Positions 1 to 37,896 of a stretch of 37,896 bases of DNA are shown one piece after another. Each line of letters opens with the position of its first letter. Positions within the stretch are counted from its first letter, which is position 1. The notes under the pieces are model-generated. The model ran no database searches. It was given only the letters and a program-made list of their open reading frames with translations, and was not told the DNA's origin. Source of the DNA: Polyangiaceae bacterium (GTDB lineage: Bacteria > Myxococcota_A > Polyangia > Polyangiales > Polyangiaceae); the NCBI GenBank assembly GCA_016933275.1, contig JAFGBI010000069.1, positions 1 to 37,896 on the forward strand. The letters run 5' to 3'. Made by a program: the position numbers and the translations under genes.

Positions 1-24
1 AGCGGTCAGCGGTCAGCGGTCAGG
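1..24 (+). repeat. Heptamer tandem repeat (GCGGTCA)x3 at window edge
   Basis: The window opens with three perfect copies of the heptamer GCGGTCA. The same heptamer, or its GCGGTCG variant, follows a CCGGC-GGA-GCCGG hairpin at 21853-21902 (minus orientation) and at 37794-37896 (plus). This is therefore probably the 3' tail of another copy whose hairpin part lies outside the window. Related but imperfect text (cgctgacgcctgatcgctgatggcc) continues to about position 68. Confidence 0.7.
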
Positions 25-128
25 TAGAACGTGGAGACCCGGATCGCTGACGCCTGATCGCTGATGGCCACGAGAACATTGAGAAATCGTCTGCCAGATC
101 CGGTCACGATCACACCGCTGAGGGACTG

Positions 129-240
129 GAGCACCGAACCGGCAGCAGAGCTCGCCCGAGGCGCCGTTGGAAACGTGCCCTCGCTGGACACGGGTCCGTC
201 CTGAGCGGCGCCGTTGCTGTTGGCAACCCGATCGGCGCTC
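129..240 (-). mobile_element. 112-bp MITE-like element, copy A
   Basis: Read on the minus strand this begins GAGCGCCGATCGGGTTGCC and ends CCGGTTCGGTGCTC, so its two ends form an imperfect inverted repeat. It closely resembles copies at 15838-15949 and 27081-27192, and all three cores are exactly 112 bp. Shared internal blocks include GTTGCCAAC near one end and a GTTTCCAACG-type segment in the middle. The middle can fold into a long imperfect hairpin. No coding capacity is apparent. Unlike the other two copies, this one has no 42-bp tail unit attached. Confidence 0.8.
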
Positions 241-707
241 TCGGCCGAGCCTCGGCAATGGAGGCACGCACCACCTGTCATCGGAGGGCCGAGCCGGCCC
301 GGGGACCGAGGGTCGGCTCTGCGAGCCACCACTGGCTCGAACCAGCGATGCCGAACACCGATCGGCCAAGGGGTGGTGGAGTCAGCCCCCACCCGTGGTT
401 CCCTTCTTCGCGCTGCCCTCATCCCCGCGCGTCGCTGTCGCGCGTGGGGGGAGCCAGAACGCTTGGGCCTCCGGCGCGCCGTCGTGCAGATCCGATGGAG
501 TGGCGACCGGGTAGTGGAATGTGGGACCTTGGGTCGACCCTCCCGGGCGCTCTTCCCCGGTCCTGCGGTGAGTCCCCCGCGATGCGGGACTGCCGTGGGG
601 GGGGAGATGGTAGATTGCTCCACTCTCGAAGCAGGGCTCGGCGCTCCGTTCTTCGCGACAACCGACGGCGTTCGTGGTAGCGTCCGTTGGTTCGAGGAGG
701 GGGAGGC
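241..707. other. Gene-free stretch left of the receiver-like gene
   Basis: The overlapping frames here show no recognisable protein and look like chance open frames in GC-rich DNA. One local hairpin is visible at 571-591 (AGTCC..CCGC-gat-GCGGGACT with a two-base bulge), about 115 bases upstream of the GTG start at 708. It could be a terminator remnant or part of a leader, but nothing decides this. A purine-rich ribosome-binding stretch precedes 708. Confidence 0.5.
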
Positions 708-1154
708 GTGGCGCGGATAATGCTTGTGCAGCCGGAGGCAACGCTTCGCCGAACGATGGCGCGCACGATCGCCGCCGCGGGCCACTCCATAATACCCATG
801 ACGACCAGCCACGAGGCGGCGGCGACGGCAGAGGCCTTCGATGTCGGCGTGGTCGATCTCGAACTCCCCGACGGAAGCGGGCTTCATTTGGCGGCGCGGC
901 TCAGTGGGTTCGGGCGCCTTCGCGGTCGCGTTTTCACGGCGAGCCAGCTGGAGAGCGCGGTGGCGCGCCGCGCCGCACCGATGGGTCCCGTGGTCGTTCG
1001 CGGCGCCCCCGCGGCCGTTCTACTGGATGCTATCGATCGCGTGTTGGCCGCCATGGATCGAGCCGCGGAGACGATGCGCTCCGGCGTGCGCCCCTCCGCC
1101 CCGGTTCACCCATGGCCGTTCGCGTCCGGGGCGGCGGGGTCGAAGCAATCCTGA
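708..1154 (+). CDS. Degenerate response-regulator receiver-like protein
   Basis: This 148-residue protein looks like a stand-alone CheY-type receiver domain with an extra tail. The first strand is ARIMLVQPE. The expected phospho-acceptor region is VVDLELPDGSGL, with Asp near residue 50. The acidic pair that binds Mg2+ after strand 1 in ordinary receivers (DD or ED) is replaced by Gln-Pro-Glu, and the usual Lys near the end (KPF) is not evident, so phosphorylation may be weak or absent. The GTG at 708 was chosen because GGAGG at 696-700 lies seven bases upstream; the open frame also extends to an ATG at 687. The last 49 bases overlap the 3' end of the convergent ATPase gene. Its partner kinase, if any, is not adjacent. 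Confidence 0.65.
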   Translation: MARIMLVQPEATLRRTMARTIAAAGHSIIPMTTSHEAAATAEAFDVGVVDLELPDGSGLHLAARLSGFGRLRGRVFTASQLESAVARRAAPMGPVVVRGAPAAVLLDAIDRVLAAMDRAAETMRSGVRPSAPVHPWPFASGAAGSKQS

Positions 1155-3202
1155 ACAGCCGTCCTATCCATCCCGGGTTGCGCGGCGCCAGCACGACGAT
1201 GGCGCCACCAGCTCGACTCGAGTTCGTCGACCAGACGTCGAATCAACACCCGCGGCGGCTCGTTCGAAGCGAGCCATGGTCCAACCTCGAGCGGCCACCC
1301 CGGCCCCCTCACCGCTGCGTGCGTCGCGACGACGCGGGCTACCAGCTCGGCACGGTGCTCCGGCGCGAGTGCGGGCACAGCCAGGGGGGAGAGCCGCATG
1401 AGTCGCCGGCTCAACATCTCCGCGTCCTCCGCGGCGAGCGAATTCCCCATGGTACTCACGTCGTGGAGCAATTCGCCCGCCTCGTAGCGGAGCTTGGCGA
1501 GAGCGCGCGGCGTGCTGGTCATCACCACGCAGGTCGATGGCAAGGCGCCGCCGCAGTAGAACGCTAGCGACCGGAGCGCCGTGCGGCGCGCCGCGCGGGA
1601 GACCCCCGAGACATAGAGGTTCTCCGCCTCGTCGATCAGAAGCACTGGTCCCTGCCAGCGTTGGATGCGCTGGAACAACTCGGTGAGGAGCAGCAGGCGC
1701 GAGTAGGCGTCTCGTCGATGCACCGGCGAGCCTGGCTTGTTCTCGAGGTCGCGGCCGCCGAGGAAGCGTTCGATCCCCGCCGGGACGTCATGGGTGCCGC
1801 GCGTGATGCGAAGCACGCGTTTGGCGGCGATCGATGCCTCGCTGCGCGCCACCGCCACCGCCTCGATCGCTCGCAGGAGCGCGCCGCAGGTCGCTGGCGA
1901 GCGGGTCGCTCGTGCGAGCCACTCGAGCGCAGTCGGGCGACGAGCCATGGGAAGCTCTGAGTCGGCGAGCAGTCTTCCGTAGTGGCGTGCCGGGTTGCCG
2001 AGATCGAGGTTGAGTCGCTCGAGGTTCAGACGGAACACGGGGTGACCCGCCGCGAGCGCGCGGTCGGCGAGGTGGAGCAACAGATGGGTCTTGCCCGTCC
2101 CGTAGTCCCCCTCGAGCACGGAGAAGACGCTGCCGGCGAGGCGCGCGTGGGCAAGGAGGTCGGTGATGACGGCGTCGATGCGTTCGTGACCAACGCTCAT
2201 CGACGCGACCGCCTCCGTCGGCGGCAACCCCTGCGCGACCCGGATGAGGGTACGCAACGCCCTCCGCGCTCGAGCCTCGACCGGCTGCGGGCGGGAACCC
2301 GACGGTGGTCCCTCGTCCGACTCGGCCTGCGCACAACTCCGGTGCGGTGGCGGAGGGGCAGCGGTGCTCGGGGTCTCGATCCGGCTAGCGAGCGCCGGCA
2401 GCGAGCGGAGAGAGGTCTGACCGACGAAGAGACGCTCGCCGCCCGTGATGATGAGACGAGTAGAGGTCATGCCTCGCCCACTGTCGAAATTGTCGATGAG
2501 CTCCCGAAGGAGCGTGTACGCGCGCTCGCGCTGGCGGGGCGGACGTCGGGCCAAATGGTCGCCATCCGTGAGGCAGAGCACCAGTCCCGAGTACCCGAGG
2601 CAGCGGACGAGGCGGGTGAACTCGACCAGCGCCCGTCGCGCCGTACGCTCGGTGAGGGCGCCGCGCAGGGCCGAGTTCGGCTCCACCCGCCCAAGCTCGA
2701 TGCCGTCGAGCCAAGCCTCGAGCCGACGCCCACACCGTTCCGACGTGTCGGCAGCGAGAAGACCGAGACAGAGGGTCGTGAGGTCCCCTGCGACCCCCCA
2801 ACGAACGGCGGCGCGAGCGAAACGCGCGGCGGCTTCGGTGGGATTCCGGCGGGCGAATGCCCGCAAGTTGGCGGCGAGCCCCCGCTCGCCATTCCTGCCG
2901 GCCGTCTCGAAGCCCTCGATGACGGCTCGCACCACCTGATCGAGCTCCGTCAGACTATGCGTGGAGAGCGAGAGCGTCGCGGTGACGAATCCCCAACGCC
3001 GAGCGCGGTCGGTCAGGGCCAACGCGAGATTTTGCTGCTGCTCGGCGCACGTACAAGCGAAGAGGGTGACCTCGGATCCCTCGCTGAGTTTGAGGTCGAT
3101 CAACGCCTGGTCGAGGCGGATGAGCTCATTGGCCGTGGCTGCGGCCTTGTCCCCGGCCCAGTCTTCCCCTCCGGCCCGCTTGCCTTGGTTCGGGTGGACC
3201 AT
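1106..3202 (-). CDS. Two-lobed BrxD/DUF2791-like P-loop ATPase
   Basis: This 698-residue protein contains two related halves. The C-terminal half has an intact Walker A (GDYGTGKT, about residues 365-372) and Walker B (LLIDEAEN, about 521-528). It ends with a PRVLIRRLVDEL motif typical of the DUF2791/BrxD ATPase family. The N-terminal half ends in a region resembling the same family (GLVLCLTDGDHL, then RQRERAYTLLRELIDN, then LIITGGERLF), but its Walker A position has no GxxxxGK motif, so it is probably a pseudo-ATPase lobe. A Pro-rich linker near residues 280-310 joins them. ATG 3202 was chosen because longer versions run into the EVE gene ending at 3286. The gap to that gene is 83 bases, so co-transcription is likely. 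No other BREX component is in the window, and the substrate is unknown. Confidence 0.75.
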   Translation of the reverse strand: MVHPNQGKRAGGEDWAGDKAAATANELIRLDQALIDLKLSEGSEVTLFACTCAEQQQNLALALTDRARRWGFVTATLSLSTHSLTELDQVVRAVIEGFETAGRNGERGLAANLRAFARRNPTEAAARFARAAVRWGVAGDLTTLCLGLLAADTSERCGRRLEAWLDGIELGRVEPNSALRGALTERTARRALVEFTRLVRCLGYSGLVLCLTDGDHLARRPPRQRERAYTLLRELIDNFDSGRGMTSTRLIITGGERLFVGQTSLRSLPALASRIETPSTAAPPPPHRSCAQAESDEGPPSGSRPQPVEARARRALRTLIRVAQGLPPTEAVASMSVGHERIDAVITDLLAHARLAGSVFSVLEGDYGTGKTHLLLHLADRALAAGHPVFRLNLERLNLDLGNPARHYGRLLADSELPMARRPTALEWLARATRSPATCGALLRAIEAVAVARSEASIAAKRVLRITRGTHDVPAGIERFLGGRDLENKPGSPVHRRDAYSRLLLLTELFQRIQRWQGPVLLIDEAENLYVSGVSRAARRTALRSLAFYCGGALPSTCVVMTSTPRALAKLRYEAGELLHDVSTMGNSLAAEDAEMLSRRLMRLSPLAVPALAPEHRAELVARVVATHAAVRGPGWPLEVGPWLASNEPPRVLIRRLVDELESSWWRHRRAGAAQPGMDRTAVQDCFDPAAPDANGHG

Positions 3203-3285
3203 GTGCCGTCGCCTACCGCGGCTTGCCCAGAAACGCGAGCAATCGCGCAGGAGTTCGCTCGGCCGCGCGGACGGGAGCTCGCCGG

Positions 3286-3783
3286 TCAGACGGGGATGCG
3301 CCTCGTTCGGGCGTGCAAGCGGGCACGGGCGAGCCGGAGGACGACGCGGAAGTGAGAAGGCTCCACGGGTTGGATGCTCAGCCGCGCGCCTCGCTGGGTC
3401 ACCATCATCCCGCTGAGTTCTGGATGTTCCTTGAGGATTCCGAGGGGGACGATGGTAGCGAACCGCTCCACGAAGGCCACCTCGACAGACCACCATCGCG
3501 GCGCATCCCTCGTGGCGCGAGGGTCGAAGAAGGGGCTTCGGGCATCGAATTGCGACCGATCGGGGACGGGGCGGGCGGCGATGCGGAGCAGTCCCGCCGC
3601 ACCCGGCGGCTCGACACTCGAGTGGTAGAAGATCGCGAGATCATCGACGGCGAGCTGGTCGCGGATCAGGTTTCTTGCTCGATAGTTGCGCACGCCGTCC
3701 CATGCGGTGTGCCCATCACGCTCGAGGTCGGCGATGGAGTAGGTGCTCGGCTCGGATTTCAGCAGCCAGAAACGACCCGTCAT
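3286..3783 (-). CDS. EVE domain protein
   Basis: This 165-residue protein begins TGRFWLLKSEPSTYSI, the hallmark start of EVE-domain (thymocyte nuclear protein 1-like) proteins. It continues with AWDGVRNYRARN and LAIFYHSS, which contribute to the base-binding pocket in the family. EVE belongs to the PUA/YTH-like fold and is thought to read modified bases in DNA or RNA. ATG 3783 places the conserved strand at the N-terminus; an in-frame ATG at 3798 is possible. The BrxD-like ATPase lies 83 bases downstream on the same strand. Free-standing EVE genes are common in Proteobacteria with no proven role, so the pairing is suggestive only. The Arg-rich tail after about residue 150 is not part of the conserved domain. 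Confidence 0.88.
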   Translation of the reverse strand: MTGRFWLLKSEPSTYSIADLERDGHTAWDGVRNYRARNLIRDQLAVDDLAIFYHSSVEPPGAAGLLRIAARPVPDRSQFDARSPFFDPRATRDAPRWWSVEVAFVERFATIVPLGILKEHPELSGMMVTQRGARLSIQPVEPSHFRVVLRLARARLHARTRRIPV

Positions 3784-4132
3784 GACGCCACCCGGCATTG
3801 GTACTCGGGACGGTGATCACCAGAGCACGCTGGCAGGCGAATTGACCCAGAGTCACCCGGTGCGCAAGGCAGCGTGATCGCAGGAGCGACCGCTGCGCAA
3901 CGAGGCAGCATGAGGGGCAACAGCGGAGGGAGCAGGGTGTGATTGCCTCCCGGTCCCTCATGTGCCGCAATCCAGCAACGGGCGAAAGAATTGTCACTCC
4001 CCGAAATCCCCGCAGCCGTGATAAAGCGCCTGGCCGCTGCCGGACTTGCGCTACACTTCCTCGGGCGGCGTCGCGCGCGTTGTGGTATGCCGGGCGTCCG
4101 AAAGGGTTCAGTCAGAAAGGTCGATTGGGGTC
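3784..4132. other. Divergent intergenic region between EVE gene and lipoprotein
   Basis: This region lies between divergently oriented starts at 3783 (minus) and 4133 (plus), so promoters for both should be here. The stretch around 3950-4060 is slightly less GC-rich and includes ttgtcactcc and gataaagc, but no confident -35/-10 pair can be called. Short frames in it resemble nothing known. Confidence 0.5.
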
Positions 4133-5212
4133 ATGCGTCGTAACATTGCTTGGTTCTGCAGCGCGGTGGTGATCGGGGGCGCAACCATCGCGACTTTGGC
4201 TTGCACCGAGGCGCCCGAAGCCACCACGCCGTTCATGACGGGCGGGGTCGCCAACACGGGCGGAGCCCCCAGCGGTGGCAACATGGCGACCGGCGGTTAC
4301 ATGGCCACTGGCGGTTATGTGGTCACTGGCGGTTACATGACCACCGGTGGGTATATGGTCACTGGCGGCTACATGACGACAGGTGGCGTCGGCCTCGCGG
4401 CCACGGGCGGCGTCATGACCACCGGCGGCGTCATGACCACGGGCGGCGCCATGACCACGGGCGGCGTCATGACCACGGGCGGCGTCATGACCACGGGCGG
4501 CGTCATGACCACGGGCGGCTCCGCGCCCACGGGCGGCTCCGCGCCCACGGGCGGCTCCGAACCGACCGGTGGATCGAACCCCACAGGCGGCACTGGACCC
4601 TCGACCGGCGGCACGTCCGGGATCGTTCCGGAGGAAGCGGGAGACGCCTTCATCAAGGACTGGAACGGGAGCGGGGTGATCGGGGCATGGTTCACCTACG
4701 TGGACACCGGCGGCAGCGAGATCACACCGGACGAGGGCGATACGGTCGAGGTCACCGCCGACGGGATCTGTGTCAGCGGCACCGTGGGTGATCCCTGCGC
4801 GACCGATCCGTGCGACTACGACATCTGGGGCGCGGGCCTTGCTTTCCAGGTGTGCGGGGCTCCCGACAGCACCTCCTGGCTGCCCGATGACGTGGCCGAG
4901 GGACTGACCGCTGGCAAGGAGTACAGCGCTGGCGAATGCCCGACGAAGCTCGAGTCAATCAGCAACGTATCCTTCACCCTCGTCGGAGACGCACCGGGGC
5001 TCAGAGTCATCTACAACCTGGGTGGGTCGGGCAACTTCGGCTTCTGCGAGAGTACCTCCAAGTGTAGTGCGTCGGATGCGGAATGGCCGTGGGATGACCC
5101 CGTAGATATGAGCTCGGCCGACACGGAAGTGGTGCAGATCCAGTTCCAGATCCCTGGCCAGGCCAGCGGCTCGTTCGATTTCTGCATCACGGACCTGACA
5201 ATCACCCCATAG
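4133..5212 (+). CDS. Lipoprotein with TGG-rich hexapeptide repeats
   Basis: This 359-residue predicted lipoprotein starts at ATG 4133. The signal peptide has basic residues (MRRN), a hydrophobic core and a lipobox ending TLAC, with Cys24 as the lipidated residue. Residues about 52-160 are a low-complexity tract built on the hexapeptide TGG(V/Y)M(T/A), grading into TGGSAP units. This type of Gly/Thr-rich linker is common in myxobacterial surface lipoproteins. The remaining 190 or so residues form a folded domain with several Cys residues and a beta-rich pattern like carbohydrate-binding modules, although no specific family is recognised. A display or envelope-binding role is inferred. The longer reading frame from 4046 adds a stretch without signal-peptide character and was rejected. 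Confidence 0.82.
   Translation: MRRNIAWFCSAVVIGGATIATLACTEAPEATTPFMTGGVANTGGAPSGGNMATGGYMATGGYVVTGGYMTTGGYMVTGGYMTTGGVGLAATGGVMTTGGVMTTGGAMTTGGVMTTGGVMTTGGVMTTGGSAPTGGSAPTGGSEPTGGSNPTGGTGPSTGGTSGIVPEEAGDAFIKDWNGSGVIGAWFTYVDTGGSEITPDEGDTVEVTADGICVSGTVGDPCATDPCDYDIWGAGLAFQVCGAPDSTSWLPDDVAEGLTAGKEYSAGECPTKLESISNVSFTLVGDAPGLRVIYNLGGSGNFGFCESTSKCSASDAEWPWDDPVDMSSADTEVVQIQFQIPGQASGSFDFCITDLTITP
4405..4530 (+). repeat. 18-bp coding tandem repeat
   Basis: Near-identical 18-bp units reading ATGACCACGGGCGGCGTC follow one another inside the lipoprotein gene and encode the hexapeptide TGGVMT. Units on both sides (from 4286 and to about 4612) are more diverged. The near identity of the central units suggests recent expansion and probable length variation between strains. 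Confidence 0.85.
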
Positions 5213-5659
5213 CCAAGGATCTCTCCCTCCGCCCGATCGTGGGATGATAGAGGGCAGCGCCGGCGGGCGTCGGGTTTGCTTCGTTCCTTCTCTCGCCAAG
5301 CGCCTCGAGCACCGATCGCAGGTCTGCCAACAGGAACAACGGCAACGTGCCTGCGCGGGACGAGGGATCCGTTTAGCCAAAGTCCCGCCCCCTCATTGCG
5401 GTGCGGGTGGCGCCATGGGCTGCCTTCCCGCGGCGCCTTAGGGGAGATCCTAAGGCGCTTCGTGGCTCGGCCTGTTGGTTCTCGCAGCGAGCGACCTGGC
5501 TGCTGCCACGGCGGTGACGAGGAGGTTGCATTCGTATGCAGGATGCCCGCATCATTCATGGGTGATGCAACTGGCCAGCCCGCCGTTGGAGGCTGCTCGG
5601 AAGAGGTGGCACCAGGAACTGATGGGGCAAGGGCGATGGGCTGATGGGGAAGAGATGAA
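5213..5659. other. Intergenic region with hairpin and possible element remnant
   Basis: This 447-bp stretch separates two plus-strand genes. It holds a perfect 10-bp hairpin at 5433-5458 and, at 5307, the sequence GAGCACCGATCG. That sequence matches the left end of the 112-bp element and is followed by a GCCAAC/GGCAACG segment, so it may be a decayed copy without a recognisable right end. Short frames here show no recognisable protein. Confidence 0.5.
5433..5458. terminator. Perfect 10-bp inverted repeat, possible terminator
   Basis: GCGCCTTAGG pairs perfectly with CCTAAGGCGC across a six-base loop (GGAGAT). It lies 221 bases after the lipoprotein stop and about 200 before the next start. 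Only two T residues follow the stem, so intrinsic termination is uncertain. It could also be a dyad operator. Confidence 0.5.
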
Positions 5660-8269
5660 ATGGGTTGGCTGAGAGACCTGATGGCAGAGGCCATTCCACC
5701 CGTGCGAAGCTTCGGTGAGCTCGCACGGAATGCTTTGGCCGACCCAGACTGGCCTTCGGACAATCGCCCGCTTCCTCGTTCCCTCGAAGCCATTCTTGGC
5801 AAGCTCGATCGCAACCTGGAGCTCGGTTGGCTCGGAGATCGGCCCGCAGTTCGGAATGCCCTGGCACGCGCCCTTTCCTGCTGCCCAGAGGATCTCGACC
5901 AGGCGGTGGCCCGGGCAAGGCCAGAAACGGCACGGCATGAAGGACGAATCCGGCTCCATGCGCTGCCGTTCGGCCGGGCAATCGATCTGCGCACAGAGGA
6001 GCTGCCACCAGGGATCCCAACGGAGGTCCTGCACCCGGCTCGATGGGCTCGACTCTGGTGGCAGGCGCCCTCCGGCTCGGGACGCTCCCTCGTGGGCGAG
6101 TGGTTGCGGGCCCGCGGGTTGGCCGAATTCGTGGACACCCCAGCCACCGGAGATCCTTTGGTGGGCGGATTGCGAGGCCGTCCCCGATTCATCGAGCTCC
6201 ATCGCACCAATGAGTCTCGACCATTGGTCGACCAGTCGGTGTGCGTGGCCGCGCCGTTCCCCCCGCTGAACGAGGGATTCGCGGTCGTGCGGTCGCCCCC
6301 GGTGGGAACCTTCCTCCGCGAGCTCCTGGAGTGGATCGCGGCGCGCCTCCCCCACGACAGCAGCTTCGATCCAGAGCGTGCGCTGGTCTGGTTCGAGCGA
6401 GAACGGCTCGCCCGGGGCCTCACTGACACCGTGGGCACGGTGATCGGGATCTGCGGTGCGCTCGACGAGGTCGGTTTTCGCACGGCCATCCAGGAGCCGC
6501 TGGGCGCGTTGGTGCGGGCCCTGCTCGACCGCCGGATCGCGGAGCTCACCGAGCGAGGACACACCGATGCGCCGTGGTTGCGGCGTGCGGCCCAGGAGGT
6601 CCTCGTCGGTCTCGCCGCTAGACTGCTCGGCGATCCGACGGCAGCCTGGCACGAACCCCGAAGCCTCGACGACTGGCTCGCCCTCATCCCGGACGAGTTC
6701 CAGCGTGATGTAGACGTGGACTGGATGCGAGCGCTGCTCGCGACCGCCGACGGCCCCATTCGGGCCCGTGACGTCGAGCGGGCGGCGCGGCGCCTACCCC
6801 CGGGAGCATTTCGCATCGTCCGCGGACTCAGCGCCGCCGGATTCCTGACGACGACCGGACCGAGCGCGGACCTGGCACTCCGACCTCTGTGGTTGGGGCA
6901 GACGCTGGTAGACACGGCGCGCCAGAGGCTCGTCCGTGGCTCGCCGCTCGCGTATGGTGCCGCGCTGCTCTCGCCCGAGGCCGCGGATTCCGTGGCCGAA
7001 GAGCTCCTGCACCGGCTCCGGGCCGACGACCTCGCCACCATCGAAGACGTCCTCGATCTCGACCCCGACGAGAGTGCCGCCGCCTCTGCCGCGTTGGAGG
7101 CGGTGTTCCGCGTCGCCGGCATCGCCGTCCTCGAGGGGAGCGAGCTCCCGACCGAACTGCTCGGGTCGCTCGCCTCTGAGCAGCTGCGCCTCCTCACGTC
7201 GTTCGAAGGCGGGCTGCCGACGCCGCGGGTAGGGCACCGCGCCCGCGCCGGTAGCCTGCTTTCCGACGCGACCTTCTGGCTCGCCGCGCTGGCAATCACA
7301 GAGACCCTCGGCAGCGGTCGCGGCCATTCGGCCCTCGAACCCTGGCGGGCCCCGTCGCCGCCGCCGGGGCTCCGCGAGTTGCTGGACGCGGTGGCCAGCG
7401 AGCTACCCGCGTTCACCGAACCCCGTGCGATCGAGACGTTCGCCCTCGTCGACCGGCTGCGGCGGGTGTTGGGTGAGCTCGCGGAGCCGTGCCACCCGCT
7501 CGAGCGTCCCGGCGCAGTGCTCGACGAGCTCGCGCTCGGCGTCCCGGAATGGCAGAATATCGCCGCGATCGGCGAGGTACCCCACGGATACACCGCCGTC
7601 GCCGTGCTCGCCGAACGTCGCGGCATGGCGTGGAGCGACGTCGCCCGCGAGATCTGGACTGCCTTCATCACGGCTCGGTGTCCCGTGGCGGGGGCCCGCG
7701 CTCTCGATCGCCAGACCGCGTTCGGAGCGGAGCTGTGGAGAGCCGTACCGACGGAGGTATGGGCGGAGCTCATCGCGCGCGACGAGCCCGATCTCGATTT
7801 CACTCACGCCGACCAGGCGACGGTACACGGGCTGACCGCTCGCCTACCGGACGTGGGACCGCGGGTGAGCGAGGCGTTCTGGAATTCCGCACCGTCAGCG
7901 GCAGCCGAGGCCGCCCTCGCCCATGCACCACCCACCACGACCATCGCCGCCACGCGGGCGTGGACCCGTGCTCCGGCCGCGGTCATCGCCGCCCTCCCCG
8001 AGCTGGTCACTCGCCCCGCTGACCTCTCGGCGCTCCTCGCCGCGGCGCCCATCGAGCAGACAGCGGCGATCGCGACCGTCGTCGAGACGGTGCGGCGCGA
8101 CTCCATCCCAGACCGAACGCTGCGCGAAATCAGCCGCTGGGCTCACGCGCGCGTCGCCATGCGAGCCCCCGAGTACGGGCGGGCCTTCTCGCTCCTCGTC
8201 GGGATCGAGCAGGACCTCGCCCGGGTGACGCGGCGGGACCGAGGCCACGCTCAGGGGCACAGATCGTAG
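5660..8269 (+). CDS. Large unknown protein with variant P-loop (STAND-like?)
   Basis: This 869-residue protein matches no family I can name with certainty. Around residues 130-145 it reads LWWQAPSGSGRSLVGEWL, a hydrophobic strand followed by a P-loop-like turn in which the usual GKS/GKT Lys is Arg. No clear Walker B DE motif follows. The rest is almost entirely Leu/Ala/Arg/Glu-rich helix, consistent with a helical repeat or winged-helix effector region. The segment LRPLWLGQTLVD recalls the domain that follows the NTPase core in STAND proteins. There is no signal peptide or membrane segment, so it is probably cytoplasmic. ATG 5660 follows a GGGGAAGAG stretch. The 3' end overlaps the convergent coiled-coil gene by 19 bases. 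The NTPase reading is an inference; a scaffold role is equally possible. Confidence 0.6.
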   Translation: MGWLRDLMAEAIPPVRSFGELARNALADPDWPSDNRPLPRSLEAILGKLDRNLELGWLGDRPAVRNALARALSCCPEDLDQAVARARPETARHEGRIRLHALPFGRAIDLRTEELPPGIPTEVLHPARWARLWWQAPSGSGRSLVGEWLRARGLAEFVDTPATGDPLVGGLRGRPRFIELHRTNESRPLVDQSVCVAAPFPPLNEGFAVVRSPPVGTFLRELLEWIAARLPHDSSFDPERALVWFERERLARGLTDTVGTVIGICGALDEVGFRTAIQEPLGALVRALLDRRIAELTERGHTDAPWLRRAAQEVLVGLAARLLGDPTAAWHEPRSLDDWLALIPDEFQRDVDVDWMRALLATADGPIRARDVERAARRLPPGAFRIVRGLSAAGFLTTTGPSADLALRPLWLGQTLVDTARQRLVRGSPLAYGAALLSPEAADSVAEELLHRLRADDLATIEDVLDLDPDESAAASAALEAVFRVAGIAVLEGSELPTELLGSLASEQLRLLTSFEGGLPTPRVGHRARAGSLLSDATFWLAALAITETLGSGRGHSALEPWRAPSPPPGLRELLDAVASELPAFTEPRAIETFALVDRLRRVLGELAEPCHPLERPGAVLDELALGVPEWQNIAAIGEVPHGYTAVAVLAERRGMAWSDVAREIWTAFITARCPVAGARALDRQTAFGAELWRAVPTEVWAELIARDEPDLDFTHADQATVHGLTARLPDVGPRVSEAFWNSAPSAAAEAALAHAPPTTTIAATRAWTRAPAAVIAALPELVTRPADLSALLAAAPIEQTAAIATVVETVRRDSIPDRTLREISRWAHARVAMRAPEYGRAFSLLVGIEQDLARVTRRDRGHAQGHRS

Positions 8270-8997
8270 TCGAGCGGGTCGTTGGGATCGCACTGGTGCA
8301 CCGCCCGCTCGATCACCGGCCGCGTGAAGCCGGTTGGGTGCGGGCCGAGCCCAGGCTTCCGCGTTGGAGGTGCTGGCCATGCCGCTCGCAGCTTGGCGAC
8401 GGTCTCTCTGAGCTCGGCGACCTCGTCGCGCATGGAGTCAACCTCGGCGTCGGACTGTCGCATGAGCCGCACGCTCTCCTCCGCGCGCTCGCTCTCGGCG
8501 ACGGCCAAGGCGTTGAGGGCGGCGTGCTGACGGTTCGCCGCGGGCTGAACCACCTCGAAGTAGCCGATGCACCCCGCCCCGGCCAGCACCGCCCAGGCAA
8601 CGTTGGTGGCAACGATGACAATGCGCGCCCGACGCCTGAAGCCCACGTCGGCGAGCGCGTGGAGCCGCCGCTCGTGCTCCTGTTGGCGCTCGAGGAGCGC
8701 GACGTTCGCGGCCGCTTCGGCCTCGAGCCGCGCTCGCTCGATGGCCGCGTGGCGGAGCGCCTCGATGCGCTGGCGCTCTTCCTCTTCCTGCTGACGGGCG
8801 AGCGCCGCTGCGCGCTCCGCAGCCTCCAAGCGGGCCCGCTCCGCCTCCCGGGCCGCCGCGCGGGAGGCTTCCTTCGCTTCCGCCTCGGCAGCCTCCCGCC
8901 GTCGCCGCTCTTCTGCCTCGGAGCGGACGCGGTCCTCCTCGGCCTCCAGCAGGCTCTTCAGCGTGAAAAGCGCGGACGTCTCCTTGCTCTCGGCCAT
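8251..8997 (-). CDS. Coiled-coil single-pass membrane protein
   Basis: This 248-residue protein has a long Ala/Glu/Arg-rich coiled coil (about residues 15-115). One hydrophobic segment follows (about 125-150, ARIVIVATNVAWAVLAG onward), then a second short coiled coil (about 155-205) and a Pro-rich tail with a Cys-containing end (QCDPNDPLDYDLCP). The arrangement suggests a cytoplasmic N-terminal coiled coil and an outside C-terminal part, but topology is inferred. ATG 8997 is supported by AAGGAG nine bases upstream; the open frame continues far upstream without coding character. The FadJ-like gene ends 86 bases before this start on the same strand, so the two may share a transcript. No specific function can be assigned. 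Confidence 0.75.
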   Translation of the reverse strand: MAESKETSALFTLKSLLEAEEDRVRSEAEERRRREAAEAEAKEASRAAAREAERARLEAAERAAALARQQEEEERQRIEALRHAAIERARLEAEAAANVALLERQQEHERRLHALADVGFRRRARIVIVATNVAWAVLAGAGCIGYFEVVQPAANRQHAALNALAVAESERAEESVRLMRQSDAEVDSMRDEVAELRETVAKLRAAWPAPPTRKPGLGPHPTGFTRPVIERAVHQCDPNDPLDYDLCP

Positions 8998-9083
8998 GGC
9001 GAGCGGCTCCTTCGGTTGACCGAACGCCTCTTTGGCGCTCGGTATGCCAGTAGGACGTCGCTCACCCCCTTCGCCTTTGGTGG

Positions 9084-11309
9084 CTACGGCGGGCCCGCGG
9101 GAGAAGATGCGGCGACTGTTCCGGCGTGGGACCCACCGACCGGGTGCCGGAGGGTTCCCCCGGTCCGAGCGAGGTCCCTCAACAACCTGGGTGGTTCGAA
9201 GCGGGATCCGAGGTCCCGGGCGAGGTCCTCGAGGCGCCGGGTGAGGTCGCTGGCCCCCACCACATCGGCGTAGCGAAGAGGACCGCCGCGACCCGGGGGG
9301 AACCCGACCGAGTGGACCCCGCCCACGGCCGCCGCTGCGGCCGTGCGGAGCAGGCCCTCTTGCGCAGCGATCAGCGCTTCGACCACGATGCGAAGAACGC
9401 AGCGGTCCACGATGGTCCTCGGCTCGACGGCGTGCATCCGCGTCCCGAGGGTGGAGTAGACGGAGGGATCCGGGCCCCGGCGGCGACCCCGCTGGTCGTA
9501 GCGAAAGAAGCCGTGCCGCGCCGCGCGACCCCGACGTCCGCTGGCCAGGAGGGCGGAGGCTCCAGCAGGGTATGCCAGCCGAGCGCCCCCCGCGCGGACG
9601 AGCCCTTGCGCGATGACGAAGCCGGTCTTCCACCCAATGTCGTCGAGAAGCGCGAGCGGCCCGGTGGCGAAACCCCACTCCACCAGCGCGGCTTCGATGT
9701 CCACGACTGGAACCCCCTGCTCGACGAGATGGAGAGCCTCGCCGATGTAGGCCGTCAGGAGCCGGAGGCCGTAGCCGCCGGGAGCGTCCTCGACGGGGAT
9801 GGGGAGGAACCCCTGGCGACGAACGACCGCGGCGACGAGCCTCACGGCCTCCGTGTCCGTCACGGACGCGGCCGCGATCTCCGCGACGCGGCGTCCGCCA
9901 ACGGGGGGAAGATAGCGGAGTCCGACCCACCGAGAGGGCTCGCGCGCCACGGCTGCCACCGCGCCCACGGTGTCCGAGATGGAGGTGATCGCGATCACCG
10001 TACCCACCTCGACCATCGACTCGAGATCGGCCACGCTGGACACCACGTCGTAGGGGGGGTCCGTGCCGCCCGCGATGACCAAGACCGGGGCGGTACGTTC
10101 GCCGCCGTGAGCGGACGTCCACAGCCGGCTGAGCACTCGCGCTCGCTCCTCCGCCGTACACCGGCCCTCCCTCACCGCCGCGGTGAGGAGGCGATCGAGC
10201 TCGGTGCGCACACGCTCGAACGCACCCGCATCCCGATCGAGCAGATGCGTCGAGAAGCCCGCGGTCCACGCGCTCGCGACGATGACATCGATGGCCTCCG
10301 GAGCGCCGGCGATCCCAATCGCGGCAGCGGGCGCGAAGGGCGCACCGCGGTTGGGTGGCGGAAACGAGCCGCGGATCGCGACCTCGTCCGCCAACAGCGC
10401 TCGCCGATGCTGCGCGTCACGGCCGACGACCAGGCTTCCGAAGGCCCGCCGCTCGACCTCTTGCCCTGCCCGCGGTCCGTGCTCCAAGCCCACCACCACG
10501 GCGTTGATGATCGATGCCACCGCTGGCGTGTGCTGGGCGGCCTCGATCTCCCAGCGTTGTCGCACGCGGCGAAAAGCGCGCTCGGGTCCGGGAATGACCC
10601 TGCCGAGGCGGTCCCCGGCCCACGCCAACGGAGAGCCGAAGAGGCTTCGGCGGCGGCCCCGTCCCGAGCGTCGCCCCGCCGCGGAGAGGGCGAGCCCCAC
10701 GGCCGTCTCGAACTCGGTCCCGGGCCGAGCGAGGTGGTGCACGAGCCCGCGGCCGTGCGCCTCGCTCACGGAGAAGACCCGCCCCGCGCACAGGAGCTCG
10801 AGGGCGGTATCGGGCGCCACCGCGCGCGGTAGGCGCTGCGTCCCTCCGGCCGCGGGAACGAGACCAAACCCCACGGCTGGGTGCCCGAACCGGGTGCGCT
10901 CGGCGTCGGTCGCGACGCGCACGTCCGCGACCAGCGCGAGCTCGAGGCCAACGCCGATGCACGCACCATCGATGGCCGCGATGACCGGGATCCCCAACCC
11001 TTCGAGGCGATCGAGCGCCTCCTGCGCGGAACGCGCGAGATCGGCGCCGTCATGAGTGGAGCGGATCTCGTCCAGCACCGCCGGGTCGAGACCCGCGCAG
11101 AAGCAGCCAGGTCTGGCCGAAGCCAAAACGAGCCCCCTGAGGCCCCGGGTGTCGGCGAGCTCTCCGGCAACGCGGAGAAGCTCGATGGCATCGGCGGGGA
11201 CCAGGAGGTTCCTCGGGCTATCGGGGACGGCCAGCTCCAGCACGGCGACGCCGTCACCGCGCCGTGACCACCTGAAGACCTGCCGCGGCTCCGCTCCCTT
11301 GGGAGTCAC
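9084..11309 (-). CDS. FadJ/FadB-like fusion lacking key catalytic residues
   Basis: The domain order of the fatty-acid oxidation alpha subunit is clear: an enoyl-CoA hydratase (crotonase) domain, a 3-hydroxyacyl-CoA dehydrogenase NAD domain and a C-terminal dehydrogenase domain, about 741 residues in all. The crotonase part has FCAGLD near residue 70, GLELAL with one catalytic Glu near 123, and GLVPAAGGTQRLPR. The second catalytic Glu (PE in family members) is Ala in HPAVGFGL near 145. The NAD loop GxGxxG is replaced by GIAGAPEAID near 332. The catalytic His of the GxHFFNP motif is Arg in GLRYLPPV near 465, and the NR of PGFxxNR is missing. Beta-oxidation activity is therefore doubtful. GTG 11309 was chosen so the protein begins near the first conserved strand; the frame is open to 11549. 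Confidence 0.82.
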   Translation of the reverse strand: MTPKGAEPRQVFRWSRRGDGVAVLELAVPDSPRNLLVPADAIELLRVAGELADTRGLRGLVLASARPGCFCAGLDPAVLDEIRSTHDGADLARSAQEALDRLEGLGIPVIAAIDGACIGVGLELALVADVRVATDAERTRFGHPAVGFGLVPAAGGTQRLPRAVAPDTALELLCAGRVFSVSEAHGRGLVHHLARPGTEFETAVGLALSAAGRRSGRGRRRSLFGSPLAWAGDRLGRVIPGPERAFRRVRQRWEIEAAQHTPAVASIINAVVVGLEHGPRAGQEVERRAFGSLVVGRDAQHRRALLADEVAIRGSFPPPNRGAPFAPAAAIGIAGAPEAIDVIVASAWTAGFSTHLLDRDAGAFERVRTELDRLLTAAVREGRCTAEERARVLSRLWTSAHGGERTAPVLVIAGGTDPPYDVVSSVADLESMVEVGTVIAITSISDTVGAVAAVAREPSRWVGLRYLPPVGGRRVAEIAAASVTDTEAVRLVAAVVRRQGFLPIPVEDAPGGYGLRLLTAYIGEALHLVEQGVPVVDIEAALVEWGFATGPLALLDDIGWKTGFVIAQGLVRAGGARLAYPAGASALLASGRRGRAARHGFFRYDQRGRRRGPDPSVYSTLGTRMHAVEPRTIVDRCVLRIVVEALIAAQEGLLRTAAAAAVGGVHSVGFPPGRGGPLRYADVVGASDLTRRLEDLARDLGSRFEPPRLLRDLARTGGTLRHPVGGSHAGTVAASSPAGPP

Positions 11310-11698
11310 GACCTGCGCCCCTCGGTCGAAGAGAGGGCCCCGGCGCGAACCATGGGCGAACGCACCCCCGCGCAGCGGCCGGCGCGCCGCCCTTGCCTGA
11401 TGGTGTCTCGCTCCATACTCCGACCGCTCCCTGACGAACCCAAACCCAGTCCATCGTCCGGCCCCTATGGTGTCGATGGCGGCGAGGCCGCGCGGACACC
11501 CCGTGGCTTTGGGGCCACGGATCCGCGACATCACTGTCGCGGTCCACAACGAAAGCCACGGGGGTTGCCCGCACCCCGCTGGGATTGGGTCGGCCGGCGA
11601 TCCATGGTACAGGTATTGCAGCGTTCGGGCGACGGACTTGGTCGGTGACCGCGGGAACGCGGCCCCGCAAGCCAGGCCATCACCGCGGAAGGGGTACC
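11310..11698. other. Divergent intergenic region before acidic lipoprotein
   Basis: This 389-bp region lies between the FadJ-like gene (minus) and the acidic lipoprotein (plus). Part of it stays open in the FadJ frame up to 11549, so the true FadJ start could lie inside. GGAAGGGG just upstream of 11699 is a good ribosome-binding site for the lipoprotein. No confident promoter motif was found. Confidence 0.45.
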
Positions 11699-12400
11699 AT
11701 GACGAGAATCCAACACTTCGCCATCGCTGTCCTCGGAGCGCTCGCCTTCGCGTGCACCGAGGACGTGGACTCTACCGACGTGCGAACCTCCGGCGTCTAC
11801 GCCGAGATGGAGGTCGTGGCAGCCGGTGACGGGGAGTCAAGGCTGACGGTCAGGCTCAGCGTCGGCGGCGACGACTCCAACACCTACCTCGAGATGGCGG
11901 GCGACGACGAGCTCGTTGCGACGGACGGGGACCGCGAGCGAGAGCTCGGAAAGAGCGGGACTTCCTACCGCACGACCTTCGATACCGAGGCCGGTGGCAC
12001 GGAGTTCACGGTGTCCTTCAACCGAGGACCGGACGACGACAGTGCGCCAGACTCCCACGGGACCCTTCCCGATCCATTCGAGATCGACGAGGTCCCCTCT
12101 CGCATCTCCCGCGCCGAGTCCATCGTGATCACCTACGGCCCCTCAGACTCTGACGATGACATGGAATGGTCCATCGATGGGGACTGCATGTTCCGAAACG
12201 GCGACGACATGAGCGACAGCGGCACCCTCGAGCTCAGCGCGAACGACTACGACGTCGTGAACGACGACGAGGATGAGTCCTGCACGGCAACCCTCTGCTT
12301 CGAGCGGTCCCGAGAGGGGGAGATCGACCCCGCGTTCGGTGAAGGAGGGGAGTTCATTGCCATCCAGCGGCGCTGTGTCTCCTTCACCTCGACCCCGTGA
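11699..12400 (+). CDS. Strongly acidic lipoprotein
   Basis: This 233-residue predicted lipoprotein starts at ATG 11699, with GGAAGGGG a few bases upstream. The N-terminus MTRIQHFAIAVLGALAFAC is a short lipoprotein signal with Cys19 as the lipid site. The mature part is unusually rich in Asp and Glu, including DDSNTY, DDELVATDGDRERE and DDDMEWSIDGD, and is probably a beta-rich extracytoplasmic domain. It contains three further Cys residues near the C-terminus. The stop codon overlaps the GTG start of the protease gene by four bases (GTGA), which implies coupled translation and perhaps a joint role, for example as an inhibitor, chaperone or adaptor for the protease. Acidic stretches could bind Ca2+, but no EF-hand or other named motif is present. 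Confidence 0.78.
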   Translation: MTRIQHFAIAVLGALAFACTEDVDSTDVRTSGVYAEMEVVAAGDGESRLTVRLSVGGDDSNTYLEMAGDDELVATDGDRERELGKSGTSYRTTFDTEAGGTEFTVSFNRGPDDDSAPDSHGTLPDPFEIDEVPSRISRAESIVITYGPSDSDDDMEWSIDGDCMFRNGDDMSDSGTLELSANDYDVVNDDEDESCTATLCFERSREGEIDPAFGEGGEFIAIQRRCVSFTSTP

Positions 12401-13731
12401 TCCACGTCGACCCGCCCCAGACCCCCACCCGCCGCGGGTCACGCCGAATCCGAGCCGTGGTGTGGGCACCGAGGTCGATCCATGGTGCAGTGGCGGCTCT
12501 GCTCACCAGCGGGTTGGGAGCGCCCATCGCACACGCCCGGCCACCCCTCGCAGCCGGGACGGAGGTCGTGGAGAACACCGCGGAGGACGCCGAGGCGGTT
12601 GACGCGGACTCCGCGGCCAGGGCCGACGGAGCGGAAGCGGCACCAGATCTGGCCGATTGTGCCCCCGGCTGGGAGCGGCAGGCCTTCACGAACGCCGTGC
12701 GCTCCGTGGTCCGCGTGGAGACCCCGAACGGGTGGGGCGCCGGCTTCTTCTTCGAGAGCTCGAACCTCGTCGTCACTGCGCTCCACGTGGTGGAGCATTT
12801 CCGGTGGGTCGATGTGGTATCCCGCGACGGCGCGGTTCGCCGCGCCCGCGTCATCCACAACGGCGTTCAGGATCTCGACCTTGCCATCCTTGAGCTAGAG
12901 ACCCCCTTCGAATCAGCGTCCACACCCATTCCACAATCACCGCTCTCCCCCGAGGTCGGGCTGCCGGTTCTCATGATCGGTCATCCCGGAACCGAAACGG
13001 GGGGCTGGAGCGTCTCGTGGGGCCGTGTGGGCTCGGAGACCAGAGAGAACGGGGCCATCGAGGTAGACGGCACGGTAAACCCAGGAAATTCCGGGGGCCC
13101 GCTGCTCGATTGCCAGGGACGGGTGCTGGGAGTCGTGAGCTATCTGAAGGACACGGGGATCACGATGGCGATCCCGATCACCGACCTCCCTCGCCCCGGC
13201 GACCGCTTCTTCCATGCCTACCGCGGCGCCGTCGCCACCGCGGCGCGCTTGCCCAACATCGTCTACGCGCGCGAGGACGGGCAGAACCTCTGGGGGATCG
13301 GGCTCGGTGGTGACCTCGTACTCAAGAACCGCTTCGTGACCGCTGTCCAGGGCCACTACCAGTGGCGCAACGCCGAGCCGGCGGGGCCCACGATCGACCG
13401 CACGCATCGGCGGTGGCAACTCGAGGCCCTCGAGGAGGTCCGCGTCTCTGCCTTCGGCACGTTCGGGTTCGGCCTCGGGGGGGCGCTCAGCTTCGACATC
13501 CACCGGACCCTAACGGCCGGGATCGACGTGACCGACCCCGCGGCGCCAGTGCTGGCGGTGTCCGAGGATCGCGACCGCTCGACGCGTGTCCGCCCGATGG
13601 CGACCGCATCCTGGGAGCTCAAGCCCTTCCAGATAAGCTACGCCTTCCAGCTCGACGTCCTGCGCCCGGAGTCCTCCTCCCACCGGGTGATCCTGGGCGT
13701 GCGCACCGAGAAGGTGCTCTCCTACGAGTAG
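12397..13731 (+). CDS. Secreted trypsin-like (HtrA-type) serine protease with beta-rich C-terminal domain
   Basis: This 444-residue protein starts at GTG 12397 inside the preceding stop codon. The N-terminus has basic residues and a hydrophobic run ending AHA, so export is likely. The protease domain spans about residues 95-270. The catalytic triad is visible: His130 in VTALHVVEHF, Asp161 in QDLDLAIL and Ser232 in VNPGNSGGPLL, as in HtrA/DegP-type S1C peptidases. No PDZ domain follows. Instead, residues about 290-444 show alternating hydrophobic and polar residues with many aromatic and Gly positions (for example GIGLGGDLVL, FGTFGFGLGGALSF and ISYAFQLDVL). This resembles a small outer-membrane beta-barrel or a beta-sandwich. 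A protease anchored to the outer membrane is inferred; the barrel is not proven. Confidence 0.85.
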   Translation: MIHVDPPQTPTRRGSRRIRAVVWAPRSIHGAVAALLTSGLGAPIAHARPPLAAGTEVVENTAEDAEAVDADSAARADGAEAAPDLADCAPGWERQAFTNAVRSVVRVETPNGWGAGFFFESSNLVVTALHVVEHFRWVDVVSRDGAVRRARVIHNGVQDLDLAILELETPFESASTPIPQSPLSPEVGLPVLMIGHPGTETGGWSVSWGRVGSETRENGAIEVDGTVNPGNSGGPLLDCQGRVLGVVSYLKDTGITMAIPITDLPRPGDRFFHAYRGAVATAARLPNIVYAREDGQNLWGIGLGGDLVLKNRFVTAVQGHYQWRNAEPAGPTIDRTHRRWQLEALEEVRVSAFGTFGFGLGGALSFDIHRTLTAGIDVTDPAAPVLAVSEDRDRSTRVRPMATASWELKPFQISYAFQLDVLRPESSSHRVILGVRTEKVLSYE

Positions 13732-13752
13732 AGCGGTGGGTCAACACCCGAC

Positions 13753-14454
13753 TCATCCCCGGGGCCGCCGGCGCGAACCGCCCGCAGCAGCGTCCACCCG
13801 AATGTAGCCACCGGCGATGAAGGCGAAGACGTGCTCGGCGAGCGCATCGGCGCTTTCCTCCGCGAGCCCCAACGTAACCGCCTGATATAGGAGCTCCTTG
13901 AGCGCCCCAATCGTGAGGTAGGCGAGCACCCGCGGCTCGCCGTCGCGGACGATCCCCAGCGTTTGACCCTCACGCAAGCTCTCCGCGAGGAGTTGGACGA
14001 CCTCGTCGTAGAATGTGTTGAGCCGTCGCTCGAAGCCCGTGTCCGCTCCTGCCGCGTCGGTGAGGAGGATCTTGGTCAAGGCGCGTTCCGCCAGGCAGAC
14101 GCCGAGGATCGCACGAATATTGCCGCGAACTTGCTCCGCGATGGTGCGGGTCGCGTCGCCGGGATCGATCCGCTGAATCGCCATCGAGATCCGAGCGCTG
14201 AAGCGGTCGATGAGATCGGAGAAGACCGCGCGCTTGTCGGCAAAGTAGAGATAGAACGTACCTCGCGCCACCCCGGCCTCGACCACGATGTGATCGATGG
14301 TCGCCTCGTGGTACCCGTGCTTGGCAAACACGTGGCGGGCCGCCGCCAGGATGTGCTGCCTTCGCTCGACACGATTCGGAGCGCCGGCGGTTCGCTCGCG
14401 CGGCACGCGATCCTCGTGGGCAATACCCACCTGGCGGCGAGTCTTCCGCGGCAC
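13753..14454 (-). CDS. TetR family transcriptional regulator
   Basis: This 233-residue protein contains a typical TetR N-terminal DNA-binding domain. It reads RQHILAAARHVFAKHGYHEATIDHI, followed by the recognition helix region AGVARGTFYLYFADKRAVF. The C-terminal half is helical and would form the ligand and dimer domain; the ligand cannot be predicted. The start is uncertain: GTG at 14454, 14430 and 14406 are all possible, and the first was taken because the frame further upstream overlaps the lipoprotein gene ending at 14522. It converges with the protease gene (21 bases between stops) and follows the lipoprotein on the same strand. TetR proteins usually repress their own or adjacent genes. 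Confidence 0.88.
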   Translation of the reverse strand: MPRKTRRQVGIAHEDRVPRERTAGAPNRVERRQHILAAARHVFAKHGYHEATIDHIVVEAGVARGTFYLYFADKRAVFSDLIDRFSARISMAIQRIDPGDATRTIAEQVRGNIRAILGVCLAERALTKILLTDAAGADTGFERRLNTFYDEVVQLLAESLREGQTLGIVRDGEPRVLAYLTIGALKELLYQAVTLGLAEESADALAEHVFAFIAGGYIRVDAAAGGSRRRPRG

Positions 14455-14521
14455 GGACGGATCTGTATCACGGCGCGGGGCCGGGCGGAGGGGCCGCCGA
14501 ACGTCGAGACCACCTCCGACG

Positions 14522-15478
14522 TCAATACGGGACGAGATCCACTCGAGCGTCGATCGGGATCGGCTCCCCATCGAGGGGACTGGCGAGCTCTCCGTGGAGC
14601 TGGTGGAAGCCCTGGGAGCAGGGGCGCCCGAGGACGACGGTGACCTCACCGGTGCTCCCCCAAGCGGGGGGTGGGGGCGCGCCACCCGGCGCCAGTCCCG
14701 GCGCCAGTCTAGGGAGCGGCCGCTGCTGGCGGTCGAGGCGCAGGAGGAGACGGTCAGCCCCCAGCTCGACCAGCTCGTAGGCCGTGGTTTCCTCGATGAC
14801 CGCGCCATCTTCTTCGCGATCGCGACGCGCGACCCAATGGGCCCCCACGCCGACCTCCTCGCGCGGAAGCGGTTCGACCAGATCCGAGATGCGCCAGGCG
14901 CCAACGCCCCCGCTGCCCGTCTTCTCCTCGAAAGAGACGAGGCCGCGTGACGTTACCAGAGCCCGCGTTTCGCTGGGCTCCTGGGCGACCCCCATTGGCG
15001 CCGGATCGAGGCTGACCGGGTGGGTCGCGGAGGTGACGACGGAGAGAGTGGCACGCCCCGCCCCATCGAGCGCCGCTACCCGGATCTCGACGTACTGCTC
15101 CGTGCCCATGGCCGGCGCCTCTGCCACGAACCCGAGCCGGGTCGTCGTACGCACTGCCAGGCGCTGTTCGGCCCCGACGGTGAACCGATGACGCAACCGA
15201 CTCCGAGGGGGTTTCCCCGGAGCCATCAGGGCCACGGAAACCGCAGGGTCATCCGCGTCTGACGCTGACTGAAGGGGCTCGATCCCTGCCGTCGCCGATG
15301 CCTCGACACCGGCCGACGCGCGCCGCTCGGGCGCTGCGTCGCGGGCAACGCTGGGGGCGGGCGCGCTCGGCGAGCCCAACGCGGCGGTACCGCCGCAGGC
15401 CACGATGGTGGGGCAACACAGGAGCAGACCGGGCACCGAGAGCGCGAAGCGGCCCCTCGCCCACCCCGGGAGCGTCAC
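14522..15478 (-). CDS. Predicted lipoprotein, unknown function
   Basis: This 318-residue protein begins at GTG 15478, which overlaps the yggX stop codon by four bases (GTGA), so its translation is probably coupled to yggX. The signal region ARGRFALSVPGLLLCCPTIVAC gives a lipobox with Cys28 as the likely lipid site. A Ser/Ala/Pro-rich linker (about residues 30-85) precedes a beta-rich domain of about 220 residues containing RHRFTVGAEQRLAVRT and VGAHWVARRDREEDG. That pattern is seen in uncharacterised myxobacterial DUF-type lipoproteins with repeated beta-hairpins. A Pro-rich loop near residue 275 interrupts the domain. No enzymatic motif is seen. Its link to iron trafficking rests only on the overlap with yggX. 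Confidence 0.72.
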   Translation of the reverse strand: MTLPGWARGRFALSVPGLLLCCPTIVACGGTAALGSPSAPAPSVARDAAPERRASAGVEASATAGIEPLQSASDADDPAVSVALMAPGKPPRSRLRHRFTVGAEQRLAVRTTTRLGFVAEAPAMGTEQYVEIRVAALDGAGRATLSVVTSATHPVSLDPAPMGVAQEPSETRALVTSRGLVSFEEKTGSGGVGAWRISDLVEPLPREEVGVGAHWVARRDREEDGAVIEETTAYELVELGADRLLLRLDRQQRPLPRLAPGLAPGGAPPPPAWGSTGEVTVVLGRPCSQGFHQLHGELASPLDGEPIPIDARVDLVPY

Positions 15479-15771
15479 TTGTCCTGGTCCTGGTCGGAAC
15501 CCTTCTCGGGGGGTACGAACTCCGGAGGCGTCGCGGAGCCTTCGCCGAAGAAGTACCGCTCGCATTCGGTCATCCAGACCTCTTGGCCCCGGGTGCTGGT
15601 AAGATCGAGCCGGAACTCGTTGATGAGCATGGTGGAGTGGTGCAGCCACATCTGCCAGGCATCTTTCGAGACGTGGTCGAAGATCCGCTGCCCGAAGTCG
15701 CCCTTGAACGGTGGCTTGTCAAGCCCCTCGGTTTCTCGCCCGAGCTTCACGCATTGCACGGTCCGCGCCAT
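15475..15771 (-). CDS. yggX: Fe(2+)-trafficking / oxidative damage protection protein YggX
   Basis: This 98-residue protein starts at ATG 15771 with MARTVQCVKLGRETEGLD, the family signature including the conserved Cys7. It continues with RIFDHVSKDAWQMWL, TMLINEFRLDL and YFFGEG. YggX proteins are small cytoplasmic factors thought to protect Fe-S clusters and help iron traffic. Length matches the family (about 90 residues) plus a short charged tail ending DQDQDK. The open frame extends upstream into the MITE-like element at 15838-15993, but that part is not conserved and was excluded. The downstream lipoprotein overlaps by GTGA. Confidence 0.95.
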   Translation of the reverse strand: MARTVQCVKLGRETEGLDKPPFKGDFGQRIFDHVSKDAWQMWLHHSTMLINEFRLDLTSTRGQEVWMTECERYFFGEGSATPPEFVPPEKGSDQDQDK

Positions 15772-15837
15772 GGGGGCGTTATGGGCCGACCGAGGGAGGT
15801 CCGTCAACTCCCCGAGACGGCGACCACCCCTGCGCTC

Positions 15838-15993
15838 GAGCACCGATCGGGTTGCCAACGGCAGCGGGGCCGCGGGAAGCGTCCCCATGCCCAGCGAGGG
15901 TACGTTTCCAACGACGCCTCGGGCGAGATCTGCCACCGGTTCGGTGCTCTAGGTTGTTGATATGACGCCGCAATCAATTTGATTGCTGCTCTC
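15838..15993 (+). mobile_element. 112-bp MITE-like element, copy B, with 42-bp tail unit
   Basis: The core spans 15838-15949 (112 bp). It begins GAGCACCGATCGGGTTGCC and ends CCGGTTCGGTGCTC, giving inverted ends GAGCACCGA(T/A)C. It is followed directly by TAGG and one copy of a 42-bp unit (15946-15987) with its own TTGAT..ATCAA dyad, then GCTCTC. It lies 66 bases upstream of the yggX start and could carry or disturb its promoter. Copies A (129-240) and C (27081-27192) match it over the whole core. Confidence 0.82.
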
Positions 15994-16287
15994 GGCGCGG
16001 ACAACCGAGTCTGACGCTGTGCGCCTCGGGACGCCGAGCCGCCATCATCCCCCAGAGCTCGCCGTCGGCGCCGGGCAGGCCGCCGCGAGCAGGATAACAG
16101 TCCCCGCTTCGAACGCCTAGATCCCAACCCATCCTCGCGCGTAGCCAACTCGGCGCGCGTGCCGCGCCGGTCCGTCCGCAACAGGCCTGACCTTGGACCG
16201 AATCGGGACCCCTCGCCTAGTTCGCAGATTCCCGGGTGACCTCCGAGTCCAGGCGAGAGACCATACGTACATCCGGGAGTGAGGAAG
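15994..16287. other. Intergenic region upstream of the VIT/vWA gene
   Basis: About 290 bases without a recognisable gene separate the end of element copy B and the start of the large FecR/VIT/vWA gene. Promoters for that gene, and possibly part of the yggX promoter, should be here. No confident motif was found. Confidence 0.4.
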
Positions 16288-19200
16288 ATGGCAGCGAGCA
16301 GACTTCGACGGGGACTGATTGGGGCATTGGCGGGTGGTGCTCTGCTTCTGCTACTGGGCTTCTTGATCGTGAGGGTCGCCACGTACGCGGCGCCTCCCGT
16401 AGCGGCGGCGCCCATCCAAGCGCGGCTCGAGCTCGCGGCGGGAGAGGTAACGGTCGGGATCGCCAAGGAGAGCGCCCGAGCCCTCTCGGGTACGCCGCTC
16501 CTCGCCGGGGCGCGGGTGGGCACGGCCAAGGGCGCCCGCGCTCTGGTTCGCCTTCCGGACGGCGCCTCGCTGTTCCTGCGCGATCTGACGGACGTTGGCC
16601 TCGACCGGACGAGCGTCGCCCTCGACCGCGGAGAGTACTGGCTCGACGCGCCACCAACCGAGCGCGAGCCGATGGTCCATCGAGCCGGCGGGGTGAGCGT
16701 ATCGGCCGCGGATGCTGGGCTCTCGGTACGCCGCGATGGCGAGGCGGTCAACGTCTACGTGGCCCGCGGTATGGCCGTCGTACAGGGGCCGGGCGGACGG
16801 GTCGAGGTAAACGCCGGCGAGCAAGCCACGGTGTCGGGGAGGGACGCGCCGAAGGTGACCGCGGTGGCCTTCTGGGAGGACTGGACGGGCGGCATGGCCG
16901 ATTTCGACTCCGGCGGGGAGGTCCCGGGGGCGGGCTCCGGCACCATCTACGGGGTCGACGTGAAGGCGAGCGCGGGGAGCCCGGCTCAGCCCCTCGAGAT
17001 CAGCAAGCAAGCGGTGCGCGCCACCCTGCGCGAGGGCCTGAGCGAAACCGAGGTCGACCAAACCTTCTACAACCCCGGACAGCGCGCGGTCGAGGGCTGG
17101 TACTGGTTTACCGTACCGAGACGGGCCAGCGTCACCAGTTTTGCCGTCGAGACCGAGGGCAAGTTGGTGGAAGGGGAGTTCCAGGAGCTGCGCGAGGCCA
17201 AGGAGACCTATGATGCGGCGAAGATCACCGGGCATTCTCCGGCCATCCTCGAGTGGGTCGATGACCAGACCTACCGGGCTCGCATCTATCCCATAGCGGC
17301 CGGGGGGTCCCGGCGGGTCCTGCTTCGCTATGTCGAGCTCCGCCCGCTCTTCGGCGGCAGGCTCAGCTACGTCTACCCGATGGGGGCACGTGACCCGACG
17401 CGCATCGGCGAGTTCAGCCTGAGCGTCGACCTCGGCCCGGGCGGCGAGAAGATGCAGATTGCCACCCTCGCGGACGCGCGCGTCGAGAACAAAGGACGTA
17501 AGGTGACGATGCGCCGCAGCGGCTACACGCCACGAGCTGACTTCCAGCTCGAAGCCGTGGTGAAGGACGCAGCTCCTCCGCCCCTCACGGTGGCGCGCTT
17601 CGCGGGGCAGGGCGAGAGCGCCGACTACGTCATGGCCCGGTACATGCCGGATCTGGACTGGAAGAGCGTCGGCCCCCAGCAGGGCGAGATCGTCGTGGTC
17701 GTGGACACCTCCGCGGCCGGCGACGAATCGACGCATCAGCTCAAGACCGCCACCGCCGAGGCCATCCTGCGCGCCCTGAGCGACGAGGATCGGTTCGCGT
17801 TGATCGCGCTCGACGCGAAGCCGACGGTGCTACACCCGAAGGCGGGGCTCGCACCGGCAAGTGACCAGGAGATCGCCGACGCGCTCGAGCATCTCGCTGA
17901 CCACTCCACCGGCGGCGCCACCGATCTGTCCGCCATCTTCGACGTCGCGCTCCAACGCCTGCACGGCGCCGAGCAGCCGGCGCTGGTATATGTCGGCGAT
18001 GGTCTCGCCACCAGTGGGGAGCTGACGGGCCAGCAGCTCGGCGAGCGCCTGCGCCGCGCGCTCGCCTCTTCGCGGGCGCGCCTGTTCACCGTGGGCGTGG
18101 GTCTGGACGCTGACCACTCGCTGCTCGGCGAGCTCGCGCGGGCCGGTGGCGGCGAAGCCTTCCACGTCGAACAGACCGAGGAAACGACCGCACAGGCTCT
18201 GAAGCTCGCGGCCTCGTTGAAGGTGCCGACCATCACCGATCTGCGAATCGATCTCGGCGCCGGCCTCGACGATGTGTTCGCAACCGCCAGCGGCAAGGTG
18301 TCGCGCGGCACCGAGGTCATCGTGCTCGCGCGTACCCACCACGAGATCCCCCGCCAGGTGACCGTGAAGGGCCGGGTCGGAGCCCGAGATTTCGAGCGGA
18401 CGTACCAGACGGCGTCGAGCAAGCCACTGCTCAACGCGTTCGTGCCACGCCTCTGGGCAGCGGAGCACGTGCGACGTCTGCTCGGATCCTCCGAGGGTCC
18501 GGACGCCGAGCGCGGGCGAGTCACGTCGCTCGGCCTCGAGTACGGCCTGATGACGCCGTACACGAGCATCATCGCGCTCGAGAGCGAGGAGGCCTACAGG
18601 AACCTGGGAATCGAGCGGAGGCCCTCGAAGCTCCGCGGCGTCCGCCTCGGCGCCCTCGACCCGGCGTCGGAGGCGCGGATGGAGAGCCGTACGCCGGCGC
18701 CGTTCGCCGCTACCGGCATCGCGTTCGGGTGCAAGGGCTCGGACTCCGCGCCAGCGATGGACACCGAACAGACGAAGGCATCCGAAGCCGACGAGCCGAG
18801 CGGCTCGACCCTCGCCGGCAAGGAAGAGGAATCCGTCTTTGCGCTACCAGCGCCCGCCCCACCACCTGCCGCGCCGATGTTCTCGGCGGCGACGTCACCG
18901 ACCCCCGTGGCGATACCGGAGCCGCAGCTGGCGCCAAACAGGGAGAACGAGGTGGCCGCCGCCAGACCCAAGGGTCGGCCGATCGCGGAATCCGATGCGC
19001 GCGGTCAGCACCACGGCCCCACGGGCAACGCCCCCGACCGTGGTGGCTTCGACCGAAAGGGATCGGACGACGGCCGCGTTGACTCCGCACCGATGGGCGC
19101 AATCGCTCCGCCACCGCCCGTCCCCAGAGCGAAGGAGATGGCCACGACGCGAGCCGCCGGGCGGCTCGCGGCCAACCGGGAGGCCGCAGCCGCCCCCCCC

Positions 19201-20529
19201 ACGGAGTCACCACCGGTCGTGGTGGAGGTGCTGCTCGGCACCTGCAGCGATGCGGCGCGGCGCCCGCTGCCGCAGCGGCTCCTCCTCTGGAAGAAGCGGC
19301 TGAAGACCGCCCGAAACGCCCCGGACCTGCTGGCGCGCTACGACGCCGCCCGCACCGCGTGCGAGCTCCCGGATTGGCACGCGGAGCGGAGCTTCCTCGA
19401 GCTGATGCAGCGATCGATCGACACCGAGGGCGATGCGCGGGTGGCGCTCGGTCGCTTCGCCGCGCGCCCCGAGGTGAAGAAGTACCTCGCTCAGCTCATC
19501 CTCCGCCGGGCCGTCGACGAGCGCCTGGTCGCCGTCGTGGAGGCCGAGCTCTTCGGACGCGCGGTCAACTGGGCCGAGCTCGACCGCAAGCTCACCGAGT
19601 TCGAGAAGATCGAGGACCGGATCGCGAAGGTCCGGGAGGCGATGGCGAAGGCACCCGACGACCCGAACGGAGGCATGCGTCTCGTCGAGCTCCTGGTCGA
19701 GGCCGGCATGAAGGACGAGGCCCTCGCCCTCGGCCGCCGCCTCCGCGATCAGGGCACGATGACCCCGTCGCTCGCGCAGCAGCTCGGCAACGTCCTGGCG
19801 CGAGCCGGTCTACCCGAGGAGGCCGTGCGCACCTACTCGGAGATCGTCGAGTTCGATCCCAGAAACCTCGCCTCGCGCCGCTTGCTCGGTGACATCTACC
19901 TCGGTCATGGGTGGTACGCCCCCGCCTATCTTCAGTACTCGACCCTGACCGAGATGGACCCCGACGACCCACTCGCCTGGTTGCGACTGGCGGGCGCCGC
20001 AGCGGGGACGGGCCGCATCGACGAGGCGCTGCGCCTCGAACGAAAGGTGGCAAGCGCCCAAGGCAACCCCGGGCCCACCGATCCCCGGCGGTGGGCCCGG
20101 ATGATGAGCGCCGCGCGCCTGGCCCGCCTGATCGCCAAGCCCCCCGCGGCCGCACCTGGTCAAGACCCGGCGCGCCGGCTCGCGAGCGTCCAACGTGAGC
20201 TCAAGGAGCTTGGCCTGTTCAGCGGCCCGGGCACGCTGGTCCTCCTAACCTGGGAGGATCTCGCGACAGATCTGTTCCTATCCGCCGAGGTGGCGGGGCA
20301 GGCACAGGCGTTGGGGGAGGTGATCGACGCAGCCCCCGTGGGCCTGAGCGCCGTCCTCGCATCCACGCCCGACGCCAACCGCGCGACCTTCACGGCCAGC
20401 GTCCGCAATGTCCCGCTCGACCGCACCGTGAAGCTCTTGAGACAAGACATCCGCTGGGACGGAAAGGCCTTTCAGGTGGTCGTGAAGGAGCATCGCCTCG
20501 AATCCAGGGCGGCGAGCGTTGCCCTCTGA
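16288..20529 (+). CDS. FecR-VIT-vWA-TPR surface protein
   Basis: This protein has about 1,413 residues. It has one N-terminal membrane segment (LIGALAGGALLLLLGFLIV), then a FecR-like beta domain (about residues 45-190) with VRLPDGASLFL and NAGEQATV. A VIT domain follows (about 225-350, with VDQTFYNPGQRAVEGWYWF and LREAKETYDAAK). A von Willebrand factor A domain (about 465-640) has a MIDAS start of VVVVDTSAAG, where the usual third Ser of DxSxS is Ala. After a Pro/Ala-rich linker (about 810-980) comes a helical TPR-like region (LARAGLPEEAVRTYSEIVEFDP). VIT-vWA proteins resemble inter-alpha-trypsin inhibitor heavy chains and are typically exported adhesion or assembly proteins. ATG 16288 follows GAGGAAG closely; GTG 16279 is an alternative. 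Confidence 0.87.
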   Translation: MAASRLRRGLIGALAGGALLLLLGFLIVRVATYAAPPVAAAPIQARLELAAGEVTVGIAKESARALSGTPLLAGARVGTAKGARALVRLPDGASLFLRDLTDVGLDRTSVALDRGEYWLDAPPTEREPMVHRAGGVSVSAADAGLSVRRDGEAVNVYVARGMAVVQGPGGRVEVNAGEQATVSGRDAPKVTAVAFWEDWTGGMADFDSGGEVPGAGSGTIYGVDVKASAGSPAQPLEISKQAVRATLREGLSETEVDQTFYNPGQRAVEGWYWFTVPRRASVTSFAVETEGKLVEGEFQELREAKETYDAAKITGHSPAILEWVDDQTYRARIYPIAAGGSRRVLLRYVELRPLFGGRLSYVYPMGARDPTRIGEFSLSVDLGPGGEKMQIATLADARVENKGRKVTMRRSGYTPRADFQLEAVVKDAAPPPLTVARFAGQGESADYVMARYMPDLDWKSVGPQQGEIVVVVDTSAAGDESTHQLKTATAEAILRALSDEDRFALIALDAKPTVLHPKAGLAPASDQEIADALEHLADHSTGGATDLSAIFDVALQRLHGAEQPALVYVGDGLATSGELTGQQLGERLRRALASSRARLFTVGVGLDADHSLLGELARAGGGEAFHVEQTEETTAQALKLAASLKVPTITDLRIDLGAGLDDVFATASGKVSRGTEVIVLARTHHEIPRQVTVKGRVGARDFERTYQTASSKPLLNAFVPRLWAAEHVRRLLGSSEGPDAERGRVTSLGLEYGLMTPYTSIIALESEEAYRNLGIERRPSKLRGVRLGALDPASEARMESRTPAPFAATGIAFGCKGSDSAPAMDTEQTKASEADEPSGSTLAGKEEESVFALPAPAPPPAAPMFSAATSPTPVAIPEPQLAPNRENEVAAARPKGRPIAESDARGQHHGPTGNAPDRGGFDRKGSDDGRVDSAPMGAIAPPPPVPRAKEMATTRAAGRLAANREAAAAPPTESPPVVVEVLLGTCSDAARRPLPQRLLLWKKRLKTARNAPDLLARYDAARTACELPDWHAERSFLELMQRSIDTEGDARVALGRFAARPEVKKYLAQLILRRAVDERLVAVVEAELFGRAVNWAELDRKLTEFEKIEDRIAKVREAMAKAPDDPNGGMRLVELLVEAGMKDEALALGRRLRDQGTMTPSLAQQLGNVLARAGLPEEAVRTYSEIVEFDPRNLASRRLLGDIYLGHGWYAPAYLQYSTLTEMDPDDPLAWLRLAGAAAGTGRIDEALRLERKVASAQGNPGPTDPRRWARMMSAARLARLIAKPPAAAPGQDPARRLASVQRELKELGLFSGPGTLVLLTWEDLATDLFLSAEVAGQAQALGEVIDAAPVGLSAVLASTPDANRATFTASVRNVPLDRTVKLLRQDIRWDGKAFQVVVKEHRLESRAASVAL
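20069..20100. repeat. Perfect 11-bp inverted repeat inside coding sequence
   Basis: CCGGGCCCACC pairs perfectly with GGTGGGCCCGG across a 10-base loop, within the TPR region of the FecR/VIT/vWA gene. It is an unusually strong hairpin for a coding region. It may be a chance product of high GC or a recoding or mRNA-structure signal. Confidence 0.6.
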
Positions 20530-20613
20530 CGACCAACGCGGCTCGCCCCGACGGCAGCAGCGGGTCGGTCGCCGTCGCCATCGGCGAGTCCGTTTGGGCT
20601 CCCCGAGCCCCCA

Positions 20614-20680
20614 GGCCGGCGGAGCCGGAACCAAGCAGGCCCGCCGCGGTCAGCCGTCCGCTGGCAAGCAAGCCGCGGAG
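20614..20680 (+). repeat. Hairpin-heptamer intergenic repeat, diverged copy
   Basis: The sequence GGCCGGCGGAGCCGGAACC (hairpin CCGGC-GGA-GCCGG at 20616-20628) is followed by CAAGCAGGC and a degenerate GCGGTCAGCCGTCCGC. It lies 85 bases after the stop of the FecR/VIT/vWA gene, in the same orientation as that gene. The heptamer part is decayed compared with copies at 21853-21902 and 37794-37896. Confidence 0.65.
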
Positions 20681-20768
20681 GAGCGGCCTTCTGACGGCAG
20701 ATGGCTGACGGCAACGTAAGGCCAAGAGACCTCCTGCCAGCCTCGGTCAAGATCGCGCCGCCAAGAGA

Positions 20769-21515
20769 CTATGGCGCCACGCCCATCCGACCGAAGGGAG
20801 CCCTACCGGGCGCGGGCTCGCCCTCGCCGGGCGGCGGACTCGCCGCCGACTCTTCGCCCCGGGGCACGACGGTTCCACCCCGTTGGCTCACGACGACCAT
20901 CCTCGGATCCGGATACGGCTGTTCCACCAGAAGATCCCACGGCACGCCGTCGCGCCAGAACTGCCCACCGATCGTGGTCACCCGCTTCCCTCGCGACGCA
21001 ATGACCATGGTGACGACGTCCGAAGCGCTCAGCGCCGGCACTCCGCCTGCGGTCGTCAACACGTCTCCATCCAGTAGACCGATCCCAAGCCCGCTCACGC
21101 CGCTCAAACGCAACCCCGCGGGTCGGCCCCCCTCTGCTGGCACCGGGAGCCCCCGGGGCCGCACCCCGTGGCGGGCGAGACGGAGCACGGTCTCCCCCGA
21201 AACGAACAGACCTCGCCGGGAGTGCCCTCCAGCGCGCGTCCCACCTCGCCGACGCGTCCGCAGCGAACCAGGACCGCGTTCTTCCCGAACCGCCGAGGCC
21301 TCCGCGGCCGCGCCAAGTGCCGGCTCCACGTGGTCCGGCTCGAGATCGCAGCGAGGTGGCTCCGGCACCACCGGCGGCGAGACAACCGCGAACGCGCTCG
21401 CCAGTCGTTCACCCACGTGATCGCCGAGGCGGTCCGCGAGGAGTCCCCCGAGCAGGATGGCCACGATCGTAGCCACCGCGAGCCCGACGATCACTGCCGC
21501 GTGGCCGAACCGCAT
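20769..21515 (-). CDS. Membrane-anchored PDZ/GspC-like protein
   Basis: This 248-residue protein starts at ATG 21515 with a hydrophobic helix (about residues 5-28, AAVIVGLAVATIVAILLGGLL). A Pro-rich, variable middle follows. The C-terminus resembles the PDZ/HR region of GspC-type proteins: GLRLSGVSGLGIGLLDGDVLTTAGG, then a helix (SASDVVTMVIAS) and a final pair of strands (KRVTTIGGQFWRDG). In the type II secretion family the PDZ-like part touches the secretin or substrates. No gsp cluster is adjacent, so this may be an orphan relative. The start has a weak ribosome-binding site, and the frame is open upstream with no coding character. Confidence 0.68.
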   Translation of the reverse strand: MRFGHAAVIVGLAVATIVAILLGGLLADRLGDHVGERLASAFAVVSPPVVPEPPRCDLEPDHVEPALGAAAEASAVREERGPGSLRTRRRGGTRAGGHSRRGLFVSGETVLRLARHGVRPRGLPVPAEGGRPAGLRLSGVSGLGIGLLDGDVLTTAGGVPALSASDVVTMVIASRGKRVTTIGGQFWRDGVPWDLLVEQPYPDPRMVVVSQRGGTVVPRGEESAASPPPGEGEPAPGRAPFGRMGVAP

Positions 21516-21900
21516 GGGGAACCAGAATAGCACCACGACCGGGCTCGTCTTCGCAGCCCGGACTGCGCGCCCGGGGCTCCGTCGGGGATTGGCGACCCAA
21601 TCGGAGCCCTGGTCGGCGCCTCCGTGTGCGCTGGCCTCGGAGCGCTCCCCGTGTGTCCTCGGCGACCCGGGCAGATCCGCGACTGCTCGTGCGGACGAGG
21701 CTTGCCGGCGCGCTAGACGACCCCCCCACCCATCGACGACCGGTGGTGCCGGCGGTCCCCAAGCCCCGCCTCGCGAGCCGCCGCTCGAGGGTGCTCCGGA
21801 CCGGCAGACGCTCGCGCCGTATTGGCCATACCCGTGAGCTTCTCCGCGTCTTGCCTGACCGCTGACCGCTGATGGCCCGTTGGGTTCCGGCTCCGCCGGT
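21516..21900. other. Intergenic region between hflC and the PDZ-like gene
   Basis: This 385-bp region has no recognisable gene. Its right end is a hairpin-heptamer repeat that touches the hflC stop codon. A promoter for the PDZ-like gene is expected near 21520-21600, where AATAGC is a locally AT-richer patch, but it is not identifiable with confidence. Confidence 0.45.
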
Positions 21901-21902
21901 TC
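21853..21902 (-). repeat. Hairpin-heptamer repeat at the hflC stop codon
   Basis: On the minus strand this reads GAACCGGCGGAGCCGGAACC, then CAACGGGCCATC and two heptamers AGCGGTC AGCGGTC AGG. The hairpin CCGGC-GGA-GCCGG starts within a few bases of the hflC TGA. The same order of hairpin, GGCCATC and heptamers is present at 37794-37896. It could act as a transcript 3' end or stabiliser for the hflK-hflC transcript. Confidence 0.78.
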
Positions 21903-23004
21903 AGGGTCCGCCGCCCGGGTTCTCCAGGTACTTGAAGAGGGGCGAACTCGTGGAAAGAACGACGGTGGACGCCGAATCAATGGACTTCTCGTAGGCCTCG
22001 AGGCTGCGCAAAAAGACGTAGAATTCCTCGTCCTTGCCGAAGGCCCCCGCATACGCGCGGATGCTCTCCGCATCCCCCTCGCCCCGGAGGGTCTCCGACG
22101 TGGCGTACGCCTCCGCTAGGATCAGACGGCGTTGCTTGTCGGTGTCGGCGCGGATCTTCTGGGCTTCCTCCTCGCCTTTGGAGCGATAGCCGGTGGCGAC
22201 CCGAGCGCGTTCAGCCTTCATGCGCTGGTAGACGCTCTCCTGAACCTCGGGTGGGAGATCGGAGCGCTTCATGCGCACGTCGATCACCCAGATCCCGTAC
22301 TTGGCGGCCGCCTCCTGTACGTGCTTGGTCACGGAGGCCATCACCTGGTCGCGGCCGCACTCTCGTACCTCTGCCTCGTCGCTCGCCAGCCGCTGCGTGT
22401 CCGGACCCGCGAGTACGAACGCATCGGGAACGGGAGCGGGCTCGGCCGAGGGGACCGCAGAGGCAGACGGCGCCGAGACCCCCAGGGCGGATGCCATTGG
22501 GGGCGCCGCGGACGCGGCCCCGGTCGGCAGGGCACCCGCAGTAGCGGAAGGAGCCGGCGTTGGTGCGCCGAACCCCTCGTCCACATCGCCACGAGGCACG
22601 CAGACGATTTCGCCAAAGTCGCGGGTCGCAAGTTCCCGGCGAAGCTCGCTGTTGGTAAGATCGTCGAGTCGGGCCTTGGCCCCGACCTCGTCGCGCACGG
22701 TCGTGTAGAATAGGTGCGGGTCCTCGATGCGCCACCGGGTGATGGGATCGACGACCAGTCGCTTCTTGTCGCGGGTAAGGTAGCTCGACGGTGGGCTCTC
22801 GCTGCCGAGAACTCGCCGTTCCATCTTGTTCACGGTCTGCACGAACGGGACCTTGAAATGGAGCCCCGGCTCCGCGATCGACCGCTCGTACTTGCCGAAC
22901 TGCGTGACGATCGCGAGCTCCTTCTCGTCGATGGCAAACAAGGTCGACCAGGTCGTCGCCACGACCAGACCGGCCAGAACCGCCACCACTCCGCCACCCT
23001 TCAT
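21901..23004 (-). CDS. hflC: Protease modulator HflC with Ala/Pro-rich insertion
   Basis: This 367-residue SPFH/band-7 protein is the HflC half of the HflKC complex, which surrounds the membrane protease FtsH. An N-terminal membrane segment (about residues 5-24) precedes the SPFH core (FAIDEKELAIVTQFGKYERSI, EPGLHFKVPFVQTV). The C-terminal family region is intact: YGIWVIDVRMKRSDLP, VYQRMKAERARVA, and the helix with SKGEEEAQKIRADTDKQ. An unusual Ala/Pro/Ser-rich insertion at about residues 146-193 splits the core between CVPRGDVDEG and the helix at RECGRDQVMASV. The ATG overlaps the hflK stop (ATGA), so the two are co-translated. Confidence 0.95.
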   Translation of the reverse strand: MKGGGVVAVLAGLVVATTWSTLFAIDEKELAIVTQFGKYERSIAEPGLHFKVPFVQTVNKMERRVLGSESPPSSYLTRDKKRLVVDPITRWRIEDPHLFYTTVRDEVGAKARLDDLTNSELRRELATRDFGEIVCVPRGDVDEGFGAPTPAPSATAGALPTGAASAAPPMASALGVSAPSASAVPSAEPAPVPDAFVLAGPDTQRLASDEAEVRECGRDQVMASVTKHVQEAAAKYGIWVIDVRMKRSDLPPEVQESVYQRMKAERARVATGYRSKGEEEAQKIRADTDKQRRLILAEAYATSETLRGEGDAESIRAYAGAFGKDEEFYVFLRSLEAYEKSIDSASTVVLSTSSPLFKYLENPGGGP

Positions 23005-24017
23005 GGCTTCGCTCCCGCGCCGACCGCCGGCGCCGTGTGGGGACCCGGCGCGCCGCCGATCGGCAGGAAGGGCATCACCCCCCGCGACACATCGTCGTCG
23101 ATCAGGATCTTGTTGCTCACCTTGGTGAGTGTCCGCTCCATCGTCTCGAGATAGAGGCGATCGCGGGTGACCTGCTTGGCCTTGGCGTACTCGGCGAACT
23201 GTGACTCGAAGCGTGCCGCGTCGCCCCGCGCCCGCTGGACGCGCTCCGTCCGATATGCCTCCGCCTCGCGCTTCACGCGTTCCGCCTCGCCCCGAGCCCG
23301 CGGGATCTGGTCCTCGTGGTAGCCGCGCGCCTGATTGATGAGCTTGGCTCGCTCCTCCCGCGCCCGCACGACGTCGTCGAAGGCGTCCTTGACCTGCTCG
23401 GGTGGCTCCACCTGCTGGAGCTTGACGTCCACCACCGCGATACCGCTGTCACACTGATCCATGAGCTCTTGGAGGAGGTGGATCGTCTCGGCCTGTACGA
23501 GTTCGCGGCCATCGGTGAGAAGATCGTCGATGCGGGTCCGTGCTACCACGGTGCGCAGCGCCACCTCGGAGGTCGCTCGCAGCACCTCCTCCGGCTGACT
23601 CAGCCGGAACCTATACTTCACCGGGTCGCCAATCCGATACTGGACGATCATGCCCGCCTCGACGATGTTCTCGTCCCCGGTCAGCATGCGGGCCTCGTCG
23701 AGCTCCTTCTTCTCCCCACGAAACCCAACCTCGATCCGCTCGATCTTCTTTATGCTGACACGGTCCTGCTGCTCGACGAGCAACCACCGATAGTGCAGCC
23801 CCGGCCCCACGGTCGTTCTCACCCGACCGAAGGTGCGGATGACACCAACCTCCCCGGGACCCACGATGAAGAATCCGCTCGCGAGGAACGCCAGGAGGAG
23901 CAAGCCGAAGGCGATCGGCGCGAACCGCAGGACGTTTCGCCGAAACGCCTCGGAGACTTGCGCCACCACTTCCGGCATGTCCGGCCGTGGGCCGTGGTCG
24001 TCAAACTGACTCCGCAT
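23001..24017 (-). CDS. hflK: FtsH protease activity modulator HflK
   Basis: This 338-residue SPFH protein has one membrane helix (about residues 32-52) followed by IVGPGEVGVIRTFGRV, GPGLHYRWL and the SPFH core. TGDENIVEAGMIVQYRI and EVALRTVVARTRIDDLL are typical of HflK. A long C-terminal helix (RAREERAKLINQARGY, then ARGEAERVKREAEAYR) forms the coiled coil of the cage. HflK and HflC form a membrane ring that controls FtsH access. The order hflK then hflC with an ATGA overlap is standard. ATG 24017 starts a short cytoplasmic N-terminus, shorter than the Gly-rich one in enterobacteria. Confidence 0.96.
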   Translation of the reverse strand: MRSQFDDHGPRPDMPEVVAQVSEAFRRNVLRFAPIAFGLLLLAFLASGFFIVGPGEVGVIRTFGRVRTTVGPGLHYRWLLVEQQDRVSIKKIERIEVGFRGEKKELDEARMLTGDENIVEAGMIVQYRIGDPVKYRFRLSQPEEVLRATSEVALRTVVARTRIDDLLTDGRELVQAETIHLLQELMDQCDSGIAVVDVKLQQVEPPEQVKDAFDDVVRAREERAKLINQARGYHEDQIPRARGEAERVKREAEAYRTERVQRARGDAARFESQFAEYAKAKQVTRDRLYLETMERTLTKVSNKILIDDDVSRGVMPFLPIGGAPGPHTAPAVGAGAKP

Positions 24018-24074
24018 TGCAGACGATGCTCCCTCCGACGACCTGGATGCGGTCGATGTGGATGTTCTGGTCTC

Positions 24075-24542
24075 TCACTGACGAACCCGCCAGTTCCCCT
24101 GGAAGGTCCGGCCCACCTCGTCGCAGGTGGGGTCGGCGATGATCAGCTCGGGCCGTGCGTCACGACAATACACGATGGAATTCTGCCGAAACACACGCCC
24201 AAACTGCACCGCCTCGTCCCGGTCGATCCCGTGAACCAACCACGCCGGCTCCCGCCACATACCATCCGGCTCCTCATCGTAGCCAACGCAGTGCTCGACC
24301 CGGTAACACCCGAGGATCAGCAGATCCCGCATCACCTGATGCCGGCCGTCGTTCACTCGCCGCGGCAAGAGCATCGACCGGGGGTTATACGCCGTCAAGA
24401 TGGCGAACCGCTGACGCAAGAGCTCGGGCAACGCGGTGACGTCGTGGACGATCTCGCCGTCCATGCTGACGCGCAGCAGGCCGATCTCCGTCGGCAGCTC
24501 GTAGACAGTGGCGAAGTAGGAGCGAAGAAGGTTCTGGTCCAC
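24075..24542 (-). CDS. DUF3293 domain protein
   Basis: This 155-residue protein matches the pattern of DUF3293 proteins: LLRSYFATVYEL near the start, AILTAYNPRS in the middle, RHQVMRDLLILG, GMWREPAWLVHGI with a conserved Trp and Glu, and FGRVFRQNSIVY near the end. The function of the family is not known. GTG 24542 puts the conserved part at the N-terminus; the frame stays open to a TTG at 24725 that would overlap the response-regulator stop, but that extension is low-complexity. It lies between hflK (57 bases) and the response regulator (172 bases) on the same strand, so it may be expressed with either. Confidence 0.82.
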   Translation of the reverse strand: MDQNLLRSYFATVYELPTEIGLLRVSMDGEIVHDVTALPELLRQRFAILTAYNPRSMLLPRRVNDGRHQVMRDLLILGCYRVEHCVGYDEEPDGMWREPAWLVHGIDRDEAVQFGRVFRQNSIVYCRDARPELIIADPTCDEVGRTFQGNWRVRQ

Positions 24543-24714
24543 GGGTCCGTGGCGGGTTCTAGCACATCCCACCGGAGGTGGGCGGACCAGGGTAGCCGCC
24601 CGATTCTGCACTGGTTTCAGCCGGATGTCGGGGAAGGCCGGGGCCGGGGGCGAGGGGTCCAACCGGGGGGTCACCGCCGAGGTCGCCGATGCCGTCGTGA
24701 ACTCGACCCGCGGT

Positions 24715-25410
24715 CTAGCCAGCAAACCGGTAGCCGACCCCCCGAACCGTCACGAGCAGGATTGGATCCGACTCGTCGACCTCGAGCTTCTGCCGGAGCT
24801 GCAGCACGAAGTTGTCAATGGTGCGCTTGGTCCCATGGTGGCCGGGCCCCCACACGCGATCGCGGATCTGGTCCCGTGACAGGACTCTTCCGCGCGCCTC
24901 GACCAGGCACCAGAGCACGTCGAACTCAGTTGCGGTGAGCGCCACGGGTTGCCCGTCTCTCGTGACCTCACGCGTAGCTGGGTTCACCTCGATGTTGCCG
25001 GCGCAGACCCGGTCGACCACGCCCGGGCGGGCGATCGCATCCCGCCGAAGCACCGCCTTCACCCGCGCGAGGAACTCGGCGAGCGCGAACGGCTTGGTGA
25101 CGTAGTCCTCGGCACCGAATTCCAGCCCCATCACCTTGTCGATCTCGGCCCCGCGCGCGCTGAGAAGGATCACCGGTGTCTCGACGCCCTCCCGGCGCAG
25201 GGTCCGGAGTACTTCGAAGCCGTTCAGACGCGGCAACATCAGATCGAGGACGACCAGGTCGTGGCGACGGGCTCGGCCCAGCGTGAGTCCCTGCTCGCCA
25301 TCGGGAGCCACCTCCACCGCGTACCCTTCCGCTTCGAGGTTGAGGGTCAGACCGACGGTGATGCTCTCGTCGTCCTCCACCACCAGGATCCGCTTCTTGT
25401 CGTTGCCCAT
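24715..25410 (-). CDS. OmpR/PhoB-type response regulator
   Basis: This 231-residue regulator starts MGNDKKRILVVEDDES. The acidic pocket (Glu12, Asp13, Asp14), phospho-acceptor Asp56 in VVLDLMLP, Ser84 in ILLSARG and Lys106 in YVTKPF are all present, so the receiver is complete. The C-terminal winged helix shows LTATEFDVLWCLVE, the recognition helix TKRTIDNFVLQLRQKL and the final hairpin VRGVGYRF. ATG 25410 is preceded by GGAG. The sensor kinase ends 59 bases upstream on the same strand, making this a two-component pair. Target genes cannot be told from the sequence; PhoB is the closest general type, but no phosphate genes are nearby. Confidence 0.95.
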   Translation of the reverse strand: MGNDKKRILVVEDDESITVGLTLNLEAEGYAVEVAPDGEQGLTLGRARRHDLVVLDLMLPRLNGFEVLRTLRREGVETPVILLSARGAEIDKVMGLEFGAEDYVTKPFALAEFLARVKAVLRRDAIARPGVVDRVCAGNIEVNPATREVTRDGQPVALTATEFDVLWCLVEARGRVLSRDQIRDRVWGPGHHGTKRTIDNFVLQLRQKLEVDESDPILLVTVRGVGYRFAG

Positions 25411-25469
25411 TGCGCTCCGAGGTATGGTCATCCTGCCTGGATCTACCGGCGGACGCCACCCCGAGGACG

Positions 25470-26456
25470 TCACCCACCGGGTGAGACGCTGGCGGCAACG
25501 CTCGGGACCGCGGCGGTCGGTGGGATCGGAGTGGCGGCGAGGGGTTGTTCCGTGGGCGGCAACAGAATGGCGAAGGTGCTCCCACGACCAGGACTGCTAT
25601 CGAGCTCGACGCGCCCGCTGTGCGCCTTGACCACATGCCGAACGATGGCAAGACCGAGGCCAGAACCCTCGCACTCGCGCGAGAGGCGGTCGTCGGAGCG
25701 GTAGAACTTCTGGAAGATGCGCTGGTGCTCGGGCCGCGGAATGCCGGCCCCGTTGTCGGTCACGCTGAGCCGAACCATCCCCCCGCGTACCCCCGCGTGC
25801 ACGCACACCTGCCCCGGATCGCCGCCGTATTTCGCGGCGTTCGTCAGGAGGTTCAGCAAGGCATCGGCCATCGCACCGCGGTCCACGTTGACGGGGAGGG
25901 GAGCGTCGCCAAGCTCCACCGAAAGCTCGATGGTTCGTCGCTCGCGGACGGAATCGAACGCCTTCAGGGCACCCCGAACCACCTCGCGAGCGTCGCACGC
26001 GGTCATCTCATACTGCCGGCGCCCGCTCTCCATGCGACCCCAGTCGAGCAGCCGATCGATCAGCTCCTGGAGCCTCGTGCTCTCCCGCGCGAGCCCTTCG
26101 AGGCAGCGACGCTCGGTGTCCAGATCCCCGCGGCGCATTGCGAGCGTCTCGGTGAAGAGCCGGATCGAGGTGAGGGGGGTCCGGAGCTCGTGGGAGACCT
26201 TGGAGACGAAGTCGTTCTGCAGCGCGGACACACTGGCCTGCCGCCGCACGAAGACCCAGACCAGGATGACCCCGGTCACCACCGCCCCGCTGAGCGCCAG
26301 GACGAGGATCCCCATGAGGAGGTTGGCGGTCGGATCCCCGAGGAAGAGCAGGAGCACGCCGACGGTGAGCAGGAGCGACGTCGGGACGATCACTAGGAGA
26401 ACGAGCGACAGGACGATCCGTCGGTACCCCTCAACGCGCTCTCGCCGATCGATCAT
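25470..26456 (-). CDS. Membrane sensor histidine kinase without a periplasmic domain
   Basis: This 328-residue kinase has two membrane helices (about residues 13-39 and 45-70) joined by only a few residues, so it has no periplasmic sensor. The kinase core follows directly: the H box FVSKVSHELRTPLTSIRLF with His89, the N box LLTNAAKYG, G1 VTDNGAGIP and G2 SGLGLAIV. Signals may come through the membrane or a partner protein. The reading frame stays open upstream through 26621 into the decayed IS630 gene, so a longer start is possible on paper, but ATG 26456 gives a normal N-terminus. The cognate regulator lies immediately downstream. Confidence 0.9.
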   Translation of the reverse strand: MIDRRERVEGYRRIVLSLVLLVIVPTSLLLTVGVLLLFLGDPTANLLMGILVLALSGAVVTGVILVWVFVRRQASVSALQNDFVSKVSHELRTPLTSIRLFTETLAMRRGDLDTERRCLEGLARESTRLQELIDRLLDWGRMESGRRQYEMTACDAREVVRGALKAFDSVRERRTIELSVELGDAPLPVNVDRGAMADALLNLLTNAAKYGGDPGQVCVHAGVRGGMVRLSVTDNGAGIPRPEHQRIFQKFYRSDDRLSRECEGSGLGLAIVRHVVKAHSGRVELDSSPGRGSTFAILLPPTEQPLAATPIPPTAAVPSVAASVSPGG

Positions 26457-27080
26457 GGCCAGCCGAATACTAACGCGGAAGGTCCCGAGCGCGAGCCCGG
26501 AGGTCAGCGTGGTTTGGCAGGCCCCTCCGCGGCGACCATTGCCGGGCGGCGGCAATCCAAAGGGATTCTGAACCGGTGGTCGAGCAGGAGCAGCTGAGAG
26601 CACGGCTTCCCAGGGGAGCATGTTCAGGTGTGGGAGCAGGCACAGGGCCTGCTCCTGCTCCTCGCATGCATGGATCTTCGCCGCGAGGTCGTTCTTTCAC
26701 GTGAGCGCGCCGCGGGCGGGGATTGGTCGGTCGAGGATGGAGAACCAGCCCTCGATCTGGTTGAGCCAGGACGCATGCTCTGGCGTGAGGTGCTGGGTCC
26801 ACCGCGAGTGCTCTTCGAACCACTCGTTCACCTCGGGCGGGTCGTGCGCGGAGAGGTTCTCCATGATGAGGTCGCCCCGCCCTGGCGGACAGACGAGTTC
26901 GATGTGGTCGAGCGATTCGAGGAACGTGTCACTGTCGTGCCCCTGCGACCCGAAGCCGAACGGTCTGCCGCGGCGCACGTCGAACGCCCCCGTCCAGCAG
27001 ACAGTGCCATGGCGAACGCACTCGAACTCCCGCCGCCATGGCTGCCCGGGTCCCGTCGGGATGTCCGCGCATCGCCGCTA

Positions 27081-27276
27081 GCGCACCGATCCGGTTGCCA
27101 ACGGCAACGGTGGCGCTGGAAACGCGTCCGTGCGAGGCGAGGACGCGTTTCCAGCGCTGCCTCTGGTGAGATCTGCTGCCGGTTCAGTGCTCTAGGTCAT
27201 TGATTTGACGCAGCAATCAACCTGAGTGCTGCTCTAGGTTGTTGATTTGACGCAGCAATCAACCTGAGTGCTGCTC
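27081..27276 (+). mobile_element. 112-bp MITE-like element, copy C, with two tail units
   Basis: The core (27081-27192, 112 bp) begins GCGCACCGATCCGGTTGCC and ends CCGGTTCAGTGCTC. It is flanked by TA at 27079-27080 and 27193-27194, and the whole insert including the tail ends at TA 27277-27278. TA duplication is the hallmark of IS630/Tc1-mariner-type insertion. It interrupts an IS630-type transposase frame: the codons on either side join in frame if the insert is removed with one TA. A perfect 17-bp hairpin (27113-27129 with 27141-27157) lies in the centre. Confidence 0.85.
27113..27157. repeat. Perfect 17-bp hairpin within element copy C
   Basis: GCGCTGGAAACGCGTCC at 27113-27129 is exactly complementary to GGACGCGTTTCCAGCGC at 27141-27157, with an 11-base loop. 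Copies A and B show the same region as an imperfect hairpin with partly different bases, so folding seems to be kept while sequence drifts. Confidence 0.9.
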
Positions 27277-27279
27277 TAG
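27189..27279 (+). repeat. Tandem 42-bp tail units
   Basis: Two copies (27189-27230 and 27231-27272) differ at only two or three bases near the start (GGTCAT versus GGTTGT) and are followed by a third GCTCTAG. Each holds a dyad TTGATT-tgacgcagc-AATCAA. Element copy B carries one unit and copy A none. Confidence 0.88.
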
Positions 27280-27924
27280 CGTGCCTGAATGCCCGTCTCT
27301 TCATCAAGGACGACGCGTCCAGCGGTCCTGGCCGTCAGGATCGTCGCCTGCTCGATGCGTGCTTCGAGCCACGCTCTGGCCTTCGGATCCAGGCGCGCCA
27401 TCGGCCCGGGAGGGTCGGCCTTCGCACGTTCGATTCCAATCGCGAGGGCTGAACTCCACGAGCTTCGGCAGCAGCGTCGCATCCCCTTCGCGCACCGGCG
27501 CAGCGCGTACGGCGCGTCGGCTCCGCCATCCCGCCCCCGCGAGCCCCAGCACCACCCGCGGGCGTTTCGTCGAATGACTCCGTGCACCCGTCGACCAGCG
27601 CCACGGCGGAGAGCGGTTGCCCTCGCTGCCTCGCTACCTGGCAACCAAGCGGACGCCTGACCGCCCGCTACCACCGGCCGCCTCGTCGCGCCTGCTGCTC
27701 AAGGGTTCAAGGATCCATTGCCAACCGCCACCAACGTAGGCACGACCTCCTGGGAGGTCTTGGGCCAAATGGTCGGCGAGGGGAACAGGGCCGCCAGCGG
27801 CCAACGCCATCAGCAGAGGTGGCCGAACAACGAGCCCGAGGCCTGTTCGCCCCCGTCGGGGCGCAGCTTCCGGCCCATCGTGGCCGAGCCTCGACCCCGA
27901 GCCAACCCAAGCAGCGGTGGCGAT
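27280..27924. other. Decayed region between transposase relic and debranching gene
   Basis: Positions 27280-27400 encode the remaining N-terminal part of the IS630 transposase. From about 27400 to 27924 the frames are short, compositionally skewed and resemble nothing known; part is probably the frameshifted transposase N-terminus and the insertion-sequence end. No terminal inverted repeat of the IS was found. Confidence 0.5.
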
Positions 27925-29973
27925 TCACACCCCGAGGTCGACCACGAGTGTGCGCAGCAACTCACCGACGGCCCAGGCCTGCGCTGGCGAGCCCCGGAAC
28001 CGATGCGGCGGATCGCCATCGGCGAGCTGGGCAACCTGACCGAGCACGGGTCCGTCACCCAGGCCCGCGTCGATGCACGCGGAGAGCTCGCGACGCAGCT
28101 CCACGTCGTGTGGAGAGAGTCGCAGCGCCGCGCGTACGAAACAGCCGAGCAGGTGCGTCCAAGCAGTGCCCTGATGGTAGGAGCTGTCCCGTTCTGCCGC
28201 TCTCCCCTCGTAATGGCCACGATAGCCCGGCTCGGCCGGCGCCAAACTGCGCAGCCCTCGTGGCGTGAGGAGGTCATCCCGTGCACGACCCACGATCGCC
28301 GCCGACTGCCAGCCATCGAAGAGCTCCGGGTCGAGGGCCAGCGCGACCAGAGCGTTGGGACGAATCGATGCGTCGGCCCAGGCGTCGGCGGTCCCGCGTC
28401 CCTCGCTGATACAGTCGAACGGATACTCCGTTTCGTTGCACCAGAATCGCTCCCGGAACGCAGCGCGAGCCCGCCGCGCCGTCCCCTCGGCGGTGGCGGA
28501 CAGACTCCGATGCCCGTAGCTCGTCGCGAGCTGGGCGAGGAGATCGGCAGCCCGCGTCCAAAGGGCCTGGTACTCGATGGCCAACCCACGGCGAGGCGTG
28601 ACGATGCGGTCGCCGACTCGCGCGTCCATCCAGGTCAACGGGATGCCCTCGAACCAGTTGGCGAGGAGCCCGTCGTCGGTCATCCAGACCCCATACCGCC
28701 GCCCGCGACGGAGCCGGGCGAAGGCACGTAGGAGAGCAGGGTAGAGTCGATGTCGAACAAAATCGTCCGCCGGTCCCACCCGATCGACCAGTTCGCGGAC
28801 CGCGTTGAACAGCCAGAGCGTAGCGTCAGGCGCGCTCGGCAACGGCCCAGCCTCGGCCGAGGGGAGCCGGAACGGAAGCATCCCATCCCGCTGGCTCCCC
28901 ACGAGCGTATCGAGCACCGCCTTCGCCGCTGGTATGCGATCACGAGCGAGGAGTAGCCCGGGCAACGCGACCAGAGCGTCGCGAGTGATGACGTCGAGCA
29001 GCGGGAAACCGGCCATCACCGACGGGCGAGCGCAGTCCACGGCGCAGAACTGCTCCGCAGCCACGGAGAGCGCGCGTACGGCAGCCGGTCGCCCGGGCCC
29101 CGGATCCTGCGCGAGCTCGTACCGTTCGGTGTCGCGTAGGAGGTCCTCTGGGCTGCGGTCCGGGAGCACGCCCGCACCGGCGAGCAGGTACACCGGGACA
29201 CCGGGCTGCAGCTCCAGGTCAAAGGTCCCCGGCGTCCACATGTCCTCGACGAAGTCAGCCCCCGACTCGCGCTCATGGGTGTACTCGAAGCGACGCCACC
29301 AGTCTGGGGAACCCACGAACACCCCGGCGTGCCGGAAGATCATGGGTGGCAAGTGCGCCATCGGCTGCACCTCGACCTCGCCCTGGCGAAGATTGACGCG
29401 CTGCACCATCGCACCGTGTTCACGCATGAGGCCATGAATCGAACGGAACGGCATCAGCGGACGAACACCCAACATCGCGGGCTCGGCGCCATACCAAGTG
29501 TACGACAAGGTGACGGCGTTCCACCCGCGGACGAGCGCAATCCGCCGTTCGAAGCGAGTCCCGCCGAGATCGTAGTACCAGTGCGGCAGAGGGTCCTGAC
29601 AGAACCGCCGCAGGTTGCGGTAGCCGGGCGTCGGCGCGATGCTGGGAAACTGGTGGGTCGAGAGCCGATAGGTCTTGCCCGCGGTCGCGAGCACCATCTC
29701 CCCATGGCTTAGCATCACGTAGCGGTCCAGCGGCGGATTCAGCGCCGCGACCAGGATCCCGTGACTCCGACGGGTGTGCATCAGGGCGACGGTGCTCATC
29801 GCATAGGCACCTGCGCCGTTGGTGTGCAACCACTCGTGCTGCACCGCGGGTTCGAGCTCTCCGAAGGTCTCCACGCAGCGGAAAGGCCCGTCGCGCAACC
29901 CGATGCCGTCTGATGAAACGGCGAGCGGCCGCACGCTGTCCGGTCCCGTGTCGTCGTGACGATCGTCGGTCAT
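27925..29973 (-). CDS. Glycogen debranching-type amylo-alpha-1,6-glucosidase
   Basis: This 682-residue protein has the bacterial and archaeal GDE_N plus GDE_C architecture. The N-terminal beta domain shows EWLHTNGAGAYAMSTV, RRSHGILVAAL and PLDRYVMLSHGE. The C-terminal (alpha/alpha)6 barrel has DATLWLFNAV, MTDDGLLANW, PLTWMDARVGD with the acidic residue expected at the active site, QALWTRAADLL, and SIRPNALVALAL. Family members hydrolyse alpha-1,6 branch points of glycogen-like glucans in the cytoplasm, after the outer chains have been shortened. The ATG overlaps the xseA stop (ATGA) and is preceded by GGGAGAG, so it is translated from the xseA message. No other glycogen genes are in the window. 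Confidence 0.92.
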   Translation of the reverse strand: MTDDRHDDTGPDSVRPLAVSSDGIGLRDGPFRCVETFGELEPAVQHEWLHTNGAGAYAMSTVALMHTRRSHGILVAALNPPLDRYVMLSHGEMVLATAGKTYRLSTHQFPSIAPTPGYRNLRRFCQDPLPHWYYDLGGTRFERRIALVRGWNAVTLSYTWYGAEPAMLGVRPLMPFRSIHGLMREHGAMVQRVNLRQGEVEVQPMAHLPPMIFRHAGVFVGSPDWWRRFEYTHERESGADFVEDMWTPGTFDLELQPGVPVYLLAGAGVLPDRSPEDLLRDTERYELAQDPGPGRPAAVRALSVAAEQFCAVDCARPSVMAGFPLLDVITRDALVALPGLLLARDRIPAAKAVLDTLVGSQRDGMLPFRLPSAEAGPLPSAPDATLWLFNAVRELVDRVGPADDFVRHRLYPALLRAFARLRRGRRYGVWMTDDGLLANWFEGIPLTWMDARVGDRIVTPRRGLAIEYQALWTRAADLLAQLATSYGHRSLSATAEGTARRARAAFRERFWCNETEYPFDCISEGRGTADAWADASIRPNALVALALDPELFDGWQSAAIVGRARDDLLTPRGLRSLAPAEPGYRGHYEGRAAERDSSYHQGTAWTHLLGCFVRAALRLSPHDVELRRELSACIDAGLGDGPVLGQVAQLADGDPPHRFRGSPAQAWAVGELLRTLVVDLGV

Positions 29974-31469
29974 CCGCTCTCCCGGGTACCACGCGCTGTC
30001 CGCCCCACGCCCGCCCCGCAGGGCTCTTCGGAACCGTGCACGTCCGTTACGGTGGCGTCAATCCGTCCCTGCCCCAGCCGCACGAACAGGGCGTCTCCGG
30101 GCACAACTTCCGCCGCTGACCGCACGACCCGCAGCACCCGAGGCGGCACCGCCGCCGCTCCCAGATCCTCCCCCTTGACACCACCCGTCGGTGTCGGCAC
30201 CACCTCGTCTGCCCGCCCGGCCGCCGACCCGCCCACCTTGCCGGACCGATGTACGATGGCGTAGCCGCGGCCGAGGACGGCCAGCGGGGACAAGGCGTCC
30301 AGACTAGCCGCCGCGACCCCGACTCCCTGCCGTTCCTGGGCAACGCGGGCGCGCATCGCCGACGCGAGCGCCGTGCGGCAGCGTCCGAGATCGCTACGCC
30401 CCGTGACCAGCACAGCCCGCGGATGGCGAGCAAACAGCCGTTGTCCGAGCGCGGAAAGCACATGGCGCCGGCCGCCGAGGCCCCGGCGCAGGAATCGCTC
30501 GATGCGGGCTCTCTGCTCATCGAGCTGCTGCTGGCGATCCGCAATCAGGAACCGCGGGTCCACCAGCGCACGTCGCAGACGTGCGACGACGGCGCCATCT
30601 TCGAAGAGTCGACCACGCATGGCGCGAGCGAGTGCCTGACGATGGCGAACGAGCGCTTCGCGGCGCAGCACAGCGTCCTTGACGATGAGCTCGGCCGCCT
30701 GTGATGGAGTCGCCGCCCGAACGTCCGCCGCAAGATCGGCGAGAGTGGTGTCTATCTCGTGGCCAACGGCGCTCACGATCGGCACGGCCGAGCCCGCAAT
30801 CGCGCGAACCACGCGCTCATCGTTGAACGCCATCAGATCCTCGAAGGAGCCGCCACCGCGACCAACGATGATGACGTCTACCGCAGGGTGCCTCCCCACC
30901 AGGGCGAGCGCCTTCACGATGCTCTCGGCCGCACCGTCACCCTGAACCACCGCCGGCGCGAGCAGTAGGTGCGCGCCACCACGCCGAAACGCCACCGTCC
31001 GGATGTCCTGGAACGCCGCACCCGTGGCGCTGGTCACCACGCCGATGACGGTCGGCTCGTCGGGAAGCGGGCGCTTGCGCCCGGGATCGAAGAGGCCTTC
31101 CTCGGCGAGGCGCCGCTTGAGTCGCTCGAGCGCCTCGAGGAGCGCTCCCCGCCCCTGCGGGCGCACCCGATCGACCACCAGCTGGAGGCGGCCCCGCGGG
31201 ACATAGACGGTGCCCCTCGCGAAGACCTGAAGGCGCGCGCCCTCGACCAGGTGGCGCCGAGCCATCGCCACCTGCCCCCGAAAGAGCACGCAGTCGACCA
31301 CTGCGTCCTCTGATTCGTCCTTCAGCGTGAAGTACGCGTGCCCGTTCGCCACCAGACGGAGCGAGCCGACCTCGCCGTCGATCCAGACGCCAGGCACCGT
31401 CACCTCCACCGCACGACGCAGGCGGCGCAGGAGTTCGGCGACCGAGATGGGATCGTCAGCCGGGACCAC
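29970..31469 (-). CDS. xseA: Exodeoxyribonuclease VII large subunit
   Basis: This 499-residue protein contains the OB-fold N-terminus (ISVAELLRRLRRAVE, PGVWIDGEVGSLR, HAYFTLKDE, VDCVLF) and the catalytic domain (IGVVTSATGAAFQDI, DVIIVGRGGGSFEDLMAFNDE, IVSAVGHEIDTTLADLAADVRA, ATPSQAAEL), all hallmarks of XseA. The enzyme degrades single-stranded DNA from both ends with XseB, which is not adjacent. The C-terminus carries LGRGYAIV, then an insertion of about 40 residues before DALFVRLGQGRIDATV, making it longer than the usual 400-450 residues. GTG 31469 is close to the family start; the frame is open to 31742. The debranching gene follows by ATGA overlap. Confidence 0.93.
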   Translation of the reverse strand: MVPADDPISVAELLRRLRRAVEVTVPGVWIDGEVGSLRLVANGHAYFTLKDESEDAVVDCVLFRGQVAMARRHLVEGARLQVFARGTVYVPRGRLQLVVDRVRPQGRGALLEALERLKRRLAEEGLFDPGRKRPLPDEPTVIGVVTSATGAAFQDIRTVAFRRGGAHLLLAPAVVQGDGAAESIVKALALVGRHPAVDVIIVGRGGGSFEDLMAFNDERVVRAIAGSAVPIVSAVGHEIDTTLADLAADVRAATPSQAAELIVKDAVLRREALVRHRQALARAMRGRLFEDGAVVARLRRALVDPRFLIADRQQQLDEQRARIERFLRRGLGGRRHVLSALGQRLFARHPRAVLVTGRSDLGRCRTALASAMRARVAQERQGVGVAAASLDALSPLAVLGRGYAIVHRSGKVGGSAAGRADEVVPTPTGGVKGEDLGAAAVPPRVLRVVRSAAEVVPGDALFVRLGQGRIDATVTDVHGSEEPCGAGVGRTARGTRESG

Positions 31470-31733
31470 GGTGGCGAGACTATCCCAAGACCCACCACCA
31501 CGCTGCCCTTCGCGAGCCAGGCCGGTGATCTCGAGGTGGCTGGAGCTTGGAACGTCGCGAGGGGGCTCACTCCCCCGAGACGTCCCGACGCGGGCGCGGG
31601 GGCCCGGGCTTGGCGAAAAAGCACCGGGGGTTCGGGAACCGAACGACGGCCGTGTGCCTCTAAGCAGGCAAACAGGTCGGGCGCACTGGTTGCGGCGAGC
31701 CGCCGGGATCGCGTCGCCCCCACAGGAGGAATC
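31470..31733. other. Divergent promoter region xseA / AgmX-like gene
   Basis: This 264-bp region lies between two divergent starts. A strong ribosome-binding site AGGAGGA occupies 31724-31730, four bases before ATG 31734. No confident promoter elements were identified. Confidence 0.5.
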
Positions 31734-33359
31734 ATGAGCCACGCTGCTCGCACATTCGCGGTCTGCCGCACCAAGCCCGTGCTCGATCTCGACAATCCCT
31801 TCGCCGCCGCGGTCACGGCAGCGTCCGAGCCCGTCGGGGTCACCGCAGACGCCCCCGAAGGCGCGTCCACCTATGCCATGATCCGGCGCTCCTCGCCCCC
31901 GAGCCCGGAGGAGGTGGAGCTAGTGGGAGTGCCGGCGGTCGAGGTGATGATCCTCTGGGGTCAGAACGTCCTTCACGTGGCCCATCTGCCTGCCGGCGCG
32001 GTCTTCCACGTGGGCGAGGAGCGACGGGTGGGCACGAGCCTCGACTTTCTCCTCCCTGCCGAACGGATCGGCACGACCCTACTACCGGTGGTCCTGGCCA
32101 GCGCTCGCGGACCGGTGGTGGTGATCCCGGCAGCGGCGACGGGCGTCCTCGAGCGCGGCGGCAAGCGCGTGACGCTCGACGCGGCACGGGCGGAGGGCGA
32201 GCCCTCCGTGGCCACCCCTGGCGCCACCGAGATCCTCCTGCTCCAAGGGACCGTGGCTCGGTTCACGGTGGGCGGCTTCACGCTCCAGGTGGCGGCCACC
32301 AACGCCGGAAGGCCGCTCCCCCGCGCCCTCGCGGCGCGTCTGGACACCGCGGCGGCGACATCGTTTGGGCTGAGCTTCCTCTGCGCGGCGACGCTGATCG
32401 CCACCATGGCCGCCACGGTGCCCTCGCTCGCCCTCACGGGTGAGGACGGGATCGAGAAGTCCAAGCTTCGATATATGCAGGCCATGCTCGCGACGAACGC
32501 CGAACAGGAGCAGGCGGCAAGAGAGGCGGAATCGACGAGCTCCGACGATACCCCGGGGAGCCGCGGCGGAGATGGTACACGAGCCTCCGCCAACGAAGGA
32601 TCCATGGGCAAGCCAAACCTCCCGACGAGCGGCAAGCGATGGGGAGCCGCTGGCGATGCCCCTCGATCCAAGGTGGAGCTCGCTCGCGTGGCGGCCCTGG
32701 AGGAGGCTCGCCGTTTCGGGATGATCGGGATGCTCAATGCGGCGGTTGGTGGCGATCCCAACGCGCCGACGGTTCCCTGGGGCGGAAACCTTACCATCGG
32801 TGCCGATCCGACCAGCGCGCTCGGAAACATGTGGGGCGACGAGATTGGCGAGTCCGGGGGCGTCGGTGGGCTCGGACTGAGCGGCGTCGGTGAGGGAAGC
32901 GGCGGGCGCGGCGAGGGGATCGGGCTCGGCGGCGTCAACACCTACGGCCACGGCACCGGATGCGTCTCCGGCAACTGCTCCTGGGGCATCGGCAACGGCC
33001 ACGGCCGGCTCGGCCCCGGCCACGCGACGAAGGAGCCCGTCTTCCGCACCGGCAAGGAGACCGTGTCCGGACGACTCCCGCCGGAGGTGATCCAACGTAT
33101 CGTGCGCCAGAACTTCGGGCGCTTTCGGATGTGCTACGAGAAGGGCCTCGCGCAGAACCCCAACCTCACCGGACGCGTCTCGGTGCGGTTCGTGATCGGC
33201 AGCGACGGGGCCGTGTCCCACGCCTCGAACGGTGGCTCGGACCTGGCGGATAGCAGCGCGGTGTCCTGCGTGGTGTCAAGCTTCTACTCCTTGAGCTTCC
33301 CCGCCCCAGAGGCCGGAGTGGTCACGGTCGTCTACCCGATCATGTTCCAGCCCGGCTGA
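31734..33359 (+). CDS. AgmX/PglI C-terminal (TonB-like) domain protein
   Basis: This 541-residue protein starts at ATG 31734 with a strong AGGAGGA. The N-terminal part (about residues 60-200) is beta-rich (EVMILWGQNVLHVAHL) as in related gliding proteins. A membrane segment (about 208-230, FGLSFLCAATLIATMAATV) divides it from a charged linker and a Gly-rich stretch. The C-terminal domain (about 440-541) reads LPPEVIQRIVRQNFGRFRMCYEKGL, GRVSVRFVIGSDGAV and CVVSSFYSLSFP, the AgmX/PglI C-terminal signature found in myxobacterial motility and envelope proteins and similar to TonB-C. A role in the cell envelope linking inner membrane and periplasm is inferred. Confidence 0.88.
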   Translation: MSHAARTFAVCRTKPVLDLDNPFAAAVTAASEPVGVTADAPEGASTYAMIRRSSPPSPEEVELVGVPAVEVMILWGQNVLHVAHLPAGAVFHVGEERRVGTSLDFLLPAERIGTTLLPVVLASARGPVVVIPAAATGVLERGGKRVTLDAARAEGEPSVATPGATEILLLQGTVARFTVGGFTLQVAATNAGRPLPRALAARLDTAAATSFGLSFLCAATLIATMAATVPSLALTGEDGIEKSKLRYMQAMLATNAEQEQAAREAESTSSDDTPGSRGGDGTRASANEGSMGKPNLPTSGKRWGAAGDAPRSKVELARVAALEEARRFGMIGMLNAAVGGDPNAPTVPWGGNLTIGADPTSALGNMWGDEIGESGGVGGLGLSGVGEGSGGRGEGIGLGGVNTYGHGTGCVSGNCSWGIGNGHGRLGPGHATKEPVFRTGKETVSGRLPPEVIQRIVRQNFGRFRMCYEKGLAQNPNLTGRVSVRFVIGSDGAVSHASNGGSDLADSSAVSCVVSSFYSLSFPAPEAGVVTVVYPIMFQPG

Positions 33360-33380
33360 CCGCGGCGCCCTCGCGCCCGC

Positions 33381-33407
33381 GAGCCCCGCGCCCTGGGGGC
33401 GGGGCTC
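33381..33407. terminator. GC-rich hairpin between convergent genes
   Basis: GAGCCCCGC pairs perfectly with GCGGGGCTC over a nine-base loop, 22 bases after the stop of the AgmX-like gene and 67 bases beyond the stop of the convergent MshEN gene. Its position suggests a shared two-way terminator, although there is no T tract. Confidence 0.6.
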
Positions 33408-33473
33408 CCGCACCTCACCTTCTCTGCCCGCCGACGTCCACGTCCCGACCGCTGGCGCCAGCGCGTCGACCGC

Positions 33474-34706
33474 TCATGCCTTCTTCATTCGCTCGAATTC
33501 CTCGACGAATTCCCAATCGGCGATGAGGTGCTTCTTGAGGAGCAGCGAGAGCAGCGCGGCGAAGAGCGGCTCCCACTGCGAGGCTTCACCGAGCACCGCG
33601 CTCGCATCCGCACCGTGCGCCGCCGCGCGCAGCGCGCTGACCAGATCGCGTGCCGTGAGCGACGACGCATCGCTACTCTCGTTCGCCCGCGCGCTGGTTT
33701 CGGGGTGGGCGCGAGCGGGCAGCGTGACGTGAGTGCCATCCAGCAACGTCAGGGTGATGAGCCGCGGCCGAGTCCCACGCTTGGGGTGTGGCATGGAGGA
33801 CTCCCGGACGGGAATCGGGATCCCGCTGTCGGGCTCGCCCTCCTCCGCGGGGCCGGCCCCGCCAATTCCTCGGACCTCGCCATGGGCAGCACCGGCGGGG
33901 GCCGAACGACCGACAGTCGTCACCTGCGCGGATGCGAGCGAACGCTCCGGCGAAACCACCGTCACCAGTCCGCCCACCCGCCCGGCGGAGGCAGGAGCAA
34001 TCTCGATCGTGGCGCTCGCGGCCTGGGAGACGGGAACCGCGGCGGTGTTCGAGGCAACCTCGTCCGCATTGGACTGAGGGACCGCCGAACGTCCCGGCTC
34101 CGACCGCGACCCGGCTGGCGCGCTGGCGGCCGGCGGGGCCACGGCCGTCTCCGCCGCTTCCCGCTGCACCACGGGCGCCGCCGCAGCCGCGACAGGGAAC
34201 GCCTCGCCAACGGTCTCCGCTGACGAACGAGCGCTCGGGTTGGACTCGGGGCTCAGCGAGGGCCGCGCGTAGTAGGCGCGGATGGCCGCCCGAATATCGG
34301 AGGGCGCGGCGATCATACCGCGGACCGGTAAGCCCGCGAAGAGCGCCACCTCATCGCGAGCCCGGTCGTCGCTGGGATCGTCCATCGCGACGTAGAGGGT
34401 CTCGCCGACACCGCGCACTCGGCGAACGAAGATGGGGACCAAGCAGTACTTCTCGGCGATTTCACGCGGCACGAGGTTGAGCAGCGGTCGTGAGAAATCA
34501 ATGTGGTAGAGCGATACCCAGGGCACGGCAAGCTGCTGACTGAGGATCTGGGTCACCTGGGTCTCGGTGACGTATCCCGATTCCGCCAGCAGGGTCCCGA
34601 GGCGTCGTCCGTCGCGTTTCTGGAGTTCCAGCACGTCGTCGAGCTGCTGACGCGTGATCACCTTGGCATCGACCAAGAGCTCACCGAGACGCACCCGCTC
34701 ACCCAT
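33474..34706 (-). CDS. MshEN (GspE N-terminal) domain protein
   Basis: This 410-residue protein opens with a GspE/PilB N-terminal domain: RLGELLVDAKVITRQQLDDVL, RRLGTLLAESGYVTE, ILSQQLAVPWVSL, LNLVPREIAEKYCLVPIF and LYVAMDDPSD (residues 1-145). This fold binds c-di-GMP in some family members (MshE), through two RLGxxLxxxG-type motifs that are recognisable here. No secretion ATPase domain follows. Instead there is an Ala/Pro/Ser-rich linker of about 150 residues and a C-terminal unit ending LLLKKHLIADWEFVEEFERMKK. It may be a c-di-GMP-responsive adaptor. ATG 34706 was chosen; an in-frame GTG at 34715 is possible. Confidence 0.88.
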   Translation of the reverse strand: MGERVRLGELLVDAKVITRQQLDDVLELQKRDGRRLGTLLAESGYVTETQVTQILSQQLAVPWVSLYHIDFSRPLLNLVPREIAEKYCLVPIFVRRVRGVGETLYVAMDDPSDDRARDEVALFAGLPVRGMIAAPSDIRAAIRAYYARPSLSPESNPSARSSAETVGEAFPVAAAAAPVVQREAAETAVAPPAASAPAGSRSEPGRSAVPQSNADEVASNTAAVPVSQAASATIEIAPASAGRVGGLVTVVSPERSLASAQVTTVGRSAPAGAAHGEVRGIGGAGPAEEGEPDSGIPIPVRESSMPHPKRGTRPRLITLTLLDGTHVTLPARAHPETSARANESSDASSLTARDLVSALRAAAHGADASAVLGEASQWEPLFAALLSLLLKKHLIADWEFVEEFERMKKA

Positions 34707-35037
34707 CGTCGCCACAGGCTACCCCATGCCTCCGCGAAGGGCATCCACCCCGTGACGGAGACCGCCCGCGGACCATCCGCGACGGAGCGCCCCATCCCGT
34801 CCACGGGCCGCAGCGAGGATGAGCTGGCCTCACCGTTCCCTCGCCACCAGGAGGATTGGTCGACGGCGACGGTGAGTCCCCGCGCCCGGGTGCCTGGCCC
34901 GGCGGCCAGGCCAGCGTCTCGATGGTCAGTGGGGCTGACCGACTTGCGTGCCCACCGCGCTGGATTTCGGATTATGCTCGGCTTTGTTCGCTTCGAAGTG
35001 TCAACCGCCGCCGGCCGTGTTCTGAATCCGCCCCTAA
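34707..35037. promoter_or_regulatory. Divergent region with 8-bp hairpin upstream of kinase gene
   Basis: This 331-bp region separates the MshEN gene (minus) and the kinase gene (plus). It has a perfect hairpin at 34892-34911 (GCCTGGCC-CGGC-GGCCAGGC), which could be an operator or attenuator. A less GC-rich patch at about 34968-35035 (GGATTATGCTCGGCTTTG) precedes the kinase ATG, which has no clear ribosome-binding site, so the kinase mRNA may have a very short leader. No promoter is called with confidence. Confidence 0.45.
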
Positions 35038-37704
35038 ATGCACTCCGAGACCCCCTCCTCCTCCTGCCCCCAGTGCGGCACGCCCTTCCCGGCGGGTCAG
35101 CAGTATTGCGCGGCGTGTGGGTTCCCGGTGGGCACGATGCGGTCCGCGACCGACGACAGATTCGTGGGTCGAACGCTCCCCGGCGGGTACCACATCCTCG
35201 ACCTCATCAGCGTCGGCGGCATGGGCCGGGTGTACCGAGCCGAACAGAGCATGCTCGGCCGTACGGTCGCGGTGAAGATCATCCACCCGCACCTGCTGTC
35301 GGACGAGAACTCGGCCGTTAGATTCTTGACCGAGGCGCGGGCCGCGTCCCAGCTCAACCATCCGAACTCGATCGCCGTCTTCGACTTCGGTCGTACCGAC
35401 GACGGGCAGCCCTACATCGTGATGGAGTTTCTGCGCGGCAAGGACCTCGCGCGCGTCGCCTACGAAGAAGGGCCGCTGCCGTTCGCTCGGATCGTGGACG
35501 TACTGCGGCAGGTCCTCGCCGCCCTGGGCGAGGCTCACGATCTTGGCATCATCCACCGCGACCTGAAGCCGGAGAACATCGTGCTGGCGCCGCTCCGACG
35601 CGGCGGGGATTTCGTCAAGGTCCTCGATTTCGGTCTCGCCAAGCTGAAGGCCGACACCGCGAACCCGGGGGTGACTAGTCCGGGCATCGTCTGTGGCACG
35701 CCCGACTACATGGCCCCCGAACAGGGCCGCGGTGATCCCATCGACGGCCGCAGCGACCTCTACGCGCTCGGCGTCGTGCTGTTCCAGCTGCTCACCGGAC
35801 GGCTGCCGTTCGAGGCCGAAAGCCCAACGCAAGTGGTAATGATGCACTTGTCGATCCCGATCCCGGATCCGCGACAGGTCGCCCCTGAACGCGGCATTCC
35901 GGCCACCCTGGTCGACGTTACCCTGCGGGCCCTCGAGAAGGACCCGGCCCGGCGATATCAGGACGCTGCCGAGTTCTCGGACAGCCTTCGGGATGCGCTG
36001 GACGAGGCCGCCGCGCGGCCGTCCCGGATTTCCCACCTCCCGAGCGGGGCGCCCGCCGCACCCGCCGTCGTCTGCCCGACCTGTGGACACACCGTGCCGA
36101 CGACCAAATTCTGTGGCGAGTGCGGGGCTCCGCTGGCCGCGGTCCACAGCGCGGACAACCTCTCCGCAGCGCTGCTGCCCTTGCCGATGGTGGGTCGTGA
36201 GGATGATATCTCCTGGCTCGAGGAGCGCCGCCGCGAGGCCGACGATGCCGCAGTCGGCGCGCGACTGGTCGCCGAGTCCGGTGCAGGCAAGACCCGCCTG
36301 ATGAACGAGTTCGCGAACCGCGTCGAGTCCGCGGGGGATTTCGTCGTCCGCGCGAGTCCCGACCCATACTGGGCCGAGGTCGCGTACCACACGGTGCGGG
36401 AGGTCATCCTCGAGCTCACGGGGCAAGCGGAGCAGACGTTGCTCGAGACGGAGGGGCGGCGCGCAACCGCCGAGGTGCGGCGCGGCCTCGAGATCATCCT
36501 CAGCGGTATGGCGCCGAGGAGTGATCGCCGCTCCCCCGTCGAGCGGCGTCACGCGGTGGCGGAGGCGCTCCGGTGGGCGGCAATCGTAGCGACCGAGCAC
36601 AGCGGCGCCCGGATCCTCCTCTGCGTCGACGAGCTTCATCGCGTCGATGTCCCTAGCCGACAAGCGATCGCCGACCTCCTCGCCGATCCTCCGCGGTGCT
36701 CCCTGCTCGTCCTGGCCACCCATGTTCCTGGCTTCGATTCGGGCTGGGGTTCGGAGCACCCGGCGCGCATCGTCACCGGCCTCTCACCACCCGCCGCGAC
36801 GCGGCTGATCCCGGCCAACAAGTCCGGCGACCGCGTCCGGGCGCTGGACGGCGATGGGCGCGGCATCATGCCGATGTACGTCGAGCAACTCGTCCGCCAC
36901 ACGCAGGAAATCGGCGGCGATCCCCCGCCGCGACTCGTGGACCTGATCGCGCAGCGAATCGACTTTCTGGAGCAGAACGCCCGCATCTTGCTCCAGGCAC
37001 TGGCAGTGCTCGGCGACCGCGTCGATCCCAAGCTGCTCGGCAAGCTCGTCCCCAAGCAGCTCGACGTCGGCCCCATCCTCGAGACGTTGGAGGGGAGGGG
37101 CATGATCGAGCGCGCGGGCGCGCTGATTTCGACGGCGCATCCCCTCCTCCACGAGATCGTTCTGCTCGGAACGCCAGCGGCTGTCCGGCGCGATCTTCAC
37201 ACGAAGGCCCTACGTATCTGGGAGAAGCGGACGGCGCCGCTGGAGGTGCGAGCCCTGCACGCCTACCACGCGAACGAGGCGTTCTCGGCGCTGCTCCTCC
37301 TCGAGCAGGTCGCGGAGCGCGCAGCCTCCCGCGGGGACCTCACGTCCGAGATCCTCGCCCTTCGCCGAGGCCTTGAGCTCGCTCGGCATGAGCTCTCGCG
37401 CGGTGAGCTCGACGATCCGCTCCAGGCGATGCTGATCTTCGGTCGCAAACTGGGGGCCGCGTTGGCACGATCGGGCGCGTACGCCGACGCCGAGGGCGTG
37501 CTGCGCGAGGCGCTGGACATCGCTGGACCAAGCAGCCCGGATCGCGCGCGCGTCCTCGGGGTGCTCGCGGAGGTCGCTCACGGCAGACAGCGCTCGGACG
37601 AGGCGCTGACGTACCTCGACCAAGCGATCGACGCGGCCCGGCAATCGGGTGCAAACCAGCTCGAGTCCACTCTCCACAGCACGCGCGCAGCCTGGGAGCT
37701 CTGA
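35038..37704 (+). CDS. Ser/Thr kinase with zinc ribbons, AAA ATPase and helical repeats
   Basis: This 888-residue multidomain regulator carries an N-terminal zinc ribbon (Cys10, Cys13, Cys24, Cys27). A complete Hanks-type kinase domain follows (about residues 50-320): GGMGRVY loop, Lys80 in [14 protein letters not shown] at 173-180, DFG at 197-199 and APEQ. A second zinc ribbon (Cys346, Cys349, Cys359, Cys362) leads to an AAA-type ATPase (Walker A ESGAGKTR at 413-420; Walker [10 protein letters not shown] near 525). The C-terminal 200 residues are TPR-like helical repeats. No membrane helix is present, so it is cytoplasmic. Such kinases with adenylate-cyclase-type AAA domains are typical of myxobacteria; substrates are unknown. 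ATG 35038 lacks a clear ribosome-binding site. Confidence 0.93.
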
Positions 37705-37793
37705 CCACCGACCCCACCCGACCGGGTCAGAGGGGGGCCGATGCGTTCGGGAGGAGCCATCAGGCTAGATGCTGCGTCATGTCAACGAGCCAA

Positions 37794-37896
37794 GCCGGCG
37801 GAGCCGGAGCCAAACAGGCCGGGCCATCAGCGGTCTGCGGTCGGCGGTCGGCGGTCGGCGGTCGGCGGTCGGCGGTCGGCGGTCGGCGGTCGGCGG
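37794..37896 (+). repeat. Hairpin-heptamer repeat at window end
   Basis: It begins GCCGGCGGAGCCGGAGCC (hairpin CCGGC-GGA-GCCGG), then AAACAGGCCGGGCCATCAG, then a run of about eight GCGGTCG-type heptamers reaching the window end. The hairpin lies 90 bases after the kinase stop, in the kinase orientation. The array is cut by the window edge, so its full length is unknown. Confidence 0.85.

What the first reader, a model, noticed from the sequence alone, without database searches (positions are those of the whole stretch)
26640..27400. MITE inserted in frame within an IS630 transposase at TA
The transposase reading frame stops at DEETGIQAR and resumes at RRCADIPTGPG on the other side of element copy C, with TA dinucleotides at both junctions. 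Removing 27079-27276 or the equivalent restores the codon phase. IS630-family enzymes duplicate TA on insertion, so an IS630-type enzyme, possibly this one, may have mobilised the element. That would link the element to its likely source of transposase.
Basis: partly seen in the sequence, partly recalled or inferred. Interest (0 to 1): 0.7.

Follow-up and report, generated by a model that had tools for sequence, protein, structure and literature searches.

The report
IS1182-type MITE in dead transposase
A 196-base mini-transposon, from a family with several hundred copies in this bacterium's genome, sits at a break in the remnant of an IS630 transposase gene, but its ends match a different transposon family, IS1182, whose enzyme is the likely mover.

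Summary
A 196-bp element (27081-27276) lies between CTAG copies (27078-27081, 27276-27279) that contain the reported TA. Subtracting 198 bp keeps codon phase, and homologous IS630 transposases have exactly two residues (LE) there. But those codons read CGC-TAG here, so the gene already had, or later gained, an in-frame stop; upstream only about 11 residues resemble IS630. The target is a remnant.

The proposed IS630 link is not supported. Probing with the element's own three end sequences, 21 of 29 IS1182-family loci in relatives (9 of 13 genomes) matched at both ends (at most 5 of 17 mismatches), against 0 of 27 IS630 loci. A 607-bp IS1182 deletion derivative with both repeats exists. A published IS1182-type MITE (MITEPye1) has 4-bp repeats. 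IS630 elements here also sit at CTAG, so TA alone cannot identify the enzyme.

The family is abundant (414 left-end matches in 8.25 Mb; copies broken at contig ends may count twice), yet no IS1182 transposase was found in the held assembly. Best filed as a new, high-copy member of a known kind (IS1182-type MITE). Mobilisation in trans is inferred, not shown.

The parts
27081..27276 (+). Element copy C, 196 bp (194 bp if CTAG is counted wholly as target)
   Evidence: Coordinates and ends; two other 196-bp copies (L002, L003); family counts
27081..27097 (+). Left inverted repeat GCGCACCGATCCGGTTG (commonest family form GAGCACCGATCAGGTTG)
   Evidence: IS1182 5' ends are within 1 mismatch of an element end in 14 of 29 loci
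27260..27276 (-). Right inverted repeat, reverse complement GAGCAGCACTCAGGTTG
27078..27081 (.). CTAG flank (direct-repeat copy; contains the reported TA 27079-27080)
27276..27279 (.). CTAG flank (direct-repeat copy; contains the reported TA 27277-27278)
   Evidence: CTAG on both sides in 44 of 77 parsed copies
27081..27192 (+). 112-bp core with a ~21-bp central hairpin and its own right repeat (reverse complement GAGCACTGAACCGG)
27193..27234 (+). 42-bp module, first copy (starts TAG, ends CTC)
27235..27276 (+). 42-bp module, second copy
26697..27077 (-). C-terminal half of an IS630-type (DDE_3) transposase remnant, RRCADIPTGPG... to stop
27279..27314 (-). Short upstream piece VVLDEETGIQAR, matching IS630 over 8 of 11 residues
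15838..15991 (+). Element copy B, 154-bp form (core + one 42-bp module)
129..240 (-). Element copy A, 112-bp core-only form

Best explanation
The insert is a non-autonomous, IS1182-type miniature element (MITE) that likely entered a CTAG site in an already decaying IS630 transposase gene and was probably moved in trans by an IS1182-family transposase. Shown: element boundaries, CTAG on both sides, conserved codon phase, and inverted repeats matching IS1182 elements in relatives. Inferred: that the CTAG repeat is a 4-bp target duplication, that an IS1182 transposase cuts and joins at these ends, and that the IS630 gene was dead before the insertion.
For: IS1182 elements: L090 (G019) has a 553-aa ORF between CTA|GAGGACCGATCAGGTTG and CTA|GAACGCCGAACATGTTG, ~1.73 kb. 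L183 (G107) has GAGCGCCGATCAGGTTG and GAGCGCCGAATAGGTTG. The 7 fetched G122 copies and the 4 fetched G123 copies all have CTAG on both sides, mostly in different contexts (L174 and L176 share one flank). Control: probing with the element's three own ends, 21 of 29 IS1182 loci (9 of 13 genomes) against 0 of 27 IS630 loci matched at both ends with <=5 of 17 mismatches; 24 of 29 (12 of 13 genomes) against 0 of 27 at one end or both. A 607-bp element in G051 (L061) has both repeats, CTAG on both sides and an IS1182 N-terminal fragment (69.2 bits). The 112-bp core keeps the 5'/3' difference of the IS (CCGAT left, CCGAA right). The end pattern occurs in 26 of 59 genomes searched, own genome included; 14 of the 59 have 4 or more matches. 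44 of 77 parsed own-genome copies have CTAG on both sides, 63 of 77 on at least one. Literature passages: MITEPye1, 159 bp, 18-bp IS1182-like repeats, 4-bp direct repeats (PMC11578231); the table row of ISPse1 (IS1182) reads 16/16 and 4, which I take as repeat length and duplication (PMC3281130).
Against: No IS1182 transposase was found in the window's own assembly (NF033551: 0 of 10 candidates; L090 protein: 0, 13 of 30 candidates scored; PF05598: 0 of 9); the assembly is 93% complete and broken at repeats. No orthologous empty site was found; one attempt for an IS1182 copy failed. 33 of 77 copies lack CTAG on one or both sides, and only 2 of them show identical non-CTAG repeats, so duplication is supported but not proven. 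In the forms with a 42-bp module, the terminal right end (GAGCAGCAATCAGG) is of the 5' type, unlike the 3' end of the IS. 8 of 29 IS1182 loci fail the both-ends test, and the 29 include sets of near-identical copies. 12 of the 26 genomes with the end pattern have only 1-2 matches, and 4 of 59 genomes have 1-2 matches to the reversed control. IS1272, placed in the IS1182 family, is reported to replace inverted repeats without target duplication (PMC5678879). Some IS630 ends begin GTGCACCG (L132, L138) or GCGCACCG (L137): each matches 7 of the first 8 bases of the family form, and L137 matches all of copy C's first 8, though the match ends there.
Confidence: 0.84

Rival explanations
1. An IS630-family enzyme, possibly the one interrupted, mobilised the element at TA, as for IS630-driven MITEs.
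For: TA at both ends; ISY100, an IS630-family element, inserts almost only at TA and duplicates it, and a title in that paper's reference list cites IS630 preference for TA in CTAG (passages of PMC2170065); several IS630 relatives here also sit at CTAG, and L132, L137 and L138 have ends beginning GTGCACCG or GCGCACCG.
Against: 0 of 27 IS630 loci match the element's ends within 5 of 17 mismatches, closest 7; likely ends near the closest homologues of this transposase read CTAGT(T/G)CC..CCCGGC(A/C)GAAGTTT (L121, L122); no such end was found around the window copy (best 9 of 23 mismatches); DDE_3 finds only 3 pieces in the genome, all partial.
Confidence: 0.05
2. An IS5-family enzyme with CTAG target mobilised it, as proposed for MITEPsy1 and ISPsy2.
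For: MITEPsy1 inserts at CTAG or YTAA with 4-bp duplication (passages of PMC3189936).
Against: MITEPsy1 ends printed there (GGAAGGTCTGAAAAAGCC) do not resemble GAGCACCGATCAGGTTG, while IS1182 ends do. IS5 transposases without a DUF772 domain were not searched in the own genome.
Confidence: 0.03
3. Not a simple insertion: the element sits at the border of an IS630 fragment, joined to unrelated DNA by an older rearrangement, and the DEETGIQA match is a short chance or eroded similarity.
For: Only 8 of 11 residues match on that side, for 1 of 5 homologues (E 0.087), and nothing further upstream; in L033 another core copy also abuts an IS630 piece, with a recA-like gene on the other side.
Against: The match lies exactly at the homologous position, in phase, on the right strand, with the expected two-residue gap, and both flanks carry CTAG.
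Confidence: 0.12

Closest known systems
MITEPye1 of Paracoccus yeei (IS1182-type MITE; PMC11578231, passages seen)
   Same: 159 bp, no ORF, inverted repeats like IS1182 elements, 4-bp direct repeats, proposed trans-mobilisation
   Different: 1-3 copies per chromosome there against several hundred here; no 42-bp module mentioned in the passages seen; sequence not compared
IS1182-family insertion sequences (NF033551), e.g. L090, L172-L183
   Same: Closely similar end sequences and CTAG flanks
   Different: The element is 112-196 bp and has no transposase gene
MITEPsy1/ISPsy2 (IS5 family; PMC3189936, passages seen)
   Same: Small element, CTAG target duplicated
   Different: Unrelated inverted repeats and transposase family
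RUP elements and IS630-Spn1 of pneumococcus (recalled, from no call)
   Different: Ends here match IS1182, not IS630

Membership tests
IS1182-type MITE | Inverted repeats matching IS1182-family elements | tested here: met
   21 of 29 IS1182 loci (9 of 13 genomes) match at both ends, 0 of 27 IS630 loci; oriented ends
IS1182-type MITE | Short, no transposase gene | tested here: met
   112-, 154- and 196-bp forms, too short for a transposase
IS1182-type MITE | Many dispersed copies | tested here: met
   414 left-end and 344 right-end (module) matches, 0 in reversed controls; copies broken at contig ends may count twice
IS1182-type MITE | 4-bp target duplication | tested here: inconclusive
   CTAG on both sides in 44 of 77 copies and a 198-bp in-phase insert against homologues; no true empty site found
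IS1182-type MITE | Mobilised in trans by an IS1182 transposase | not testable with these tools
   No such transposase found in the held assembly
IS630-type MITE | Inverted repeats matching IS630-family elements | tested here: not met
   0 of 27 loci within 5 of 17 mismatches at either end
IS630-type MITE | TA duplication | tested here: inconclusive
   TA is inside the CTAG repeat; 2-bp and 4-bp readings give the same 198 bp
IS630 transposase (target gene) | DDE_3 domain | tested here: met
   48.3 bits against cut-off 28.6
IS630 transposase (target gene) | Intact full-length gene | tested here: not met
   NF033545 63 bits against cut-off 100; TAG at the site, second stop, no N-terminal homology found

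The most novel reading that the evidence does not exclude
An orphan IS1182-type MITE has been amplified to several hundred copies in a genome that no longer holds its transposase, as a modular element: a hairpin core plus exchangeable 42-bp hairpin modules, each bounded by CTAG. Boundary CTAGs then act as fresh targets, so the element stacks onto itself and grows new composite forms such as the 196-bp copy here.
Probability: 0.3. Interest if true: 0.55.

Novelty: new member of a known kind. Interest (0 to 1): 0.35.

Why it matters
It corrects the link to IS630: a TA (CTAG) flank inside an IS630 gene does not identify the mobilising enzyme, because two transposase families share that target in these bacteria. 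It assigns a very abundant repeat in this genome to IS1182-type elements and gives intact candidate partners in relatives (G019, G122, G123, G107), so trans-mobilisation can be tested directly. The one IS1182-type MITE I found in print, in the searches named under Tried and rejected, is low-copy.

Tried and rejected
IS630 as source: ends compared and rejected. RNA family: the 3 Rfam hits in 26500-28000 (E up to 0.1) are microRNA models matching the hairpin, all far below their gathering scores; rejected. N-side piece as a known protein: 4 plasmid matches at E 2-9 and no protein match. Empty site for an IS1182 copy: 2 of 6 genomes matched, one being the copy itself and one weak. Empty sites from a second repeat family beside the element: 10 sites seen but no clean empty and filled pair. 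Frame span across 12 IS1182 loci as a test of duplication: the version with one TA kept gave the longest frame in 6 of 12, where 4 would be expected by chance; only L177 (321 against 42 and 195) is striking, and long frames are common in this GC-rich DNA, so I do not use it. First count of own-genome copies: 88 parsed entries contained 11 reverse misreads of the same copies; 77 remain. Literature searches: IS1182+CTAG, IS1182+MITE, IS630+MITE+CTAG, IS1182 family+inverted repeats+target site duplication, miniature inverted-repeat+myxobacteria, IS1182+palindromic (12 of 47 listed), IS1182+non-autonomous, MITE+Sorangium cellulosum; no listing shows this element. They cover only the held open-licence library.

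Full report
What is there. The window is contig 191 of an 8.25-Mb draft genome of 464 contigs. At 27081-27276 lies a 196-bp element with CTAG on both sides (27078-27081 and 27276-27279). It consists of a 112-bp core and two 42-bp modules, each boundary being CTAG. The core folds into a hairpin of about 21 bp; folded as single-stranded DNA the CTAG-to-CTAG stretch gives -57.7 kcal/mol against -34.65 +/- 3.32 for shuffles, z -6.9. Two other copies are in the window: 129-240 (minus, core only) and 15838-15991 (core plus one module).

Copy number. The left-end pattern (22 bp, up to 3 mismatches) has 414 matches in the genome and the right-end (module) pattern (35 bp, up to 3 mismatches) 344, with 0 in the reversed controls. 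The assembly breaks at these repeats: 14 of the 60 stretches that I fetched around left ends ran into a contig end, and I had passed over many hits near contig starts, so one copy can be counted on two contigs; I therefore say several hundred. I parsed the window and 91 own-genome loci. The script gave 88 entries; 11 were reverse misreads overlapping a better entry and were dropped, leaving 77: 14 core only, 60 with one and 3 with two modules. CTAG is on both sides in 44 of 77 and on at least one in 63 of 77. Most of these loci were chosen for good left ends, so the sample is biased to intact copies.

The transposase. The C-half (26697-27077, minus) is an IS630-type DDE_3 domain. A family-wide search found matches in 30 of 108 genomes, own genome included; the best other one, L121, is 71% identical at protein level and 77.6% in DNA right up to the junction. 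The five relatives examined (L121-L125) have the two residues LE between the residues that flank the insert here. The window has CGC-TAG in that place once one CTAG is counted, so phase is kept but the codon that is E in relatives is a stop. L121 and L124 have CTCGAG there, so CTAG is one base away from their CGAG. On the upstream side only VVLDEETGIQA resembles IS630 (8 of 11, E 0.087, reported for L122 alone), and no IS630 similarity was found beyond it. The likely history (inferred) is a decaying IS630 gene in which a mutation created CTAG, then an insertion.

Which enzyme. I first looked for the element's ends around IS630 pieces. None of the 16 loci in relatives L074-L089 had them at CTAG; one (L085) had a 4-mismatch match elsewhere. 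The end pattern occurs in 26 of 59 genomes searched, own genome included; 14 have 4 or more matches, the other 12 have 1-2, and 4 of the 59 have 1-2 matches to the reversed control, so single matches may be chance. One carrier, L061, is a 607-bp element with both repeats and CTAG on both sides that encodes an N-terminal piece of an IS1182 transposase (NF033551 69.2 bits, DUF772 31.8 bits). A search for IS1182 transposases in the 14 genomes then gave L090, an intact 553-aa gene between matching repeats at CTAG. The L090 protein matched 32 of 108 genomes of the family but not the own genome. The copies fetched from G122 (7) and G123 (4) have the same kind of ends and CTAG on both sides; L174 and L176 share one flank, the other contexts differ.

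Control. Using only the element's three own end sequences and requiring TA in front, I scored both sides of transposase genes. IS1182: 30 distinct loci given, 29 usable (L155 lacks flank), from 13 genomes; 21 matched at both ends with at most 5 of 17 mismatches (9 of 13 genomes), 24 at one or both (12 of 13), 15 with at most 2 at one end. Many of these are near-identical copies in one genome, hence the count by genome. IS630: 36 loci given, 27 usable; 0 at any end, the closest having 7 mismatches (the IS630 loci not counted lacked a usable homologous frame or 200 bp of flank). An earlier run with a wider set of end variants, some taken from the IS itself, gave 25 of 33 against 0 of 28; it held four IS1182 loci and one IS630 locus twice and is the less strict test. 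Loci that fail: L187, L188, L189 and L191 (6-7 mismatches, still starting CTAGAG), L161 at both ends, L162 at the 5' end (its 3' side has 1 mismatch), L149 and L150 at the 3' end (L150 has a similar 3' end without CTA).

Against this reading. The own genome shows no IS1182 transposase (in one search only 13 of 30 candidates were scored), so the partner is lost, missing from the assembly, or was never resident. I found no orthologous empty site. Non-CTAG flanks rarely agree on the two sides (2 identical cases), which fits later mutation but does not prove duplication. The core alone has 5'-type (CCGAT) and 3'-type (CCGAA) ends like the IS, but in the commoner 154-bp form the outer right end is of the 5' type, so which end pair is used is open. 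IS630 ends in L132, L137 and L138 share the first 7-8 bases with the element. IS1272, described as an IS1182-family member, is reported to replace inverted repeats with no duplication (PMC5678879: abstract and passages).

Known kinds. An IS1182-type MITE is already described: MITEPye1, 159 bp, 18-bp repeats, 4-bp direct repeats, 1-3 copies per chromosome (PMC11578231: search listing and passages). The table row of a captured IS1182 element, ISPse1, reads 16/16 and 4 (PMC3281130: passages; I read these as repeat length and duplication). ISPsy36 (IS1182) has GGCC repeats as target (PMC8027508: passages). CTAG as a duplicated target is also known from the IS5-related MITEPsy1 (PMC3189936: passages), and the IS630-family ISY100 uses TA (PMC2170065: passages). 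So the element is a new member of a known kind, unusual in copy number and modular build. Its likely mechanism is transposition in trans by an IS1182 transposase at CTAG; that step is inferred.

Noticed in passing
window 1-128; L003, L005, L015, L025, L027, L033, L043: A second dispersed repeat (AGTCCC..GATCTTGACCGGATCTGGCA...CTACCTGACCGCTGACC): 10 sites in the window and 32 loci. In 4 of the 10 (window 1-128, L003, L005, L043) it begins directly at an end of the element. It may be another mobile repeat that shares the CTAG/TAG boundary.
   Followed up: partly
L033 1398-1509: A core-only copy abuts another IS630 piece (LVCDNVSVHHG...), with a recA-like gene on the other side; so 2 of the 3 IS630 pieces found in this genome touch an element copy.
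   Followed up: partly
L004/L010 (C278:12797-13114), L238 345-654: Two complete 154-bp elements lie head to tail sharing one CTAG (or CTGG in L238), as if the boundary had been used as a new target or duplicated.
   Followed up: no
L061 1501-2108 (G051:C218): 607-bp IS1182 deletion derivative with both repeats, an intermediate between the IS and a MITE.
   Followed up: yes
L126, L128, L132, L134, L138: IS630-family loci of these relatives also have CTAGT... on both sides, so two transposase families seem to share the same target tetranucleotide.
   Followed up: partly
L091 1468-2950 and 3038-3195 (G009:C243): A transposase matching NF033551 but too unlike L090 to be scored beside it is followed within about 100 bp by an element copy.
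   Followed up: no
window 4258-4605: Array of 18-bp tandem repeats (CGGCGTCATGACCACGGG type), about 350 bp long.
   Followed up: no
window 20616-20658 and 21857-21899: 43-nt inverted repeats, 84% complementary, 1198 nt apart, containing CCGGCGGAGCCGGAACC, also seen beside the second repeat family.
   Followed up: no
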